Source: Actinocorallia sp. API 0066 (GTDB lineage Bacteria; Actinomycetota; Actinomycetes; Streptosporangiales; Streptosporangiaceae). Taken from it: a stretch of DNA of 64,000 nucleotides. The notes under the pieces are model-generated. The model searched no databases. It saw only the letters and a list, made by a program, of their open reading frames with translations, and was not told where the DNA came from. The stretch spans positions 1 through 64,000 of the forward strand of contig NZ_JAJLQY010000009.1 of NCBI RefSeq assembly GCF_020991275.1, in the 5' to 3' direction. Position 1 is the first letter of the stretch; each line of letters starts with the position of its first letter. This document shows, one piece after another, positions 1 to 64,000 of this stretch. The translations under genes and the position numbers were made by a program.

Positions 1-9
1 TGGGGAAGG

Positions 10-25
10 GACGGCACGGGCCGTC
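10..25 (-). terminator. Small hairpin after the DUF523 gene
   Basis: A 6-bp stem (GACGGC/GGCCGTC region) with a 4-nt loop lies just past the stop codon of the minus-strand DUF523 gene. It has no T-run, so its role as a terminator is only an inference. Confidence 0.3.
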
Positions 26-37
26 AGAGAGAAGTGG

Positions 38-493
38 TCAGGGGCGGGTGAGGTAGGCGTCGGCGGCTTCCAGTTCGGTCTCGTTGAAGACGTGGATGCC
101 GTGGGCGCGTAGGAGGCGGGTGGTGAGGCCCGTGCCGGGGACCCTGGTGCCGGTGAAGGTGCCGTCGTTGACGAGGGAACTGCCGCAGGAGGGGCTGCCC
201 TCCTTGAGGACGGCGACCCTGACACCGGCTTTCCGGGCCACCGCCAGTGCCTGTTCCGCGCCCCGGCGGAACTGCTCGGTGACGTCGTCGCCCGCTTCCG
301 TCACGACGGAGCCGTCGCGCAGTTCCGCGGGGGGCCGGGGCACACCCAGGCCGCCCGCGACCTCGGGGCAGAAGCCGACGATCCGCCCCTCGGCGCGCCA
401 GCGGGCGAGGATCGCCGACTCGCTGGTCTTGGCGCGCCCGTCGTACCGGACCGCCGCGCCGAGCAGGCAGGAGCTCACCAGCACGCGTTCCAT
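38..493 (-). CDS. DUF523 domain-containing protein
   Basis: The 151-aa product matches the DUF523 family along its whole length. Visible family motifs are SSCLLG at residues 7-12, YDG at 17-19, a CPE triplet at 42-44 followed by GGLGVPRPP, and SPSCG at 100-104. The conserved cysteines suggest a metal- or thiol-dependent role, but the biochemical function of the family is not known to me. The ATG at 493 gives the usual family length and places the CLLG motif near the N terminus. The gene stands alone, on the same strand as the SDR gene next to it. An antisense frame of similar length over the same bases lacks any recognisable motif. Confidence 0.88.
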   Translation of the reverse strand: MERVLVSSCLLGAAVRYDGRAKTSESAILARWRAEGRIVGFCPEVAGGLGVPRPPAELRDGSVVTEAGDDVTEQFRRGAEQALAVARKAGVRVAVLKEGSPSCGSSLVNDGTFTGTRVPGTGLTTRLLRAHGIHVFNETELEAADAYLTRP

Positions 494-534
494 ACACCCA
501 GCCTAGGCCGCGCCGCACCCGCCGCCGTCCCGGC

Positions 535-1350
535 TCAGGGCTTGGGCTGGTCCTTGCGGTAGCCGTCGGCGGCGAGGCGGGCGGCGCGGACGGCGCCGGA
601 CGGGAAGAGACGGGCGCCGAGCCAGGCGAGACGGCCGTAGGCGGGCGCCACGATGACCGCCTTGTTCCGGCGGACGCCCCGGATGATGACCTTGGAGAGC
701 TTGTCCGCCGTGTAGATCTTGGGCAGTTCGGTGTCCGGTTTGCTGCTCATGCCCGTCTCGGGCAGGCCGGCGTTGACCGTGCGCAGCAGGTTCGTCGCGA
801 CGAACCCGGGGCAGACGGCGCTGACCCGCACCCCGCGTGTCGCCGCCTCCGCGCGCAAGGCGAGCGACATGCCCACCACCGCGTGCTTGGTCGCGGTGTA
901 GGGGAGGCCGATCGGCATGGGGACGAGCCCGGCGAGGGACGCCGTGTTGACGATGTGCCCGTGGCCCTGCGCGAGCATGATCCGGTAGGCGGCGTCCTGG
1001 CCGTGCACGACGCCGCGCAGGTTGATGTCGATCGCCCGGTTCCAGTGGTCCAGCGTCAGTTCCTCGGCCAGTCCCGCGACGGCGATGCCCGCGTTGTTGA
1101 AGACGAGGTCGAGCCCGCCGTTGTCGCGCGCGACCCGCTCGTACAGTTCGCGGACGGCGTCGGCGTCGGTGACGTCGAGGGCGGTGCCGAACGCCTTGCC
1201 GGGGCCGATGCCGGTGAGCCGCTCGGCCGTCTCGGCGGCGCCCGCGGCGTTGACGTCGGCGAGGATCACCGTGTCGCCGCGCGCGACGAGCTCGACGGCG
1301 ACGGCGGCGCCGATGCCGGAGGCGCCCCCGGTGACGATCGTGGTGGTCAT
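535..1350 (-). CDS. SDR family NAD(P)-dependent oxidoreductase
   Basis: This 271-aa short-chain dehydrogenase has the Rossmann motif TGGASGIG at residues 7-14, an NNAG motif after strand 4, and a catalytic Ser plus YTATK (Tyr-x-x-x-Lys). The longer frame starting at 1413 would add about 20 Arg/Ser-rich residues, so I chose the ATG at 1350, preceded by a GGAAGGGG ribosome site. On the minus strand a TAGAAT hexamer (1386-1391) sits where a -10 box would be, about 35 bp upstream. The substrate cannot be read from the sequence. The C-terminal extension with basic residues is typical of actinobacterial SDRs acting on lipids or alcohols, which is an inference. Confidence 0.9.
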   Translation of the reverse strand: MTTTIVTGGASGIGAAVAVELVARGDTVILADVNAAGAAETAERLTGIGPGKAFGTALDVTDADAVRELYERVARDNGGLDLVFNNAGIAVAGLAEELTLDHWNRAIDINLRGVVHGQDAAYRIMLAQGHGHIVNTASLAGLVPMPIGLPYTATKHAVVGMSLALRAEAATRGVRVSAVCPGFVATNLLRTVNAGLPETGMSSKPDTELPKIYTADKLSKVIIRGVRRNKAVIVAPAYGRLAWLGARLFPSGAVRAARLAADGYRKDQPKP

Positions 1351-1397
1351 GGGACCCCTTCCGCGGCGGGCAGACGAATCCCCGGATTCTAGGGTGA

Positions 1398-1429
1398 GGC
1401 CCCCCGCCGTCACCAGGCGGCGGGGGGCC
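1398..1429 (-). terminator. Perfect 12-bp GC hairpin between the AurF-like and SDR genes
   Basis: GGCCCCCCGCCG (1398-1409) pairs perfectly with CGGCGGGGGGCC (1418-1429) around an 8-nt loop. It follows the stop of the AurF-like gene and precedes a candidate SDR promoter, which suggests that the two same-strand genes are separate units. No T-run follows, as is common for actinobacterial terminators. Confidence 0.6.
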
Positions 1430-1438
1430 CAGTGGAGG

Positions 1439-2422
1439 TCAGGCCGCCTTGCGCGCCTTCGGCTTCTCCCAGATGCCGAACGCCCGCCACAGCAGCTGGT
1501 TGACGGGGGTGAGCAGGCCCAGTTCGGCCATCAGCTCGCGGATCTTGGCGACGCTGTCGCGGAGCTGCTGCCGGGCCTCGCGGCTGCCGTACGCCTCCTT
1601 GACGACGGCGTCGGGGATGTCGAACGCGCGGATCATCGGGCCGGGCGGCGACAGCATGATCCGGGCCATGATGCCGAGGACGGCCGGAGTGAGCAGACCG
1701 AGGAGCCCGCGGCGGAACGGGTGCATGCCGGGCACCCGGTGCTTGAGGTAGTGCCGGGCGAAGGAGATGTGCCGTGCCTCCTCCGCGATGTGGATCTTCA
1801 TGATGGTCGCTTCGAGCGGGTGCTTGATGTGCCCTTCGCGGACGGCCTTGCGCTGCACGAAGTCGATCGGGTCCTCGCCGCCGAGGACGAAGACGAAGAA
1901 CATCTCGGTGGAGACGAGCGGGATCCACGGGCTCACCTCGGCGAGGACGGCGAGGGCGCGCGGCATGCCCCGGATCGGCATCTTCGTCCGGTTGACGAAC
2001 TCCTGGAACATCATCCCGTGATGACATTCCTCGGTCGTCTCGTGGTAGACGTACCGGAACTCGGGGCGGCCGTTCGGGAGCCGGTAGGCGTAGTTGAGCA
2101 GGCCGCGCTTGAGCAGGTTCTCGAACTGGAGGCCGATTTTCATCATGGTGGCGACCCGCCACAGGCCGATCCGGGACTGGATCTCGGGCGGCTGCGACCG
2201 GTACCAGGCGGTGCGGCCGAGCGCGTCGATCTCCGGCAGGATCCAGCGCGGGTCGTCGGGGTCGACGGCGTAGTCCGGGTCGTCCCAGGGGATGTCGGCG
2301 TACGCCTCCCAGTGCTTCTCCACGCTCGCCTTGTTGAGGCGGTCGATGACGCCGAGGTAGGACTTGCGGTCGCGGACGTTCTCGCGGACCTCGTCGGCGA
2401 GGTCGCTCGGGGGCTTGGCCAT
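1439..2422 (-). CDS. AurF-like diiron oxygenase
   Basis: The 327-aa protein resembles the p-aminobenzoate N-oxygenase (AurF) family of ferritin-fold diiron enzymes, often annotated as metal-dependent hydrolases in actinobacteria. It shows paired metal-ligand motifs: HETTEECHHG near residues 126-135 and HIAEEARHISF near 205-215, plus Glu residues in QFENLL and STEMFF on the other two helices. AurF itself oxidises an arylamine to a nitro group; the substrate here is unknown. The ATG at 2422 has an AGGAG ribosome site. It lies 13 bp downstream of a TetR gene on the same strand, so the pair probably forms an operon controlled by that regulator. The end is Lys/Ala-rich. Confidence 0.82.
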   Translation of the reverse strand: MAKPPSDLADEVRENVRDRKSYLGVIDRLNKASVEKHWEAYADIPWDDPDYAVDPDDPRWILPEIDALGRTAWYRSQPPEIQSRIGLWRVATMMKIGLQFENLLKRGLLNYAYRLPNGRPEFRYVYHETTEECHHGMMFQEFVNRTKMPIRGMPRALAVLAEVSPWIPLVSTEMFFVFVLGGEDPIDFVQRKAVREGHIKHPLEATIMKIHIAEEARHISFARHYLKHRVPGMHPFRRGLLGLLTPAVLGIMARIMLSPPGPMIRAFDIPDAVVKEAYGSREARQQLRDSVAKIRELMAELGLLTPVNQLLWRAFGIWEKPKARKAA

Positions 2423-2435
2423 GGTTCTCCTCGCT

Positions 2436-3065
2436 TCAGGCAGGGGGGATCAGGTCCCGGGCATGGGCTTTGACCATGTCGAGGACCGCTCGCTGGTGGC
2501 CGTGCTCGTCTCCGTCCAGGGAGTGCTGGAGGGAGAGGCCGACGAGCAGCGCGAACATGCTGCGGATCAGGGTGTCCACGACGGCGTCGGGCAGGGAGGC
2601 GGGGAACAGCTCGTCGAAGACCTCGGTGATGATCTCGACGACGCGGTTGCTGAGCTGTTTGCTGAGGTCGCGCAGGGAGTTGTCGGTGCGGCCCGCGAGG
2701 GCGAGTTCCAGCAGGGCCATCGCGGGGGGTTGGCGGATCGTCTCCCAGAGGAGGTCGAGGGCGCCGCCGACGTCGCGCTGGTTGTCGGGCAGGCGGGTGT
2801 AGGCGTCCCGGTACTCCTCCCGGAGCCGGTCCAGGAGGTGGTCGAGCGCGGCGGCGACCAGTTCCATCTTCGTCGGGTAGTGGTGCTGCTGGGCGCCGCG
2901 GCTGACGCCCGCGCGCCGGGACACCTCGGTGGTGGACAGCCCGGCCCAGCCGAGGTCGGCGAGGGTCTCGGCGGTGGCGTCGAGGAGCCGTGCCTGTGTC
3001 GCGGACCTGCGCTCGGCCTGGGTGCGCCGGCTCGGCCGACGGTGGCGGCGCCTGTTCACGGACAT
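2436..3065 (-). CDS. TetR family transcriptional regulator
   Basis: A 209-aa one-component repressor. The N-terminal helix-turn-helix is clear (STTEVSRRAGVSRGAQQHHYPTK region, about residues 45-68), preceded by a basic Arg-rich arm. The ATG at 3065 was preferred over an upstream start at 3167 because the extra 34 residues are Cys/Trp-rich and cover the promoter and a palindrome. The gene lies directly upstream of the AurF-like oxygenase, probably in the same transcript. A near-perfect inverted repeat at 3089-3116 just upstream is the likely autoregulatory operator. The effector is unknown. Confidence 0.9.
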   Translation of the reverse strand: MSVNRRRHRRPSRRTQAERRSATQARLLDATAETLADLGWAGLSTTEVSRRAGVSRGAQQHHYPTKMELVAAALDHLLDRLREEYRDAYTRLPDNQRDVGGALDLLWETIRQPPAMALLELALAGRTDNSLRDLSKQLSNRVVEIITEVFDELFPASLPDAVVDTLIRSMFALLVGLSLQHSLDGDEHGHQRAVLDMVKAHARDLIPPA

Positions 3066-3088
3066 GATTGGACGGTACGTCCAACAGA

Positions 3089-3116
3089 TACATGCAAGCA
3101 AGCCTGCTTGTATGTA
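3089..3116. promoter_or_regulatory. Inverted repeat, likely TetR operator
   Basis: Arms TACATGCAAGCA and TGCTTGTATGTA (12 bp, one mismatch) flank a 4-bp centre. The repeat is 24 bp upstream of the TetR start and lies in the region between that gene and the divergent aminotransferase gene. Size, symmetry and position fit a TetR-family operator. Confidence 0.65.
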
Positions 3117-3183
3117 GCGCCAGTCACACAGCGGGCGGTAACACGCCGGACATCTGGAACGTGACAAGCACTACTGTGGGGAC

Positions 3184-4398
3184 ATGCCGGTGACACAGTC
3201 GGACAAGCTGACCAACGTCTGCTACGAGATCAGGGGCCCGGTGCTCAAACGGGCCAAGCAGATCGAGGACGCCGGGCACCCCGTGCTCAAGCTCAACATC
3301 GGCAATCCCGCGCCGTTCGGCTTCGAGGCGCCGCCGGAGATCCTCCAGGACGTCATCCAGAACCTCTCGCAGGCGCACGGGTACAGCGACTCCAAGGGGC
3401 TGCTGTCGGCGCGGCGCGCGGTGGTGCAGCACTACGAGGGGCAGGGCTTCACCGGCCTCGACGTCGAGGACGTCTACCTGGGCAACGGGGTCTCCGAGCT
3501 CATCGTCATGACGCTCCAGGCGCTGCTGGACGACGGCGACGAGGTGCTCATCCCCGCGCCGGACTACCCGCTGTGGACGGCTGCCGTGTCGCTCGGCGGC
3601 GGCACGCCGGTGCACTACCTGTGCGACGAGGCGCTGGAGTGGGAGCCGTCGCTCGAGGACATGGAACGCAAGATCACCGAGCGGACCAAGGCGCTCGTGG
3701 TGATCAACCCGAACAACCCCACGGGCGCCGTCTACTCGCCGGAGACGCTGCGCCGGATCGTCGAGCTGGCCAGGCGGCACGACCTCATCATCTTCGCCGA
3801 CGAGATCTACGACCGGATCCTCTACGACGGCGCCGTGCACACCTCGATCGCGACGTTGGCGCCGGACCTGCTCTGCCTGACGTTCAGCGGCCTGTCCAAG
3901 TCCTACCGGGTCGCGGGCTTCCGGTCGGGCTGGGTCGTGCTGTCGGGGCCCAAGCTGGGCGCCGAGTCCTACATCGAGGGCCTCGACGTCATCGCGAACA
4001 TGCGGCTGTGCCCGAACGCGCCGGCGCAGCACGCGATCCAGGCGGCGCTGGGCGGGCGGCAGAGCATCCGCGAGCTGGTGCGGCCCGGCGGCCGCCTCCT
4101 GGAGCAGCGGGACCGCGCGGTGAAGCTGCTCAACGAGATCCCCGGCGTGAGCTGCGTCAAGCCGAAGGGCGCCCTGTACGTCTTCCCCCGGCTCGACCCC
4201 ATGGTCTACCCGATCACCGACGACGTGCGGTTCTGCCTGGAACTCCTGGAAGAGCAGAAGCTGCTCATCGTGCACGGGAGCGGGTTCAACTGGCCGTGGC
4301 CCGACCACCTCAGGCTCGTCACCCTGCCCTACGCGGACGTCCTGGAGGACGCGATCGGGAGGCTCGCCGCGTTCCTGGAGCCGCGCCGGCTCCGCTGA
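3184..4398 (+). CDS. Pyridoxal-phosphate aminotransferase, AlaA-like
   Basis: The 404-aa protein is a class I/II aminotransferase, closest in pattern to AlaA-type glutamate-pyruvate transaminases that make alanine. Visible features are the NIGNPAPFGF start, the HGYSDSKG segment, NPNNPTGAVY, the PLP Asp in FADEIYDRI, and the Schiff-base Lys in FSGLSKSYR (about residue 240) followed by AGFRSGW. The ATG at 3184 is 7 nt after a TACTGT -10-like hexamer (3172-3177), which suggests a leaderless mRNA. It is divergent from the TetR gene and followed 55 bp later by the helicase gene. Aspartate or another alpha-amino acid as substrate cannot be excluded. Confidence 0.92.
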   Translation: MPVTQSDKLTNVCYEIRGPVLKRAKQIEDAGHPVLKLNIGNPAPFGFEAPPEILQDVIQNLSQAHGYSDSKGLLSARRAVVQHYEGQGFTGLDVEDVYLGNGVSELIVMTLQALLDDGDEVLIPAPDYPLWTAAVSLGGGTPVHYLCDEALEWEPSLEDMERKITERTKALVVINPNNPTGAVYSPETLRRIVELARRHDLIIFADEIYDRILYDGAVHTSIATLAPDLLCLTFSGLSKSYRVAGFRSGWVVLSGPKLGAESYIEGLDVIANMRLCPNAPAQHAIQAALGGRQSIRELVRPGGRLLEQRDRAVKLLNEIPGVSCVKPKGALYVFPRLDPMVYPITDDVRFCLELLEEQKLLIVHGSGFNWPWPDHLRLVTLPYADVLEDAIGRLAAFLEPRRLR

Positions 4399-4453
4399 GA
4401 GGGGCTGTGGACAACCGGCGGCGGGTGTCGGCGCGGGCCGGTACGGTGTCGGG

Positions 4454-6496
4454 GTGTCATCTCCGCAGCCCCGTATCGCCCTGAAGGACGTACCATCCCT
4501 CGTGGACCTCATGGCGGCGGGCGTCGCGGCCGTGGGGGGCAGCGAGCGGCCGGGCCAGGTGAAGATGGTCGAGGCGGTCGACCAGGCGCTGCGCCGCCGC
4601 GAGCACCTCGCGGTGCAGGCGGGCACGGGCACCGGCAAGTCGCTGGCCTACCTGGTGCCGTCGGTGCGGCACGCGGTCTCCAAGGGCGTCACCGTCGTCG
4701 TCTCGACGGCGACGATCGCGTTGCAGCAGCAGTTGGTGGACCGGGATCTGCCGCGCCTCGCCGACGCGCTGGAGCCGCTGCTCGGGCGGGAGCTGCGGTA
4801 CGCGATCCTCAAGGGGCGGCGCAACTACCTGTGCCTGAACCGGCTGTCCGTCGGCGCGCCCGACGACCCCGAGGAGGGTCTGTTCGACACCGCGCAGGTC
4901 TCCACGCTCGGCCGCCAGGTGCAGCGGCTGCACGAGTGGGCCGACAAGACCAGGACGGGCGACCGCGACGAGCTCGTGCCGGGCGTCTCGGAGCAGGCGT
5001 GGCGGCAGGTCGCGGTGTCGGCCAAGGAGTGCCTGGGCGGCCAGCGCTGCCCGCAGGCGCAGCAGTGCTTCTCCGAGCTGGCCAGGGCCGAGGCGGCCGA
5101 GGCCGACGTTGTGGTCACCAACCACGCGATGCTGGCGATCGACGCCCTCGAGGAGTTCCAGGTCCTGCCGGAGCACGACGCCGTGGTGATCGACGAGGCG
5201 CACGACCTCGTCGACAGGGTGACGTCGGTGGCGTCGGGCGAGCTGTCGGCGGCCGCGGTGGAGGCGGCGGCGCGGCGGGCGGGCAAACTCGTCGCCGGCC
5301 GCGCCGCCGACCGGCTGCGCGAGCTCGCCGAGGACCTGCGGGTCGCGCTGGACGAGGAGGGGGCGGCCCGGCTCGACCTGCTGCCGTCGGGGCTCGGCGG
5401 CACCCTCCAGGCCGTCCGGGACGCCGCGCGGGCCTGCCTGGACGGGCTCGGCCCCGAGCCGAAGGACGCCGACCCCGCCGTCGCCGCGGGGCGCCGGGCC
5501 GCCAGGACGGCGCTGGACGACGTGCACGGCACCGCGGAACGGATCCTCGCCTCGTTCGAGGTGCCGCTCGCCGAGCGGTGGGAGGTGGTCTGGCTCGCCA
5601 AGTCCTTCGACGGCAAGTGGCCGCCGTCCCTGCACGTCGCGCCCATCGCGGTCGGCGGGCTGCTGCGGGACACGCTGTTCCGCACCAGGACCACGATCCT
5701 CACCTCCGCGACGCTGACGCTGGGCGGGTCGTTCGAGCCGCTGGCGCGGCAGTGGGGGCTGCCCGCGCCGGGCGGGCCGGCGCCCGCCGTCCCGGCCGCG
5801 CGGGACGGGGAGGCGGCCGAGGACGACGAGAAGCCGCTGATCTGGACCGGCCTTGACGTCGGGTCGCCGTTCGACTACCCGCGCAGCGGCATCCTCTACA
5901 TCGCGCGGCACCTGCCGAAGCCCGGCCGCGACGGGCTTCCCGAGGAGTACCTCGCGGAGCTGAAGGGCCTCATCGAGGCGGCGGGCGGGCGGACGCTCGG
6001 CCTGTTCTCCTCGATGCGGGCGGCCCGGCAGGCGGCCGACGAGCTCAAGGTGGACTTCCCCGTGCTGTGCCAGGGCGAGGACTCCACGTCCCAGCTGGTC
6101 AAGCAGTTCGCCGCGGCGCCCGAGACATGCCTGTTCGGGACGCTGTCGCTGTGGCAGGGCGTGGACGTGCCGGGGCCGTCGCTGTCGCTCGTGGTGATGG
6201 ACCGGATCCCGTTCCCCCGGCCGGACGACCCGGTGGCGTCGGCCCGGCAGCGGATGGTCCAGGCGCGCGGCGGCAACGGTTTTATGCAGGTGGCCGCCTC
6301 CCAGGCGGCCCTGCTCCTGGCGCAGGGCGCGGGCCGCCTGCTGCGCAGCGGCACCGACCGGGGCGTCGTCGCCGTGCTCGACCCCCGCTTGGCGACGGCC
6401 GCCTACGGCTCCTTCCTCACCGCGTCGCTTCCGCCGTTCTGGCCGACCACCGACCCGGAGAAGGTCAGGGCCGCCCTCCGCCGCCTCACCGCCTGA
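4454..6496 (+). CDS. DinG-like Fe-S ATP-dependent DNA helicase
   Basis: A 680-aa superfamily 2 XPD/DinG-type helicase. Walker A is AGTGTGKS at residues 56-63; the Walker B/DEAH motif is VIDEAHD; and an LWQGVDVPG motif followed by DRIPFPRP marks the C-terminal helicase domain. Four cysteines at about 127, 193, 199 and 205 are placed as in iron-sulfur-cluster helicases of this family, so it probably unwinds 5'-3' with a 4Fe-4S cluster during repair or at R-loops and D-loops. The GTG at 4454 gives an N terminus of normal length. A GC hairpin starts at the last base after the stop. Confidence 0.93.
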   Translation: MSSPQPRIALKDVPSLVDLMAAGVAAVGGSERPGQVKMVEAVDQALRRREHLAVQAGTGTGKSLAYLVPSVRHAVSKGVTVVVSTATIALQQQLVDRDLPRLADALEPLLGRELRYAILKGRRNYLCLNRLSVGAPDDPEEGLFDTAQVSTLGRQVQRLHEWADKTRTGDRDELVPGVSEQAWRQVAVSAKECLGGQRCPQAQQCFSELARAEAAEADVVVTNHAMLAIDALEEFQVLPEHDAVVIDEAHDLVDRVTSVASGELSAAAVEAAARRAGKLVAGRAADRLRELAEDLRVALDEEGAARLDLLPSGLGGTLQAVRDAARACLDGLGPEPKDADPAVAAGRRAARTALDDVHGTAERILASFEVPLAERWEVVWLAKSFDGKWPPSLHVAPIAVGGLLRDTLFRTRTTILTSATLTLGGSFEPLARQWGLPAPGGPAPAVPAARDGEAAEDDEKPLIWTGLDVGSPFDYPRSGILYIARHLPKPGRDGLPEEYLAELKGLIEAAGGRTLGLFSSMRAARQAADELKVDFPVLCQGEDSTSQLVKQFAAAPETCLFGTLSLWQGVDVPGPSLSLVVMDRIPFPRPDDPVASARQRMVQARGGNGFMQVAASQAALLLAQGAGRLLRSGTDRGVVAVLDPRLATAAYGSFLTASLPPFWPTTDPEKVRAALRRLTA

Positions 6497-6521
6497 CCCG
6501 CCGCCCGGGGAGGGCGGCGGG
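6497..6521. terminator. Terminator between convergent helicase and acylase genes
   Basis: CCCGCCGCCC (6497-6506) pairs perfectly with GGGCGGCGGG (6512-6521) around GGGGA. It lies between the convergent stop codons at 6496 and 6537, so it could stop transcription from both sides. Confidence 0.6.
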
Positions 6522-6536
6522 GCCCGGAGGCGCGGG

Positions 6537-9026
6537 TCAGGGGGTGAGGGTGAGGGTGTGTTCGGCGGCTTCCTTGACGGCGGTGGCGGTGAAGGGCCAG
6601 GGGATGGTCTCGCCCTTGGCCCACAGGTCCGTCTGGTCCCAGTAGTGGTCGGAGAAGGCGTGGCCGGAGGCGCCCGTCAGGTTGACGTACCGGGAGTCGT
6701 CCAGGTTGGACAGGTCCGCGACGAGCCTGAGCGAGGGCACCGCGGTGACCTCGTAGCCCTTCTGGACGTCCCAGCCGATCGCGTTGACGATCGACTTGCC
6801 GCCGCCGAGCTCGACCGGGCCCCGGTTGAAGATCCGCTCGACGAGGCCGATGCCCGAGGTGCCGAAGCTCTGGTTGGTGAGCGTCAGCGTGTGCAGCGCG
6901 CCCCACCGCCACTCGCCGGGCTTGTCGCCGAGCCGCTCGACCAGCTCGTCGCTGGCCTCGCGCAGCGCGCGGAGCACGATGTCGTCGCGCCGCTCGGCGG
7001 CGCCGGTGGTCTTCACGTCGTCCCAGAACGGGTCGTCCGGCTTGTCCAGGAGTGTGCGGACCACCTCGAACCAGCGGTCGCCGCCGTCCGGCCTCGCGCC
7101 CTCGGGCAGTTCGTCGTTGAAGGCGCGCAGCAGCAGGTGCCGCCACACCGCGTTGAAGAACGCGGCGGGCGCCGAGTCGGCGGGCTGGGTGTAGTCCCAG
7201 GTGCGCAGCAGCTCGATGCCCTTCACCCCGGCGCCGACCCGCAGCAGGTGCGGCACGAGGATCGGCGCGAAGCCGTTGCGGTCGTCCATCTGGATCCGGC
7301 TCATGGCGGCGATGTCGAGCTTGCCGCCGTTGCGGACGAGGTCGTCGATGCGCTGGGCGCGGTAGCCGTAGGACCAGTCCTGGGTGAGCAGGTGCTCGTA
7401 GGACGTGCCGATGACGGCGTTGTTGGCGGTGACGATGTAGCCGGAGTCGGGGTTGAACGCCGAGGGCAGCTCCTCGAACGGGATGAAGTCGGCCCACTCG
7501 TGGACGCCGTCCCAGCCGGGGACGGGGCGGGTGCCGTCGCCGGCGGTGCGCACCGGGATCCGGCCCGGCGCCTGGTAGCCGATGTTGCCCTCGACGTCGG
7601 CGTAGACGAGGTTCTGGGCGGGGACCTCGAAGAGGCGGGCCGCCTCCCGGAAGGACGTCCAGTCGGTGGCGCGGTTCATCGCGAAGATGGCGTCGGCCGT
7701 GCGGCCGGGGCCCAGCGCCGTCCAGCGCAGCGCGACGGCCTCGCCGGAGGGCGCCGCCTTCTCCGCGTCGTCCATGACGTCGGAGACGATCGGGCCGTGG
7801 CGGCTCACCCGGACGGTGAGCTCCACGGGGTCGGCGCCCGCGACCTCGATCCTCTCGGTGCGGACCTGCAGGGGCTCCTGCGCGCCCTTGTACTCGGCGG
7901 TCGTCCCGGTGACCTTCTCCAGGTACAGGTCGGACACGTCGGGGGCGAGGTTGGTGAACCCCCACGCGATCCGGTGGTTGTGCCCGATGACGACGCCGGG
8001 CAGCCCGGCGAAGGTGAACCCGGTGACGTCGTAGGGGCACGCCTCGGTGACGGTGCGGCAGTGCAGGCCCGCCTGGTACCAGACCGAGGGCATCTGGGCC
8101 GACAGGTGCGGGTCGTTGGCGAGCAGCGGCATGCCGGTGGCGCTGCGGCTGCCGGCGATCACCCACGAGTTGGAGCCGAGGTCGGAGTCGCCGTTGCCCA
8201 GGCCCGTGGGCATCGCCCGGATCGCCTCCAGGACCGAGCTGAGGGCCCGCGCGGGCGGCTCGGACCGCGCGCCCTCGCCGCTGAAGCCGCCGTCGGCGAC
8301 CGAGCCCGTCGGGACGATGGCGGGCATCCGGAGGAAGTCGTAGGCGGGGTAGAGCTGGTCGACCCGCTCCTTGGGCAGCGCCGTGTCGGCGAGGGCGCGG
8401 CCGAGCTCGTCCTCGATGTTGGAGCGCAGGTCCCAGGCCATCGCCTTGAGCCAGGCCACCGAGTCGGCGGGGGTCCACTCCTCGGGCTGGTAGCCGGTGC
8501 GCTGGAGGCCGAGCACGGAGTATTCGAGGGACTGCCGAGCGGTGTCCGGGTTGGCCTTCAGCCAGGCGTTGACGCCCGCCGCGTACGCCTCCAGGAGGTG
8601 CTTGGTCTCCGGTGCCAGCAGCGCGAGTTCGGCCTCCGCCGTCTTGCGCCACCCCAGGGTGCGGGTCACCTTGTCGGTGTCGAGGGTGGCGTCGCCGAAC
8701 AGTTCGGACAGGCGGCCGGAGGTGATGTGGCGGCGGAAGTCCATCTCCCAGAAGCGGTCCTGCGCCGTCACGTACCCCTGCGCGCGGAAGAGGTCGGCGG
8801 GGGTGTCGGCGTAGATCTGGGGGATGCCGTGGGAGTCGCTGTGGACGGTGACCTCCCCGGCCAGGCCGGGCAGCGTGAGCCGCCCGTCGTAGGTCGGGAA
8901 CGGTTTGCGGACCGTCCAGACCAGCCATGCCGTGAGCAGCAGTACCAGGACCATCACCAGGGCAAGAGCCCGCACGCCCCACCGCAGTGGCCAGGGCCAT
9001 TGACGCATGAACTTCACGCCGAGCAC
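6537..9026 (-). CDS. Penicillin acylase family protein (Ntn hydrolase)
   Basis: An 829-aa penicillin amidase-family N-terminal nucleophile hydrolase. These are made as precursors and cleave themselves so that an internal Ser becomes the N-terminal nucleophile; here this is Ser287 in GSNSWV, followed by the conserved GMPLLANDPHL. A single membrane segment at about residues 19-38 makes it a membrane-anchored or secreted enzyme. The family hydrolyses amide bonds such as acyl-homoserine lactones, lipopeptides or beta-lactam side chains; the substrate cannot be told here. The start is uncertain: GTG at 9026, or ATG at 9008 with six fewer residues. A TTGACA -35-like hexamer is at 9093-9098 on this strand. 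Confidence 0.92.
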   Translation of the reverse strand: MLGVKFMRQWPWPLRWGVRALALVMVLVLLLTAWLVWTVRKPFPTYDGRLTLPGLAGEVTVHSDSHGIPQIYADTPADLFRAQGYVTAQDRFWEMDFRRHITSGRLSELFGDATLDTDKVTRTLGWRKTAEAELALLAPETKHLLEAYAAGVNAWLKANPDTARQSLEYSVLGLQRTGYQPEEWTPADSVAWLKAMAWDLRSNIEDELGRALADTALPKERVDQLYPAYDFLRMPAIVPTGSVADGGFSGEGARSEPPARALSSVLEAIRAMPTGLGNGDSDLGSNSWVIAGSRSATGMPLLANDPHLSAQMPSVWYQAGLHCRTVTEACPYDVTGFTFAGLPGVVIGHNHRIAWGFTNLAPDVSDLYLEKVTGTTAEYKGAQEPLQVRTERIEVAGADPVELTVRVSRHGPIVSDVMDDAEKAAPSGEAVALRWTALGPGRTADAIFAMNRATDWTSFREAARLFEVPAQNLVYADVEGNIGYQAPGRIPVRTAGDGTRPVPGWDGVHEWADFIPFEELPSAFNPDSGYIVTANNAVIGTSYEHLLTQDWSYGYRAQRIDDLVRNGGKLDIAAMSRIQMDDRNGFAPILVPHLLRVGAGVKGIELLRTWDYTQPADSAPAAFFNAVWRHLLLRAFNDELPEGARPDGGDRWFEVVRTLLDKPDDPFWDDVKTTGAAERRDDIVLRALREASDELVERLGDKPGEWRWGALHTLTLTNQSFGTSGIGLVERIFNRGPVELGGGKSIVNAIGWDVQKGYEVTAVPSLRLVADLSNLDDSRYVNLTGASGHAFSDHYWDQTDLWAKGETIPWPFTATAVKEAAEHTLTLTP

Positions 9027-9138
9027 TCTATGACTCAGATCACGCGAAAGGGCATGCGGGCTTCCCTACCAGGACTTTTGTCACTGTTCTGTTGTCAAGG
9101 AGTCAGGACCGCCCGCAAGGACTACGGGTCAGTCGAGT

Positions 9139-9157
9139 GGGCGGCCGCGGGCCGCCC
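9139..9157 (-). terminator. Hairpin after the DUF4192 gene
   Basis: GGGCGGCC (9139-9146) and GGCCGCCC (9150-9157) form a perfect 8-bp stem with a 3-nt loop, 26 bp past the DUF4192 stop and upstream of the acylase promoter region. There is no T-run. Confidence 0.45.
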
Positions 9158-9182
9158 GTGGCGCCGCTCGGCGTCCGGCGCC

Positions 9183-10151
9183 CTACGGATCGGGTGGCTC
9201 CTCGTACGCCGCGGCCAGATCCTCGGGCGTCATCCGGACCAGCGCCGCCGAGGGGTGGATGCCCGACGTGAGGGCCCGCCGGAGCAGCGCGGCCATGGAG
9301 TAGTGCGGATCCTCCCGTTCCGCGAGGTCGAGGGCGACGTTGGCCAGCGCGCCGTCCCCGGTGACGAGCGCGCAGTAGGCGAGCAGGCACGCGGGCGCCG
9401 GACGGTAGGCGGGCGCGGTACGCCGCACCACGTGCAGCCAGAAGTCACGGTGCTCGGGCAGGGCGTTCGGGCTGATCCGGACCCACGCCTCGTCGCGCAG
9501 CCGGACGCGGGACAGCGCCACCGTGAACCGCGCGATCTCGGCGAGGCCGGGCGGCGGCCGCCCGCTGCCGACCCCGGCCACGACCTCCCGCACCAGGCGC
9601 AGCCCGGCGGCCCGGTCGAACCGCTGCCGTTCCGCCAGCGCCGTCTCCCGGGCGACGGCCGAGGCCACCGGATCGGGGAGCGGCGCGACGAACGCGGCGA
9701 GATCCTCCCGCGAGGGCAGCGCGACCATGCCGTTGACCACCGCCTGGACCTCCAGCGTGGTCGGCGTCAGCGGCACACCCGCCTCCGCCGGGCGCAGGTA
9801 GGACCAGTACCTGCCGTCGTGCACCCGCAGCGCGTCCCACACCTCGAGCCCGACCCGGGCCAGCGCGCGCCGCGCGCTCGCCACCGCCGGATCGGCGACG
9901 GCCGCCTCGCCGTAGCCGACGAGCAGGGCCCCGCCGAACCCGTGCACCGACAGCAGCCCGGCGATGTGGGCGGCGACGCCGTCGGCGAGTTCTAAGCCGT
10001 GCCGTACCGCGCACGCGCCGCCGGGCCCGCCGACACCGACGGCGACGAGGCTGTGCGCGGGGTGGTACCCGAGCATGTACGGGATGGCCGCGATGAGTTC
10101 ACCGGGACCGCGGATGACCAGGGGGGCGGCGTCGCCGCGCGTTTCGTCCAT
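9183..10151 (-). CDS. DUF4192 domain-containing protein
   Basis: The 322-aa protein fits DUF4192, an actinobacterial family of unknown function. The family signature near the N terminus is visible: a PLVIRGPGELIAAIPYMLG segment followed by HPAHSLVAVG (about residues 10-38). The rest is Ala/Arg-rich and predicted to be soluble. The ATG at 10151 was chosen because this N terminus aligns with the domain start; the frame can be extended to 10250 but that part is low-complexity. It is probably a single gene, with a hairpin after its stop. Confidence 0.85.
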   Translation of the reverse strand: MDETRGDAAPLVIRGPGELIAAIPYMLGYHPAHSLVAVGVGGPGGACAVRHGLELADGVAAHIAGLLSVHGFGGALLVGYGEAAVADPAVASARRALARVGLEVWDALRVHDGRYWSYLRPAEAGVPLTPTTLEVQAVVNGMVALPSREDLAAFVAPLPDPVASAVARETALAERQRFDRAAGLRLVREVVAGVGSGRPPPGLAEIARFTVALSRVRLRDEAWVRISPNALPEHRDFWLHVVRRTAPAYRPAPACLLAYCALVTGDGALANVALDLAEREDPHYSMAALLRRALTSGIHPSAALVRMTPEDLAAAYEEPPDP

Positions 10152-10210
10152 GCCCGCACGCTCGCACATTCTGCGCGGCGCTGCTTGACGGCCTGTGGAT
10201 AACTCGGCGC

Positions 10211-10555
10211 TCAGAGTGAGCCCCTGGTTCCTTTGTTCCGTTCGTTCCAAGCGCGCATCCGCGCCGGGTATCCAACGATCTGTACGTCATAGACCGGAAG
10301 GCCGAGGTCGCGGGCCACCTTGGCGATGACCGCGGGCGCGCCGACCCGACGCCGGATCCACTCCCCGTCGTGCGCGACGGCGACCGCGGTCGTGTCCGTC
10401 GCGAACGTCTCGGGCTCCACGTAGAACTCGACGCCCCGGCGCTCCTTGGCGAAGGCGATGAGCGCCTTCACGTCGGCGTTCGTCGCCTCGCGGTCGAACC
10501 GCTGGACCGCGGTGCCGCGGTGGCGTTTGAGCCCGAACCGATCCCAGAACCGCAT
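10211..10555 (-). CDS. Conserved small actinobacterial protein, function unknown
   Basis: A 114-aa soluble protein beginning MRFWDRFGLKR. The core pattern VEFYVEPETFATDTTAVAVA followed by HDGEWIRRRV and a terminal PVYDVQIVGYPARMRAW resembles a small conserved protein found across streptomycetes and relatives and sometimes annotated vaguely as an oxidoreductase. I see no cofactor motif and do not assign a function. The ATG at 10555 was preferred over upstream starts up to 10636, which would add a hydrophobic leader overlapping the intergenic promoter region. It is divergent from the deacetylase gene. Confidence 0.7.
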   Translation of the reverse strand: MRFWDRFGLKRHRGTAVQRFDREATNADVKALIAFAKERRGVEFYVEPETFATDTTAVAVAHDGEWIRRRVGAPAVIAKVARDLGLPVYDVQIVGYPARMRAWNERNKGTRGSL

Positions 10556-10679
10556 CGCCTTCCCGACCCTCCGCGTGGAGAAAAGTGCAGGGAAAACCAT
10601 AACGAAGAAAACGGACTTGAGGTTCCCCAAGATCACGCGCCGGGCATCTCACCAGAGTTTTCCGGCGACGGGGGATGAC

Positions 10680-11480
10680 ATGAAACGACTCGGGGCCGCC
10701 CTGGTCCTCCTGGCGGTCGTGTCCGGCTGCGGCGACGGCACCGGCGCGGACACCACGGTGGCCGCGCCCGAGGCACCCGTGGCGGTGCGCCCGATGGTGT
10801 TCAACGAACCGGACCCGGACGCGCGGCGCGGGCTCGGCTCCTCGGGCACCGCGTACTGCGCGCGCGTCAAGTGCGTGGCGCTGACGTTCGACGACGGGCC
10901 GATGGAGGACACCGAAAGGCTCCTCGGGATGCTCGCCCAGTACAACGCGAAAGCCACCTTCTTCGTCGTCGGCCGGATGGTGGAGGAGTTCCCCGACCTC
11001 GTCCGCAAGGAGGTGGCCGGAGGGCACGAGATCGCGAACCACAGCTGGAGCCACGCGAACCTGGCGGGTCTGTCCGACGCGGGTGTCAGGGCCGAGATCC
11101 AGAAGACGCAGGACGCGATCGTCCGGCACTCCGGATACCGGTCCGTCCTGCTCCGGCCGCCTTACGGGTCGTCGAACGCGCGGGTGGCGGCGGTCGCCCG
11201 GTCGTTCGGCCTGCCGGAGATCATCTGGGCGGTCGACCCGCTGGACTGGCGGGACCGCAGCTCCTCGCTCGTGGCCAGGCGCGTGCTGTCGGGCACGGGC
11301 AACGGCGACGTCGTCCTCATGCACGACATCCACAGGACGACGGTGGACGCCGTCCCGCGCATCCTCGAAGGGCTCGCGGCCAAGGGCTACAGGTTCGTGA
11401 CGGTCAGCAAGCTGTTCGAAGGCACGCCGCTCACCCCGGGGGAGCAGTACCGGGGGCGGACGGCCACGGGCGCCCGGTAG
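10680..11480 (+). CDS. Lipoprotein polysaccharide deacetylase (NodB domain)
   Basis: A 266-aa secreted carbohydrate esterase family 4 protein. Residues 1-17 form a lipoprotein signal peptide with the lipobox VSGC (Cys17), so it should be anchored to the outer face of the membrane. The NodB domain follows: TFDDG at 69-73 with the catalytic and metal-binding Asp pair, HSWSH at 121-125 with the metal-binding histidines, RPPYG near 158-162, and a late MHDIH. Such enzymes remove acetyl groups from peptidoglycan or chitin-like sugars. The ATG at 10680 has a GGGG ribosome site. The frame extends upstream to 10446 but that part is antisense to the neighbouring gene. Confidence 0.92.
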   Translation: MKRLGAALVLLAVVSGCGDGTGADTTVAAPEAPVAVRPMVFNEPDPDARRGLGSSGTAYCARVKCVALTFDDGPMEDTERLLGMLAQYNAKATFFVVGRMVEEFPDLVRKEVAGGHEIANHSWSHANLAGLSDAGVRAEIQKTQDAIVRHSGYRSVLLRPPYGSSNARVAAVARSFGLPEIIWAVDPLDWRDRSSSLVARRVLSGTGNGDVVLMHDIHRTTVDAVPRILEGLAAKGYRFVTVSKLFEGTPLTPGEQYRGRTATGAR

Positions 11481-11538
11481 GGGGATTTTCAGGGTTCTCC
11501 CCGATGACGTATCCGCGCGCGCGAGCGACCATCGAGAC

Positions 11539-12030
11539 ATGGACATCAGCGAACTGCGCGTCGGCCACGCCGACCGTGAGGCGGTCATCGAACTCCTCCA
11601 GACGGCCTACGCGGACGGGAAGCTCGAAGGAGAGGAACTCGACCAGCGCGTCCACCTGGCGATGACGAGCAAGACCCGCAGCGACCTCGACCTCCTCGTG
11701 GGCGACCTGTCTCCCAAGCTCCCCGGCCACGGGCAGGAGACGAGCGAGGACAGGATGCTCGCGGGCCTCGCGCACGCCTCCGGCGTCGTGACGACGTTCG
11801 TCGGGCCACTGGTCCTCATGCTGGTCAGCGGGCAGCGCTCGGCCTACGTGCGCAGGCACGCCGTCGAGGCGCTCAACTTCCAGATCACCTTGCTCCTCGT
11901 CACGCTCGTCACGTTCGGGATCGGCGGCATCGTCTACGCGATCGCGTGGATCGCCTCCCTCATCGCCGCGGTGAACGCCGGAACGGGGCGCGACTTCCGC
12001 TATCCGCTGACACTCAGGTTCATCAAGTGA
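11539..12030 (+). CDS. DUF1707 and DUF4870 domain membrane protein
   Basis: The 163-aa protein has two parts. Residues 1-55 are a DUF1707 domain (start MDISELRVGHADRE, then AYADGKLEGEELDQRV), an actinobacterial N-terminal module of unknown function. Residues about 70-160 are a DUF4870-type membrane domain with hydrophobic segments around 78-93 and 115-150 and the family motif YVRRHAVEALNFQ. The ATG at 11539 starts right at the DUF1707 consensus. It follows the deacetylase by 58 bp on the same strand and may be co-transcribed. Confidence 0.85.
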   Translation: MDISELRVGHADREAVIELLQTAYADGKLEGEELDQRVHLAMTSKTRSDLDLLVGDLSPKLPGHGQETSEDRMLAGLAHASGVVTTFVGPLVLMLVSGQRSAYVRRHAVEALNFQITLLLVTLVTFGIGGIVYAIAWIASLIAAVNAGTGRDFRYPLTLRFIK

Positions 12031-12123
12031 TCTGAGTCTCAGCCTTAAAGGAGCGGGAATATTTACGTGACGGAAAGGTTTACCGCATGAGTTGTGCGTG
12101 AAGATCGAGTGAGGGAGGCGCCC

Positions 12124-13455
12124 ATGCCAGTGACCGGATCCTCACATGACGCAGCGGTGGCCGCGCTCCGCGCGTCCTACGCCGCCATCCCGCCCGGCGC
12201 GCCCGTGCGGCTGGCCAAGTCCACCTCGAATCTCTTCAGGTTCCGCGACGGTCCGACCGCGCCGGGCCTCGACGTGAGCGGGTTCGACGGCGTCCTGGAG
12301 ATCGACGGCGCCACCGCCGTGGTCCAGGGGATGACGACCTACGAGAACCTCGTCGCGGCCACCCTGCCGCACGGGATGATGCCCACGGTGGTGCCCCAGC
12401 TCAAGACCATCACCCTCGGCGGCGCCGTCACCGGCCTGGGCATCGAGTCGTCCTCGTTCCGGCGTGGCCTGCCGCACGAGGCCGTCCGCGAGATGGACAT
12501 CCTGACCGGCGACGGAAGCATCGTCACGGCGAGCCGCGACAACGAGCACTCCGAACTCTTCTACGGGTTCCCCAACTCCTACGGGACGCTGGGCTACGCG
12601 CTGCGGCTCACCATCGACCTCGTCCCGGTCAAGCCGTTCGTGAAGCTGCGCCACCTGCGCTTCACCGACGCCGCCGAGGCGGCGCGGACGATCCCGCAGG
12701 TGGCGGACGCCGACTTCCTCGACGGCACCTTCTTCGGCCCCGACGAGGTCTACCTGACCCTGGGCACGTTCACCGACGAGGCCCCGTACACCTCGGACTA
12801 CACCGGCCAGAAGATCTACTACCAGTCGATCCGGGAGCGCTCGGTCGACTACCTCACCGTCCACGACTACCTGTGGCGGTGGGACACCGACTGGTTCTGG
12901 TGCTCGGGCGCCTTCGGCCTGCGCAACCCGGCCGTGCGCCGCCTCTGGCCGGACGCCAAGAAGCGCTCCGACGTCTACCGGCGCATCGTCGCCTGGGACA
13001 AACGCGCCCAGTTCACCGCGCGGATCGACCGGTGGACGGGCAGGCCGCCGCGCGAGGACGTCATCCAGGACATCGAGGTGCCCACCGAGCGTCTCCCCGA
13101 GTTCCTCGAGTTCTTCCACGAGGAGGTCGGGATGAGCCCCGTGTGGCTCTGCCCGCTCCAGGCCCACGAGAAATGGCCCCTGTACCCCCTCGAACCCGGA
13201 CGAAGCTATGTGAACGTCGGCTTCTGGGGCACCGTGCCGCAGAAGCCCGGCAACCTGCCCGACCACTACAACCGGCGCATCGAGCGCGTGGTCGAGTCCC
13301 TGGACGGGCACAAGTCCCTGTATTCGACGGCCTTCTACGCGCGGGACGAGTTCTGGCGCCACTACGACGGGAAGACGTACGAGGCACTCAAGGAGCGCTA
13401 CGACCCCGAGGGCCGCCTGTATGACCTCTACGACAAGTGTGTGAGGGGCACATGA
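12124..13455 (+). CDS. tmsA: FAD-binding oxidoreductase, likely TmsA (10-methylene fatty acid reductase)
   Basis: A 443-aa flavoprotein with an N-terminal FAD-binding type 4 domain (conserved TTYENLVAATLPHGMMP and TLGGAVTGLGIESSSF, about residues 78-120), related to delta-24 sterol reductases. Its stop overlaps the start of a cyclopropane-synthase-like methyltransferase by ATGA. Known work on actinobacteria shows that such a pair, tmsA/bfaA with tmsB/bfaB, makes 10-methylstearate: the methyltransferase adds methylene to oleoyl chains and the FAD protein reduces it using NADPH. The ATG at 12124 has a GAGGGAGG ribosome site. The assignment rests on family and pairing; activity is inferred. Confidence 0.82.
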   Translation: MPVTGSSHDAAVAALRASYAAIPPGAPVRLAKSTSNLFRFRDGPTAPGLDVSGFDGVLEIDGATAVVQGMTTYENLVAATLPHGMMPTVVPQLKTITLGGAVTGLGIESSSFRRGLPHEAVREMDILTGDGSIVTASRDNEHSELFYGFPNSYGTLGYALRLTIDLVPVKPFVKLRHLRFTDAAEAARTIPQVADADFLDGTFFGPDEVYLTLGTFTDEAPYTSDYTGQKIYYQSIRERSVDYLTVHDYLWRWDTDWFWCSGAFGLRNPAVRRLWPDAKKRSDVYRRIVAWDKRAQFTARIDRWTGRPPREDVIQDIEVPTERLPEFLEFFHEEVGMSPVWLCPLQAHEKWPLYPLEPGRSYVNVGFWGTVPQKPGNLPDHYNRRIERVVESLDGHKSLYSTAFYARDEFWRHYDGKTYEALKERYDPEGRLYDLYDKCVRGT

Positions 13456-14714
13456 CCCTGGCGAAAGTCTTCGAGAGAGTCACCCATGGCACGGACGTAC
13501 CGGTCGAGTTCGCCGCCTACGACGGCAGCCGCGCGGGACGTCCCGACGCCGACGTCCGGGTGGAGATCCGCAGTCCGTACGCGGTGTCCTACCTGGTCCG
13601 CTCGCCCGGCCTGCTCGGCCTGGCCCGCGCCTACGTGTCGGGCCACATCGAGGTGCACGGCGACATGTACACCACGCTGAGCCGCCTGTCGCAGACGCTC
13701 AACAGCATCTCGCCGGCCGATCGGCTGCGCGTGCTGGCGGGCATCATCGATGATCCGCTGCTGCGCGCGGCGGCGGCCACCCGGCTGGAGCCGCCCGCGG
13801 TGGAGGCGCGTCCCGGCGGCAGGCTGCGGCGGCACTCCAAGCGGCGCGACGCCGAGGCGATCCACCACCACTACGACGTGTCCAACCGCTTCTACGAGTG
13901 GGTGCTGGGCCCGTCGATGGCCTACACCTGTGCCGTCTACCCCAAGGCGGGCTCCTCGCTTGAGGAGGCGCAGTCCGCGAAACACGAGCTCGTCGCGCGC
14001 AAGCTCGGCCTGGAGCCGGGCATGCGGCTGCTCGACGTCGGGTGCGGCTGGGGCGGCATGGTGATGCACGCGGCCCGCGAGCACGGCGTCAAGGCGCTCG
14101 GCGTGACGCTGTCCAAGCAGCAGGCGGAGTGGGCCCAGAAGGCCATCGCCGAGCAGGGCCTCAGCGACCTCGCCGAGGTCCGCCACATGGACTATCGCGA
14201 CGTCGAGGAGTCGGGGTTCGACGCGGTCAGCTCCATCGGTCTCACCGAGCACATCGGCCAGGCCAACGTGCCCGGGTACTTCGCGTTCCTGAGCGGCAGG
14301 CTGAGGCCCGGCGGGCGGATGCTCAACCACTGCATCACCCGGCCGGACAACACCCAGCCGTCGATCAGGCCCGAGGGGTTCATCAACCGGTACGTCTTCC
14401 CGGACGGCGAGCTGGAGGGTCCCGGCTTCCTGCTCACCGCGATGAACGACAACGGGTTCGAGATCCGGCACGAGGAGAACCTCCGCGAGCACTACGCCCT
14501 CACGCTGCGGGACTGGTGCCGCAACCTCGACGAGCACTGGGACGAGGCGGTCGCCGAGGTCGGCCCGGAGGTCGCCAGGGTCTGGCGGCTGTACATGGCG
14601 GGGTGTCGGCTCGGGTTCGAGCGGAACATGGTCCAGCTCCACCAGATCCTCGGGGTGAAGCTGCCGGAGTCGCAGGTTTCGGGCATGCCTCTGCGGGCCG
14701 CCTGGGGCGTCTGA
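13452..14714 (+). CDS. tmsB: SAM-dependent methyltransferase, likely TmsB (10-methylene-forming)
   Basis: A 420-aa protein of the mycolic acid cyclopropane synthase/CFA synthase family. The CFA-type HHYDVSNRFY is at residues 139-148, YTCAVY at 158-163, and the SAM-binding LDVGCGWGG at 194-202, followed by SSIGLTEHIG. The first 120 residues form the N-terminal domain usual for bacterial CFA synthases. The ATG overlaps the upstream stop by 4 bp, indicating translational coupling with the FAD oxidoreductase. This context favours methylene transfer to oleoyl phospholipid (first step to tuberculostearic acid) over cyclopropanation, which remains the alternative. No third gene like tmsC follows. 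Confidence 0.85.
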   Translation: MTLAKVFERVTHGTDVPVEFAAYDGSRAGRPDADVRVEIRSPYAVSYLVRSPGLLGLARAYVSGHIEVHGDMYTTLSRLSQTLNSISPADRLRVLAGIIDDPLLRAAAATRLEPPAVEARPGGRLRRHSKRRDAEAIHHHYDVSNRFYEWVLGPSMAYTCAVYPKAGSSLEEAQSAKHELVARKLGLEPGMRLLDVGCGWGGMVMHAAREHGVKALGVTLSKQQAEWAQKAIAEQGLSDLAEVRHMDYRDVEESGFDAVSSIGLTEHIGQANVPGYFAFLSGRLRPGGRMLNHCITRPDNTQPSIRPEGFINRYVFPDGELEGPGFLLTAMNDNGFEIRHEENLREHYALTLRDWCRNLDEHWDEAVAEVGPEVARVWRLYMAGCRLGFERNMVQLHQILGVKLPESQVSGMPLRAAWGV

Positions 14715-14817
14715 GCGGCGCGCGCGCCGGTCTCTGGGGCGGTGGTCCGGAAGGGCCGCCGCCCCCGCGCGTTCCCGGCGCCGTAAAATGTCGGTGGCGG
14801 AGCGTAGCGTGCGCGGC

Positions 14818-15672
14818 ATGGATGAGACGTTTGTACTTCCGGTCCCCGCCGAACTCCACGCGGTCTGCCTGGTCGCCGCGCCCACCTGGCTGCCGCCCGG
14901 TCTCGGGGCCCGCGCGTTAGAACTCGTCGAGGTCGTCGGCCCCGACGTGCCGCCGCTGCCGTGGCTGACGGGGCCCGGCGCCGAGTGCGCCCGCTGCGCG
15001 CCGTGCGGGCTTGAGGTCGACAGTGTGCCGCTGCGCCGAATCCGCGCCGCCGAGTTCCATCTGCGCGTGTCGGCGGTCGGTGGCGCCGGCTGGCCGCCCG
15101 ATCACGTGATCAGGGCGGCGGCGCTCGCCCGGGAGCTCGCCGACGAGACGGGCGGGATCCTCATCGACGCGGCCACCGGCGACGTGGACCCGTGGGCGGG
15201 CCCGCCCGAGCCGTTCGACGTGCCGGAGGGGTTCGCCGCCGCCGAGTGGCTCGGCGTCCGGGCGGCGCGGGAGGGCGGCGGCAGGGGGTGGCGGCTCACC
15301 ACGGCGGGCCTGACCGTCTTCGGGCTGCCTGAGGTGCGCGTCCGGCGCGTGCCCGAGCACCTGCGCGCGCCCTGGCACGACGTGCTCGCGGGTGTCGCCC
15401 AGCGGCTGCTCCGCGACCAGTGGGCCGATCTCGCGCGGGCTCCGGCCAGCGCGTTCCGCGAGATCCCGGCCCGCCTCACCCTCACCGCCGCCGACGTCGG
15501 CGCCGCCACCGCGGGCTGCCCGCACGGCACCGGCACCGCCCCGCTCGCCCTCCGCCTCGACCCGGGCCGCCCCGGCGGCCCACCGACCTTCCTCACCGTC
15601 ACCGCCCCACCCTCCGCCCAGGGCCCCGCCCCACCCTGGCGCACCCACGTCATCACCGCCCTCCGCCGCTGA
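14818..15672 (+). CDS. Hypothetical protein
   Basis: I do not recognise this 284-aa protein. It is soluble and Ala/Arg/Pro-rich, with a patch CARCAPCG early on and an AAALARELADETGGILIDAATG segment that looks like a conserved alpha/beta core of the type seen in DUF4261-like proteins. That similarity is weak. Codon use matches neighbouring genes and there is no competing motif-bearing frame. The start could be ATG 14818 or ATG 14788; a TAAAAT hexamer at 14784-14789 looks like a -10 box, which favours 14818. It is convergent with the P450 gene, separated by a strong hairpin. Confidence 0.65.
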   Translation: MDETFVLPVPAELHAVCLVAAPTWLPPGLGARALELVEVVGPDVPPLPWLTGPGAECARCAPCGLEVDSVPLRRIRAAEFHLRVSAVGGAGWPPDHVIRAAALARELADETGGILIDAATGDVDPWAGPPEPFDVPEGFAAAEWLGVRAAREGGGRGWRLTTAGLTVFGLPEVRVRRVPEHLRAPWHDVLAGVAQRLLRDQWADLARAPASAFREIPARLTLTAADVGAATAGCPHGTGTAPLALRLDPGRPGGPPTFLTVTAPPSAQGPAPPWRTHVITALRR

Positions 15673-15680
15673 CCAGCCGT

Positions 15681-15717
15681 CGACCCGGTTCCGTCCCCCT
15701 CGGACGGGACCGGGTCG
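15681..15717. terminator. Long hairpin between convergent genes
   Basis: A 16-bp stem with one G-T pair (CGACCCGG at 15681-15688 against CCGGGTCG at 15710-15717, continuing inward) closes a 5-nt loop between the stops at 15672 and 15746. It probably serves both strands. Confidence 0.7.
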
Positions 15718-15745
15718 CGGGGGACCGCTGGGTGGTTCGGCCGGG

Positions 15746-16993
<1,248 letters not shown>

Positions 16994-17080
16994 GTCGCGC
17001 TCCTCGATCGACGCTCGACTGAACCGGATTCGGTTTCTGCATCATGCCACCGGGTGGACGTACGCTGTATGTTACCTGGG

Positions 17081-18004
17081 TCACACCCAGTCGAGCACCG
17101 CCGCGTTCACCTCCACGGGCCGCTCGACCTGGAGGAAGTGCCCCGCGTCGGAAATGACCGACGCGCGCGAGCCCGAGGGCAGGTGGGCGAGGACGCCGGA
17201 GAGCGGCGCGCCTCCGGCGTCGGCGGCGGTGACGGCGTCCAGGCCGAGGCACCCGTCCTGCGCGCCGTGCAGGTAGAGCACCGGTACGCCGGGCCCGGCC
17301 AGCGTCGCCGTAAGCGCCTTGCCGGCCTCGTCCGGGTCCGCCGCGGCGCCGAAAACCGGCATCGCCCGGTAGTAGCCGAGCGCCGCCGCGACGTTCTCCG
17401 GCGTGCCCAGCGCCGCCAGCACGGGGGAGAGTTCCTCGGTGTGGCCCGGCGACCAGTCGCGCCACAACCGCTCCACAAAGGCGCGGTCGAGGGCGAGCTC
17501 ACCGAAGGGGGTCTGGAACAGGAAGATGTAGAACGAGCGCCGGAGCTGTGCGTAGGAGAGGAACCCGGCGGCCAGGGCGGGCAGCGGAGGCAGCGCCATC
17601 GTCACCGCGCGCCGCCAGCGCTCCGGCTCCTGGGCGAGGGCGGCATAGGCGGCTGCGGCGCCCCAGTCGTGGCCGACGAGCACGGCGGAGGAGTCGCCGC
17701 CGAACGCCTCGTGCAGCGCGTTGGCGTCGGCGCCGAGCGTCCCGGTGCGGTAGTCGCCGTCCGGGGCGGTGCCGGTGGGCGCGTAGCCGCGCTGGAACGG
17801 CGCGACGACGCGGTGCCCGGCGGCGGCGAGCGCGGCGGCCAGGTGCCGCCAGCTGTGCGGGGTGTCGGGGAAGCCGTGCAGGAGCAGGGCGAGGGGGCCG
17901 TCGGCGGGCCCGGCGACGCGGCAGGCGAACTCGACGCCGTTCGCCTTGACCCGGACGGGCTCGGCGTCCGGCGCGAATCCGAGGGAGGGGGTGGGTTCGG
18001 TCAT
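17081..18004 (-). CDS. Alpha/beta hydrolase, epoxide hydrolase-like
   Basis: A 307-aa alpha/beta-fold hydrolase. The oxyanion-hole motif HGFPDT is at residues 43-48 and the nucleophile elbow is GHDWGA at 111-116, with Asp113 as nucleophile, which is the pattern of epoxide hydrolases and haloalkane dehalogenases rather than Ser esterases. The catalytic His is in SDAGHF near the C terminus. It precedes the P450 gene on the same strand, so oxidation and hydrolysis of one substrate is possible but unproven. It is divergent from the class III aminotransferase gene across a 185-bp region containing a palindrome. Confidence 0.88.
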   Translation of the reverse strand: MTEPTPSLGFAPDAEPVRVKANGVEFACRVAGPADGPLALLLHGFPDTPHSWRHLAAALAAAGHRVVAPFQRGYAPTGTAPDGDYRTGTLGADANALHEAFGGDSSAVLVGHDWGAAAAYAALAQEPERWRRAVTMALPPLPALAAGFLSYAQLRRSFYIFLFQTPFGELALDRAFVERLWRDWSPGHTEELSPVLAALGTPENVAAALGYYRAMPVFGAAADPDEAGKALTATLAGPGVPVLYLHGAQDGCLGLDAVTAADAGGAPLSGVLAHLPSGSRASVISDAGHFLQVERPVEVNAAVLDWV

Positions 18005-18151
18005 GACGCGACGCTACTTCGCCCGGCCGGGCCGCGCGGAGGAAGTTAGGGGATCGGGTCTCGCCGCACCTCAAAACTTCGGATACCGTTGTGGAAGCCA
18101 AGAATGACACTTGATTCAGTGCCAAGTCTTCGTAACGACAACGAAATAAGT

Positions 18152-18167
18152 TGACACCCAGGTGTCA
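18152..18167. promoter_or_regulatory. Perfect palindrome upstream of class III aminotransferase
   Basis: TGACACC-CA-GGTGTCA is a perfect 16-bp palindrome 22 bp before the aminotransferase start. A degenerate second copy of the half-sites (TGACAC ... GTGCCA) lies at 18105-18124. Position and symmetry fit a repressor or activator operator; no regulator gene is adjacent. Confidence 0.55.
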
Positions 18168-18189
18168 GTACGTCGCGCAAGGATGAGAG

Positions 18190-19551
18190 ATGACCGACCT
18201 GCAAGCAGCCGCCCGGGACAACCTGTGGCTGCACTTCACCCGGCACTCGGTGCACGAGGACGGCGCCGAGGTGCCGATGATCGTCCGGGGCGAGGGCGCC
18301 TACATCTACGACGACAAGGGCAACCGGTACCTCGACGGCCTCTCCGGCCTGTTCGTGGTCCAGGCCGGGCACGGCCGCAGGGAGTTGGCCGAGGTGGCGG
18401 CCAAGCAGGCGAGCGAACTCGCCTTCTTCCCGCTGTGGTCCTACGCCCACCCCAAGGCCGCCGAACTCGCCGAGCGGCTCGCCACCGCCGCGCCCGGCGA
18501 CCTGAACCGTGTCTTCTTCACCTCCGGCGGCGGCGAGGCCGTCGAGTCGGCGTGGAAGCTCGCCAAGCAGTACTTCAAGCTCGTGGGCAAGCCGCTCAAG
18601 CACAAGGTCCTGAGCCGTCAGACGGCCTACCACGGCACGACGCAGGGCGCCCTGTCCATCACCGGCATCCCCGCCTTCAAGGCCCCCTACGAGCCGCTGG
18701 TGCCCTCGACGTTCCGGGTGCCGAACACCAACTTCTACCGCGCGACCGAGCACGGCGACGACGCCGAGGCGTTCGGCCGCTGGGCCGCCGACCGGGTCGA
18801 GGAGGCCATCCTCTTCGAGGGCCCGGAGACCGTCGCCGCGTTCTTCGTCGAGCCTGTCCAGAACGCCGGAGGCTGCTTCCCGCCGCCCGCCGGCTACTTC
18901 CAGCGGGTCCGCGAGATCTGCGACAAGTACGACGTCCTGCTCGTCTCGGACGAGGTGATCTGCGCCTACGGCCGGCTCGGCACCATGTTCGGCGCGCAGA
19001 AGTTCGACTACCAGCCCGACATCATCACCAGCGCCAAGGGCCTCACCTCCGGGTACGCCCCGCTCGGCGCGATGCTCGTCAGCGACCGGCTGTTCGAGCC
19101 GTTCCGGCACGGCGACACCATGTTCGCGCACGGCTACACCTTCGGCGGGCACCCCGTCTCGGCCGCCGTCGCGCTGGCCAACCTCGACCTGTTCGAGCGC
19201 GAGGACCTCCTCGGCAACGTCCGGCGCAACGAGGGCGCCTTCCGCGGCACCCTGGAGAAGCTGCTCGACCTGCCCATCGTCGGCGACGTCCGCGGCGACG
19301 GCTACTTCTACGGCATCGAACTCGTCAAGGACAAGACGACCAAGGAGACCTTCGACGACGACGAGTCCGAGCGGCTCCTGCGCGGCTTCCTCTCCAAGGC
19401 CCTCTACGACAGCGGCCTGTACTGCCGCGCCGACGACAGGGGCGACCCCGTCATCCAGCTCAGCCCGCCGCTGACCTGCGACCAGAGCCACTTCGACGAG
19501 ATCGAGCAGAAGCTGCGCGCCGTCCTCACCGAAGCATGGGCCAAGCTGTGA
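18190..19551 (+). CDS. Class III (omega) aminotransferase
   Basis: A 453-aa PLP enzyme of the aspartate aminotransferase superfamily, class III. Conserved features are GHGRRELAEVAAKQ near the N terminus, FFTSGGGEAVESAWKLA, AYHGTTQGALS, the PLP-binding Asp in LLVSDEVICAYGR, the Schiff-base Lys in SAKGLTSGYAP (about residue 280), and FAHGYTFGGHPVS. These are typical of omega-amino acid:pyruvate or polyamine/GABA-type transaminases. The ATG at 18190 follows an AAGGATGAG ribosome site. The downstream GMC oxidoreductase (81 bp gap) may work on an alcohol or aldehyde linked to the same amine; this is an inference. Confidence 0.92.
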   Translation: MTDLQAAARDNLWLHFTRHSVHEDGAEVPMIVRGEGAYIYDDKGNRYLDGLSGLFVVQAGHGRRELAEVAAKQASELAFFPLWSYAHPKAAELAERLATAAPGDLNRVFFTSGGGEAVESAWKLAKQYFKLVGKPLKHKVLSRQTAYHGTTQGALSITGIPAFKAPYEPLVPSTFRVPNTNFYRATEHGDDAEAFGRWAADRVEEAILFEGPETVAAFFVEPVQNAGGCFPPPAGYFQRVREICDKYDVLLVSDEVICAYGRLGTMFGAQKFDYQPDIITSAKGLTSGYAPLGAMLVSDRLFEPFRHGDTMFAHGYTFGGHPVSAAVALANLDLFEREDLLGNVRRNEGAFRGTLEKLLDLPIVGDVRGDGYFYGIELVKDKTTKETFDDDESERLLRGFLSKALYDSGLYCRADDRGDPVIQLSPPLTCDQSHFDEIEQKLRAVLTEAWAKL

Positions 19552-19631
19552 CCGCACAGTGTGGACACCGGGTCCAATGACGGTGTTCACTCCGGGATGA
19601 CCAGCCCCCCATTTTCCCGGAGGAAGCGTTC

Positions 19632-21179
19632 GTGGACTACGACTACGTGATCGTCGGCGCGGGATCGTCCGGCTGTGTGCTCGCCGCACGGCTGACGGAG
19701 GATCCATCGGTCACCGTCGCCCTCGTCGAGGCGGGCGGGAGCGACGCCCAGAAGGAGTTCCACATCCCGGCGGGCTTCCCGCAACTGCTCAAGGGCGAGG
19801 GAGACTGGGACCTCAGCACGACGGCACAGGAGGAGCTCGCCGGGCGGGAGCTGTACTGGCCCCGGGGCAAGGTGCTCGGCGGCTCCTCCAGCATCAACGC
19901 GATGATGTGGGTGCGCGGCGTCCGCGCCGACTACGACGGCTGGGACGTCCCCGGCTGGTCGTACGACGAGGTGCTCCCGTACTTCCACCGGGCCGAGCGC
20001 CGCGTCGGATCCAACACCGGCGGCGTCTACGGCACCGAGGGGCCGCTGCACGTCGAGGAGCTGCGCGACCCGAACGTGACGACCAAGGCGTTCCTCGCGG
20101 CCTGCGCGGAGACGGGCCTCACCCGGCTGCCCGAGCTGAACGGCGAGGACAACGAGGGGTACAGCCCGACCCCCGTCAACCAGAAGCGCGGCCGCCGCTG
20201 GTCGGCGCACGACGCCTACCTGAAGCCCGCGCTGAAGCGGCCCAACCTGACGGTCATCACCAACGTGCTCGTCTCGCGGGTGGTGATCGAGGACGGGCGC
20301 GCGGTCGGCGTCGCCTACGGCGGCCAGGAGCTGCGGGCGCGCCGCGAGGTCGTGCTGTGCGCGGGCGCGATCGGCTCCCCGCACCTGCTCATGCTCTCCG
20401 GCGTCGGCGACCCCGAGCAGCTCGCCGAACACGGCATCGACGTGGTCGCGCCGAGCCCGTCCGTGGGCCGCCACCTGGAGGACCACCTCTCGATCGCCGT
20501 CCTACGGACCTGCCCGAGCAAGGTCACCCTTGCCAGCGCGGGGCTGGCGGGCGCTCTCGTGTCCTACCTGACGCGGCGCAAGGGCCCGTTCACCTCGAAC
20601 ATCGGCGAGGCCGTCGCGTTCCTGCGCAGTGACCCGAGGCTGCCCGCGCCCGACCTCGAACTGATCTTCGCGCCCGTCCCGTTCGTCAACCACGGGCTGG
20701 ACGAGCCGGCGGGCGACGCGGTGACGATCGGCGTCGTCCTGCTCCAGCCCGACAGCCAGGGCACGCTCAGCCTCTCCTCCGCCGACCCGGCCGACCCGCC
20801 GAAGATCGACGCCGCCTACCTGACCGGGGACAGCGACCTGAAGCGGCTCGCCCACGGCGTCAGGGAGGCGGAGAAGCTCTTCGCCACCGAGGCGCTGCGG
20901 CCCTACGCGACGGAGCCCTACGCGCCGTACGAGGGCGCGGAAGACGAGTCGGTGTTGGAGGACTACATCCGGGCGCACTCCGAGACGCTCTACCACCCCG
21001 TCGGCACCTGCCGGATGGGCGTCGAGGACACCTCGGTCGTCGACCCCGACCTGCGGGTGCGCGGCGTCGAGGGGCTGCGCGTCGCGGACGCCTCGGTGCT
21101 GCCGCGGATCAACCGAGGCCACACGCACGCCCCGGCCATCCTGATCGGGGAGAAGGCCGCGGACCTGCTCAAAGCATGA
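19632..21179 (+). CDS. GMC family oxidoreductase, choline dehydrogenase-like
   Basis: A 515-aa flavoprotein of the glucose-methanol-choline family. The FAD dinucleotide motif GAGSSG is at residues 9-14; the GMC signature WPRGKVLGGSSSINAMMWVRG is near 76-96; the catalytic His is in YHPVGTCRMG with the partner His in INRGHTHAPA near the C terminus. The start is a GTG at 19632 with a GGAGGAAG ribosome site. The enzyme oxidises a primary alcohol; which one is not clear. It follows the class III aminotransferase on the same strand and ends just before a strong hairpin, so these two genes may be one unit. Confidence 0.92.
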   Translation: MDYDYVIVGAGSSGCVLAARLTEDPSVTVALVEAGGSDAQKEFHIPAGFPQLLKGEGDWDLSTTAQEELAGRELYWPRGKVLGGSSSINAMMWVRGVRADYDGWDVPGWSYDEVLPYFHRAERRVGSNTGGVYGTEGPLHVEELRDPNVTTKAFLAACAETGLTRLPELNGEDNEGYSPTPVNQKRGRRWSAHDAYLKPALKRPNLTVITNVLVSRVVIEDGRAVGVAYGGQELRARREVVLCAGAIGSPHLLMLSGVGDPEQLAEHGIDVVAPSPSVGRHLEDHLSIAVLRTCPSKVTLASAGLAGALVSYLTRRKGPFTSNIGEAVAFLRSDPRLPAPDLELIFAPVPFVNHGLDEPAGDAVTIGVVLLQPDSQGTLSLSSADPADPPKIDAAYLTGDSDLKRLAHGVREAEKLFATEALRPYATEPYAPYEGAEDESVLEDYIRAHSETLYHPVGTCRMGVEDTSVVDPDLRVRGVEGLRVADASVLPRINRGHTHAPAILIGEKAADLLKA

Positions 21180-21184
21180 CAGAA

Positions 21185-21212
21185 GGGGCGGGGTCCGCAT
21201 GGACCCCGCCCC
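21185..21212. terminator. Perfect 12-bp hairpin between convergent genes
   Basis: GGGGCGGGGTCC and GGACCCCGCCCC pair fully around GCAT, 5 bp after the GMC stop and 40 bp from the stop of the convergent ligase gene. It probably terminates transcription in both directions. Confidence 0.75.
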
Positions 21213-21252
21213 CTCCGACGGACTCAACCGGCCTCGACGGCCGAGACCCCCG

Positions 21253-22797
21253 CTAGCGCAGCTCGCGCTTGAGGATCTTGCCGGTGGCCGTCATCGGCAG
21301 CGCGTCGCGGAACTCCACGATGCGCGGGTACTTGTAGTTGGCGAACTGCTCCTTGCCCCAGTCGACCAGCTCCTGCTCGGTGACCTCGACGCCCGGGGTC
21401 CGGATGATGAACGCCTTGACCTCCTCGCCGTGGCTGTCGTGCGGGATGCCGACGACCGCGGCCAGCGAGACGGCCGGGTGCGTCATGAGGACCTCTTCGA
21501 GCTCCCGCGGGTAGACGTTGTAGCCGCCGCGGATGATCATGTCCTTGGAGCGGTCGACGATGTAGTAGTAGCCCTCGTCGTCGCGGGTCGCCAGGTCGCC
21601 GGTGCGGAACCAGCCGTTCTGGATCGCCTCGGCCGTCGCCTCGGGCCGGTTGAAGTAGCCCTTCATGACGTTGTGGCCGCGGATCGCGATCTCGCCGGGG
21701 CCCTCGCCCTCGATGGTCTTCCAGTCGTCGTCGATGAGCTTGAGCTCGACGCCCCACACCGGCAGGCCGATCGAACCGGCCTTGGTCGGACGGTCCGGGC
21801 GGTTGAACGCCGCGACCGGGGACGTCTCGGACAGGCCGTAGCCCTCCAGGATGTCCACGCCGAACTTGCCCTTGACGCCCTTGATGACCTCCATCGGCAG
21901 CGCCGCGCCGCCGGAGACCGCCACCCGCAGGTGCTCGGTGATCGCGACGACGTCGTCGGGCGCGGTGTCGTCGGTCATCAGCGCCCACCACATGGTCGGG
22001 ACGCCGGCGAACAGGTTCACCTTCTCCTTGACCATGAGCGCGATCGCGGACTTGACCTCGAAGCGCGGCACCAGCACCAGCGTCGCGCGCCGGTAGATGC
22101 CGACGTTCATGACGCAGGTCTGGCCGAAGATGTGGAACAGCGGCAGCGTCACCAGGAAGGTGTCCTGGAGGGTCTTCTCGAACAGGCCGTCGCTGACCAT
22201 GGCGTTCATCAGCATGCTGCCGTGGGTCAGCTCGGCGCCCTTGGGCTGGCCGGTGGTGCCGGAGGTGTAGAGCACCACCGCGGTGTCGGTCGCCTCGGTG
22301 AGGACCGGCTCGAAGGTGGACGCCTGGCCCGCCAGCGCCGCCCAGAACAGCTCGGCGCCCGGGATCGACGGCTCGGCCGCCGCCGGGTTGGCCGGGAGCA
22401 GGAAGAAGTGCTCGCAGTCGTCGGCCTGCTGGAAGCCCGCGTGGCCGGCCTCGCCGATCGGCAGTTCGGGGGTGCCCTCAAAACAGAACAGGGCCTTGGC
22501 CTGCGAGTCCGCCAGGTGGTAGGCGACCTCACGCGGCTTGAGCAGCACGTTCAGCGGCACCACGACGGCGCCGGCCTTGAGGATGCCGAAGTAGATCATC
22601 GGGAAGTACGGCAGGTTCGGCGAGGAGATCGCCACCTTGTCGCCGGGCTGGATCCCACGCGAGACCAGCAGGTTCGCGACCTGGTTGGCGACCGTGTTGA
22701 TGAAGGCGTACGAAAGACGCATGTCGCCGAAGACGACGGCATCCCGGTCGGGGGTCTCGCGGGCCGCGTCCTCGATCAGCACGGACAGGTTGAGCAT
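21253..22797 (-). CDS. Long-chain fatty acid-CoA ligase (AMP-forming)
   Basis: A 514-aa adenylate-forming enzyme (ANL superfamily). Visible core motifs are YTSGTTGQPKG near residues 176-186 for ATP binding, the GYGLSETSP motif, YYIVDRSKDMIIRGGYNVYP in the hinge region, and the catalytic Lys of TGKILKREL at the C terminus. It activates a carboxylic acid, probably a medium or long fatty acid, as the acyl-CoA. The C terminus is short but complete. The ATG at 22797 has a ribosome site (GAGGAGA type). It is transcribed away from leuS, sharing a 299-bp intergenic region with the leuS leader. Confidence 0.92.
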   Translation of the reverse strand: MLNLSVLIEDAARETPDRDAVVFGDMRLSYAFINTVANQVANLLVSRGIQPGDKVAISSPNLPYFPMIYFGILKAGAVVVPLNVLLKPREVAYHLADSQAKALFCFEGTPELPIGEAGHAGFQQADDCEHFFLLPANPAAAEPSIPGAELFWAALAGQASTFEPVLTEATDTAVVLYTSGTTGQPKGAELTHGSMLMNAMVSDGLFEKTLQDTFLVTLPLFHIFGQTCVMNVGIYRRATLVLVPRFEVKSAIALMVKEKVNLFAGVPTMWWALMTDDTAPDDVVAITEHLRVAVSGGAALPMEVIKGVKGKFGVDILEGYGLSETSPVAAFNRPDRPTKAGSIGLPVWGVELKLIDDDWKTIEGEGPGEIAIRGHNVMKGYFNRPEATAEAIQNGWFRTGDLATRDDEGYYYIVDRSKDMIIRGGYNVYPRELEEVLMTHPAVSLAAVVGIPHDSHGEEVKAFIIRTPGVEVTEQELVDWGKEQFANYKYPRIVEFRDALPMTATGKILKRELR

Positions 22798-22946
22798 GAA
22801 GTTCTCTCCTCGCGCCAGGGGCTACTCACGTGAGCTTATGTGGGGGTGACCACATCCAAGCGCGTGTCATGATCCACTTCTAGGGGCAAATGCACATCGC
22901 TTCCAGGAAAACCCGCGATTTCTTGCTCTTGCGCTACCCTTGGGGT

Positions 22947-22982
22947 ATGCGATCGTGGCTGCTTCTCAGTCAGCCGCGCTGA
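22947..22982 (+). CDS. leuS leader peptide (putative, 11 residues, three Leu codons)
   Basis: A short frame ATG...TGA encodes MRSWLLLSQPR, with CTG CTT CTC as three consecutive leucine codons, 150 bp upstream of leuS. A TACCCT -10-like hexamer at 22935-22940 would place the transcription start near the ATG, so the peptide may be translated from a leaderless mRNA. A terminator hairpin follows at 23035-23069. The segment around its stop, GCCGCGCTG (22973-22981), is complementary to CAGCGCGGC (23026-23034) next to the terminator. This is the layout of a ribosome-mediated attenuator sensing charged tRNA-Leu. Confidence 0.7.
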   Translation: MRSWLLLSQPR

Positions 22983-23034
22983 GATCGACCCCGAACCCCG
23001 CCGCGAGGCGCGCGTGATCGGCGACCAGCGCGGC

Positions 23035-23069
23035 AGCCCCTCCCTGTGTGAGGGGCTTCTTCATTGTTT
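23035..23069 (+). terminator. Attenuator terminator in the leuS leader
   Basis: AGCCCCTC (23035-23042) pairs with GAGGGGCT (23050-23057) around a 7-nt loop, followed by the T-rich TCTTCATTGTTT. It lies between the leader peptide and leuS, on the same strand, where a true gene end is absent. GGCTGC in the leader coding sequence (22957-22962) can pair with GCAGCC (23033-23038), which would disrupt this stem. Confidence 0.75.
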
Positions 23070-23096
23070 GAGGCAGCGAACCGGAAGAGGACCCCA

Positions 23097-25565
23097 GTGA
23101 GCGACGAAGAGCAGCAGTACGACCCCCGCGCCGTGCAGGACAAGTGGCAGGCCCGCTGGGCGGAGCTCGACACCTTCGCCGCCAGCGACGACCCCGCCGA
23201 CCCCCGCGAGCGCCGGTACGTGGTGGACATGTTCCCCTACCCGTCGGGCGACCTGCACATGGGACACGGCGAGGTCTTCGCGATCGGCGACGTGATCGCC
23301 AGGTACTGGTTCCACCGGGGGTACAACGTCCTGCACCCCATCGGGTGGGACTCCTTCGGGCTGCCCGCCGAGAACGCGGCGATCAAGCGCAACGCCCACC
23401 CGGCCGAGTGGACGTACGCCAACATCGAGACACAGGCCAACTCCTTCCGGCGCTACGGCATCTCCTTCGACTGGTCCCGGCGGCTGCACACCAGCGACCC
23501 CGAGTACTACCGGTGGAACCAGTGGCTGTTCACCCGGTTCTTCGAGCGCGGCCTGGCCTACCGCAAGGGCGGCCTGGTCAACTGGTGCCCGAACGACCAG
23601 ACGGTGCTGGCCAACGAGCAGGTCGTGGACGGCAAGTGCGAGCGGTGCCACGCCGTGGTCGTGCGGCGTGAACTGACCCAGTGGTACTTCAAGATCACCG
23701 ACTACGCGCAGCGGCTGCTGGACGACATGGACCAGATCGAGGGCGGCTGGTCCGACCGTGTGCTGACCATGCAGCGCAACTGGATCGGCCGCTCCGAGGG
23801 CGCCGACGTCACCTTCGAGATCGAAGGCCACGGGCCCGTCACCGTCTACACCACCCGGCCCGACACCCTGTACGGCGCGACGTTCTTCGTCGTCGCCGCC
23901 GACGCGCCGCTGGCCGAGCGGATCGTCGCCGCGGACCGGCGGGCCGCGCTGGACGCCTACCGGGCCGAGGTCGCCAAGCTGAGCGACATCGACCGGCTGT
24001 CCACCGAGAAGGAGAAGACCGGCGTCTTCCTGGGCGTGCACGCCGTCAACCCGGTGAACGGCGAGCGCATCCCCGTGTGGGCCGCCGACTACGTGCTGGC
24101 CGACTACGGGCACGGCGCCATCATGGCGGTGCCCGCGCACGACCAGCGCGACCTGGACTTCGCCCGCGCCCACGGCCTGCCCGTCAAGGTGGTGCTGGAG
24201 ACCGGCGCCGAGGACCCGAACACCACCGGCACCGCCACCCCCGGCGAGGGACGGCTGGTGAACTCCGGCCCGCTGGACGGGCTGGCCAAGACCGAGGCGA
24301 TCTCCGCGATCATCAGGATCCTGGAGGACAAGGGCCTGGGCCACGGCACCGTCAACTTCCGCCTGCGCGACTGGCTGCTGTCGCGCCAGCGGTTCTGGGG
24401 GACCCCGATCCCGATCATCCACTGCCCGGACTGCGGCGAGGTGCCCGTCCCGGACGAGGACCTGCCCGTCAAGCTGCCGGACGACCTGCGCGGCGCCGAC
24501 CTGGCGCCCAAGGGGGTCTCCCCGCTGGCGGCGGCGACCTCCTGGGTCAACGTGGACTGCCCCAAGTGCGGCGGCCCCGCCCAGCGCGACACCGACACCA
24601 TGGACACCTTCGTCGACTCCTCCTGGTACTTCCTGCGCTACACCTCCCCGCACTACACCGAGGGGCCGTTCGACCCCGCCAAGGTGAAGCAGTGGATGCC
24701 CGCCGACCAGTACATCGGCGGCATCGAGCACGCGGTCATGCACCTGCTGTACACCCGGTTCTTCACCAAGGTGCTGTACGACATGGGCCTGGTGGACTTC
24801 ACCGAGCCGTTCCGGCGGCTGCTGAACCAGGGCCAGGTGATCAACCAGGGCCGGGCGATGTCGAAGTCGCTGGGCAACGGGGTGGACCTGGGCCAGCAGA
24901 TCGACGACTTCGGCGTGGACGCCGTCCGGCTGACCATGCTGTTCGGCGGCCCGCCCGAGGACGACATCGACTGGGCCGACGTCTCCCCGGGCGCGTCGCA
25001 GAAGTTCCTGGCCCGCGCCTACCGCGTGATGACCGACGTGACGAGCGCGCCCGGCGTGGACTTCGCCACTGGTGACGTGGCGCTGCGCCGGTTCACCCAC
25101 CGGACCGTGGACGAGGTGACCCGGCTGGTCGAGGGGCACCGCTTCAACGTCGCCATCGCGCGGCTGATGGAGCTGACCTCCGCCGCCCGCAAGGCCATCG
25201 ACAGCGGCCCCGGCCCGGCCGACCCGGCCGTCCGCGAGGCGGCCGAGGCGCTGGCGATCATGCTGTCGGTGGCCACGCCCTACATCACCGAGGAGGGCTG
25301 GGAGAAGCTGGGCCACACCGGCGGCTCCATCGCCCGGGTGCCGTGGCCCGTCGCGGAGCCGGACCTGCTGGTGCTGGACTCGGTGACCTGTGTCGTCCAG
25401 GTCAAGGGCAAGGTCCGCGACCGGCTGGAGGTGGCGCCGGACATCGCCGAGGCCGAGCTGGAGAAGCTGGCGCTGACCTCGGAGAAGGTGCGGGCGGCCA
25501 TCGGCGACGCCGAGATCCGCAAGGTGATCGTGCGCGCGCCGAAGATCGTCAACATCGTCGTCTGA
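23097..25565 (+). CDS. leuS: Leucine-tRNA ligase
   Basis: An 822-aa class Ia aminoacyl-tRNA synthetase that charges tRNA-Leu. The HIGH-type signature is HMGH at residues 54-57 after MFPYPSGDL; the editing (CP1) domain with [12 protein letters not shown] and an [10 protein letters not shown] stretch follows; the KMSKS motif is AMSKSLGNG; a C-terminal anticodon-binding part ends with [11 protein letters not shown]. Zinc-like Cys pairs are present (NWCPNDQ/KCERCH and HCPDCG). I chose the GTG at 23097 with GGAAGAGG 7 bp upstream; a frame extension to 23064 would start inside the T-run of the attenuator. Expression is probably controlled by the leader described above. Confidence 0.97.
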
Positions 25566-25605
25566 CCCTCGCGGCGACTTAACAAAGCGTCGAGCGGGGG
25601 TCACC

Positions 25606-25620
25606 CGGACGTAACGTCCG
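25606..25620. promoter_or_regulatory. 15-bp palindrome between leuS and the nucleotidyltransferase gene
   Basis: CGGACGT-A-ACGTCCG is a perfect palindrome 41 bp after the leuS stop and just before the hairpin that covers the next start codon. It could be an operator; no regulator is adjacent. Confidence 0.4.
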
Positions 25621-25623
25621 TCC

Positions 25624-25666
25624 GTCACGCTGGGATCTCCCCGACCAGAGGAGATCCCAGCGTGAC
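25624..25666 (+). promoter_or_regulatory. 17-bp hairpin that encloses the ribosome site and start codon
   Basis: GTCACGCTGGGATCTCC (25624-25640) pairs perfectly with GGAGATCCCAGCGTGAC (25650-25666) around a 9-nt loop. The 3' arm contains the GGAGA Shine-Dalgarno sequence and the GTG start (25662-25664) of the nucleotidyltransferase gene. In RNA this would strongly block ribosome binding unless unfolded. Alternatively it is the leuS terminator, but no T-run follows and the coding overlap argues for a translational control element. Confidence 0.65.
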
Positions 25667-26369
25667 CCAGGTGAGGCAGGCCGTCATCCTGGCCGGCGGC
25701 AACGCGACACGGCTCAGGCCCTACACCGACCGGGTGCCCAAGGCGCTCGTCGATGTCGGCGGCAGACCGATCCTCGAACACCAACTGGCGTGGCTCGCGG
25801 CCGAGGGCGTCGAGCACGTGGTCGTCTCGTGCGGGCAGCGGGCCGAGGCGCTCACCCGGCACCTGCTCGGCCGGACGCTGCCGCTGGAGGTCGGCGTGAT
25901 CGTCGAGGAGCGGCCGCTGGGCCGCGGCGGCGAGCTCAAGCACGCGGCCCGCGCGCTGCCCCGGCCGGACGCGCCGTGGCTCGCGCTGAACGGCGACGTG
26001 CTCACCAGGTTCTCGCTGGAGGAGATGGCGGCCCGGCACACGGCGGCCGGAGCGCTGATCACCCTCGGGGTGGCCGCGCTGCGCTCGCCCTACGACGTGG
26101 TGGAGATCGGCGCGGACGGCACCGTGCTCGGCCTTGAATCGGCGCCGGTGCTGCCGCAGCGCGTCAACGCGGGCGTGCACCTGTGCGCGCCGGAGGTGGT
26201 GGGGCTGCTGCCCGACCTCGGCGACCACGAGAGCGTCACGTTCCCGCTGCTGGCCGCCCAGGGGCGGCTGGCCGCGCACGAGATCGACGGCTACTGGCGC
26301 GCCATCGACAGCGCGCGCGACCTGCGTGAGGCCAACCGGGAGCTCAAGCACCTCGGCTGGGCCGCCTGA
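25662..26369 (+). CDS. Nucleotidyltransferase family protein (sugar-phosphate NTP transferase)
   Basis: A 235-aa single-domain enzyme of the NTP_transferase family that joins NTP and sugar 1-phosphate into an NDP-sugar. The nucleotide-binding loop LAGGNATRLRPYT is at residues 10-22 with VPKALVDVGGRP after it, the metal-binding Asp is in LALNGDVL near 107, and VNAGVHLC and DGYWRAIDS are the late motifs. It resembles mannose-1-phosphate guanylyltransferase or glucose-1-phosphate thymidylyltransferase cores without the extra hexapeptide domain. The start is GTG 25662, inside a 17-bp hairpin that also contains its GGAGA ribosome site. It is followed by a hairpin at 26391. Confidence 0.87.
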   Translation: MTQVRQAVILAGGNATRLRPYTDRVPKALVDVGGRPILEHQLAWLAAEGVEHVVVSCGQRAEALTRHLLGRTLPLEVGVIVEERPLGRGGELKHAARALPRPDAPWLALNGDVLTRFSLEEMAARHTAAGALITLGVAALRSPYDVVEIGADGTVLGLESAPVLPQRVNAGVHLCAPEVVGLLPDLGDHESVTFPLLAAQGRLAAHEIDGYWRAIDSARDLREANRELKHLGWAA

Positions 26370-26390
26370 CCGGCGGCGCGGATTCGCCCC

Positions 26391-26415
26391 GCCCCGCCGG
26401 AGCACCCGGCGGGGC
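26391..26415. terminator. Terminator between nucleotidyltransferase and lexA
   Basis: GCCCCGCCGG (26391-26400) and CCGGCGGGGC (26406-26415) form a perfect 10-bp stem between the convergent stop codons at 26369 and 26457. Confidence 0.65.
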
Positions 26416-26456
26416 ATGAGGGGCGCGCACGGGCGCGACCGCCCGCGGACGCCCCT

Positions 26457-27125
26457 TCAGATCTTGCGGAGTACCGCGACGACCTTGCCCAGGATGCTTG
26501 ACGCGTCACCCGGGATGGGGTCGTAGGCGGAGTTCTGGGGGAGCAGCCAGACGTGCCCGTCCTTGCGCTTGAACGTCTTCACGGTGGCCTCGCCGTCGAT
26601 CATCGCCGCGACGATGTCGCCGTTGTCGGCGTCGGGCTGGCGGCGCACCACGACGAGGTCGCCGTCGGCGATGGCCGCCTCGATCATCGAGTCGCCCTGC
26701 ACCTTCAGCAGGTAGTGCTCGCCCTCGCCGACCAGCTGCTTGGGCAGCGTGAAGACGTCCTCGACGGACTCCTCGGCGAGGATGGGGCCACCCGCCGCGA
26801 TCCGGCCCACCAGGGGCACGTAGGCAGCCTCAGCGCCCTCGGCGAGACCCGTGCCGTCGACCGGGGCGGCCCGGCCCTGCATCCGCACCTCGACCGCGCG
26901 TGGGCGGTTCGGGTCGCGGCGCAGGAAACCCTTGCGCTGAAGCGTGCGCAGCTGATGGGACACGCTGGACGTGCTGGTGAGGCCGACGGCCTCGCCGATC
27001 TCGCGCATCGACGGCGGATAGCCGCGGCGCTGGACCGAGTCACGGATCACCTCGAGCACCATGCGCTGGCGCTGGGTGAGACCGCCTTCGTCCAGGGGTT
27101 CCTCAGGCGTCTGTACCTTGCTCAT
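26457..27125 (-). CDS. lexA: SOS response repressor LexA
   Basis: A 222-aa LexA. Residues 15-75 form the winged helix-turn-helix ([43 protein letters not shown]). The C-terminal S24 peptidase domain has the autocleavage site Ala111-Gly112, nucleophile Ser146 in GDSM and general base Lys183 in TVKTF. RecA-stimulated self-cleavage relieves repression after DNA damage. The ATG at 27125 starts the usual short actinobacterial leader before the HTH. An SOS box at 27270-27285 upstream suggests autoregulation. It is divergent from nrdR, as in many actinobacteria. Confidence 0.97.
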
Positions 27126-27269
27126 GGCGCCTTCCCCTCCTGTGTTCGCGTTCGTTCCGGTGTGGCCACACGCTGGAGCGGCGCCCGGCGTTCCGGCCCC
27201 GGCGCCCCACAATGCGTCACCAGGCGGAACGTCAGCGTGTCCGCGCTCCACCATCGTACATCCGTTCTA

Positions 27270-27285
27270 TCGAATCTGCATTCGA
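27270..27285. promoter_or_regulatory. SOS (LexA) box
   Basis: TCGAAT-CTGC-ATTCGA is a perfect inverted repeat close to the actinobacterial/Gram-positive LexA consensus TCGAAC-N4-GTTCGA, 145 bp upstream of the lexA start. It lies in the 375-bp lexA-nrdR intergenic region, which otherwise holds only the NrdR-box-like sites. Confidence 0.8.
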
Positions 27286-27408
27286 GGACGGCACGGTCCG
27301 CGCGCATGATCGCCACTCGACACGCCGGGAGGGGGCGTGTGACAGGCCCTACAGCGCCGTCCCCGAGTTCGGCTTGCGTTGCCAAGATCAGAGGCTTAGG
27401 TTTAGGGA

Positions 27409-27455
27409 CCACAACATCTAGTAGTTACATGGATGTAGTTCACCACAGGTTGTGT
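27409..27455 (+). promoter_or_regulatory. Pair of NrdR-box-like sites, 31 bp apart
   Basis: Sites at 27409-27424 (CCACAACATCTAGTAG) and 27440-27455 (TCACCACAGGTTGTGT) each match about 11 of 16 positions of the NrdR box consensus acaCwAtATaTwGtgt. Their starts are 31 bp apart, about three helical turns, matching the tandem spacing known for NrdR targets. They lie upstream of nrdR and, beyond it, nrdJ. Confidence 0.6.
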
Positions 27456-27500
27456 TCCGTCGGTGAACGGTTGACGCCGGAAGAACGGGAAGGAGACGTC

Positions 27501-27956
27501 GTGCACTGCCCGTTCTGCCGCAACCCTGACAGCCGGGTCATCGACAGTCGTTCCACCGAGGACGGCGCCGCCATTCGCCGCAGGCGCTCCTGCCCGGAGT
27601 GCGGCAAGCGGTTCACCACCCAGGAGAACGTCCTGCAGATGGTGGCCAAACGCAGCGGCGTCACCGAGCCGTTCATCCGGGAGAAGATCATCGCCGGGGT
27701 GCGCAGGGCCTGCCAGGGCCGCCCGGTCGACGAGGATGCGCTCGCCCTCCTGGGCCAGCGGGTCGAGGAGGCGATCCGGGCCACCGGCGCCGCGGAGATC
27801 CAGTCCCACGAGATCGGCCTCGCCATCCTGGGGCCTCTCCAGGAACTCGACGAGGTCGCCTACCTGCGCTTCGCCTCCGTCTACCGGGGTTTCGAGTCGC
27901 TCGACGACTTCGAGAAGGAGATCGACGCTCTGCGCCGGAGCACGCCGCCGGAATGA
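27501..27956 (+). CDS. nrdR: Transcriptional repressor NrdR
   Basis: A 151-aa regulator of ribonucleotide reductase genes. The N-terminal zinc ribbon has Cys3, Cys6, Cys31 and Cys34 (HCPFC ... SCPEC), and an ATP-cone domain occupies about residues 47-137, sensing ATP or dATP. I chose the GTG at 27501, whose AGGAGA ribosome site is 4-5 bp upstream; this puts the first Cys at position 3 as in all NrdR proteins. Two NrdR-box-like sites lie 46-92 bp upstream. It precedes nrdJ by 142 bp on the same strand, the classic nrdR-nrdJ order in streptomycetes, and probably represses both. Confidence 0.96.
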
Positions 27957-28098
27957 GGAAGCCGGCCGGCGCGCTGTAACCGGCACGAGCGCACACCTAC
28001 CACCCACGCCCCTTCCGGCGGCAACACCCGGAGGAGGGCGTGATCCGTCATGTGCGAGCACGGGCCCTTGCGGGAGGGCCCAGATGAAGGGGGAAGAC

Positions 28099-30933
28099 AT
28101 GACAGAGACGGTCAGCGGACCGGCTCGTCGTGGCAAGACCACGGGTCGCAAGGGGCTGAAGATGCGCCGCATCTTCACCACCCCCGGCGTGCACCCTTAC
28201 GACGAGATCACCTGGGAACGCCGGGATGTCGTCATGACCAACTGGCGCGACGGCTCGATCAACTTCGAGCAGCGCGGCGTGGAGTTCCCCGACTTCTGGT
28301 CGGTCAACGCGGCGAACATCGTCACCACGAAGTACTTCCGCGGCGCCGTCGGCACCCCGCAGCGGGAATGGAGCCTGAAGCAGCTCGTCGACCGTGTGGT
28401 GCGCGTGTACACCGAGACCGGCCGCGAGCACGGCTACTTCGCCACCGAGGAGGACGCCGAGATCTTCGAGCACGAGCTGACGTACACGCTCGCGCACCAG
28501 ATCTTCGCGTTCAACTCGCCCGTCTGGTTCAACGTCGGCACCAGGTCGCCGCAGCAGGTCAGCGCGTGCTTCATCCTGTCCGTGGACGACACGATGGAGT
28601 CGATCCTGGACTGGTACAAGGAAGAGGGCGTCATCTTCAAGGGAGGCTCCGGCTCCGGGGTCAACCTGTCCCGCATCCGCTCCTCCAAGGAGCTGCTGTC
28701 GTCCGGCGGCACCGCGTCCGGGCCCGTCTCGTTCATGCGCGGCGCCGACGCGTCCGCCGGGACGATCAAGTCGGGCGGCGCGACCCGCAGGGCGGCCAAG
28801 ATGGTCGTGCTCGACGTGGACCACCCCGACGTCGCCGAGTTCATCCAGACCAAGGCCCGCGAAGAGGACAAGATCCGGGCGCTGCGGGACGCCGGGTTCG
28901 ACATGGACCTCGGCGGCAAGGACATCGTCTCGGTCCAGTACCAGAACGCGAACAACAGCGTCCGGGTGTCGGACGAGTTCATGCGCGCGGTGGAGGCCGA
29001 CGCCGAGTTCGGGCTGCGCGCCCGGCTCAACGGCGAGGTCATCGAGACCATCAGGGCCAAGGACCTCTTCCGGCTCATGGCGCAGGCCGCCTGGGAGTGC
29101 GCCGACCCGGGCGTCCAGTACGACGACACCATCAACGACTGGCACACCTCGCCCGAGAGCGGCCGGATCACCGCGTCCAACCCCTGCTCGGAGTACCTGC
29201 ACCTGGACAACTCCTCGTGCAACCTGGCCAGCATCAACCTGCTGAAGTTCCTGCGGCCGGACAACACCTTCGACGTCGAGCCGTTCCGGAACCTCGTCGA
29301 GCTGATCATCACCGCGATGGACATCTCGATCACGTTCGCCGACTTCCCGACCGAGAAGATCACCGAGACGACCCGCGCGTTCCGTCAGCTGGGCATCGGC
29401 TACGCCAACCTGGGCGCGCTGCTCATGGCGACCGGCCACGCCTACGACTCCGAGGGCGGCCGCGCGCTGGCCGCGTCCATCACCTCGTTGATGACGGGCA
29501 CCGCCTACCGCCGTTCCGCCGAGCTCGCCGCCGCCGTCGGCCCCTACGACGGCTACGCGCGCAACGCCGACGCGCACAAGCGCGTCATGCGTAAGCACGC
29601 CGCGGCCAACGACGACATCCGCACGCTCGACGAGACGGACAAGGCGATCCACGCCGAGGCCACCCGTGAGTGGGCGGAGTGCCTGCGGCTCGGCGACAGG
29701 AACGGCTACCGCAACGCGCAGGCGTCGCTGCTGGCGCCGACCGGCACCATCGGCCTGATGATGGACTGCGACACCACCGGCATCGAGCCCGACCTGGCGT
29801 TGAAGAAGTTCAAGAAGCTCGTCGGCGGCGGCTCGATGGAGATCGTCAACCACACGGTGCCGCGGGCGCTGCGCAAGCTCGGCTACCCGGGTGAGCAGGT
29901 GGAGGCGATCGTCGCCTACATCGCCGAGCACGGTCACGTCATGGACGCGCCCGGCCTGAAGCGTGAGCACTACGAGGTGTTCGACTGCGCGATGGGCGAG
30001 CGCTCCATCAGCCCGATGGGCCACGTGCGGATGATGGCGGCGGCCCAGCCGTTCCTGTCCGGCGCGATCTCCAAGACCGTCAACATGCCCGAGACGGCCA
30101 CCGTCGAGGACATCGAGAAGGTCTACTACGAGGGCTGGAAGCTGGGCCTGAAGGCGCTCGCGATCTACCGCGACAACTGCAAGGTCGGCCAGCCGCTTTC
30201 GGTCGCCAAGAAGAAGGAGGAGCCCGCCGCGGCTTCGGCGGCCGTCGCCGTGGCCGTCGCGGCTCCGGCCGAGGTCCGTCCGGTCCGCAAGCGGCTGCCG
30301 AAGAAGCGTCCGGCGACCGTCACGCGGTTCTCCGTCGCGGGCGCCGAGGGCTACATGACGGCCTCGACGTACCCGGACAACGGCCTGGGCGAGGTCTTCC
30401 TGAAGCTCGGGAAGCAGGGCTCGACCCTCGCGGGCGTCATGGACGCGTTCTCCATGGCCATCTCCATCAGCCTCCAGTACGGGGTGCCGTTGGAGACGTG
30501 GGTGGAGAAGTTCACGAACATGCGCTTCGAGCCCGCGGGCATGACCGACGACCCGGACATCCGGATGGCGACGTCCTTCATGGACTACATCTTCCGGCGG
30601 CTCGCCCTGGACCACCTGCCCTACGAGTCCCGCGCGGAGATCGGGATCTTCTCGGCCGAGGAGCGGGCGCTCCAGGCGTCCGGGGAGGACCCGGCGACGC
30701 TGCACACCGTCGAGGACGTCGAGGCGCTGGCCCAGTCGGCCCCGATCACGGCCCCGCGCCCCGCCGCGGCCCCGCAGCCGGTCCAGATCCAGCCGTCCCG
30801 CGTCGACGCGACCGAGAGCCACGGCCGCCGCACCGCCGACGCCCCGATGTGCATGACCTGCGGCACCAACATGCGCCCGGCAGGCTCCTGCTACGTCTGC
30901 GAAGGCTGCGGCTCCACCAGCGGCTGCAGCTAA
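28099..30933 (+). CDS. nrdJ: Vitamin B12-dependent (class II) ribonucleotide reductase
   Basis: A 944-aa adenosylcobalamin-dependent ribonucleoside-diphosphate reductase that makes deoxynucleotides without oxygen dependence. Recognisable parts are an N-terminal PDFWSVNAANIVTTKYF stretch, the catalytic-core Cys in SACFILSVDD, NPCSEYLHLDNSSCNLASINL, the LAPTGTIGLMMDCDT loop, an Ala/Val/Pro-rich linker around residues 705-735, a TSCPD-like domain, and a C-terminal redox zinc ribbon (CMTCGTNMRPAGSCYVCEGCG). The ATG at 28099 has a GGGGGAAG ribosome site; ATG 28084 is an alternative. I found no cobalamin riboswitch in the 142-bp leader. Two hairpins follow the stop. Confidence 0.97.
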   Translation: MTETVSGPARRGKTTGRKGLKMRRIFTTPGVHPYDEITWERRDVVMTNWRDGSINFEQRGVEFPDFWSVNAANIVTTKYFRGAVGTPQREWSLKQLVDRVVRVYTETGREHGYFATEEDAEIFEHELTYTLAHQIFAFNSPVWFNVGTRSPQQVSACFILSVDDTMESILDWYKEEGVIFKGGSGSGVNLSRIRSSKELLSSGGTASGPVSFMRGADASAGTIKSGGATRRAAKMVVLDVDHPDVAEFIQTKAREEDKIRALRDAGFDMDLGGKDIVSVQYQNANNSVRVSDEFMRAVEADAEFGLRARLNGEVIETIRAKDLFRLMAQAAWECADPGVQYDDTINDWHTSPESGRITASNPCSEYLHLDNSSCNLASINLLKFLRPDNTFDVEPFRNLVELIITAMDISITFADFPTEKITETTRAFRQLGIGYANLGALLMATGHAYDSEGGRALAASITSLMTGTAYRRSAELAAAVGPYDGYARNADAHKRVMRKHAAANDDIRTLDETDKAIHAEATREWAECLRLGDRNGYRNAQASLLAPTGTIGLMMDCDTTGIEPDLALKKFKKLVGGGSMEIVNHTVPRALRKLGYPGEQVEAIVAYIAEHGHVMDAPGLKREHYEVFDCAMGERSISPMGHVRMMAAAQPFLSGAISKTVNMPETATVEDIEKVYYEGWKLGLKALAIYRDNCKVGQPLSVAKKKEEPAAASAAVAVAVAAPAEVRPVRKRLPKKRPATVTRFSVAGAEGYMTASTYPDNGLGEVFLKLGKQGSTLAGVMDAFSMAISISLQYGVPLETWVEKFTNMRFEPAGMTDDPDIRMATSFMDYIFRRLALDHLPYESRAEIGIFSAEERALQASGEDPATLHTVEDVEALAQSAPITAPRPAAAPQPVQIQPSRVDATESHGRRTADAPMCMTCGTNMRPAGSCYVCEGCGSTSGCS

Positions 30934-30949
30934 CCCCAGCCCCAACAAA

Positions 30950-30979
30950 GGGGCGGCAGGCCTCCCGGCCCGCCGCCCC
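30950..30979. terminator. Terminator after nrdJ
   Basis: GGGGCGGC (30950-30957) pairs with GCCGCCCC (30972-30979), with a second 4-bp stem inside, 17 bp after the nrdJ stop. Confidence 0.65.
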
Positions 30980-30995
30980 TCCGCGTTCACTGAGA

Positions 30996-31029
30996 CGGGC
31001 CCGGCGCGGGGAGAGGGGCGCCGGGCCCG
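30996..31029. terminator. Second terminator-like hairpin between nrdJ and the MpaB-like gene
   Basis: CGGGCCCGGCGC (30996-31007) and GCGCCGGGCCCG (31018-31029) pair perfectly over 12 bp around a 10-nt loop. With the previous hairpin it fills the gap between the convergent genes. Confidence 0.6.
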
Positions 31030-31055
31030 GTGGGCCCTCCACGCGGGGGAGGGGG

Positions 31056-31919
31056 TCAGACGATGGGACGGCCTTGGCGGAGGCGGCGGCGGAAGTCCCA
31101 GAGGTAGAGGTTGAAGGGGAACTCTCGGGCGGGGCGGGGGAGGCGGCGGTTGACGGACGCCGAGAGGCGGACGAAACGGTCGAAGTGGCGCTGGGAGCGG
31201 GCGTCCCAGGGGAGGCCGATCTCGTCGCGGAACTCCTGGGGGAGGAAGCCCGTGGTGATGAAGCGCGAGAGGGGCCCCAGGGTGGTGCTGAGGGGCCTGG
31301 GGAGGAAGGCGAGGCCCGCGAGGTCCTGGAGGAAGGCGCGGGTCTTGGGGTCGGTCTCGATGGCGGCCACGCGGGCGTCCCAGTAGACGGTGAAGTCCTC
31401 GCGGGTCGGGGGCCACATGTCCGGCGGGACCTGAAGGCTGGTCGCCAGCCTGGCGGAGTGGCGGTAGAGGTCGTCCCACTCGCGCTCGGTGAAGGTGAGG
31501 TCGAGGGCGTTGATCATGTCCTCGACGCCCTTGTAGAGGCAGGCGGCCACCCAGAGCTGGAGGTCGCGGTCGAAGGCGTTGTACTTCACCTTCGCGTCGG
31601 GCGCGGAGACCACCTGGCGGTGCGCGCGGTTGATCTCGGCGCGCAGGTGGACGCGCTCGGCGGCGGTGCCGTGGCTGGCGACGGCGAGATACGTCAGCGT
31701 GGTCCGCAGGCGCTTGAGCGGGTGCTTGTCGATCCGGCCGCTCTCCACCCGGCTCTCGGCGACACCGTGGCCGACCTTGAGGTTGGACAGCTGCATCAGC
31801 ACGTTGGGCATGCCGAGCGCCAGCGCGTACCAGTTGAGCGTGGCGCGGGCCGCGCGGGGAACGGGGCCGTCAGCCTGGGCGGGTTCGTCCCGGGGCGGGG
31901 GCGCCAGCGCGCTCGTCAT
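31056..31919 (-). CDS. Oxygenase MpaB family protein (DUF2236)
   Basis: A 287-aa member of the DUF2236/MpaB' family, related to latex-clearing protein and MpaB oxygenases that use a b-type heme. Visible conserved features are VKYNAFDRDLQLWVAACLY with a central Asp, EREWDDLYRHSARLA, and the FTVYWDARV stretch. The ATG at 31919 was chosen; the frame stays open to 32825 but that part overlaps rnhB in antisense. An inverted repeat with CAAGTAA arms lies 49 bp upstream (31968-31985). Substrate unknown; no TetR gene is adjacent, so the regulator is probably encoded elsewhere. Confidence 0.82.
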   Translation of the reverse strand: MTSALAPPPRDEPAQADGPVPRAARATLNWYALALGMPNVLMQLSNLKVGHGVAESRVESGRIDKHPLKRLRTTLTYLAVASHGTAAERVHLRAEINRAHRQVVSAPDAKVKYNAFDRDLQLWVAACLYKGVEDMINALDLTFTEREWDDLYRHSARLATSLQVPPDMWPPTREDFTVYWDARVAAIETDPKTRAFLQDLAGLAFLPRPLSTTLGPLSRFITTGFLPQEFRDEIGLPWDARSQRHFDRFVRLSASVNRRLPRPAREFPFNLYLWDFRRRLRQGRPIV

Positions 31920-31967
31920 GGATCCTCCAGAAGCTGGGATGGGGCCTCGGCGGGATCCACGGTCACA

Positions 31968-31985
31968 CAAGTAAGTGTTTACTTG
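31968..31985. promoter_or_regulatory. Inverted repeat upstream of the MpaB-like gene
   Basis: CAAGTAA-GTGT-TTACTTG is a perfect 7-bp inverted repeat, 49 bp before the MpaB-like start on the minus strand. It has the look of a TetR-family operator, but no TetR gene is nearby. Confidence 0.55.
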
Positions 31986-32114
31986 CAACATGTCGCGCGT
32001 CACACTTCGACACCATCGCGGAGTGTCCTCACCGTGTCGCCGTCCGTGGCGGACATAGGATGCTGCGCGCAACGGCACCGTGCATGGCGCGCTACGGTTC
32101 CGCCTGTCAGGTGA

Positions 32115-32142
32115 GGGGGCGTGGGGTGTCCACGCCCCCTTT
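32115..32142 (+). other. Terminator-like hairpin just upstream of rnhB
   Basis: GGGGGCGTGG (32115-32124) and CCACGCCCCC (32130-32139) form a perfect 10-bp stem with a 5-nt loop followed by TTT, ending 12 bp before the rnhB start. No gene on the plus strand ends here, since the neighbour is divergent. It may be a leader attenuator, a promoter insulator, or a chance GC structure. Confidence 0.5.
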
Positions 32143-32153
32143 GCCACGCTGGG

Positions 32154-32867
32154 ATGATGGACGGCGTGACGGAAGCGGCGGGGTACGAGGTCGAGGCGGA
32201 GCTGCGGGCCGCGGGCGCGGTGCGCGTCGCCGGGATCGACGAGGTGGGCAGGGGCGCGTGGGCGGGGCCCGTCGTGGTCTGCGCCGCCGTGACGGACTTC
32301 GGACCGCCGCCCGAGCTGCCCAGGGGGCGCAGGGCGCCGGTGCGGCTCACCGACTCCAAGCTGCTCACCGCCGCGCACCGCGAGGCGTTCGCCGCCGTCC
32401 TGCCCGGCTGGCTGAGCGGCTGGGCGCTCGGGGAGGCGTCCGCGCGGGAGATCGACGAGCTGGGCATGACCGCCGCGCTGCGCAAGGCGGCGGTGCGGGC
32501 GCTGGAGGCGCTGCCGGCGCGGCCCGACACCGTCATCGTCGACGGCGCGCACGACTTCCTCGGCGGGCGCTGGCGGGTGCGGACCGAGGTGAAGGCCGAC
32601 CGGCGTTCGGTGTCCGTCGCCGCCGCCTCGGTCCTGGCCAAGGTGCACCGCGACCGGTACATGGCGGAGCTGCCCGAGGCGGCGGCTTACGCGTTCGCCG
32701 AGAGCGCCGGGTACCCCTCGCCCGCGCACCAGGAGGCGCTGGAGCGGCTTGGCCCGAGCGCGCACCACAGGCTGTCGTGGTCCTACCTCGACGACCTGCC
32801 GCGCTGGCGCCACCTGAAGGTGCACCGCGATCCACTCGCCGGCGAGGGCCAGCTCAGCCTCCTGTGA
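32154..32867 (+). CDS. rnhB: Ribonuclease HII
   Basis: A 237-aa type 2 RNase H that cuts the RNA strand of RNA-DNA hybrids and single ribonucleotides in DNA. The active-site signature [13 protein letters not shown] is at residues 27-39 with Asp29 and Glu30, followed by LTDSKLL, the catalytic Asp in VIVDGAHDF, and [22 protein letters not shown]. The start is ATG 32154 or the adjacent ATG 32157; a frame extension to 32121 runs through a terminator-like hairpin. There is no clear ribosome site, so the mRNA may be leaderless. It is isolated from the rplS-lepB genes it accompanies in other actinobacteria. Confidence 0.95.
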
Positions 32868-33035
32868 CGGCCGCCCGCGCCGCGCCCGGAACGTGGCACG
32901 TGTGAGCCGTGTGACGGATGCTTCGCCTGGGACATGATCGGGCAGACGAAAACGGCGTCATACGGGCGTGTTGCTGGACTTGCGGCGGGTCAGGGGCCAG
33001 GCTGTCGGTTCAAGATGGGAGCGCCGGGACGCATC

Positions 33036-35375
33036 GTGACCCGCCCGCCCACGGAAGCGGCGCGGGACCTTTTCGAGCGCGCACGCGGCGGCTATTTTCG
33101 GATGCACTCCGGTCTCCGGCGACTTGCCGGGATCTTGCTGCTGGCGGTCAGCGTCACTGTCGCGGTGACGGCGGGCCTGCCGGTGCCGGGCACCCTGGTG
33201 GGGGCCTTCGTCCTGCTGGTGGTGGTCGATCTGACGCTACGTTCCCCGGCCGGGGTCGCCGTCCTCGCGGTGGCGGCCTGCTGGCTCGCGCTTGTCCTTC
33301 CGCTCTCCCGCCTGTTCCCGGCCGACGCCCACCAGGGGCTCGCGCTGGCACTGCTCGCGCCGCCCGTCGCGCTGGCCGCGCTGCGGCTGCGCGGGTACGT
33401 CCCGTGGCGGAGCGCGCTGTGGGCGCTCGCGGTGGCGGCGCTCGTCACGGCGGCGCTGGCCGACCTCGCGCCGCGGCTGCACGCGGGCCCCGCCTGGGCC
33501 GCCGCGCTGCTCGTGCTCGCCTACCGGTGGGACAGGGCGCGCAGGGTGACGGCGGCCGACGCCTACGACTCCGGCTGGGTCGAGGAGGCGGTGCCCGAGC
33601 CCGTCCCGGTGCGGGCACCGGCGCTGCCGCCCGCGCCCGCGCCGGTGCCCGAGCCGCGTCCCGCGCCCGTCGTGGAGGCGGAGCCGCCCTCTGTCGCCGA
33701 GGCGCTCGCCGGGCTTGAGGAGATGATCGGCCTGGAGCCGGTGAAGCGGCAGGTCCACTCGATCGCCGCCTCCATCGAGGCGGCCCATCTGCGGGCCGAG
33801 GCGGGCGTGCCGATCGAGAAGCCGCTCCGGCACCTGGTGTTCGCCGGGCCCTCCGGCACCGGCAAGACGACCGTGGCCCGCGCCCTCGCCACGATCTTCC
33901 ACGCGTTCCGGCTGCTTCCCTCGGCCCGGGTGGTCGAGGTGCAGCGCGCCGACCTCGTCGGGGAGTACCTCGGCGCGACCGCCATCAAGACCAACCAGGT
34001 GATCGACTCCGCGCTCGGCGGCGTGCTGTTCGTGGACGAGGCTTACGCGCTGCTGGGCGCGGGCGACGGGCAGACCGACAGGTTCGGCGCCGAGGCCGTC
34101 CAGGCGCTGCTGAAACGGGCCGAGGACGACAGGGACAACCTCGTCATCATCCTCGCCGGGTACGAGGCGGAGATGGAGGCGTTCCTGGACTCCAACCCCG
34201 GCCTCGCCTCCCGGTTCGGCACCCGCGTGCTGTTCCCCGGCTACCGGCCGGACGAGCTGCTGGCGATCTGCCGGGCGCACACCGAGGCGCGCGGCGACCG
34301 GCTCGCCGACGACGCGCTCGGCTACCTGGAGGACAGGTTCGAGGAGATCAGCCGCCGGGGCATCGTCGACCAGCTCGGCAACGGCAGGTTCGTCCGCTCG
34401 CTGGCCGAGGGGGCCGCCCGCGCCCGCGACCTGCGCGTCGTCTCGCGCAGCGCGCACCCCACCGCGGCGGAGCTGGTGACGGTGCGCGCGGAGGACATGG
34501 GCGCCGCCTACGACGAGCTCACCGCCCGCTACCGGGGCTACGCCGCCACCCCCACGCTGGAGGAGGCGCTCGCCTCGCTCGACGCGATGGTCGGCCTGGA
34601 GCCGGTGAAACGGCAGGTGCACCAGATCACCGCGCAGCTCCAGGTGCGGCGGCTGCGGGCCGCGCAGGGACTGCCCGCGCAACCGCCGATGCGGCACTTC
34701 GTCTTCACCGGGCCGCCCGGCACCGGCAAGACGACGGTCGCCCGGGTGCTCGGCCGGATCTTCGCCGCGCTCGGCCTGCTGGCCAGGCCGGACGTCGTCG
34801 AGGTCTCGCGGGTCGACCTGGTGGGCGAGCACCTGGGCGCGACCGCCATCAAGACGGGCAAGGTGATCGACTCGGCGCTCGGCGGTGTGCTGTTCATCGA
34901 CGAGGCGTACAGCCTGGTCGGGAGCGGCTACTCCGGCGGCGACGCCTTCGGCCAGGAGGCGGTGCAGACCCTCCTGAAGCGCGCGGAGGACGACAGGGAC
35001 AGGCTCGTCGTCGTCCTCGCCGGATACACCGCCGACATGGAACGGCTGCTCGCCTCCAACCCGGGGCTCGCCTCCCGGTTCGACACGCAGGTGCCGTTCC
35101 CGTCCTACGGGCCCGACGAGCTGTTGCGCATCGCGGTGGCGCTGGCCGCCGAGCACGGCGACCACTGGGACGACACGGCGCTCGACGACCTCGCGCTGGT
35201 CTTCCAGCGGGCGTGCGGGCGCGGCGCGATCGACACGCTCGGCAACGCCCGGTTCGCCAGGACCGTCTACGAGCGCTCCTGCGCGGCGCGGGACGTCCGT
35301 GTCTCGGCGCTGCCCGCGCCCACCGCCGTCGACCTCACCACGTTGACGCGCCGCGACGTGCACGGCGCCGAGTGA
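33036..35375 (+). CDS. Membrane-anchored AAA+ ATPase with two CbxX/CfqX-type modules
   Basis: From the GTG at 33036 the protein has 779 residues. About residues 29-165 are hydrophobic with roughly six membrane segments, then a Pro/Val/Glu-rich linker (185-218). Two CbxX/SpoVK-like AAA+ modules follow. Each begins with an LEEMIGLEPVKRQVH-type segment; Walker A is GPSGTGKTT at 271-279 and GPPGTGKTT at 559-567; Walker B is VLFVDEAY and VLFIDEAY. The modules are alike enough to suggest internal duplication. Relatives include EccA of type VII secretion and Rubisco activase CbbX, but no secretion genes are adjacent. Other in-frame starts are ATG 32934, 33015 and 33102. Confidence 0.85.
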   Translation: MTRPPTEAARDLFERARGGYFRMHSGLRRLAGILLLAVSVTVAVTAGLPVPGTLVGAFVLLVVVDLTLRSPAGVAVLAVAACWLALVLPLSRLFPADAHQGLALALLAPPVALAALRLRGYVPWRSALWALAVAALVTAALADLAPRLHAGPAWAAALLVLAYRWDRARRVTAADAYDSGWVEEAVPEPVPVRAPALPPAPAPVPEPRPAPVVEAEPPSVAEALAGLEEMIGLEPVKRQVHSIAASIEAAHLRAEAGVPIEKPLRHLVFAGPSGTGKTTVARALATIFHAFRLLPSARVVEVQRADLVGEYLGATAIKTNQVIDSALGGVLFVDEAYALLGAGDGQTDRFGAEAVQALLKRAEDDRDNLVIILAGYEAEMEAFLDSNPGLASRFGTRVLFPGYRPDELLAICRAHTEARGDRLADDALGYLEDRFEEISRRGIVDQLGNGRFVRSLAEGAARARDLRVVSRSAHPTAAELVTVRAEDMGAAYDELTARYRGYAATPTLEEALASLDAMVGLEPVKRQVHQITAQLQVRRLRAAQGLPAQPPMRHFVFTGPPGTGKTTVARVLGRIFAALGLLARPDVVEVSRVDLVGEHLGATAIKTGKVIDSALGGVLFIDEAYSLVGSGYSGGDAFGQEAVQTLLKRAEDDRDRLVVVLAGYTADMERLLASNPGLASRFDTQVPFPSYGPDELLRIAVALAAEHGDHWDDTALDDLALVFQRACGRGAIDTLGNARFARTVYERSCAARDVRVSALPAPTAVDLTTLTRRDVHGAE

Positions 35376-35420
35376 CGTGCCGCCCATGACGCCGCGCCCG
35401 CGCCGTTGTACCGTTCGCGC

Positions 35421-36275
35421 ATGATCGAGGTGCTGGCGGGCGGCATGCTGACGACGGTGCAGGACCTGGGCCGCAAGGGGCTCGGCCATCTGGGCGTGCC
35501 GGAGGCCGGGGCGGCCGACCGGGACAGCCTCGCGCTCGCCAACCGGCTCGTCGGCAACCCGGAGGACGCCGCAGGACTGGAGCTCACCTACGGCGGCGCT
35601 AGGCTGCGGTTCGTGAAGTCCGCGTGGGTGGCGGTGACCGGGGCGCCGGTGGAGTGGGCGGTGGACGGGCGCGAGCAGGGCTGCCTCGGGCCCTGTTTTG
35701 TGCCGGGCGGCGCCGTCGTCAGGTTCGGCGCGCCGCTGCGCGGCCTGCGCAGCTATCTCGCCGTCCGGGGCGGCATCGAGGTGCCGCCGGTGCTCGGCAG
35801 CCGCTCCACCGACCTGTTGTCGGGCCTCGGGCCGCGGCCGCTCGCCGAGGGCATGAGGCTGCCCCTCGGCCGGGTCGTCGGCGGCTTCAGCGGGGTGGAC
35901 GTCGCGCCGGTGCCCGCGCTGCCCGAGCGCCCGGTGCTCGCGGTGATCCCCGGCCCGCGCGCCGACTGGTTCACCGAGGCGGCGCTCGACACCCTGCTGG
36001 GCGCCGAGTACCTGGTGACCGAGCGCAGCAACCGCGTCGGGGTGCGGCTGGACGGGCCCGCGCTCGACCGTGCCCGTGCCGGGGAGCTCGCCAGCGAGGG
36101 CATGGTGACCGGCGCCCTGCAGGTGCCGCCCGACGGCAAGCCGATACTGTTCCTCGCCGACCATCCGACGACCGGCGGCTACCCCGTCATCGCCGTTGTG
36201 GCCAGCGAGGACCTGGGCCTGGCGGCGCAGCTGCGGCCCGGCGGGACCGTGCGGTTCCAGCTCGCCAGGGCCTGA
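35421..36275 (+). CDS. pxpC: 5-oxoprolinase subunit C / biotin-dependent carboxyltransferase family
   Basis: A 284-aa PxpC-type protein (allophanate hydrolase subunit 2 family). Family motifs are MLTTVQDLGRKGLGHLGVPEAGAAD at the N terminus, GLELTYGG, RSYLAVRGGIEVPPVLGSRSTD near the middle, and SEGMVTGALQVPPDGKPI with LADHPTTGGYPVI. With PxpA and PxpB it opens 5-oxoproline to glutamate using ATP. Here pxpC is on the plus strand, while pxpA and pxpB are in the facing minus-strand operon, with an AlkZ-like gene between. The ATG at 35421 begins the family consensus. Confidence 0.88.
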   Translation: MIEVLAGGMLTTVQDLGRKGLGHLGVPEAGAADRDSLALANRLVGNPEDAAGLELTYGGARLRFVKSAWVAVTGAPVEWAVDGREQGCLGPCFVPGGAVVRFGAPLRGLRSYLAVRGGIEVPPVLGSRSTDLLSGLGPRPLAEGMRLPLGRVVGGFSGVDVAPVPALPERPVLAVIPGPRADWFTEAALDTLLGAEYLVTERSNRVGVRLDGPALDRARAGELASEGMVTGALQVPPDGKPILFLADHPTTGGYPVIAVVASEDLGLAAQLRPGGTVRFQLARA

Positions 36276-36278
36276 CCT

Positions 36279-37349
36279 TCAGGGCTCGCCGCCCGGCCAG
36301 GCGCGCACGGCCGCCTGCAGCGCGGCTCGCGGCACCTCCTCCCACAGGTCGGCCTCGCCGGTCGCCGGATCCCAGGTGCCCGCGACCCGGCCCGAGCGCA
36401 GCACCACCGGAGCGATCCAGCCTGCCGTCCGGCTCACCTTGGCGCGGTGCTCGGGCGGGATGAGCGCGGCGCAGGAGGTGCCCGCGCCCAGCACGTAAGG
36501 GTCGAACGCGCCGAGCAGCGCCACCTCGGGCGCGGGCGGCGCGGCCAGCAGCTCCTCCACCTGGTCGGCTCTGACGTACATGGGCTCGCCCTCCACCCAG
36601 ACTTGGGCGAGCTCGTCGCCGCAGGCCGCGAACCATGAGCGCAGCTCGCGCTTGCGGCTCGACCCCCGGGTCAGCCACGCGTCGAACATCTCCGGCGACG
36701 CCGGGCCGTGCGCGCCCAGGAAGTCGCCGATGACGACCCGGGCCGCGTCCTCCACGGCGGGTGGCTCACCCAGCTTCGGCGCGGTGAAAGTGATCTTGCT
36801 GCCCCGGGACGGGCCGTGACAGAGCACCCCCCACCAGGCGAGCGGCTTGAGCAGCGCGCCCCAGCCACTGCCGAGCGCCTCGCGCAGGTGCTCGTTACCG
36901 GTGCGCGCCACGACCTCCGCAGCCAGTTCCTCGCGGGTGAGGATCTGGCCGTCCAGCACCTCGCGGGCGGCCCCGGCGATCTCGGCGAGCTGCTCGGGCG
37001 TCGCCCCGAACGCCCTGGTCCAGCTCGGCTTCTCCCAGCTGCGGACGGTGGCGCACAGCGCGAGGACGGCGGCCGCCCTGTCGCGTGGCAGCAGGTGCAG
37101 GGTGCCGCGCATCGCCCACGTCTTCAGCAGCGCGCCCGACTCCAGCGCGGGCCCCGGCGGCCCCGCGCCGCGCACCCGCAGCGCCGCCGCCGCGCTCCCG
37201 GCGACCTGCGCCTGCACCCCGGCCAGCCGCCGCGCCACCGCCACCGGATCCGGCTCGCCGCCGGCGCCGTCGGTGAGGAACTGGCGTCGCATCCGCCAGG
37301 CGAGCACCTGGCCCCACGTCGTCTCGCGGCTCCGCGTCGTCTCAAGCAT
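36279..37349 (-). CDS. Winged-helix DNA-binding protein, AlkZ-like DNA glycosylase family
   Basis: A 356-aa protein of the HTH_42/AlkZ-YcaQ family. It begins with LAWRMRRQFL and has the family QxQ motif in GVQAQVAG (Gln46 and Gln48), followed by RTLHLLPRD-like and tandem winged-helix segments. Known members are DNA glycosylases for bulky alkyl lesions or interstrand crosslinks; several protect antibiotic producers against their own genotoxins. The gene is 15 bp downstream of pxpB on the same strand and its stop is 3 bp from the convergent pxpC stop. Close packing suggests co-transcription with pxpA-pxpB, without an evident functional link. Confidence 0.82.
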   Translation of the reverse strand: MLETTRSRETTWGQVLAWRMRRQFLTDGAGGEPDPVAVARRLAGVQAQVAGSAAAALRVRGAGPPGPALESGALLKTWAMRGTLHLLPRDRAAAVLALCATVRSWEKPSWTRAFGATPEQLAEIAGAAREVLDGQILTREELAAEVVARTGNEHLREALGSGWGALLKPLAWWGVLCHGPSRGSKITFTAPKLGEPPAVEDAARVVIGDFLGAHGPASPEMFDAWLTRGSSRKRELRSWFAACGDELAQVWVEGEPMYVRADQVEELLAAPPAPEVALLGAFDPYVLGAGTSCAALIPPEHRAKVSRTAGWIAPVVLRSGRVAGTWDPATGEADLWEEVPRAALQAAVRAWPGGEP

Positions 37350-37364
37350 GGCGCCGACGCTACG

Positions 37365-37961
37365 TCACGCCTCTGACAATTCCCGGAACCGCACGCGGTC
37401 GCCCGGTTCCAGCAGCGACGGCGGGTCGCGGTCGGCGTCCCACAGCGCGAGCGCGGTGCGGCCGAGCAGCCGCCAGCCGCCCGGCGACGCCGACGGGTAC
37501 ACCGCCGTGTACGGCCCGGCGATCGCGACGGATCCGGCGGGCACCGACGTGCGCGGGGTGGTCCGGCGCGGCACGACGAGCGCCGGATCGATCCCGGTCA
37601 GATAGGCGAATCCCGGAGAAAAACCCAGATAGGCCACCCGGTACTCGGCGGCGCAGTGCCGCCGGACCACCTCGCCCGGCGCAAGCCCCGTCACCTCCGC
37701 GACCTCCGCGAGGTCCGCCCCGTCGTAGACGACCGGGATCTCCACCAGCCGTCCGCGCGGCTCGGCGGCCCCGGCCTCCAGCGCGCGGATGCGCTCGGCC
37801 GCGTCGCCCGGCGGGCCGTCGAACACCACGAGCACGGTGCGCTCGCCCGGCACGATCTCCGCGACGCCCGGCAGCCCGGCCGCGGCGACGGCGGCGCGCA
37901 GCGCGTGCGGGGCGCCCGTCTCGACGAGCAGGGCGCGGTCGCCGGCGCGCCGGATCTCCAT
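37365..37961 (-). CDS. pxpB: 5-oxoprolinase subunit B
   Basis: A 198-aa PxpB (allophanate hydrolase subunit 1/KipI family). It starts MEIRRAGDRALLVE and has the conserved LVEIPVVYDGADL, then HCAAEYRVAYLGFSPGFAYL and PRRTTPRTSVPAGSVAIAG, which are the family signature. Its ATG at 37961 overlaps the pxpA stop by one base (TGATG arrangement), so translation is probably coupled. It acts with PxpA and PxpC in ATP-dependent 5-oxoproline cleavage. Confidence 0.9.
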   Translation of the reverse strand: MEIRRAGDRALLVETGAPHALRAAVAAAGLPGVAEIVPGERTVLVVFDGPPGDAAERIRALEAGAAEPRGRLVEIPVVYDGADLAEVAEVTGLAPGEVVRRHCAAEYRVAYLGFSPGFAYLTGIDPALVVPRRTTPRTSVPAGSVAIAGPYTAVYPSASPGGWRLLGRTALALWDADRDPPSLLEPGDRVRFRELSEA

Positions 37962-38776
37962 CAGGCGAACGGCACGATCTGCACGCCCGCGTCGGTCAGC
38001 GCGCGCCGCACCGCCCTGGCCAGCTCGACGGCGCCCGGGGTGTCGCCGTGCACGCAGATCGACCGCGCGCTGACCGGCACGAGGGTGCCGTCGATCGCCT
38101 CGACCTCGCCGGAGACGGCCATCCGCACCGCGCGCTCGGCGACCGCCTCCGGATCCCGGACGACCGCCACGGGCGACCGCCGCGACACCAGCGTGCCCTC
38201 GGGCGTGTAGGCGCGGTCGGCGTAGCACTCGGCGACCGTCTGCAGGTCCTCGTTCACCTCGGCCAGGACCGAGCCCGGCAGCGTCAGCACCGGCAGCGAC
38301 GGATCGTAGGACAGGACGGCCTCCGCGACGGCCATCGCCTGCTCGCGGTCGTGCACGACCCGGTTGTACAGGGCGCCGTGCGGTTTGACGTAGGCGACGC
38401 GGGTGCCGCAGCTGCGGGCTATCCCGTCCAGGGCGGCGAGCTGGTAGAGGATCTCCGCCGACAGCTCCTCGAACGGCACGTCCATGGCGCGGCGGCCGAA
38501 CCCGGCGAGGTCGCGGTAGGACACCTGCGCGCCCACCGCGACGCCCCTGGCCTGTGCCGCCCGGCACACCGACCGCATGATCAGCGGATCGCCCGCGTGG
38601 AAGCCGCACGCGACGTTGGCGCTGGTGACGACCGACAACAGCGCCGTGTCGTCGCCGAGCTGCCAGGCGCCGAAGCCCTCGCCGAGGTCGGCGTTGAGGT
38701 CGATGGTCCGCAGATCCATGACGGTGGGCCTCCTGCCGAGCTCGACGGCGCGGCCCGCCACCAGCTTGTCGGTCAT
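37961..38776 (-). CDS. pxpA: 5-oxoprolinase subunit A (LamB/YcsF family)
   Basis: A LamB/YcsF protein with the signature IDLNADLGEGFGAWQ, SANVACGFHAGDP, GAQVSYRDLAGFGRR and VKPHGALYN. Two starts are possible. ATG 38776 gives 271 residues, has an AGGAGGTG ribosome site and overlaps the previous stop as ATGA; ATG 38719 gives 252 residues, nearer the usual PxpA length, and has its own AGGAGG. The 19 codons between them all end in G or C, which looks like translated sequence, so I list the longer form. It is third from the end of the minus-strand operon. Confidence 0.88.
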   Translation of the reverse strand: MTDKLVAGRAVELGRRPTVMDLRTIDLNADLGEGFGAWQLGDDTALLSVVTSANVACGFHAGDPLIMRSVCRAAQARGVAVGAQVSYRDLAGFGRRAMDVPFEELSAEILYQLAALDGIARSCGTRVAYVKPHGALYNRVVHDREQAMAVAEAVLSYDPSLPVLTLPGSVLAEVNEDLQTVAECYADRAYTPEGTLVSRRSPVAVVRDPEAVAERAVRMAVSGEVEAIDGTLVPVSARSICVHGDTPGAVELARAVRRALTDAGVQIVPFA

Positions 38777-39138
38777 CCGTGCACCTCCTCGCGGACCTGC
38801 CCGACCTCCGTCACCGGCGCCCACGCCTGGTAGACGCCGCGGTCGAACCGCTCCAGGCCCAGCGCCTCGGCGACGGGGGCGCGGCCGCCGGTGTACTCCA
38901 CCCGCAGCCAGCCGTCGTGCTCGCCGATGATGAGGAACGGCTCGCCCCGCCACACGCAACGGGTGACGACGTACCTGAGCCGCTCGACCTCGTGCGCCGG
39001 GACGACCTTCACGAACCTGCCCGGCGCGGCCGCCACAAAACCCATCCTGGGGTCGGCCGAGTACAGTCTCACCTCGTCGTCACCGGGCGCGCAGGCGAAC
39101 TCCTCGCCCTGCCAGACCGCGTAGTAACCGTCGCGCAT
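38773..39138 (-). CDS. Uncharacterised 121-aa actinobacterial protein
   Basis: A 121-aa protein beginning MRDGYYAVWQGEEF. It contains a conserved-looking WRGEPFLIIGEHDGWLRVEYTGG and ends with GVYQAWAPVTEV. It is acidic, has no membrane segment, and looks like a complete small domain that I have seen as a hypothetical protein in other actinomycetes but cannot name. Its start overlaps the stop of the 686-aa gene by one base, and its stop overlaps the pxpA start as ATGA. The constant pairing with the large protein's unusual C-terminal domain would fit a partner or immunity-like role, which is speculation. Confidence 0.75.
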   Translation of the reverse strand: MRDGYYAVWQGEEFACAPGDDEVRLYSADPRMGFVAAAPGRFVKVVPAHEVERLRYVVTRCVWRGEPFLIIGEHDGWLRVEYTGGRAPVAEALGLERFDRGVYQAWAPVTEVGQVREEVHG

Positions 39139-41198
39139 CACACCGCCGCCCATCGGGTCGCGTCGGCGTCGAACATGGCGACGAGCACCCGGCGGCCCGC
39201 CCTGTCGAACCGGTAGATCTCGGCGCCGTGCGGCAGCCGCTGACTGTCCACCTTGAACTCGGGGATCGGGGAGCCCAGGCCGGGAGCGAACCCGTTGCCC
39301 TCGAAGGGCGGATGCTCCACCACCCAGCCGCCGGGCATCCTGGCGAGCGACCCCTCGTCGGTGCCGCCGAACGGGGTGCGCAGCGCGCCGCCCACCCGCG
39401 AGTGCCAGCGCAGCACGTGCACGGCCTCGTCGTCGGCCGAGAAGGTCGAGGCGCCGTGGGCCAGGGCGAGCGCCGCGTAGAGCTGCTTGGGCGTGGTGAG
39501 CGCCAGCACGTCCGCCACCCGGTGCACGTAGCCGGCGACCCTGTCGTAGCCGCCCTCCAGGTAGTGCACGACCAGCGAGTGCGGCAGCACCTTCTGCATG
39601 ACGAGGCGGGTGGAGCCGCCGCCGCCCAGCCGCGCCAGGGTGAGCGCGTCCAGGTAGCCCGCGCTGGGCTTGCCGTCGTCCACGGCGAGCTGCCAGTGCG
39701 GCTGAGGCCAGTCCGCGACCAGCGAGCGCAGCTCGGTGACGCGGTGCGGCTCCTCGGGCGGCGCGGTGAACGCGCGCACGTACACGCCGTCGGAGTAGAC
39801 GACGGTGCCCGCGACGTACAGTTCGGCGCTGCCCAGCACCTCCAGGTAGCCGTCCCTGTCGCCGTTGGCCTTGGCCTCGGCCAGGCGCAGCGCGGTACGG
39901 CGCGTGGGCTTGGCCGGAGCGCCCGCGACGGGCACGTCGGACGCGCCCTCGGCGGCCTGCGCGCGCTGTGCCTCCTCCTGCTCCAGGGCGGCGGCGCGGT
40001 GTACGTCGGCGACCGTGTCCGTGCTCGACGGGCCCGAGGGCGGCGGGTCGCTCTGGCCGCCGCCCCACCAGCCCGGCGCGGGGTCGTCGGAGACGGACGG
40101 GAACTGGGCGGTGTCCTCCCGGGAGTCCCAGGACTGCTGGTAGTCGAAGCCGCCGTACTCCTGGACGGGACGCTCAGGGCCGCCGACCGGGGGAGCGGTG
40201 AAGGAGCCCGACGTCAGCGGGTCCTCGGCGGGCGGCCGCGGGGCCGGGGGCTGCCCGTACCCGGGCGGCGCGGGCGGCGGGTCGTGCGTGACGGGCGGGA
40301 ACCGGAAGGACCCCGACGTCAGCGGGTCCTCCTCAAGGTCGGAAGGCCGGGGCAGCGTGTAGGCGCCGGTCGGGAAGCCCTCCTCCCCGGGGTACGGGAC
40401 GGGACGCGTCGTCAGGGGGTCGTCGGCGGGGAAACGCCCGGTGTCGGTGACCGTCATCAGCGGGTCGTCCGGGTGCGGACGCACCGGCAGGGACTGCGAC
40501 GTCAGGGGGTCGTCCTCGAAGGACGGCCCGTACGACGGCTCATAGGAAGGCTCGTAAGAAGGCCCCGGTGACGGAGCCTCGTACGTCGGCTCGTAAGAGG
40601 GCCCCTGCGGAGGCGGGTAGGACAACACGTCATAGGCGCCCGAGCCAGGGACCGACGCTCCGGGGTCGCCGAAGGGCGGCGGCTCGGGGAACTCCTCACG
40701 GACCGACGGCACGGGCGTCAGCGGGGGAGCGGCGTCGGGGAACGGCGGCGGCACGTGCTTCTCGGTGGCGCGGGCCGGATCGGCGGGCTCCACGCCGAAC
40801 TCCGACAGCTCAAGGAAGGTGCCGCCCCGGAACGACTCGTAGGCGAGCTCGTCAGGGGAGTCCGCGCGCTGCACGTCGCGCAGCGCGATCGTCATGATCG
40901 TGGCGAGCTCGCGGTAGGCGTCGGGCGGCGAGGAGAAGCTGAGGTCGTAGCTCCAGTTGCCGAACGACTCGGGCCTGCGCCAGCCGATGTCGGCGAGGCG
41001 GTCCTCGGCCACCGGGTCGAAGCGCAGCGCGGCGGTCAGGACCGAGCTGCTGACGGCCTCGGCGTGCAGCAGGTCGCCCGTGCGGAACGCCTGGACGTAG
41101 TGGCTTCCCTCGGCGCGCCGGTGCACGACGAGGACCATGTGCGAGTCGAGTCCGGCCAGCTCGCGGGCCAGCCGCTCGGTGAATTCACCCCAGTCCAT
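39138..41198 (-). CDS. YbjN-like/SseB-like multidomain protein with Pro-rich linker
   Basis: A 686-aa protein in four parts. Residues 1-140 are a YbjN/type III chaperone-like domain (TY-Chap type; MDWGEFTERLARELAGLD ... HYVQAFRTGD ... NWSYDL). Residues 145-425 are a disordered Pro/Tyr/Asp-rich linker with five DPL[TM]-containing repeats and SYEP repeats. Residues about 430-530 look like an SseB N-terminal domain (LRLAEAKANGDRDGYLEVL, then WQLAVDDGKPSAGYLD). The C-terminal 140 residues are an unassigned domain ending RLPHGAEIYRF. It is paralogous to the next upstream gene. There is no signal peptide, so the protein is probably cytoplasmic. Confidence 0.8.
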   Translation of the reverse strand: MDWGEFTERLARELAGLDSHMVLVVHRRAEGSHYVQAFRTGDLLHAEAVSSSVLTAALRFDPVAEDRLADIGWRRPESFGNWSYDLSFSSPPDAYRELATIMTIALRDVQRADSPDELAYESFRGGTFLELSEFGVEPADPARATEKHVPPPFPDAAPPLTPVPSVREEFPEPPPFGDPGASVPGSGAYDVLSYPPPQGPSYEPTYEAPSPGPSYEPSYEPSYGPSFEDDPLTSQSLPVRPHPDDPLMTVTDTGRFPADDPLTTRPVPYPGEEGFPTGAYTLPRPSDLEEDPLTSGSFRFPPVTHDPPPAPPGYGQPPAPRPPAEDPLTSGSFTAPPVGGPERPVQEYGGFDYQQSWDSREDTAQFPSVSDDPAPGWWGGGQSDPPPSGPSSTDTVADVHRAAALEQEEAQRAQAAEGASDVPVAGAPAKPTRRTALRLAEAKANGDRDGYLEVLGSAELYVAGTVVYSDGVYVRAFTAPPEEPHRVTELRSLVADWPQPHWQLAVDDGKPSAGYLDALTLARLGGGGSTRLVMQKVLPHSLVVHYLEGGYDRVAGYVHRVADVLALTTPKQLYAALALAHGASTFSADDEAVHVLRWHSRVGGALRTPFGGTDEGSLARMPGGWVVEHPPFEGNGFAPGLGSPIPEFKVDSQRLPHGAEIYRFDRAGRRVLVAMFDADATRWAAV
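40210..40517. repeat. Imperfect coding repeats for D-P-L-T motifs
   Basis: Short repeats of the type GTCAGCGGGTCCTC or GTCAGGGGGTCGTC occur at about 40212, 40318, 40411, 40454 and 40501 on the plus strand. They encode DDPLTS-like motifs on the minus strand within the linker of the 686-aa protein. Confidence 0.6.
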
Positions 41199-41202
41199 GG
41201 CG

Positions 41203-42219
41203 TCACTGCGTCCGTGAGGTCTGGTTCCAGCGGCCGCTCACCCCGTCGAAGACGGCGATCATGCCGGTGTCGGACCACAGCTGCGCGCCGTGCGGCAGCC
41301 GGATGGGCAGGCCGGGCGCGGGCGGGAGCGGCTGGGCGTCCGCCGCGGCGGCCCGCTCGGCGCCCCTGCGCGTCTCGGCGAGCCGCTGGACGTTCGCCGC
41401 GTCGAGCCTGATCTCGCTCGGCAGGCCGGGATTGACCGTCAGTTGCCAGGTCGGATCGGGCCAGCCGCCGGCGAGGCCGAGGATGTCGGTGCGGTGGTGC
41501 GGGCCCGCGTACCCGGCGGCGTCCTGCGCCGCCGGGGAGGTGAACGCCAGCACGTGCACGGCGCCGTCGTGCAGGACGGTGCGGTACCCGACCTGTCCGG
41601 CACCGGTCAGCGGCAGCAGCAGTTCGGCGAAGATCAGGACGTCGAAGTAAGCGACGTGGTCGTCCTTGCGTCGGGCCTCGGTGAGCACGTCCTCGATGGT
41701 CGGCTCCCGAGGAGCCTCCCTCGTGGGTTCTCGCGCGGGTGTGGGCGCGGCGATCGGGGCGGGCGCGCGGCGGCGGCCCGCCTGGTGGGCCGAGGTGATG
41801 CCGAAGCGCGGCAGCTCGATCTGGCCCGTCCCGTGCCGGTGGAAGGACTCGTAGACGAGGTCCAGGGGGCGGCGGACGCCCTGCACGTCGCGCAGCGCGG
41901 TGACCATCATGTCGGCGAGCAGGGCGAACGCGGCGGGACCCGGATCAGGTGGTAGCTCGGTCCACCAGTTGGCGGGCGACCAGTCGGCCGTGGGGGGCCG
42001 CCAGCCCGCCTCGCTGAGGATCTCCTCGTCCGAGGGTTTCAGCAGCAGCGCCCCGTCGAGGAAGTTGTTGCTCACCGACTCCGCGTACAGCCGGTCGGGC
42101 TCGCGCATCGCCTGCACGTAGTGCCTGCTCTCGTCGTGCTCGCGGACGATGAGGATGGTGTCGCGGTCGAGGGTGGCGAGCTCAAGGGCGAACCGCTGGG
42201 CGAACTCCGACCACTCCAA
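41203..42219 (-). CDS. YbjN-like/SseB-like protein, paralogue of the 686-aa protein
   Basis: A 338-aa protein with the same ends as its neighbour but no long linker. The N-terminal domain (EWSEFAQRFALELATLD ... HYVQAMREPDRLYAESV) aligns with the first 140 residues of the 686-aa protein; the SseB-like part (DVLTEARRKDDHVAYFDVL, then WQLTVNPGLPSEIRLDA) follows; the last 30 residues share the RLPHGAQLW motif. The TTG at 42219 has a GGAGA ribosome site 7 bp upstream and begins exactly at the paralogous alignment. The stop is 4 bp before the next start. Tandem duplication followed by linker growth is the simplest history. Confidence 0.8.
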   Translation of the reverse strand: MEWSEFAQRFALELATLDRDTILIVREHDESRHYVQAMREPDRLYAESVSNNFLDGALLLKPSDEEILSEAGWRPPTADWSPANWWTELPPDPGPAAFALLADMMVTALRDVQGVRRPLDLVYESFHRHGTGQIELPRFGITSAHQAGRRRAPAPIAAPTPAREPTREAPREPTIEDVLTEARRKDDHVAYFDVLIFAELLLPLTGAGQVGYRTVLHDGAVHVLAFTSPAAQDAAGYAGPHHRTDILGLAGGWPDPTWQLTVNPGLPSEIRLDAANVQRLAETRRGAERAAAADAQPLPPAPGLPIRLPHGAQLWSDTGMIAVFDGVSGRWNQTSRTQ

Positions 42220-42313
42220 GGCGATTCTCCGTTTCACGCTGTGGGGAATCCCCCCGGACATCCCAGCGAATGATCCCGACCCGACGTCACTTCGGCAACC
42301 GGGAGGGCACAGT

Positions 42314-43816
42314 CTAAAGGTCTTCGGGGCGCATCTTCCGGAGAGCCCGCCGCAGACCGGGACGGTCCGCGTCGTACCGCACCACAAGGCGCATCAGCGC
42401 GTGCACCACAAGGTGGCGCGGCCCACCCTCGTCGAGAAGCCGCTGTGTCGTCTCCCAGAGTTCCGGAGGGTCACCTTTCCACAGCCGGTCGGCCAGCCGC
42501 TCATATCCGTCGAGTTCGGCCTCGGTCGCTCCGGGATGCTCGTAGGCGAGCATCGTCCTACGGTCGGCGGAATCGGCCGGGTCGAGCGCCGCCAGCTCGC
42601 CGGTGAGGAACGGCAGCGCGAACGCGCGCCGGGGCAGCGCCTCAAGGTCGCCGTCCGGAAGGAGTTTCGCCACGAGGGCACGGTCCAGGCCGGACGCCGA
42701 AGGGTCGCGGTACGCCTCGCTGAACTTGTGGGTGGCGTCCCACACCGCGTCCAGGGTGGCGCGGACGCCGTCCTGGGGCAGGCCGGTGCGGCGGGCCGCC
42801 CAGCGCACCCACGCGGCCAGCACGTGCGGCATCGCCTCCTGCTCGGCGGGCGACAGGAAGACCTTGCGGGGCAGCCAGTCCAGCAGGAACATCTCGCACT
42901 TGATCGGGCTGACCCGAAGCGGACGGCCGAAGTCGCGGGCGCACCCGTAGTCGATGATCCGGTCCACGCAGCGCCCGGCGGCGGCGAGGTCCGACAGGTC
43001 GCCGGCCTCCTCCGAGGCGAGGAAACGCGCGCCCAGGGTGGCCTTGCGGTCGCCGCTCCAGGCCGGGAGCGGCGGCCTGCGCCCGCCCGGAGGCAGGATC
43101 CTCACGCGGGCCCGTAGCAGCGCGTGGTAGGAGGCGAAGGTGTCGCTTACCGGGGCGTCCCGCAGGGAGCCCGTCAGGTCGAGCGCGGGCTCCAGGAGCG
43201 CCCTCGTCTCGTGCGGGTCCATCTCGTCGAACTCCATGAGTTCGCCCGCGGCCTCCGCCCGGCAGTGGTCGAGCAGCCTGTCGACGTGGGAGGACACCCA
43301 CGCGTCCCTGACGAGCCCGCCCTCGGCCGGGATGTCCCAGCGGCCGCCCAGGTTCTCGTCCACGAGCACGACGAGCGCGTGCCGCTCCTCACCACCATAG
43401 GTGAAGGTGCAGATCACCGACTTCTGGTCGCCGTAGACGTCCCTGGACAGGTAGCACGCCTCGGACTGGACGAGGTTCAGGCGCTCGGCCCACGGCGGCC
43501 GGGCCACACCCGTGCCCATCAGCCGCAGCGCGCCCCGCTCGGCATGGCGCTGCTGGCGCGGCGTGCCCAGCTGCGCGACGCCCGACAGCAGCGCGAGCGC
43601 CGCCGGGGTGCCGCTGCCGACCGCGTGGTCGAGCAGCGCCTCGCCGACGACCCGCTCGACGTCGCCGCGGCCCGATCTGCCCCCGTACCAGGCGCCGAGG
43701 ATCTCGCTGACGATCAGCTCGGCGTCCAGCGGACTGCGGACGGCGAGCAGCTCGCGAGCGTGCACGAGCATGTCGTCGAAGATCCCCGAGATCTCCTCGG
43801 CGCGGCGCGGACTCAC
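42314..43816 (-). CDS. Uncharacterised 500-aa protein
   Basis: I do not recognise this 500-aa soluble protein. It starts with GTG 43816 (SPRRAEEISGIFDDMLVHARELL) and has recurring features: VVLVDENLGGRWDIPAEGGLV near residue 160, WVRWAARRTGLPQDGV, and a C-terminal YERLADRLWKGDPPELWETTQ. It is predicted to be mostly helical, with no membrane segments or common catalytic motifs. The frame stays open to 44764, but that overlaps the HhH-GPD gene in antisense. It is the first gene of the minus-strand operon, 94 bp upstream of the YbjN/SseB-like pair, and divergent from the DNA repair gene. Confidence 0.75.
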   Translation of the reverse strand: MSPRRAEEISGIFDDMLVHARELLAVRSPLDAELIVSEILGAWYGGRSGRGDVERVVGEALLDHAVGSGTPAALALLSGVAQLGTPRQQRHAERGALRLMGTGVARPPWAERLNLVQSEACYLSRDVYGDQKSVICTFTYGGEERHALVVLVDENLGGRWDIPAEGGLVRDAWVSSHVDRLLDHCRAEAAGELMEFDEMDPHETRALLEPALDLTGSLRDAPVSDTFASYHALLRARVRILPPGGRRPPLPAWSGDRKATLGARFLASEEAGDLSDLAAAGRCVDRIIDYGCARDFGRPLRVSPIKCEMFLLDWLPRKVFLSPAEQEAMPHVLAAWVRWAARRTGLPQDGVRATLDAVWDATHKFSEAYRDPSASGLDRALVAKLLPDGDLEALPRRAFALPFLTGELAALDPADSADRRTMLAYEHPGATEAELDGYERLADRLWKGDPPELWETTQRLLDEGGPRHLVVHALMRLVVRYDADRPGLRRALRKMRPEDL

Positions 43817-43966
43817 GGTGAGCCACCCTACCCGCAGCCACCAGGAGCCTTCGGGAAAATCTCCGCGCTTCGGCGGGACGGGCGACACGCCGGACGCCCG
43901 GGGCGGTTCCGCGGTTGTCCACAGGCACGCCCGACCCGGCGGGCGGCGCCGTTCCATAATGGGCCC

Positions 43967-44545
43967 ATGGTTGAACTGCGACTCGCCCAGGACCCGGAGG
44001 CCGACGCGCTGCTGGGCCGCAGCCCGCTGGCCGCCCTCATCGGCATGCTCCTGGACCAGCAGGTGCCGATGGAGCGGGCGTTCGCCGGCCCGCTGGCGAT
44101 CGCGCGGCGGATGGGCGTGCCGGATCTCGACGCGCACGAGATCGCCGCGCGCGACCCGGAGGAGTTCGCGGCGCTGATGGCGCGGGCCCCGGCCGTCCAC
44201 CGGTTCCCCGGGTCGATGGGCAAGCGGGTGCAGCAACTGTGCGCGTACCTGGTCGAGCAGTACGACGGCGACGCCTCGGCGATCTGGCGTGACGTCCCGG
44301 ACGGGCGCGCCCTGCTGCGCCGCCTCAACGAGCTGCCAGGGTTCGGCAAACAGAAGGCACAGATCTTCCTGGCGCTGCTGGGCAAACAGTTCGAGGTGGC
44401 GCCCGAGGGATGGCGTGAGGCGGCCGGAGCCTACGGGGAACAGGGTTCTCACCGTTCGGTAGCCGACATCACCGGTCCGGAATCGTTGATCAAGGTGCGC
44501 GAGTTCAAGAAGGCGGCCAAAGCGGCGGCGAGAAACGAGGGCTGA
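43967..44545 (+). CDS. HhH-GPD-type base excision DNA repair protein
   Basis: A 192-aa actinobacterial HhH-GPD glycosylase-like protein. The N-terminal ALIGMLLDQQVPMERAF and the helix-hairpin-helix LNELPGFGKQKAQIF (about residues 121-135) are clear; after it the usual catalytic position reads VAPEGWREA. Members of this family are annotated as base excision repair proteins, but their lesion specificity is not settled. A CATAAT -10 hexamer at 43955-43960 ends 6 bp before the ATG, so the message is probably leaderless. Confidence 0.88.
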   Translation: MVELRLAQDPEADALLGRSPLAALIGMLLDQQVPMERAFAGPLAIARRMGVPDLDAHEIAARDPEEFAALMARAPAVHRFPGSMGKRVQQLCAYLVEQYDGDASAIWRDVPDGRALLRRLNELPGFGKQKAQIFLALLGKQFEVAPEGWREAAGAYGEQGSHRSVADITGPESLIKVREFKKAAKAAARNEG

Positions 44546-44637
44546 TCCCGATACCGGCGAGTTAGGGGTCGGGGAGCGGTCCGGCGTTCTAGGATCTCGG
44601 GGCGGTTCGCGCCATGGCGCCCGTTGGAGGGGACGAC

Positions 44638-44758
44638 TAGGGTGACTTTGACCGGCTGGGCCCGAGGAGCCGGGTGGTTGTGGAACCACCCGCGCACCGG
44701 GATGATGAAGTGACTCCGACCGCGGTAGTGATGGAGGCGGGAGCGCTAGCCTGCTCCC
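44638..44758 (+). other. Hairpin-rich leader upstream of the phosphatase gene
   Basis: In the 277-bp gap before the PP2C gene, a TAGGGT -10-like hexamer (44638-44643) is followed by CCGGCT/AGCCGG (44652-44657 with 44668-44673), a perfect 9-bp stem CGGGTGGTT/AACCACCCG with a 4-nt loop (44671-44692), and GGGAGC/GCTCCC (44739-44758). The first two stems overlap by three bases and exclude each other. No known riboswitch consensus is recognised; this may be a structured leader or small RNA. Confidence 0.4.
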
Positions 44759-44822
44759 ATTCACCCAAAGTGATCACAACTTGCCTCGCCGTAAGGCGTC
44801 AGGGGCACCGGAGGTGGCGGCG

Positions 44823-46901
44823 ATGAGCACCGATACGTCTGTGCCAGGACCGCGGGTCTCGGGCCTCTCCGCGGCCGACTCCGCCCTCTTCGCGACCCTC
44901 GTCAAGGAAGCCCCGATGGGCTTCGCGTTCTTCGACGCCGAGATGCGCTGCCGCCGCGTCAACGAGACGCTCGCGCGGGCGCTCGGCGTCCCGGCCGAGG
45001 AGCTGGTGGACGAGCAGCCCGCCGGGCCGCTGCGCGAGGAGCTCGCGGCGGCGCTCACCGCGCAGATCGCCGAGGTCGTCTCCACCGACCGCGCCGTGGT
45101 CGACCGGGACCTCAAGTTCGGCCCCGTGGGCGCGCCGGAGAGCGACGCCCGCTGCTGGTCCACGAGCTGGTTCCCCTCGCACGGCCAGGACGGCAAGATC
45201 CTCGGCGTCGCGCTGGTCGCGGTGGACGTCACCGAGCGCCGCCTCGACGAGGAGCAGATCCGCCGCCGCGAGGAGCGCTACCGCTCGCTGGTGGAGGCGT
45301 CCTCCCAGGTCGTCTGGGTGATGTCGCCGGGCGGCGACGCGGTGGACGACGCGCCCGAGTGGCGCGCGATCACCGGCCAGACGCTGGAGGAGTACCGCGA
45401 GGGCGGCTGGCTGTCGGTCGTCCACGAGGAGGACAGGTCGCGGGTCGAGGCGTCCTGGCGGGAGGCCCTGGGCGACAACCGGACGTTCCAGATCGCTTAT
45501 CGCATCCGTACCAGGACGGGCGCCTACCGCCAGTACGAGGTGCGGGCCGTCCCGATCAAGCGGGGCGAGCAGGTGGTGGAGTGGGTCGGCGCCAACACCG
45601 ACGTCACCGGCCAGCGCGAGGCCGACGAGATGCGCGGCCGTCTCACCGAGCAGCTCTCGGCGGCCGCCCTGCGCACCGCCCGGCTGCAACAGGCCACGTC
45701 CATGCTGGCCGAGGCGCTGACGGTCTCGCAGGTCGTCTCGGTGATCACCGAGGTGGGCAGGTCCGCGATCGGCGCCGACAGGTCGTCCGTCGCGCTGCTC
45801 GACCACGACAAGCTGAAGCTCACCGTGATCTCCCCCGACACGCCCGAGGGCGAGGAGGACAGGGTGATCCCGGTCAGCGCCGCCACGTCGATGTCGGTGG
45901 CCGTCCGCGAGAGCCGCCCGTTCCTGGCGTCCACGCCCGCGGCGCTGCGCCAGCAACTCGGCGGCGGCACCGACCTCGAGCTCTACCTCGCCGACACCGA
46001 CGAGCGCGCCTGGGTGGGCCTGCCGCTGCTCATGGCGGGTTCGGCGATCGGCGCGCTGCGCTTCACCTTCACCCGGCCCAGGGAGATCACCGAGGAGGAA
46101 CGGGTCTTCCTTGAGGCGCTGGCGGGCCAGTGCGCCCTGGCCGTGGGCCGCGCCACGCTCTACGAGCAGGAGCACAAGACCGCCGAGACGCTCCAGCGGT
46201 CCCTCCTGCCCGACAGCCTCCCGCAGCTCGCCGGGATGCAGCTCGCGGCCCGCTACCACCCGGCCACCCGGCACGTGCAGGTCGGCGGCGACTGGTACGA
46301 CGCCTTCCGCCTCGCCGACGACAGGCTCGCGGTGGCCGTCGGGGACGTCATGGGCAAGGGCGTCCTGGCCGCCTCGGTGATGGGCCGGGTGCGCAACGCC
46401 CTGCGCGCGCTGGCTTTGAACGATCCGCGTCCGGCGGCCGTCCTGGCGGGCCTGGACAGGGTCTTCTCCGCCACCGAGGCCGAGGAGCAGTTCGTGACCT
46501 TGGCCTACGCGGTGATCAACCCGGACACGGGCGCCGCCGTGGTGTCCAATGCCGGACATCCGCCCGCCCTCGTCGTCCGGACGGACGGGCCGCCGTCGCT
46601 CGGGTTCGCCGAGCCCGGCACCCCGCTCGGGTGGCCCTCCCAGCGCCAGCAGTCGAGTTTTTCGGTGGAACCCGGCAACACTGTCGTGTTCTACTCCGAT
46701 GGACTTGTGGAGAACCGTCGGCGCGGGGTCGACACGGGTCTGGACGAACTGGTCGAGGTCGCCGGGAACGCCCCGCCGGACGTGGTCCGCGACCCCGAGA
46801 TCCTCGTGGATTACCTGGTCGACCAGATGCTGGCCGGGTATGACCAGGACGACGACGTCACGGTACTCGCGCTCCATGTTCCACCCAGAAACACGGCGTA
46901 G
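44823..46901 (+). CDS. PAS-PAS-GAF-PP2C (SpoIIE-type) serine phosphatase
   Basis: A 692-aa signalling protein. Two PAS domains (about residues 20-130 and 150-265, the second ending in a PAC-like YRQYEVRAVPIK), a GAF domain (about 280-445) and a C-terminal PP2C/SpoIIE phosphatase (about 470-690). Phosphatase motifs are HVQVGGDWYDAF, LAVAVGDVMGKGV, VSNAGHPPAL, VVFYSDGLVE and DDDVTVLAL, with the metal-binding Asp residues intact. Such proteins dephosphorylate anti-anti-sigma factors in partner-switching pathways. The ATG at 44823 has a GGAGGTG ribosome site. No anti-sigma partner is adjacent; the next gene is the principal sigma factor, transcribed separately. Confidence 0.92.
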   Translation: MSTDTSVPGPRVSGLSAADSALFATLVKEAPMGFAFFDAEMRCRRVNETLARALGVPAEELVDEQPAGPLREELAAALTAQIAEVVSTDRAVVDRDLKFGPVGAPESDARCWSTSWFPSHGQDGKILGVALVAVDVTERRLDEEQIRRREERYRSLVEASSQVVWVMSPGGDAVDDAPEWRAITGQTLEEYREGGWLSVVHEEDRSRVEASWREALGDNRTFQIAYRIRTRTGAYRQYEVRAVPIKRGEQVVEWVGANTDVTGQREADEMRGRLTEQLSAAALRTARLQQATSMLAEALTVSQVVSVITEVGRSAIGADRSSVALLDHDKLKLTVISPDTPEGEEDRVIPVSAATSMSVAVRESRPFLASTPAALRQQLGGGTDLELYLADTDERAWVGLPLLMAGSAIGALRFTFTRPREITEEERVFLEALAGQCALAVGRATLYEQEHKTAETLQRSLLPDSLPQLAGMQLAARYHPATRHVQVGGDWYDAFRLADDRLAVAVGDVMGKGVLAASVMGRVRNALRALALNDPRPAAVLAGLDRVFSATEAEEQFVTLAYAVINPDTGAAVVSNAGHPPALVVRTDGPPSLGFAEPGTPLGWPSQRQQSSFSVEPGNTVVFYSDGLVENRRRGVDTGLDELVEVAGNAPPDVVRDPEILVDYLVDQMLAGYDQDDDVTVLALHVPPRNTA

Positions 46902-47043
46902 TCCGTACGAAGGACCACTGGACTCCCCCTAAGGTGGTGTGTTACCGGGCTCCGGGTACGATGCTCCTTCCCTGACGGGCCTGAGGAACGTGCTCCAAGC
47001 GGGTACGAGCCGTCTAAGCCACACGTTCGTTCGAGAGGTATTT

Positions 47044-48678
<1,635 letters not shown>

Positions 48679-48754
48679 TCTTCGCCGTCGGCCGCCCCCT
48701 GTCAGGGGTGGCTGACAAACAGCCCCTGTCGATCGGGGTTTGATCGTTCCGATC

Positions 48755-48794
48755 ACGACGGGCCGTCCTTCGCGGACGGTCCGTCGTATTTTTT
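48755..48794 (+). terminator. Strong intrinsic terminator of the sigma factor gene
   Basis: A 14-bp stem (ACGACGGGCCGTCC with CGGACGGTCCGTCGT region, one G-T pair) around a 5-nt loop is followed by ATTTTTT. This is the clearest canonical intrinsic terminator in the window. Confidence 0.9.
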
Positions 48795-48883
48795 CGGATC
48801 ATGCCTACCAAAAGAGGGCGCTTAACACGCTATTTACGTAGAGGTATCCGCCGATGTGTCCTCACTCCCTACGCTGAGATTTC

Positions 48884-49882
48884 ATGGGAGTGATGGAGGT
48901 TGACCGGGTGCACCTGCAACCCGCGGGACACCGTCCCCGGGCCGCGCGCGTCATCGACGGACGCCCCTGGCAGGACCCGATCCTTGAGCAGGCGTGTGAT
49001 GCCGTCCGTGAACGCTATCTGAGAGTCGCGGTCTCCGCTTTGTGGGAGACGCGAACCGATCCCGAGTTGCGGTCCCTACGCGTGGAGTACCTCGCGAAGG
49101 CCGCGGTCGGGTGGAGCAGGGGCATTGAGGCCCTGCTCACCCAAGATCCCAACAATCCGGACCTGCACCTGTGGCTCGGGCGCACGTTGATCGAGGAGGC
49201 GTGGCAGATCCGCCCCGCCGCCCGGTCGCGCTCGCAGCAGGCGGGGGGCTACCAGGCCTTCACCAAGGCGCTGCAGTCCGCGCGGGCCCCTCTGAAGACG
49301 GCGGCCGAGCTGTTCAAGGACGACCCGGTGCCCTGGGAGTCCATGCAGTGGCTCGCCCTCGGCCTGGAGACGGACGCCGAGGACAAGGACACGCTGTGGA
49401 AGCGTGCCTCCGAGCGCTGGCCGACGCTGTACGGGGCGCACGTCGCCCGGGTGATCAGCCTTTCCCCGCAGTGGGGTGGGGTGGCCGAGGAGATGTTCGA
49501 CTTCGCCAGGGTGGCGATGAGCATGTCGTCCCGGGAGGACCCGCGGGCGGCGCTGATCCCGCTGGCCTATTTCGAATACTTTGTTCAGGAACGTTCCGGA
49601 ATCATCAAGGGTGCGTCGTCCTGGTTCTCCGGTGCCGAGATCCGCGACGTCGAGGCCGCCGCGCGCGGCTGGCACGAGGGGCCGCGGCCGCACCCGCGGA
49701 CGCTTGAGGCGCACAACCTCTTCGGCGCCGCGTTCCACCTCGCGGACGCCCGCCGTCCGGCCCGCAACCACCTGCTGCGGACCCAGGGAAGGCCGTCGTC
49801 CCTGCCCTGGACGTACCTGGGAGGCAACGTCGTCGACCAGTACGCCAAGGCTTGCAAGCACCTCAACCTGCTCGACGGCTAG
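48884..49882 (+). CDS. Uncharacterised 332-aa protein, TPR-like
   Basis: A 332-aa soluble helical protein. Segments such as NNPDLHLWLGRTLIEEAWQIR, LKTAAELFKDDPVPWESMQWLALGL and a terminal EAHNLFGAAFHLADARRPARNHL suggest TPR-like helical repeats; it may belong to a DUF4034-like group. No catalytic residues are apparent. The ATG at 48884 is 8 bp after a TACGCT -10-like hexamer (48870-48875), suggesting a leaderless or short-leader mRNA; ATG 48893 is an alternative start. It stands between the sigma factor terminator and the convergent yaaA gene. Confidence 0.75.
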   Translation: MGVMEVDRVHLQPAGHRPRAARVIDGRPWQDPILEQACDAVRERYLRVAVSALWETRTDPELRSLRVEYLAKAAVGWSRGIEALLTQDPNNPDLHLWLGRTLIEEAWQIRPAARSRSQQAGGYQAFTKALQSARAPLKTAAELFKDDPVPWESMQWLALGLETDAEDKDTLWKRASERWPTLYGAHVARVISLSPQWGGVAEEMFDFARVAMSMSSREDPRAALIPLAYFEYFVQERSGIIKGASSWFSGAEIRDVEAAARGWHEGPRPHPRTLEAHNLFGAAFHLADARRPARNHLLRTQGRPSSLPWTYLGGNVVDQYAKACKHLNLLDG

Positions 49883-49888
49883 CCCCGG

Positions 49889-50632
49889 TCAGCGGGAGGG
49901 TTCGCTCAGCACCACGTCGATCCCCCCGGCTCCCAGCTCGACAGCGTGGCCGAGCTCGGACAGGGCCTTGGCCAGCTCCTCAGGGGTGGCCGCCTCGATC
50001 CCGTGGACCAGCAGGTCACGGGCCACCGCGCCACGCGTGGCCTTGGCCATATGGCTCACGACCGAGCGTCTGACCACGCCGTCCACGACGCGTTCACGGA
50101 GCACGCGTACGCCCACGGAGGGCCGCTTCCACGCGGCCGCGTACGGTGCCGAACGCATGTCCACCACGAGGCCGTCCGGCTGGACCGCCTCGTGCAGCGC
50201 CGCGCGCCACACGCCCGCCAGGGCGCCGAGCGGCGGCAGCCTCACGCCCATCGCCAGGCGGTAGGGCGGAATCCGGTCGTCGGGCCGCAGCACCCCCCAC
50301 AGCCCCGAGAAGATCAGGACCTTCGCGCGCGCCGCCGCGTCGAGCTCGGCCAGGCGCAGGTTGTCGTAGAGCACGCCGGTGTAGAGCTCCGCCGCGCGCA
50401 GCGTGGGGGCTTCCCTGAGCCTTCGGTTGCGGTCGAGGGCGTCCCGCTGGCCGTCGGTGAGGCCCAGGACAGCCTGAGCCGTCTCCTGCGGGCCGTCGCA
50501 CAGCCGCACGAGGGAATCCAACACCCTGGCCCGTACGGGCGTCAGGGACTCGTACGAGAGCTTCTGGAGGTCGAGGGGCGGGCCGTCGCCGGACGGCGCC
50601 TTCCCCTCGGACGGCGGCAGGAGGATGAGCAT
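49889..50632 (-). CDS. yaaA: YaaA family protein (peroxide stress/DUF328)
   Basis: A 247-aa YaaA/UPF0246 protein. Family motifs include MLILLPPSEGK at the start, LSYESLTPVRARVLDSL, AAELYTGVLYDNL, LIFSGLWGVLRPDDRIPPYRLAMG and VVSHMAKATRGAVARDLL. In E. coli YaaA lowers free intracellular iron and binds DNA during peroxide stress. The ATG at 50632 is at the family N terminus; the frame extends 9 residues more. Its stop is 6 bp from the convergent upstream gene. Confidence 0.9.
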   Translation of the reverse strand: MLILLPPSEGKAPSGDGPPLDLQKLSYESLTPVRARVLDSLVRLCDGPQETAQAVLGLTDGQRDALDRNRRLREAPTLRAAELYTGVLYDNLRLAELDAAARAKVLIFSGLWGVLRPDDRIPPYRLAMGVRLPPLGALAGVWRAALHEAVQPDGLVVDMRSAPYAAAWKRPSVGVRVLRERVVDGVVRRSVVSHMAKATRGAVARDLLVHGIEAATPEELAKALSELGHAVELGAGGIDVVLSEPSR

Positions 50633-50687
50633 GTGGTGATCTCGGATGCGTTGTCCCACAGGGCGGGAAGCGGTCGGAAAGCAGGGA

Positions 50688-50717
50688 GAAGGGCCGCCCC
50701 GGATGGGACGGCCCTTC
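50688..50717 (-). terminator. Terminator after the DUF7455 gene
   Basis: GAAGGGCCG (50688-50696) pairs with CGGCCCTTC (50709-50717), with three further pairs inside, between the DUF7455 stop (50744) and the yaaA start. On the plus strand it is followed by TTT. Confidence 0.65.
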
Positions 50718-50743
50718 TTTCAGTGAGTCAGGCTGATCGAGCC

Positions 50744-50971
50744 CTATGCGTGGTCTTCGCCGCGCAGTCGGTTCTCGATGAGCTTGTCGGTCTCGTCGTG
50801 GATGTCCGCCCCCGAAGCACGGAGTTGCTCGCCGTACTTACGGCCGTGGTGGGCACAGAACAACAGGTCGGCACCACCACTGAGGGTCGCGCGAACATAA
50901 GCCTGGGCCCCACAGCGGTCGCAGCGGTCCTGCGCGGTGAGCGGCTTGGTCGGGGCAAGGGTTCCAGTCAC
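50744..50971 (-). CDS. DUF7455 small zinc-ribbon-like protein
   Basis: A 75-aa actinobacterial protein. It contains RCDRCGAQAYVRA (Cys pair near residues 17-20) and LLFCAHHGRKY (Cys-His-His near 39-42), a probable zinc site, then an acidic helix ending LRGEDHA. The role is unknown. It is conserved between the principal sigma factor gene and parE in streptomycetes, and the same order is kept here. An alternative frame one residue longer on the same strand lacks this pattern. Confidence 0.88.
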   Translation of the reverse strand: MTGTLAPTKPLTAQDRCDRCGAQAYVRATLSGGADLLFCAHHGRKYGEQLRASGADIHDETDKLIENRLRGEDHA

Positions 50972-51119
50972 GGCACCTTCCTCTGTACTCGGGGGTCGGT
51001 ACTTAGGAGAACATCTAACCCGACCTGGGCGTTCCCAAAACCTCTGGCGCTACGCCGACAGCAGAAAGCGCCTTTTCCACCGGGAGTTCACCATGATCCC
51101 ACCACGTTCCAGGCGTGAT

Positions 51120-51791
51120 TCAGTGACCGAAGACACAGAATTCGTTGCCTTCCGGATCTGCCAGGACCGTCCAGGAGATCTCCGCGTCGCTGCGCCGCAG
51201 GACCGTCGCACCCGCGCTGACCAGGGCTTCGGCGTCCCCGGTGACGTCCCAGTGCCACCGGTTCTTGGCCTTCTTGGGTTCGGGAACCCGCACGAAGTCC
51301 CAGTCGGGAAAAGGAGTGCCCGGGATGTTTCGGATCGCCGACCACCCGTCCTGGAGGTCCTGGGCCTCACCGCCCAGCACCCGCGCCCACCAGGCGGCCT
51401 GGGCGGACGGGTCCGCGCTGTCCAGGACGAGGGACTTGATCGCCCCCTGAGCGTGCGGGCCTGCCGAGAAGAGGCAGAACTCGCCGCCCTCCGGGTCGGC
51501 CATGACCGTCCACCTCTCCTCCCGGGAGACGACCGTGGCGCCGAGTCCTTCCAGGTCGGAGACCGTGCGGCCGGGGGCGACGTCCAGATGGAGCCGGTGC
51601 TTGACGGTCTTGGGCTCGGGCACCTTGTTGATCCAGATCGTCCGCTCCGGAGACGGGCCGCGCAGGACCGCGTCGTCGGGGTTGTCCTCGTCGGGCGCGA
51701 AGGAGAGGTCGAGGACGGCGGCCCAGAACCGTCCCAGGGCGGAGGGGTCGCCGGCGTCCAGGCAGAGGTCCTTGAAGATCGCGATCGCCAT
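51120..51791 (-). CDS. VOC family protein (two glyoxalase-like domains)
   Basis: A 223-aa protein with two tandem vicinal-oxygen-chelate domains (about residues 1-108 and 112-223). Both repeat the pattern LDAGDPSALGRFWAAVL / LDSADPSAQAAWWARVL at the front and VMADPEGGEFCLF / VLADPEGNEFCVF at the end, so the gene arose by internal duplication. Substrate and metal use are unknown; relatives include glyoxalases and bleomycin-resistance-type binding proteins. The ATG at 51791 was chosen since upstream extension overlaps the parE promoter. Confidence 0.88.
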   Translation of the reverse strand: MAIAIFKDLCLDAGDPSALGRFWAAVLDLSFAPDEDNPDDAVLRGPSPERTIWINKVPEPKTVKHRLHLDVAPGRTVSDLEGLGATVVSREERWTVMADPEGGEFCLFSAGPHAQGAIKSLVLDSADPSAQAAWWARVLGGEAQDLQDGWSAIRNIPGTPFPDWDFVRVPEPKKAKNRWHWDVTGDAEALVSAGATVLRRSDAEISWTVLADPEGNEFCVFGH

Positions 51792-51888
51792 GGGCCCAGG
51801 GTAGGCCGGGCCCGCGGACGGCGCTCCTGTGTCGGCCGGAACGGGTAAGGTCTTGCGACGGACTATGCAAAGCATGTTCGAATGGGCA

Positions 51889-51910
51889 GCGTTTGAGGAG
51901 CGTTTGAGGA
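51889..51910 (+). repeat. 11-bp tandem duplication carrying the parE ribosome site
   Basis: GCGTTTGAGGA occurs twice in a row (51889-51899 and 51900-51910), giving two GAGGAG Shine-Dalgarno cores before the GTG at 51916. Only the second is at normal spacing. Confidence 0.7.
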
Positions 51911-51915
51911 GCGTC

Positions 51916-53997
51916 GTGACCACCGCCGTCGAGGAAAACGTGGACGCCACCGGCTACTCCGCCCGGCACCTGTCGGTGCTGGAGGGCCTGGAGGCCGTGC
52001 GCAAACGCCCCGGGATGTACATCGGGTCGACCGACAGCCGCGGCCTCATGCACTGCCTGTGGGAGATCGTCGACAACTGCGTCGACGAGGCGCTCGCCGG
52101 GTTCTGCACGAGGATCGACGTCGTGCTGCACGCCGACGGGTCCTGCTCCGTCGCCGACGACGGCCGCGGCATCCCCGTCGACATCGAGCCCAAGACCAAG
52201 CTGCCGGGCGTCGAGCTCGTCATGACCCGCCTGCACGCGGGCGGCAAGTTCGGCGGCGTCTCCTACACCGCGTCCGGCGGCCTGCACGGCGTCGGCGCGT
52301 CCGTCGTCAACGCCCTGTCGGCGCGGCTCGACGTGGAGGTGGATCGCTCCGGCCACACCCACCACATCTCGTTCCGGCGCGGCATCGCCGGCGTCTTCGA
52401 CGGCGCGGGCGTCAAGGCCCCGTTCAAGAAGAAGTCCGGCGTCGTGGAGGGCGCCAAGGTGCCGCGCGGCCGCACCGGCACCCGGGTGCGCTTCTGGCCG
52501 GACTACCAGATCTTCCTCAAGGACGCGACGATCACCACCGACCTGGTGCTCGACCGGATGCGCCAGACGGCGTTCCTCGTGCCCGGCCTGGAGATCACCG
52601 TCACCGACGAGCGCGGCGAGTCCCCGCTGTACGAGGCGTTCCGCTTCGAGGGCGGCATCGGCGAGTTCACGTCGTTCCTGGCCAGGGACGCGTCCATCTG
52701 CGACGTGCTGCGGCTGCAGGGCAGCGGCCACTTCACCGAGACGGTGCCCGTCCTGGACGACCTCGGCCACCTCGTGCCCACCGACGTGCCGCGCGAGCTG
52801 GACGTGGACGTGGCGCTGCGCTGGGGCACCGGCTACGAGACGACCGTCCGCAGCTTCGTCAACGTGATCGCCACCCCCAAGCACGGCACCCACGTGCAGG
52901 GCTTCGACCGGGCTCTGGTCCGCGTGGTCAACGAGCAGTTGCGCGCCGTCAAGCTGCTCAGGGCCGCCGACGACAACGTCATCAAGGAGGACATCCTTGA
53001 GGGCCTCACGGCGGTGGTGACGGTACGGCTGCCCGAGCCGCAGTTCGAGGGCCAGACCAAGGAGATCCTCGGCACGTCCGACGCGACGCGGATCGTCAAC
53101 CAGGTCGTCGGCAGGCGGCTCAAGGAGATCTTCGAGAACCCCTCGCGCGGCCAGAAGCAGCAGCTGCGGACGGTGCTGGAGAAGATCGTCGGCGCCGCCA
53201 AGACGCGTATCGCGGCCCGCACCCAGCGCGACAACCAGCGGCGCAAGAACGCGCTGGAGTCCTCGGCGCTGCCCGCCAAGCTGGTGGACTGCCGCACCAC
53301 CGAGGACCGCAGTGAGCTGTTCATCGTCGAGGGCGACTCGGCGCTGGGCACCGCCAAGCTGGCCCGCAACTCCGAGTTCCAGGCGCTGCTGCCGATCCGG
53401 GGCAAGATCCTCAACGTGCAGAAGTCGTCCGTCGCGGACATGCTGAAGAACGCCGAGTGCGCGGCGATCATCCAGGTCGTCGGGGCGGGCTCCGGCCGCA
53501 CCTTCGACCTCGACTCGGCCCGCTACGGCAAGATCATCCTGATGGCGGACGCCGATGTGGACGGCGCGCACATCCGGTGCCTGCTGCTGACGCTGCTGCA
53601 CCGGTACATGCGGCCGATGATCGAGGCGGGCCGGGTGTACGCGGCGGTGCCGCCGCTGCACCGCATCCAGCTCACCAACCCCAAGCGCGGCCAGGACAAG
53701 TACATCTACTGCTACTCCGACGGCGAGTTGCGCCGCAAGCTGGTGGAGCTGGAGCGCAAGGGCCAGCGCTGGAAGGACCCGGTGCAGCGCTACAAGGGCC
53801 TGGGCGAGATGGACGCCGACCAGCTCGCGGAGACGACGATGGACCCGCGCCACCGCACCCTGCGGCGCATCCGCATCGAGGACTCCGCCGAGGCCGACCG
53901 CATGTTCGACCTGCTCATGGGCAGTGAGGTCCCGCCGCGGCGCGACTTCATCATCGCGGGCGCCACCGAGATCGACGAGGCGCGCATCGACACCTGA
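51916..53997 (+). CDS. parE: DNA topoisomerase IV subunit B (GyrB-like ATPase)
   Basis: A 693-aa type IIA topoisomerase B subunit. The GHKL ATPase motifs are LEGLEAVRKRPGMYIGSTDSRGL, EIVDNCVDEAL, DDGRGIPVD and TASGGLHGVGASVVNAL; the TOPRIM part has LFIVEGDSALGTAK, LPIRGKILNVQ and ILMADADVDGAHIRCL; the end has RYKGLGEMDADQLAETTMDP. It decatenates chromosomes with ParC, encoded 5.6 kb downstream on the other strand. GTG 51916 with GAGGAG gives the N terminus typical of actinobacterial ParE; in-frame starts at 51829, 51865 and 51874 are less likely. GyrB-like naming (gyrB2) is an alternative. Confidence 0.94.
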   Translation: MTTAVEENVDATGYSARHLSVLEGLEAVRKRPGMYIGSTDSRGLMHCLWEIVDNCVDEALAGFCTRIDVVLHADGSCSVADDGRGIPVDIEPKTKLPGVELVMTRLHAGGKFGGVSYTASGGLHGVGASVVNALSARLDVEVDRSGHTHHISFRRGIAGVFDGAGVKAPFKKKSGVVEGAKVPRGRTGTRVRFWPDYQIFLKDATITTDLVLDRMRQTAFLVPGLEITVTDERGESPLYEAFRFEGGIGEFTSFLARDASICDVLRLQGSGHFTETVPVLDDLGHLVPTDVPRELDVDVALRWGTGYETTVRSFVNVIATPKHGTHVQGFDRALVRVVNEQLRAVKLLRAADDNVIKEDILEGLTAVVTVRLPEPQFEGQTKEILGTSDATRIVNQVVGRRLKEIFENPSRGQKQQLRTVLEKIVGAAKTRIAARTQRDNQRRKNALESSALPAKLVDCRTTEDRSELFIVEGDSALGTAKLARNSEFQALLPIRGKILNVQKSSVADMLKNAECAAIIQVVGAGSGRTFDLDSARYGKIILMADADVDGAHIRCLLLTLLHRYMRPMIEAGRVYAAVPPLHRIQLTNPKRGQDKYIYCYSDGELRRKLVELERKGQRWKDPVQRYKGLGEMDADQLAETTMDPRHRTLRRIRIEDSAEADRMFDLLMGSEVPPRRDFIIAGATEIDEARIDT

Positions 53998-54096
53998 CCC
54001 GCGGGTACCCGCTCGGGGTCAGGATGGGGTCAGGGGGCGGCCAAGGTCACGGCAAGCCGCCCGCGCCGCGCGGCGCGGGCGGGCACCCTGATCGTC

Positions 54097-54444
54097 GTGC
54101 AGAAGAGTGCGATGGTGGCCGACTACCTCCAGCAGTGCGCGCGCTGGCGCCTGGACCGCGCCGGCACCGCCGACGACCGCAGGGACGCGCGCTGCGCCCT
54201 CGCGCTGCTGGACGCCGCCGCGCACGCCCGCGCGCTGAGCGACAGCGACCGGACGATCCTGCGCCTGCACGCGGCCGGCTGCTTTGTCCTGGGCCGGTAC
54301 AGCCCCGGCGTCGAGGGAGAGCGCCTCGTCCGCTTCTGGCACTACGAGGAGCCCGCCGGGGAGCCCGAGGAACTCCTCGCCCTGCTCGTGGACTGCGCCG
54401 AACGAGCCCGTAACCCCGTCCCCGCCCAACGCACACCGTCCTGA
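54097..54444 (+). CDS. Small uncharacterised protein downstream of parE
   Basis: A 115-aa soluble helical protein (QQCARWRLDRAGTADDRRDARCALALLDAAAHARALSDSDRTILRL region, then FWHYEEPAGEPEELLALLVDCA). Codon use is normal and it follows parE by 99 bp on the same strand. The start is GTG 54097 or ATG 54112, neither with a strong ribosome site. I do not know its family. Confidence 0.62.
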   Translation: MQKSAMVADYLQQCARWRLDRAGTADDRRDARCALALLDAAAHARALSDSDRTILRLHAAGCFVLGRYSPGVEGERLVRFWHYEEPAGEPEELLALLVDCAERARNPVPAQRTPS

Positions 54445-54447
54445 GCC

Positions 54448-54462
54448 GCCGGGAAGCCCGGC
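54448..54462. terminator. Short hairpin between convergent genes
   Basis: GCCGGG-AAG-CCCGGC is a perfect 6-bp stem, followed by a second GGCC/GGCC-type stem, between the stops at 54444 and 54497. Confidence 0.4.
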
Positions 54463-54496
54463 AGGCCCCGGCAGGGCCTTGGGGACGTCCTCGGGC

Positions 54497-55138
54497 TCAT
54501 CCGCGGTAGATCGCGCCCAGGAAGACGGCGAGGAGCGTGTCGAGAAGCCTGTCCTCGGGCACGGCGGGCTCCTGGCCGCCGTGGGTGCTCACTAGAACGC
54601 GTTCCACCATCCAGTTGAGCGAGATGGCGAGGTCGCGCGCGGGCACGCCGTCGGGCGCGGCGCCGCGCCGCCGCTCGGCCTCGATCGCCGCCGCCGTGTC
54701 CGCGACGAACCCCTCCATCACACGCGACCACACCGCCCGCACCTCGTCGTTGGTGTGCAGCGCGACGGCGCTCGCGGCGGTGACCGCCCGGTGCTCGGCG
54801 AACGTCGCGCAGAACGCCCCGATGGCGTCGCGCCACCCGCGCTCCGGGCCTTCGGCGAGCCGGTCGAGCGCGTCGTCGCGGCGTGCCCTGGCCTCGCTGA
54901 CGACCCGGTCGAGCAGGGCGAGGAGAACAAGTTCCTTGGACGCGAAGTAGAAGTAGAACGTCGGCCGGGAGATCCCCGCGCCCTTGGCCAGCTCGTCGAT
55001 CGAGATCTCGGCGAGCGGCTTCACCGCGAGCAGCCGTTCGGCGGTGGCCAGGATCGCCTGCTCCCGTTCGTCTCCGGTGGCCGCGCGCGTCCTGGCGGCG
55101 CGGCGGGAGCGTACGGGTGCGGATACGGCGGGGTCCAT
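54497..55138 (-). CDS. TetR family regulator, EthR-like
   Basis: A 213-aa TetR protein. The DNA-binding domain has EISIDELAKGAGISRPTFYFYFASKE (about residues 43-68), the form seen in EthR relatives, and the C-terminal part has LNWMVERVLVSTHGGQE. EthR represses a monooxygenase gene in mycobacteria; here the divergent neighbour is an Old Yellow Enzyme. The ATG at 55138 was chosen as later codons upstream overlap the operator. A perfect 15-bp palindrome at 55159-55173 lies between the two genes. Confidence 0.9.
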   Translation of the reverse strand: MDPAVSAPVRSRRAARTRAATGDEREQAILATAERLLAVKPLAEISIDELAKGAGISRPTFYFYFASKELVLLALLDRVVSEARARRDDALDRLAEGPERGWRDAIGAFCATFAEHRAVTAASAVALHTNDEVRAVWSRVMEGFVADTAAAIEAERRRGAAPDGVPARDLAISLNWMVERVLVSTHGGQEPAVPEDRLLDTLLAVFLGAIYRG

Positions 55139-55158
55139 ACGGTTCAGCCTAACAGCGC

Positions 55159-55173
55159 TCAACACAGTGTTGA
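55159..55173. promoter_or_regulatory. Perfect palindrome, likely operator of the EthR-like TetR
   Basis: TCAACAC-A-GTGTTGA is a perfect inverted repeat 21 bp upstream of the TetR start and 80 bp from the divergent Old Yellow Enzyme start. It probably controls both genes. Confidence 0.7.
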
Positions 55174-55253
55174 CTTCAATCGACACCATGTCGAATACTG
55201 GCGCGGTCCGCCGGGGCGCCCATCCCCGGCGGATCGGAACCGAGGAGGCACCC

Positions 55254-56507
55254 ATGGACAATCCGCTGCTGCGCCCCTGGCGGATCGGCGCGCTCGACCT
55301 GCCGGGACGGCTGGTGAAGTCGGCGACGCACGAGACCCGCGCGACCGAGGACGGGAGGGTCACCGACGAACTCCTGGAGTTCTACGCGCCGATGGCCGAG
55401 GCGGGCACCCCGCTGATCATCACCGGGAACCTGTTCGTCTCCTGGCAGGGGAAGTCCGCGTACCGGCAGGCGGGCATCCACGACGACGCTGTCATCCCCG
55501 GCCTGCGGGAGTGGGCGGCGCTCGTCCACGCCGGCGGAGGCAGGCTGTTCGCACAGCTCAACCACGGCGGAAGGCAGATGACGCGACCGGCTCCCGGCGT
55601 CCCGTACGCGGTGTCGGCCTCGGGGGTGCGGGAGCTGGCGCAGGGCACCAGGCCGCGCCCGTTGCGGGCCGCCGACGTCCCCGCGCTCGTCGAGTCGTTC
55701 GCGGCGGCGGCGGACCGGGCGCGGCGCGCGGGGCTCGACGGCGTGCAGATCCAGATGGCGCACGGCTACCTTCTGAGCCAGTTCCTCAGCCCGCAGTCCA
55801 ACCGGCGCGGCGACGACTACGGCGGATCGCCCGCCAACAGGATGCGGCTGCCGCTGGAGGTGCTGCGGGCGGTGCGCGCCCGGGTGGGCGACGACTTCCC
55901 CGTCATCGCGAAGATCAACGGCACGGACACGCTGCCCTACGGCGGGGTGCGGCTGGCGGACCAGATCGAGGTGGCGCGCCGCCTCCAGGAGGAGGGGCTC
56001 GACGCGATCGAGGTGAGCCGCGGGCACTTCTCGTCGTTCCCGAGCACGACGTCAGGCGACTTCCACGGCTATGTCAGGGCGCAGGTGCGGCACGGGGCGA
56101 TGCGCGAGGCGTCGCGGACGCGGCGGACGCTGATGCGCGCGCTCGCGCCCGCGCTGGAGGCGGGGCTGAGCCGTGCCTTCCCGTACCGCGAGGGTTTCAA
56201 CCTCGACCACGCCGAACGGTTCCGGCGCGCCCTGGACATCCCGGTGATCTGCGTCGGCGGCTTCCGCACTCCCGCCGCGATGAAGGCGGCGATCGACGCG
56301 GGGCGCTGCGACGCCGTCGCGTCGGCCCGCGGCCTGATCGCCGACCCGCACCTCTACCGGCACTGCGCGACGCCGGTGCCGGACGCGCCGGTCTGCACCA
56401 TGTGCAACCGCTGCATCAGCGTCGCGGGAGGGCTGCCCATCGGCTGCTACGACGCCGCCGTCAAGGGCGGGGCGTCATCTGATGCCGCGCCTCGCCCTTG
56501 GCGCTGA
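55254..56507 (+). CDS. Old Yellow Enzyme family NADH:flavin oxidoreductase
   Basis: A 417-aa FMN enzyme of the OYE/2,4-dienoyl-CoA reductase group. Conserved features are LKSATHE-like RLVKSATHETRA at the start, LFAQLNHGGRQ (FMN- and substrate-binding), GLDGVQIQMAHGYLLSQFLSP, YGGSPANRMRLPLEV, and VGGFRTPAAMK near the phosphate site; a CTMCNRC cluster near the C terminus recalls the Fe-S cysteines of dienoyl-CoA reductases although the iron-sulfur domain itself is truncated. It reduces activated C=C bonds. The ATG at 55254 has a GAGGAGG ribosome site. Expression is probably controlled by the divergent TetR. Confidence 0.88.
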   Translation: MDNPLLRPWRIGALDLPGRLVKSATHETRATEDGRVTDELLEFYAPMAEAGTPLIITGNLFVSWQGKSAYRQAGIHDDAVIPGLREWAALVHAGGGRLFAQLNHGGRQMTRPAPGVPYAVSASGVRELAQGTRPRPLRAADVPALVESFAAAADRARRAGLDGVQIQMAHGYLLSQFLSPQSNRRGDDYGGSPANRMRLPLEVLRAVRARVGDDFPVIAKINGTDTLPYGGVRLADQIEVARRLQEEGLDAIEVSRGHFSSFPSTTSGDFHGYVRAQVRHGAMREASRTRRTLMRALAPALEAGLSRAFPYREGFNLDHAERFRRALDIPVICVGGFRTPAAMKAAIDAGRCDAVASARGLIADPHLYRHCATPVPDAPVCTMCNRCISVAGGLPIGCYDAAVKGGASSDAAPRPWR

Positions 56508-56525
56508 GGCCGTTCGTGTGAACGG

Positions 56526-57083
56526 TCAGGGTTCGGGGCGCCATTTGATGCCGCAGCCGAGGCTCGGGGTGTGGGGTTCGGGGACGGGGTGGCCGGTGAG
56601 GGCGAGGTCCAGGGCGGCGCGGAGGGTGGCGCCGGTGGCCGGGACGTCGTTGGACGGGCGGGCGCCGTCGAACTCGCCGCGGTAGACGAGGGTGCGGTCG
56701 GGCGCGTAGAGGAAGAAGTCGGGGGTGCAGGCGGCCCGGTAGGCGCGGGCGACGTCCTGGGACTCGTCGTAGAGGTACGGGAAGGTGAATCCGGCGCGTT
56801 CGGCCTGCTCGGCGAGGTGCGCCGGGCCGTCGTCGGGATAGGTGACGGCGTCGTTCGAGGCGATGCCGACCGTCGCGACGCCGAGTTCGGCGTACTCGGC
56901 GGTGAGCGCGCCGAGCGCCTTCTCGACGCGCTTGACGTACGGGCAGTGGTTCGACAGGAAGACGACGAGCAGGAGCGGGGACTCCTCGAAGGAGTCGAGG
57001 GTCATCGTCGTTCCGTGCAGGTCGGGCAGGGAGAACGCGGGCGCGCGTGTTCCGAGAGGAACCAGGAAGGACTGGATGGCCAT
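56526..57083 (-). CDS. Thioredoxin-like (AhpC/TSA) family protein
   Basis: A 185-aa thioredoxin-fold protein. SNHCPYVKRVE places the reactive Cys47 in a peroxiredoxin-like position, followed by IASNDAVTYPDDGP, YLYDESQDVARAYRAACTPDFFLY and YRGEFDGARPSND. There is no CxxC pair, so it is more like the thiol-peroxidase-like branch often called thioredoxin family protein. The ATG at 57083 is divergent from the ketosteroid isomerase gene. Confidence 0.85.
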   Translation of the reverse strand: MAIQSFLVPLGTRAPAFSLPDLHGTTMTLDSFEESPLLLVVFLSNHCPYVKRVEKALGALTAEYAELGVATVGIASNDAVTYPDDGPAHLAEQAERAGFTFPYLYDESQDVARAYRAACTPDFFLYAPDRTLVYRGEFDGARPSNDVPATGATLRAALDLALTGHPVPEPHTPSLGCGIKWRPEP

Positions 57084-57137
57084 GTCCCTATGGTGTCATC
57101 CGTCTGGGAAGTCTGTTTCCTCCCCCCTGGGCGGTGT

Positions 57138-57153
57138 TACCAAGCGCTTGGTA
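57138..57153. promoter_or_regulatory. KstR2-type operator (perfect 16-bp palindrome)
   Basis: TACCAAGCGCTTGGTA is a perfect palindrome. Its core fits the KstR2 motif AnCAAGnnCTTGnT reported for cholesterol-ring catabolism genes of mycobacteria and rhodococci at every fixed position. It overlaps a TAGGCT -10-like box (57152-57157) and ends 11 bp before the isomerase ATG. A different TetR with the same site is possible. Confidence 0.65.
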
Positions 57154-57164
57154 GGCTCGCCGCC

Positions 57165-57536
57165 ATGCCCACCCAGGAAGAGATGAAAGCGGCGCTCCGC
57201 GCTTACGTCGACGGATTCGCCAACGGTGACGCCGAGTCCGTCATCGCCCTGTTCGCCGAGGACGCCGTCGTCGAGGACCCCGTCGGCAGCCCCGAACTGC
57301 ACGGGCTCGAAGCGATCGGCAAGTTCTACCGGGACGCGGTGGACTCCGGCGCCAGGCTCACCCTGGACGGCCCCGTCCGCGGCTCTCAAGGCTCCGGCGC
57401 CGCCATGGCGTTCACCATCGAACTCGCCGCCCTCAACCTCACCATCAAGGCCATCGACGTCTTCACCTTCAACGACGCGGGCAAGATCACCACGATGCGC
57501 GCCTACTGGGGACCGGACGACATGAGCCAGGGCTAG
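57165..57536 (+). CDS. Steroid delta-isomerase-like protein (SnoaL/NTF2 fold)
   Basis: A 123-aa NTF2-fold protein matching ketosteroid isomerases. Tyr14, Asp38 (in VVEDPVGSP) and Asp98 (in AIDVFTF) stand at the positions of the Tyr14/Asp38/Asp99 catalytic set of the Comamonas enzyme. It would move the C5-C6 double bond of 3-oxo-steroids into conjugation. The message is probably leaderless, since a TAGGCT -10 box ends 7 bp before the ATG. A KstR2-type palindrome over the promoter supports a steroid role. No other steroid catabolism gene is in the window. Confidence 0.82.
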   Translation: MPTQEEMKAALRAYVDGFANGDAESVIALFAEDAVVEDPVGSPELHGLEAIGKFYRDAVDSGARLTLDGPVRGSQGSGAAMAFTIELAALNLTIKAIDVFTFNDAGKITTMRAYWGPDDMSQG

Positions 57537-57609
57537 CGCGCGTCCGGGCCGGGCCGGGGTTGGGCTGGATTTATGGGGTTCTGCCTGGTTGGTCCGCTAG
57601 GGTGCGGCA

Positions 57610-58113
57610 ATGATCGTCAAGGCGTCCGTGTGGTGGTGTGCCGTCGTGCCGGGCGCGGCCGCCGCGATCGTGCTGTACTCGCTGGCGTTCCCGGCGGGGG
57701 CGATGGGCCCGTTCGTGCTGGGCGGGATCGCCTGGCTGCTCGTCGGCGTGGTGTGGCTCGTCCGGCTGGTGCTGCGGCGGGACCGCTGGCTGCTGGCGAC
57801 GCCGCTGGTCGCGGCGCTGACCGCCGGGCTCGCGTGGGCCGAGGTGCCGCTCGACGTCGCGTTCACGACGGCCAAGGGCGGGCTCGCCGAACAGGTCGCC
57901 GAGGGCAAGGCGGGACGGGCCGGGATCTACCGGATCGAGGCGGTGCGGCCCGAGGGCGGCGTCACCTACCTGCCGCTGCGTGGCGGCGGCGACGCGTTCG
58001 CCGCGGAGTCGGGCTTCGCCCACGCGCCGGACGGCATCCCCCAGGGGACGCCCGAGTACCTGTACTTCCGGCACCTGGACGGGCCCTGGTACTGGTACGA
58101 CGCGAGCGAGTGA
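57610..58113 (+). CDS. Small membrane protein, copy 1 of a tandem pair
   Basis: A 167-aa protein with about three membrane segments (residues 8-27, 33-54, 61-78) and an outside or soluble C-terminal half containing GRAGIYRIEAV and ending PWYWYDA. It aligns with the next gene throughout, including the SVWW...VLYSLAFP start, AxVPLxxAF and the WYWYD ending. Its promoter CGCTAGGGTGC (TAGGGT at 57598-57603) is also duplicated, 6 bp before the ATG, so the mRNA is probably leaderless. Function unknown. Confidence 0.75.
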   Translation: MIVKASVWWCAVVPGAAAAIVLYSLAFPAGAMGPFVLGGIAWLLVGVVWLVRLVLRRDRWLLATPLVAALTAGLAWAEVPLDVAFTTAKGGLAEQVAEGKAGRAGIYRIEAVRPEGGVTYLPLRGGGDAFAAESGFAHAPDGIPQGTPEYLYFRHLDGPWYWYDASE

Positions 58114-58165
58114 CGCGGCGTAACGGATCCGGGTCGGCTTATCGCGCTCCGCTAGGGTGCCGAAG

Positions 58166-58684
58166 GTGATCATCAGCGCGTCGGTGTGGTGGCTGGGGGT
58201 GGTCCCCGCCGGGGCGTCGGTCGCGGTGCTGTACTCGCTGGCGTTCCCCTCCGGGAACTCGGGGCCGTTCCTGCTGGGCGGCGCGGTGTGGGCCGTGGTC
58301 GGGGTCGTCTGGCTCATCTGGTTCTGCTGGGGGCGGTCGCGGCTGCTCGCGCTCACCCCGCTCCTGGCGCTGCTGACGGCGGTGCTGGCCTGGACCGACG
58401 TGCCGCTCCGGGCGGCGTTCGCCGTCGCCGAGGGCAGACTCGACCAACAGCGCGCGTCCGGCGAAGCTGGACGGGCCGGGATCTATGAGATAGCGAAGGT
58501 CGCCCCGGTCGAGGGCACCGATGTCACGCGGTTCACCATCGCCGGGACGGGCGGGCCGTACTACGACGAGACGGGCTTCCTGCACGCGCCGTCGGGGATG
58601 CCCGCGCCGTCCCCTGAGCTCGCCGCAGTCGCGTACCGCCGGATCACCGGCCCCTGGTACTGGTACGACGTCCCGACCCGCTGA
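58166..58684 (+). CDS. Small membrane protein, copy 2 of a tandem pair
   Basis: A 172-aa paralogue of the preceding protein with the same three hydrophobic segments and the GRAGIYEIAKV and PWYWYDV stretches. The GTG at 58166 aligns with the ATG of copy 1 and follows a copy of its promoter (TAGGGT at 58153-58158, 7 bp upstream); a GTG at 58157 is less likely. Divergence is moderate, so the duplication is not recent. Function unknown. Confidence 0.75.
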   Translation: MIISASVWWLGVVPAGASVAVLYSLAFPSGNSGPFLLGGAVWAVVGVVWLIWFCWGRSRLLALTPLLALLTAVLAWTDVPLRAAFAVAEGRLDQQRASGEAGRAGIYEIAKVAPVEGTDVTRFTIAGTGGPYYDETGFLHAPSGMPAPSPELAAVAYRRITGPWYWYDVPTR

Positions 58685-58693
58685 GCGGCCGCC

Positions 58694-59476
58694 TCAGCGC
58701 CGGAAACCGCCCTCGGTGGACAGGACCTGCCCGGTCACCCACCCGCCGTCGTCACTGACGAGCCAGCCGACGAGCCGCGCCGCGTCGTCGGGCACCCCGT
58801 ACCGGCCGAGCGGGAACGCGCGGGCGAAGCCGGGAAAGTCGGCCGGGTCAGGCAGATACCCGGTGTCGACAGGGCCGGGGTTGACCGCGTTCAGGAGGAC
58901 GCCCCGCTCGGCCAGCTCGGCGGCGACCGTCGGCAGCGCGCCGGTGAGCGCGCCCTTGGACGCGGTGTAGGCGACCTCGCCCGGCATCGGCCCGAGGTGC
59001 TGGCCAGAGGAGAACCACACGACACGTCCGCCGGGACGGCCGTCGTGCTGCGCGGCGAAATACCGGGTGAGCAGGAGTGTCGAGCGGGCGTTGACCTGCC
59101 AGTGCGCGTCGAGCGCGGCGGCGTCCATGGTGAGCAACGAGCCGTCGGTGCCGCTGCGCGCGTGCACGCACACGAGGATGTCCACGTGCCCGTACACGGC
59201 GACCGCCTCGGCGATGACGCGCTCGGCCGCGTCCGGCTCGGCGAGGTCGGCGGCCACGTCGTGCACCCTCGGCGCGGCCTCCCGCACCGAGGCGAGCACC
59301 GCGTCGAGGTCGTCCGCGCCCCAGGGCTGCGCCACGTCGTGCGGCCGGTGGTGCGCCACGCACAGCGCGGCGCCCATCGCGCCGAGCCGCCGCGCGACCG
59401 CGTGGCCGATCCCGCGCCGCCGACTCACCCCGGTGACCACCGCCACCCGCCCCGCGAGCCCGCCCACGCTCCCCAT
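58694..59476 (-). CDS. SDR family oxidoreductase
   Basis: A 260-aa short-chain dehydrogenase. The nucleotide-binding region reads VVTGVSRRRGIGHAVARRL, a variant of TGxxxGIG with two extra residues; the NNAG position is replaced by CVHARSG; the catalytic Ser is in VVWFSSGQ and the YTASK motif (Tyr-x-x-x-Lys) is intact. The C terminus VSDDGGWVTGQVLSTEGGF is typical of classical SDRs. The ATG at 59476 was preferred to upstream extensions that are Arg/Gly-rich. Its stop is 10 bp from the convergent membrane-protein stop. Substrate unknown. Confidence 0.88.
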   Translation of the reverse strand: MGSVGGLAGRVAVVTGVSRRRGIGHAVARRLGAMGAALCVAHHRPHDVAQPWGADDLDAVLASVREAAPRVHDVAADLAEPDAAERVIAEAVAVYGHVDILVCVHARSGTDGSLLTMDAAALDAHWQVNARSTLLLTRYFAAQHDGRPGGRVVWFSSGQHLGPMPGEVAYTASKGALTGALPTVAAELAERGVLLNAVNPGPVDTGYLPDPADFPGFARAFPLGRYGVPDDAARLVGWLVSDDGGWVTGQVLSTEGGFRR

Positions 59477-59482
59477 GCCGCC

Positions 59483-59608
59483 CGATCCTGCCACCCGCCC
59501 CCGAGCCCCGCACTTTCTTTTCCGGCGGCCCGCAGGGCGGCGCTCGGCGCAGCACGATCCTGTTACCGGCCCCCGCACTTCTTTTTCCGTGCGTAGGAGG
59601 GCGGCGCT
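59483..59608. repeat. Imperfect direct repeat, two units of about 60 bp
   Basis: Unit 1 (59483-59544) and unit 2 (59555-59608) both begin CGATCCTG, contain CCCGCACTT followed by a T-rich stretch, and end with GGGCGGCGCT. They fill most of the 165-bp gap between the SDR start and the parC stop. Confidence 0.55.
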
Positions 59609-59631
59609 TCTTGGCCCGGGTGCCGCCCTCC
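59596..59631 (-). terminator. Hairpin after parC
   Basis: GGAGGGCGGC (59596-59605) pairs with GCCGCCCTCC (59622-59631) over 10 bp around a 16-nt loop, starting 10 bp past the parC stop on the minus strand. It overlaps unit 2 of the direct repeat. Confidence 0.5.
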
Positions 59632-59641
59632 GGTGGCGGGG

Positions 59642-62128
59642 TCAGACGTCGGGGTCGGGGGTGCGGGGGCCGATGGCGCCGCCGAGGGTGGTGATGGCGG
59701 TGGGCAGGGGGGTGCCGGAGCCGTCGCGGCGGCCGAGTTCGGCCGGGAGGTCGGCGGGCTGGCCGGCGGCGGTGGCGGCGGCGACGGGCATCGGGCCCGC
59801 CCAGGCCAGCAGCACGGCGTTCTCGCCCTTGAGGAAGCGGTGCGAGCGGACGCCGCCGGTGGCGCGGCCCTTGGGCGGGAAGTCCGCGTAGTCGCTGACC
59901 TTCGCGGCGCCCGTCTGGGTGCCCTCCAGCGCCTCGGTGTCGCCCGCGACCGTCACGACGGCCGAGGGACGCGCCGGATCGACCGCGCCGAAGAAGATCA
60001 CCTTGGCGCCGGGCGCCAGCTTGATGCCCGCCACGCCGCCCGCCGGACGCCCCTGGGGACGCACGTTGGACGCGGCGTAGCGCAGCAGTTGGCTGTCGTC
60101 GGCGATGAACACGAGATCCTGCTCCTCGGACTCCAACTGGACCGCCCCGACGACCCTGTCGCCCTCCTTCAGGGTGATGACCTCGAACTCGTCGCGGTTG
60201 GCCGGGTAGTCGTTCTGCACCCGCTTGACGACGCCCTGCTCGGTGCCGAGCGCCAACCCCGGGCCGTCCTCGGAGAGGTCGCCGACGCCGACGACCGTCT
60301 CGCCCGGCGCGAGGCGGACGAACTCGTCGACCGACGCGCCGCCCGCCAGCGACGGCGGCGCCGCCGACGGCGGGATCTGCGGCAGGTCGATGACGTTCGC
60401 CTTCACCAGCCGACCGGTGCTGGTGACGAGCCCGAACTCACCGCGCGCGGTGGTGGAGAGGACGGACGTCAGCACGTCGTGGGCGGCGCGGGGGCCGTCC
60501 TCGGGCAGCGGGGTCGGGTCGGTGGTGCGGGCGAGCAGGCCGGTGGACGACAGCAGCACCAGGCAGGGGTCGTCCTTGACCTCCAGCGGGATCGCGGCGA
60601 CCTGCGCCTGGCCGCCCGCCTCCAGCAGCACCGTGCGGCGCGGCGTGGCGAACTCCTTGGCGACGGCGGCGAGCTCCTTGGAGACCACCGAGCGCAGCTT
60701 CGGCTGCGACTCCAGGATCGCGGTCAGCTCCGCGATCTCCCGCTCCAGGGTCTCCCGCTCCTTCTCCAGCTCCAGGCGGTCGAAGCGGGTGAGGCGGCGC
60801 AGCGGCGTGTCCAGGATGTACTGGGCCTGCGTCTCGGACAGCTCGAACACCTGCATCAGGCGGGCGCGCGCCTGCCCGGTGTCGTCCGAACTGCGGATGA
60901 CCTGGATGACCTCGTCGATGTTGAGCAGCGCGATCATCAGGCCCGCGACGAGGTGCAGCCGCTCCTCACGGCGGCGGCGCCGGTAGACCGAGCGGCGGCG
61001 CACCACCTCGAGGCGGTGGTCCACGTAGACCTGGAGGAGTTCGCGCAGGCCGAGCGTCTTGGGCTGCCCGTCGACCAGGGCGACGTTGTTGATGCCGAAC
61101 GTCTCCTCCATCGGGGTGAGCCGGTACAGCTCCTCAAGGACGGCCTCGGGGTGGAAGCCGTTCTTGACCTCGATGACGAGGCGCAGGCCCGTCGTGCGGT
61201 CGGTGAGGTCCTTGAGGTCGGCGATCCCGGCGAGCTTCTTCGCCTGGACCATGTCCTTGATCTTGGCGACGACCCGCTCGGGCCCGACGTTGTAGGGCAG
61301 CTCGGTGACCACGAGGCCCTTGCGGCGCGGCGTGACCGTCTCGACGTGCACCGTCGCGCGGGTCTTGAACGTGCCACGGCCCCTGGCGTAGGCGTCGCGG
61401 ATGCCGTCGAGGCCGACGATCTTGCCGCCGGTGGGCAGGTCCGGGCCCGGCACGAACCGCATGAGGTCCTCGAGCGTGGCTTCCGGGTGCGTCAGGAGGT
61501 GCCGGGCGGCGGCGACGACCTCGCCGAGGTTGTGCGGCGCCATGTTGGTGGCCATGCCGACGGCGATGCCGGTGGCGCCGTTCACCAGGAGGTTGGGGAA
61601 GGCCGCGGGCAGCACCTCCGGCTCCAGCTCCTGGCCGTCGTAGTTCGGCCGGAAGTCGACGGTGTCCTCGTCGAGGCCGGAGACCATCGCCATGGCCTGC
61701 GGCGACATGCGCGCCTCGGTGTACCGCATGGCCGCCGGCGCGTCGTCGCCGCCGAGCGAGCCGAAGTTGCCGTGGCCGTCCACCATGCGCATCCGCATCG
61801 CCCACGGCTGGGCGAGGCGGACCATCGCGTCGTAGATGGCGGTGTCGCCGTGCGGGTGCAGCTTGCCCATCACCTCGCCGACGACCCGGGCGCACTTGAC
61901 GTGCCCCCGGTCGGGCCGCAGGCCCATCGCGTTCATCGAGTACAGGATGCGGCGCTGGACGGGCTTGAGGCCGTCGCGCGCGTCCGGCAGAGCCCGCGAG
62001 TAGATCACCGAGTAGGCGTACTCGAGGAAGCTTCCCCGCATCTCCTCCGCGACGTCGATGTCGATGATGTTCTCTTCGAAGTCATCTGGGGGAGTCTGCG
62101 AGTTCGGGGCTGAACGACGTGCTGCCAT
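59642..62128 (-). CDS. parC: DNA topoisomerase IV subunit A (GyrA-like)
   Basis: An 828-aa type IIA topoisomerase A subunit. The breakage-reunion domain contains [25 protein letters not shown], the drug-binding region with [17 protein letters not shown] (Thr at the residue that is Ser83 in E. coli GyrA), and the active-site Tyr in [12 protein letters not shown] coiled tower follows ([18 protein letters not shown]), then a beta-pinwheel-like C-terminal domain with [13 protein letters not shown] and [13 protein letters not shown] repeats. With ParE it decatenates and relaxes DNA. The ATG at 62128 gives the standard start; the frame is open to 63736 but that is antisense to the next gene. Confidence 0.94.
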
Positions 62129-62179
62129 GGCCGCTATTCTCGCGGGTCCCACCGACAGTTTTGAACCGGGAGGGCCGGG

Positions 62180-63328
62180 ATGAGCCTCGCTGACTTCCAG
62201 AATGAGATCTACTTGAACGGCCTGGCGGACGTCCGTCCAGTACTTCCGACGGATTTGTCCAGGTTGGAGGCGTTGGCCGCGGCAAAACTCGGCGGCCAGG
62301 CTTTCGGCTACGTCGCGGGCGCGGCGGGCACGGAAGCCACCGCACGGGCCAACCGCGCCGCCTTCGACGGGTACCGCCTGGTGCCGCGCATCCTCAACGA
62401 CGCCTCCACGCCCGACCTCTCCGTGACGGTCCTGGGCACGGCGATGCCCGCGCCCGTCCTCCTCGCCCCGGTCGGCGTCCTGTCGATCGTGCACCCGGAG
62501 GGCGAACTCGCCGTGGCACGCGCGGCCAAGGAACTCGACGTGCCGATGATCCTCAGCACCGCCGCCTCCCACACGATCGAGGAGGTCGCCGCGATAGGCG
62601 GGCCGCGCTGGTACCAGCTGTACTGGCCGAAGGACCGGGAGCTGGCCGAGAGCCTCGTCGGCAGGGCGGAGGCCGCTGGGTACGAGGTGCTCGTCGTCAC
62701 GCTCGACACGTTCAAGCTCGCCTGGCGGCCGCGCGACCTCGACACCGCCTACCTGCCGTTCCTGCGCGGCATCGGGGTGCAGAACTACTTCAGCGACCCC
62801 GTGTTCCTGAAGGCGGTCGGCGGCGAGATCACCCCCGAGAACCGGATCAACGCGATCCTGCACTGGGTCGCCAACTTCGGGAACCCCTCGCTCACCTGGG
62901 ACGACCTCGCCTGGCTGCGCGAGAGGTGGCGCGGCCCGATCGTGCTCAAGGGCGTCCAGCACCCCGACGACGCCCGGCGCGCCGCCGACGCGGGCATGGA
63001 CGGCGTTGTGGTGTCCAACCACGGCGGCCGCCAGGTGGACGGCGCCGTCGCCTCCCTGGACCGGCTCCCGCTCGTCGCCGACGCCGTCGGAGACGCGCTG
63101 ACCGTCCTGTTCGACAGCGGCATCCGCACCGGCGCCGACGTCGCCAAGGCGCTCGCGCTCGGCGCGGACGCCGTCCTGGTCGGCCGCCAGTACGCCTACG
63201 GGCTCGGCCTCGGCGGGGAGCCCGGCGTCCGGCACGTGCTGCGCTGCCTCCTGACCGAGCTGGAGCTGACCGTCACGCTGTGCGGCCTGAACCGGGTGGA
63301 GGAGCTGACAAGGGACGTCCTCGCCTAA
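62180..63328 (+). CDS. FMN-dependent alpha-hydroxy acid oxidase, lactate 2-monooxygenase-like
   Basis: A 382-aa TIM-barrel flavoenzyme. Conserved features are FGYVAGAAGTEATARANRAAF at the N-terminal FMN site, LAPVGVLSIVHPEGE, WYQLYWPKDRE, IVLKGVQHPDDARRA with the FMN-binding Lys, and VVVSNHGGRQVDGA with the catalytic His, then GADAVLVGRQYAYGL. The pattern GVQNYFSDPVF and the length fit the lactate 2-monooxygenase branch, which makes acetate, CO2 and water, rather than mitochondrial-type lactate dehydrogenase. The ATG at 62180 has a GGGAGGG-type ribosome site. It is divergent from parC across 51 bp. Confidence 0.9.
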   Translation: MSLADFQNEIYLNGLADVRPVLPTDLSRLEALAAAKLGGQAFGYVAGAAGTEATARANRAAFDGYRLVPRILNDASTPDLSVTVLGTAMPAPVLLAPVGVLSIVHPEGELAVARAAKELDVPMILSTAASHTIEEVAAIGGPRWYQLYWPKDRELAESLVGRAEAAGYEVLVVTLDTFKLAWRPRDLDTAYLPFLRGIGVQNYFSDPVFLKAVGGEITPENRINAILHWVANFGNPSLTWDDLAWLRERWRGPIVLKGVQHPDDARRAADAGMDGVVVSNHGGRQVDGAVASLDRLPLVADAVGDALTVLFDSGIRTGADVAKALALGADAVLVGRQYAYGLGLGGEPGVRHVLRCLLTELELTVTLCGLNRVEELTRDVLA

Positions 63329-63440
63329 CGACGCCTCCGGCGGCCCATGACAGATGTCATGGGCCGTCCGTGCAAGTCTCAGGGGAGGTTCCTGACGCGT
63401 GGCACTGACCACGCGGGCCCGGCCGGGGCAGGCTGGGAAC

Positions 63441-64000
63441 ATGAGGAACCAGCCTTGCGTGATCGAGATGGCCGGGGGCCTCGCCGTCGGATCCGGCGAG
63501 GTCGTCGGGGTGTGCGGGCCGGACGCCCGCGCGACACTGGAGGCGGTCTGCGGCGAACGCGCCGGGGCGCCGGGCACGGTACTGGTCGCGGGAGCCGACC
63601 CGTACCGCGAGCGGTCCCGGGTGCTCGTCGGGACGCTCTGGGCCGACGGCGGCCTGTACGGCGAACTGAGCCTGCGCGAGGTGACGGGCGCGTGGACCCG
63701 CTGGTCGGGGCGGCCCTTCGGCCCCGCCGCGCGCACCGCCCTCGCCGCCCTCGAAGGCCGCTCCGGCGTCCCCTACGAGCGCCTCACCCAGGGCGAGCGG
63801 AAGCTGTTCGACCTGGCGCTCGCCCTGCTCGCCGAACCCGACGCCCTCGTGGTGGACGAACCCGTCACCGGCCTGGACGGCACCGAGGCCGCCGCCGTGT
63901 GGGCCGTGCTGCGGGCCCTGGACCTGCCCGTCCTGGTGGCGTCCCGGCATCCGCTGGGCGTCATGGAGGCCGACCGGATCGCCCGATCCGCGTGGTTTCC
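63441..64000 (+). CDS. ABC transporter ATP-binding-like protein with degenerate Walker A, 3' end missing
   Basis: An open frame runs from ATG 63441 to the window edge (at least 186 residues). It looks like an ABC ATPase: Walker B is LALLAEPDALVVDEPVTGLD, and the H-loop is VASRHPLG. But Walker A reads GVCGPDARATLE (about residues 23-34), without the GKS/T, and the signature is LTQGERK in place of LSGGQ. It therefore may not bind or hydrolyse ATP normally and could be a regulatory half of a pair or a decayed copy. There is no stop or frameshift inside. Its partner genes lie outside the window. Confidence 0.7.
   Translation, partial: MRNQPCVIEMAGGLAVGSGEVVGVCGPDARATLEAVCGERAGAPGTVLVAGADPYRERSRVLVGTLWADGGLYGELSLREVTGAWTRWSGRPFGPAARTALAALEGRSGVPYERLTQGERKLFDLALALLAEPDALVVDEPVTGLDGTEAAAVWAVLRALDLPVLVASRHPLGVMEADRIARSAWF

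Follow-up and report, generated by a model that had tools for sequence, protein, structure and literature searches.

A probable ribosome-mediated attenuator of unusually fixed layout upstream of leuS in Actinocorallia sp. API 0066 and related actinomycetes

How could the synthesis of leucyl-tRNA synthetase follow the supply of charged tRNA-Leu in an actinomycete such as Actinocorallia sp. API 0066, and does the short region ahead of leuS hold the means for it? The question was raised by a window of 64,000 nt (positions 1 to 64,000 of contig NZ_JAJLQY010000009.1, i.e., the whole stretch of DNA analysed) from a host genome of 7.0 Mb, whose closest named LeuS relative, among the 80 loci kept from a genome scan, is that of Actinocorallia populi (90% identity). 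The original prediction placed there a ribosome-mediated leucine attenuator, composed of an 11-codon frame with three consecutive Leu codons, an 8-bp terminator hairpin with a T-rich tail and leuS shortly downstream, together with two pairings that could give alternative folds. The features of the locus are the following:

22935..22940, forward strand: -10-like box TACCCT (TANNNT), with 6 nt between the end of the box and the leader ATG
22947..22982, forward strand: leader peptide ORF, MRSWLLLSQPR and stop (ATG 22947-22949, TGA 22980-22982), with related peptides elsewhere
22954..22978, forward strand: candidate hairpin H1 (22954-22961 with 22971-22978), from folding
22959..22967, forward strand: regulatory Leu codons CTG CTT CTC, read directly
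22973..22981, forward strand: 5' arm of hairpin H2, GCCGCGCTG, beginning 5 nt past the last Leu codon
23026..23034, forward strand: 3' arm of H2, CAGCGCGGC, with no nucleotide between arm and terminator
23035..23057, forward strand: terminator hairpin of 8 bp with a loop of 7, from the terminator scan and comparison; arms AGCCCCTC (23035-23042) and GAGGGGCT (23050-23057)
23058..23069, forward strand: T-rich terminator tail TCTTCATTGTTT, read directly and from the terminator scan
23083..23091, forward strand: probable Shine-Dalgarno sequence of leuS, GGAAGAGGA, read directly
23097..25565, forward strand: leuS, leucyl-tRNA synthetase of 822 aa with a GTG start (NCBIfam TIGR00396)

On direct reading of the sequence, the frame and its three Leu codons are found exactly where the original prediction had set them, as are the terminator and its tail, which the terminator scan picked out, and the start of leuS 28 nt past 23069 (GTG at 23097); the arms of H2 are complementary as claimed, and so are GGCTGC and GCAGCC. 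Two hallmarks of attenuation are thereby seen in the window, namely (i) a run of Leu codons within a short leader ORF, matching the leuS gene downstream, and (ii) an intrinsic terminator, predicted from sequence and covariation, lying between the leader ORF and leuS, with 114 nt from the leader stop to the leuS start. The product of the gene scores 949.7 bits against TIGR00396 (cut-off 548.4), and the terminator scan returned two overlapping sites at the leader (mean of 0.2 in shuffles). When folded, the leader of the window alone is only moderately unusual (z of -2.03; 7 of 200 shuffles fold equally well or better), so that the case is carried by comparative evidence.

For comparison, leuS loci were collected from 80 named contigs, 55 whole-genome loci and 60 further stretches, i.e., 195 loci in which some genomes are present twice, and were submitted to a detector requiring TANNNT and, 5-7 nt further on, a start codon that opens an ORF of 5-22 codons containing LL. 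A leader was found in 103 of the 195 loci, giving 100 distinct leaders, window included, once three duplicates were removed; expressed on the usable leuS upstream regions, this is 103 of 193, with LLL in 92. Among 2849 control segments, each of 480 nt and taken from these loci, three matched the detector and none with LLL, these segments not being limited to intergenic DNA, for which the rate might be somewhat higher. The original prediction had staked itself on relatives retaining the Leu codons and the terminator in their leuS leaders, and the comparison bears it out, the terminator accompanying the Leu codons in 98 of the 100 distinct leaders.

The spacing between the box and the start codon is 6 nt in 90 and 7 nt in 10 of the 100 distinct leaders (within the detector range of 5-7 nt), which is what a leaderless transcript would give. 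As the TACCCT box of the window ends 6 nt ahead of the ATG, the leader mRNA is probably leaderless, with transcription starting at the A of the ATG; the -10 box is recognised by comparison and the start deduced from that box. No sigma-70 promoter was found at the leader by a promoter scan, which demands a -35 box.

No leader was detected in the remaining 92 of the 195 loci, which include Nocardiopsis, Streptomonospora, Thermobifida, Kocuria and Microbispora, and these misses, those of Nocardiopsis and Streptomonospora among them, count against the attenuator explanation. Some of these loci carry a related peptide without LL, e.g., MRAILVLS in L056. The loci L019, L020, L024, L027, L030, L033, L034, L037, L044 and L045, all without a leader by the detector, are those of Thermobifida, Streptomonospora and Nocardiopsis and of one contig labelled Glycomyces fuscus. 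Two family members without a leuS leader, G008 and G010, do have a leader ahead of cimA. As for the gene downstream, the leader precedes two distinct types of LeuS (L136, L139, L142-L145, L311-L316 and the window): that of the window and that of L311 share 39% identity over 323 aligned positions, the latter having a long insert relative to the former. Since two enzyme types stand behind one kind of leader, the pairing of leader and gene may have changed by recombination, or the leader may have been kept while the LeuS type behind it was replaced by the other. At one locus (G025:C124, 24177-28088; L103, L143), a leader was found upstream of only the first of two neighbouring leuS genes, which differ in type and share a strand, possibly a single attenuator for two LeuS enzymes.

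Of the 100 leaders, 84 end their Leu codons with CTT, 16 with CTC and none with CTG, against frequencies of 0.852 for CTG, 0.104 for CTC and 0.015 for CTT among 4731 Leu codons of the leuS genes (97 of the 100 loci, L098, L137 and L138 being skipped). The GAG isoacceptor is the one that reads CTC and CTT. Reduced to the 75 distinct peptides, the last codon is CTT in 60 and CTC in 16 peptide-codon combinations. According to the theory in the accessible part of PMC1183508, attenuation is sensitive only when certain synonymous codons are used, rarity alone being an oversimplified explanation of codon choice; an alternative is that the bases of the last Leu codon are constrained by the RNA.

Concerning the alternative folds, the original prediction was right in one half: H2 is conserved and covaries, and the pairing of GGCTGC with GCAGCC is not conserved. 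In a MAFFT alignment of 48 of the 98 leaders with a terminator, 98.1% of the H2 cells are paired and seven of the nine pairs have changed on both sides. For H2 and the terminator together, none of 500 shuffles reaches the observed value on any of five measures, a comparison inflated by relatedness; H2 partners slid out of place, a control free of that flaw, are paired in 41-54% of cells.

The position of H2 is as narrow as its pairing is constant. By folding, the spacer between the last Leu codon and H2 measures 5 nt in 58 of the 98 leaders, 4 nt in 29 of them and 8 nt in 6 (5, 4 and 3 nt in 58, 24 and 11 when H2 is extended outwards), and the gap between H2 and the terminator is 0, 1 and 2 nt in 75, 20 and 3 of them, only the stretch ahead of the terminator having been folded, so that an overlap could not show in these counts. 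A register search sets the 5' arm 5 nt past the last Leu codon in 93 of 98 leaders, a count that leans to 5 because each sequence was given its own register (within 3-7 and 0-4 nt) and ties went to 5 and 2; the 3' arm stops short of the terminator C-run by 2, 3 and 4 nt in 83, 10 and 5 leaders. With the register fixed, 86% of cells are paired in seven base pairs, against 24-55% off register; moving both arms by equal amounts leaves the pairing intact. An overlap of 2-3 nt between the longest terminator stem and the 3' arm of H2 is seen in 6 of the 98 leaders; the other 92, window included, have none. A conserved extension of H2 into the terminator was considered and rejected, all three outward pairs being possible in only two of the 98. 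Stop codons lie anywhere from 3 to 27 nt past the Leu run and the position of H2 hardly moves, the GCCGC arm covering the stop codon and what follows it in leaders such as MRAILLLS and stop; the Pro-Arg of the longer leader peptides is therefore most readily explained as a side effect of the RNA element.

These comparisons, together with published Streptomyces elements, make leader-peptide attenuation of leuS, as originally proposed, the best reading. At a probability of roughly three in four, the locus would be a ribosome-mediated transcription attenuator in which H2 serves as antiterminator, the response to leucine being predicted from the sequence. When charged tRNA-Leu is plentiful, the ribosome would pass the Leu codons, reach the stop and mask or open the 5' arm of H2; the terminator would then form and transcription end. 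When charged tRNA-Leu is short, i.e., the isoacceptor for CTC and CTT, the ribosome would wait just upstream of H2 and leave it folded, and RNA polymerase would read through into leuS. How H2 would block the terminator is less certain. A terminator hairpin closes its base far inside the polymerase, which should leave no room for another helix immediately beside it. The near-zero gap between H2 and the terminator suggests just such an exclusion, mostly by adjacency, two helices with hardly a gap between them not fitting at the RNA exit of the polymerase.

The behaviour of H2 was followed by constrained folding of the 98 leaders with a simulated ribosome. H2 is present in all 98 without a ribosome, and again in all 98 when the A site holds the first Leu codon. 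At the second Leu codon, with 10 nt masked beyond the A site, it is mostly kept (94 of 98 with the lower stem above 0.5, mean of 0.58). At the third, masking 10 nt leaves it in none of the 98 and masking the 5-nt spacer alone in all 98. Once the A site reaches the stop codon, it is absent in all 98. In the simulation, a waiting ribosome can thus leave H2 and a finishing ribosome removes it, as an antiterminator would demand, and H2 is likely to be one. Folding with and without a stalled ribosome, proposed in the original prediction as a search for mutually exclusive stems, thus makes H2 depend on the simulated position of the ribosome and, at the third Leu codon, on the footprint assumed; in the minimum-energy fold of the window, with no ribosome, H2 and the terminator stand side by side. 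Given these coexisting folds, the extension possible in two of 98 leaders and the stem overlap in six, base-sharing cannot explain the exclusion in most leaders.

Besides the detector misses and the coexisting folds, further points count against the attenuator explanation. A stall at the third Leu codon opens H2 if the ribosome covers 10 nt beyond the A site. Mutation of the regulatory codons of ilvB in S. coelicolor was reportedly without effect, as cited in the accessible part of PMC1262725. H2 forms without any ribosome in all 98 leaders, which would mean read-through by default, whereas in C. glutamicum, according to the part of PMC11857589 at hand, expression falls by 80% once the start codon of ilvL is lost. 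Default read-through could be repaired by H1, which in the folding model would keep the 5' arm of H2 occupied until its 3' arm has been transcribed, the comparative support for it being weak: in the truncated transcript of the window this arm is paired (mean p of 0.997), and across leaders it is paired above 0.5 in 87 of 98 (mean 0.75, against 0.75 with swapped arms and 0.65 in shuffles). As a conserved pairing between leader and H2 arm, H1 was rejected, the duplex energy being -11.22 kcal/mol for own arms and -11.29 for swapped ones, and folding being only slightly better than in shuffled leaders and no better than with swapped arms.

Other readings of the same elements have to be weighed against H2 as antiterminator. 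It is unlikely, but the most serious of them, that H2 instead promotes termination, or acts as a pause or translation-gating hairpin that keeps polymerase and ribosome in step or detains the ribosome at the last Leu codon, the true antiterminator being something else or absent. In favour of this reading are the coexistence of H2 and terminator in the free fold, the possible stacking of their abutting helices, and the distance of about 5 nt from codon to stem, which is near the spacing of frameshift-stimulating stems. Against it, no other conserved pairing was found for the 5' arm of the terminator (the duplex energy between leader and terminator arm being -5.59 kcal/mol for own and -5.81 for swapped arms), and a termination-promoting H2 would lower leuS under shortage of charged tRNA-Leu, contrary to expectation. 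A classical antiterminator with overlapping arms, in which GGCTGC (22957-22962) would capture the 5' arm of the terminator through GCAGCC (23033-23038), is very improbable: the pairing is present in the window and its close relative L083, but a complement of at least 5 nt between the leader ORF and the junction of H2 and terminator occurs in just 12 of 98 leaders, six of them of GCAGC type, and the bases needed lie under a ribosome stalled on the Leu codons. As a conserved switch, this pairing was rejected on those 12 leaders and on duplex energies not above arm-swapped controls. Little chance is likewise given to a leader that acts mainly after transcription, through reinitiation or mRNA stability, with the terminator as a constitutive dampener. 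Leader and leuS do lie near each other, and leader-ORF attenuators acting on translation in mycobacteria, reportedly described by Canestrari et al. in 2020, offer a precedent; the terminator, conserved in position and covarying between leader and leuS in 98 of 100 leaders, speaks against it.

How does the putative attenuator compare with known systems? Enterobacterial trp and his attenuators use overlapping arms. The leuS leaders share with them the principle of a race between ribosome and polymerase and differ by hairpins that mostly do not overlap and abut instead. A T-box riboswitch was discarded, the window giving no Rfam match at gathering score and none of the five weak matches in 22900-23110 being a T-box; at gathering score, no Rfam family was matched by the leader of the window, nor by those of L262, L311, L295 and L231. 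The leader belongs to an already known type of leuS attenuator, whose layout proves unusually fixed. This assignment follows from two reports on Streptomyces, as far as their accessible texts go, namely leuS attenuators predicted in S. coelicolor and S. avermitilis in 2005 (PMC1262725) and the leaderless leuS leader LeuL2, with peptide MRAVRLLLSEPR, derived from RNA-seq of S. lividans TK24 in 2021 (PMC8079986), and from the recurrence of the identical peptide in four fetched loci (L311, L312, L313 and L326), all of which match the covariance model R1 described below. In common with LeuL2 and the Streptomyces leuS leaders, the window has a leader that is inferred to be leaderless, a peptide ending in LLLSxPR and stop, a hairpin and a U-stretch ahead of leuS; in L311, the LeuL2 peptide precedes a LeuS of another type than that of the window.

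By analogy, the closest experimental parallel is the three-hairpin attenuator of ilvBNC in C. glutamicum, which, in the accessible part of PMC11857589, starts one nucleotide from the leader start codon, keeps the order H1, H2 and terminator, and has an antiterminator and a terminator with adjacent bases. Its hairpins share a GCC trinucleotide, whereas the leuS leaders have an overlap of 2-3 nt in 6 of 98 and none in 92. The ilvB1 leader of M. tuberculosis, in what is available of PMC13236596, likewise combines branched-chain regulatory codons in a leader ORF with an intrinsic terminator; it differs by its gene and its codons, and mutually exclusive folds are proposed there. The LEU element, a pseudoknot whose base stem lies between Leu codons and the Shine-Dalgarno sequence (PMC1262725, same restriction), belongs to leuA, whereas the leader of the window belongs to leuS.

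The design appears to extend beyond leuS. At E of at most 0.01, R1, built from leuS leaders only, has a match in 39 of 41 genomes (own and relatives); at E of at most 1e-4, it has one in 101 of the 196 genomes examined across the class. Some of the matches fetched and translated (20 and 39) precede other genes, namely (i) cimA, for citramalate synthase, with leaders such as MRSGLIIIGRRVG (L222: 645.9 bits against TIGR00977, cut-off 450), (ii) ilvB, with leader MNNERSILVLGQRTG (L221: 986 bits against NF005860, cut-off 881), and (iii) leuA, with leader MKHLLLIESARH (L295, G073: 620 bits against NF002086, cut-off 532) in the same layout of H2 and terminator. The regulatory codons fit the genes, with Ile codons for cimA and Leu codons for leuA. 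The leader MTNLLLT of L296 (G058) looks like that of L295. In the genome of Actinocorallia sp. API 0066 itself, cimA is preceded by a leader with Ile codons, MRTGSIIIGRRVG, in the H2-terminator layout (L262, L227; G000:C1:799136-799215; R1 E of 0.013), which from its codons is probably an isoleucine attenuator.

Because matches to R1 are selected for leader geometry, ilvB and cimA were also surveyed starting from the genes. A leader with terminator was found at 21 of 30 ilvB and 24 of 30 cimA upstream regions, the detector missing 9 and 6 of them, giving some odd spacers and a few matches that look false (e.g., L240 and L282). The spacer is 4-5 nt in 14 of the 21 ilvB and 19 of the 24 cimA leaders, three cimA spacers of 1 arising from a run counted through a following Val, and the gap between H2 and terminator is 0 in 15 of 21 and 23 of 24, the stretch ahead of the terminator being folded. 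In 26 cimA leaders, 98.3% of the H2 cells are paired and four of the nine pairs have changed on both sides; the measure of further pair types lies below the shuffles (499 of 500 as high), an unfavourable result. Put together, actinomycetes might use one portable attenuator design for the branched-chain amino acid genes leuS, leuA, ilvB and cimA, with H2, left intact by a ribosome waiting at the last regulatory codon, antiterminating by adjacency, a tentative idea with the odds somewhat against it. Its order would be regulatory codons, about 5 nt, H2, 0-2 nt and terminator, and H2, sharing few or no bases with the abutting terminator, would sterically keep it open inside RNA polymerase.

In the accessible texts of the literature searched, no mention was found of the narrow class-wide geometry, of the invariant CTY codon, of a cimA leader attenuator as a member of the type, or of antitermination by a hairpin with little or no overlap. 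In the available part of PMC1262725, the mode of regulation of some actinobacterial leucine and cysteine operons is called unknown, other attenuator elements being missing, and the exact mode for ilvB is called unclear. The conserved H2 and its narrow distances provide a concrete candidate for the missing attenuator part, common to leuS, leuA, ilvB and cimA. If adjacency alone suffices, overlapping arms are no precondition for the evolution of an attenuator, and a search built on overlap would overlook those that lack it.
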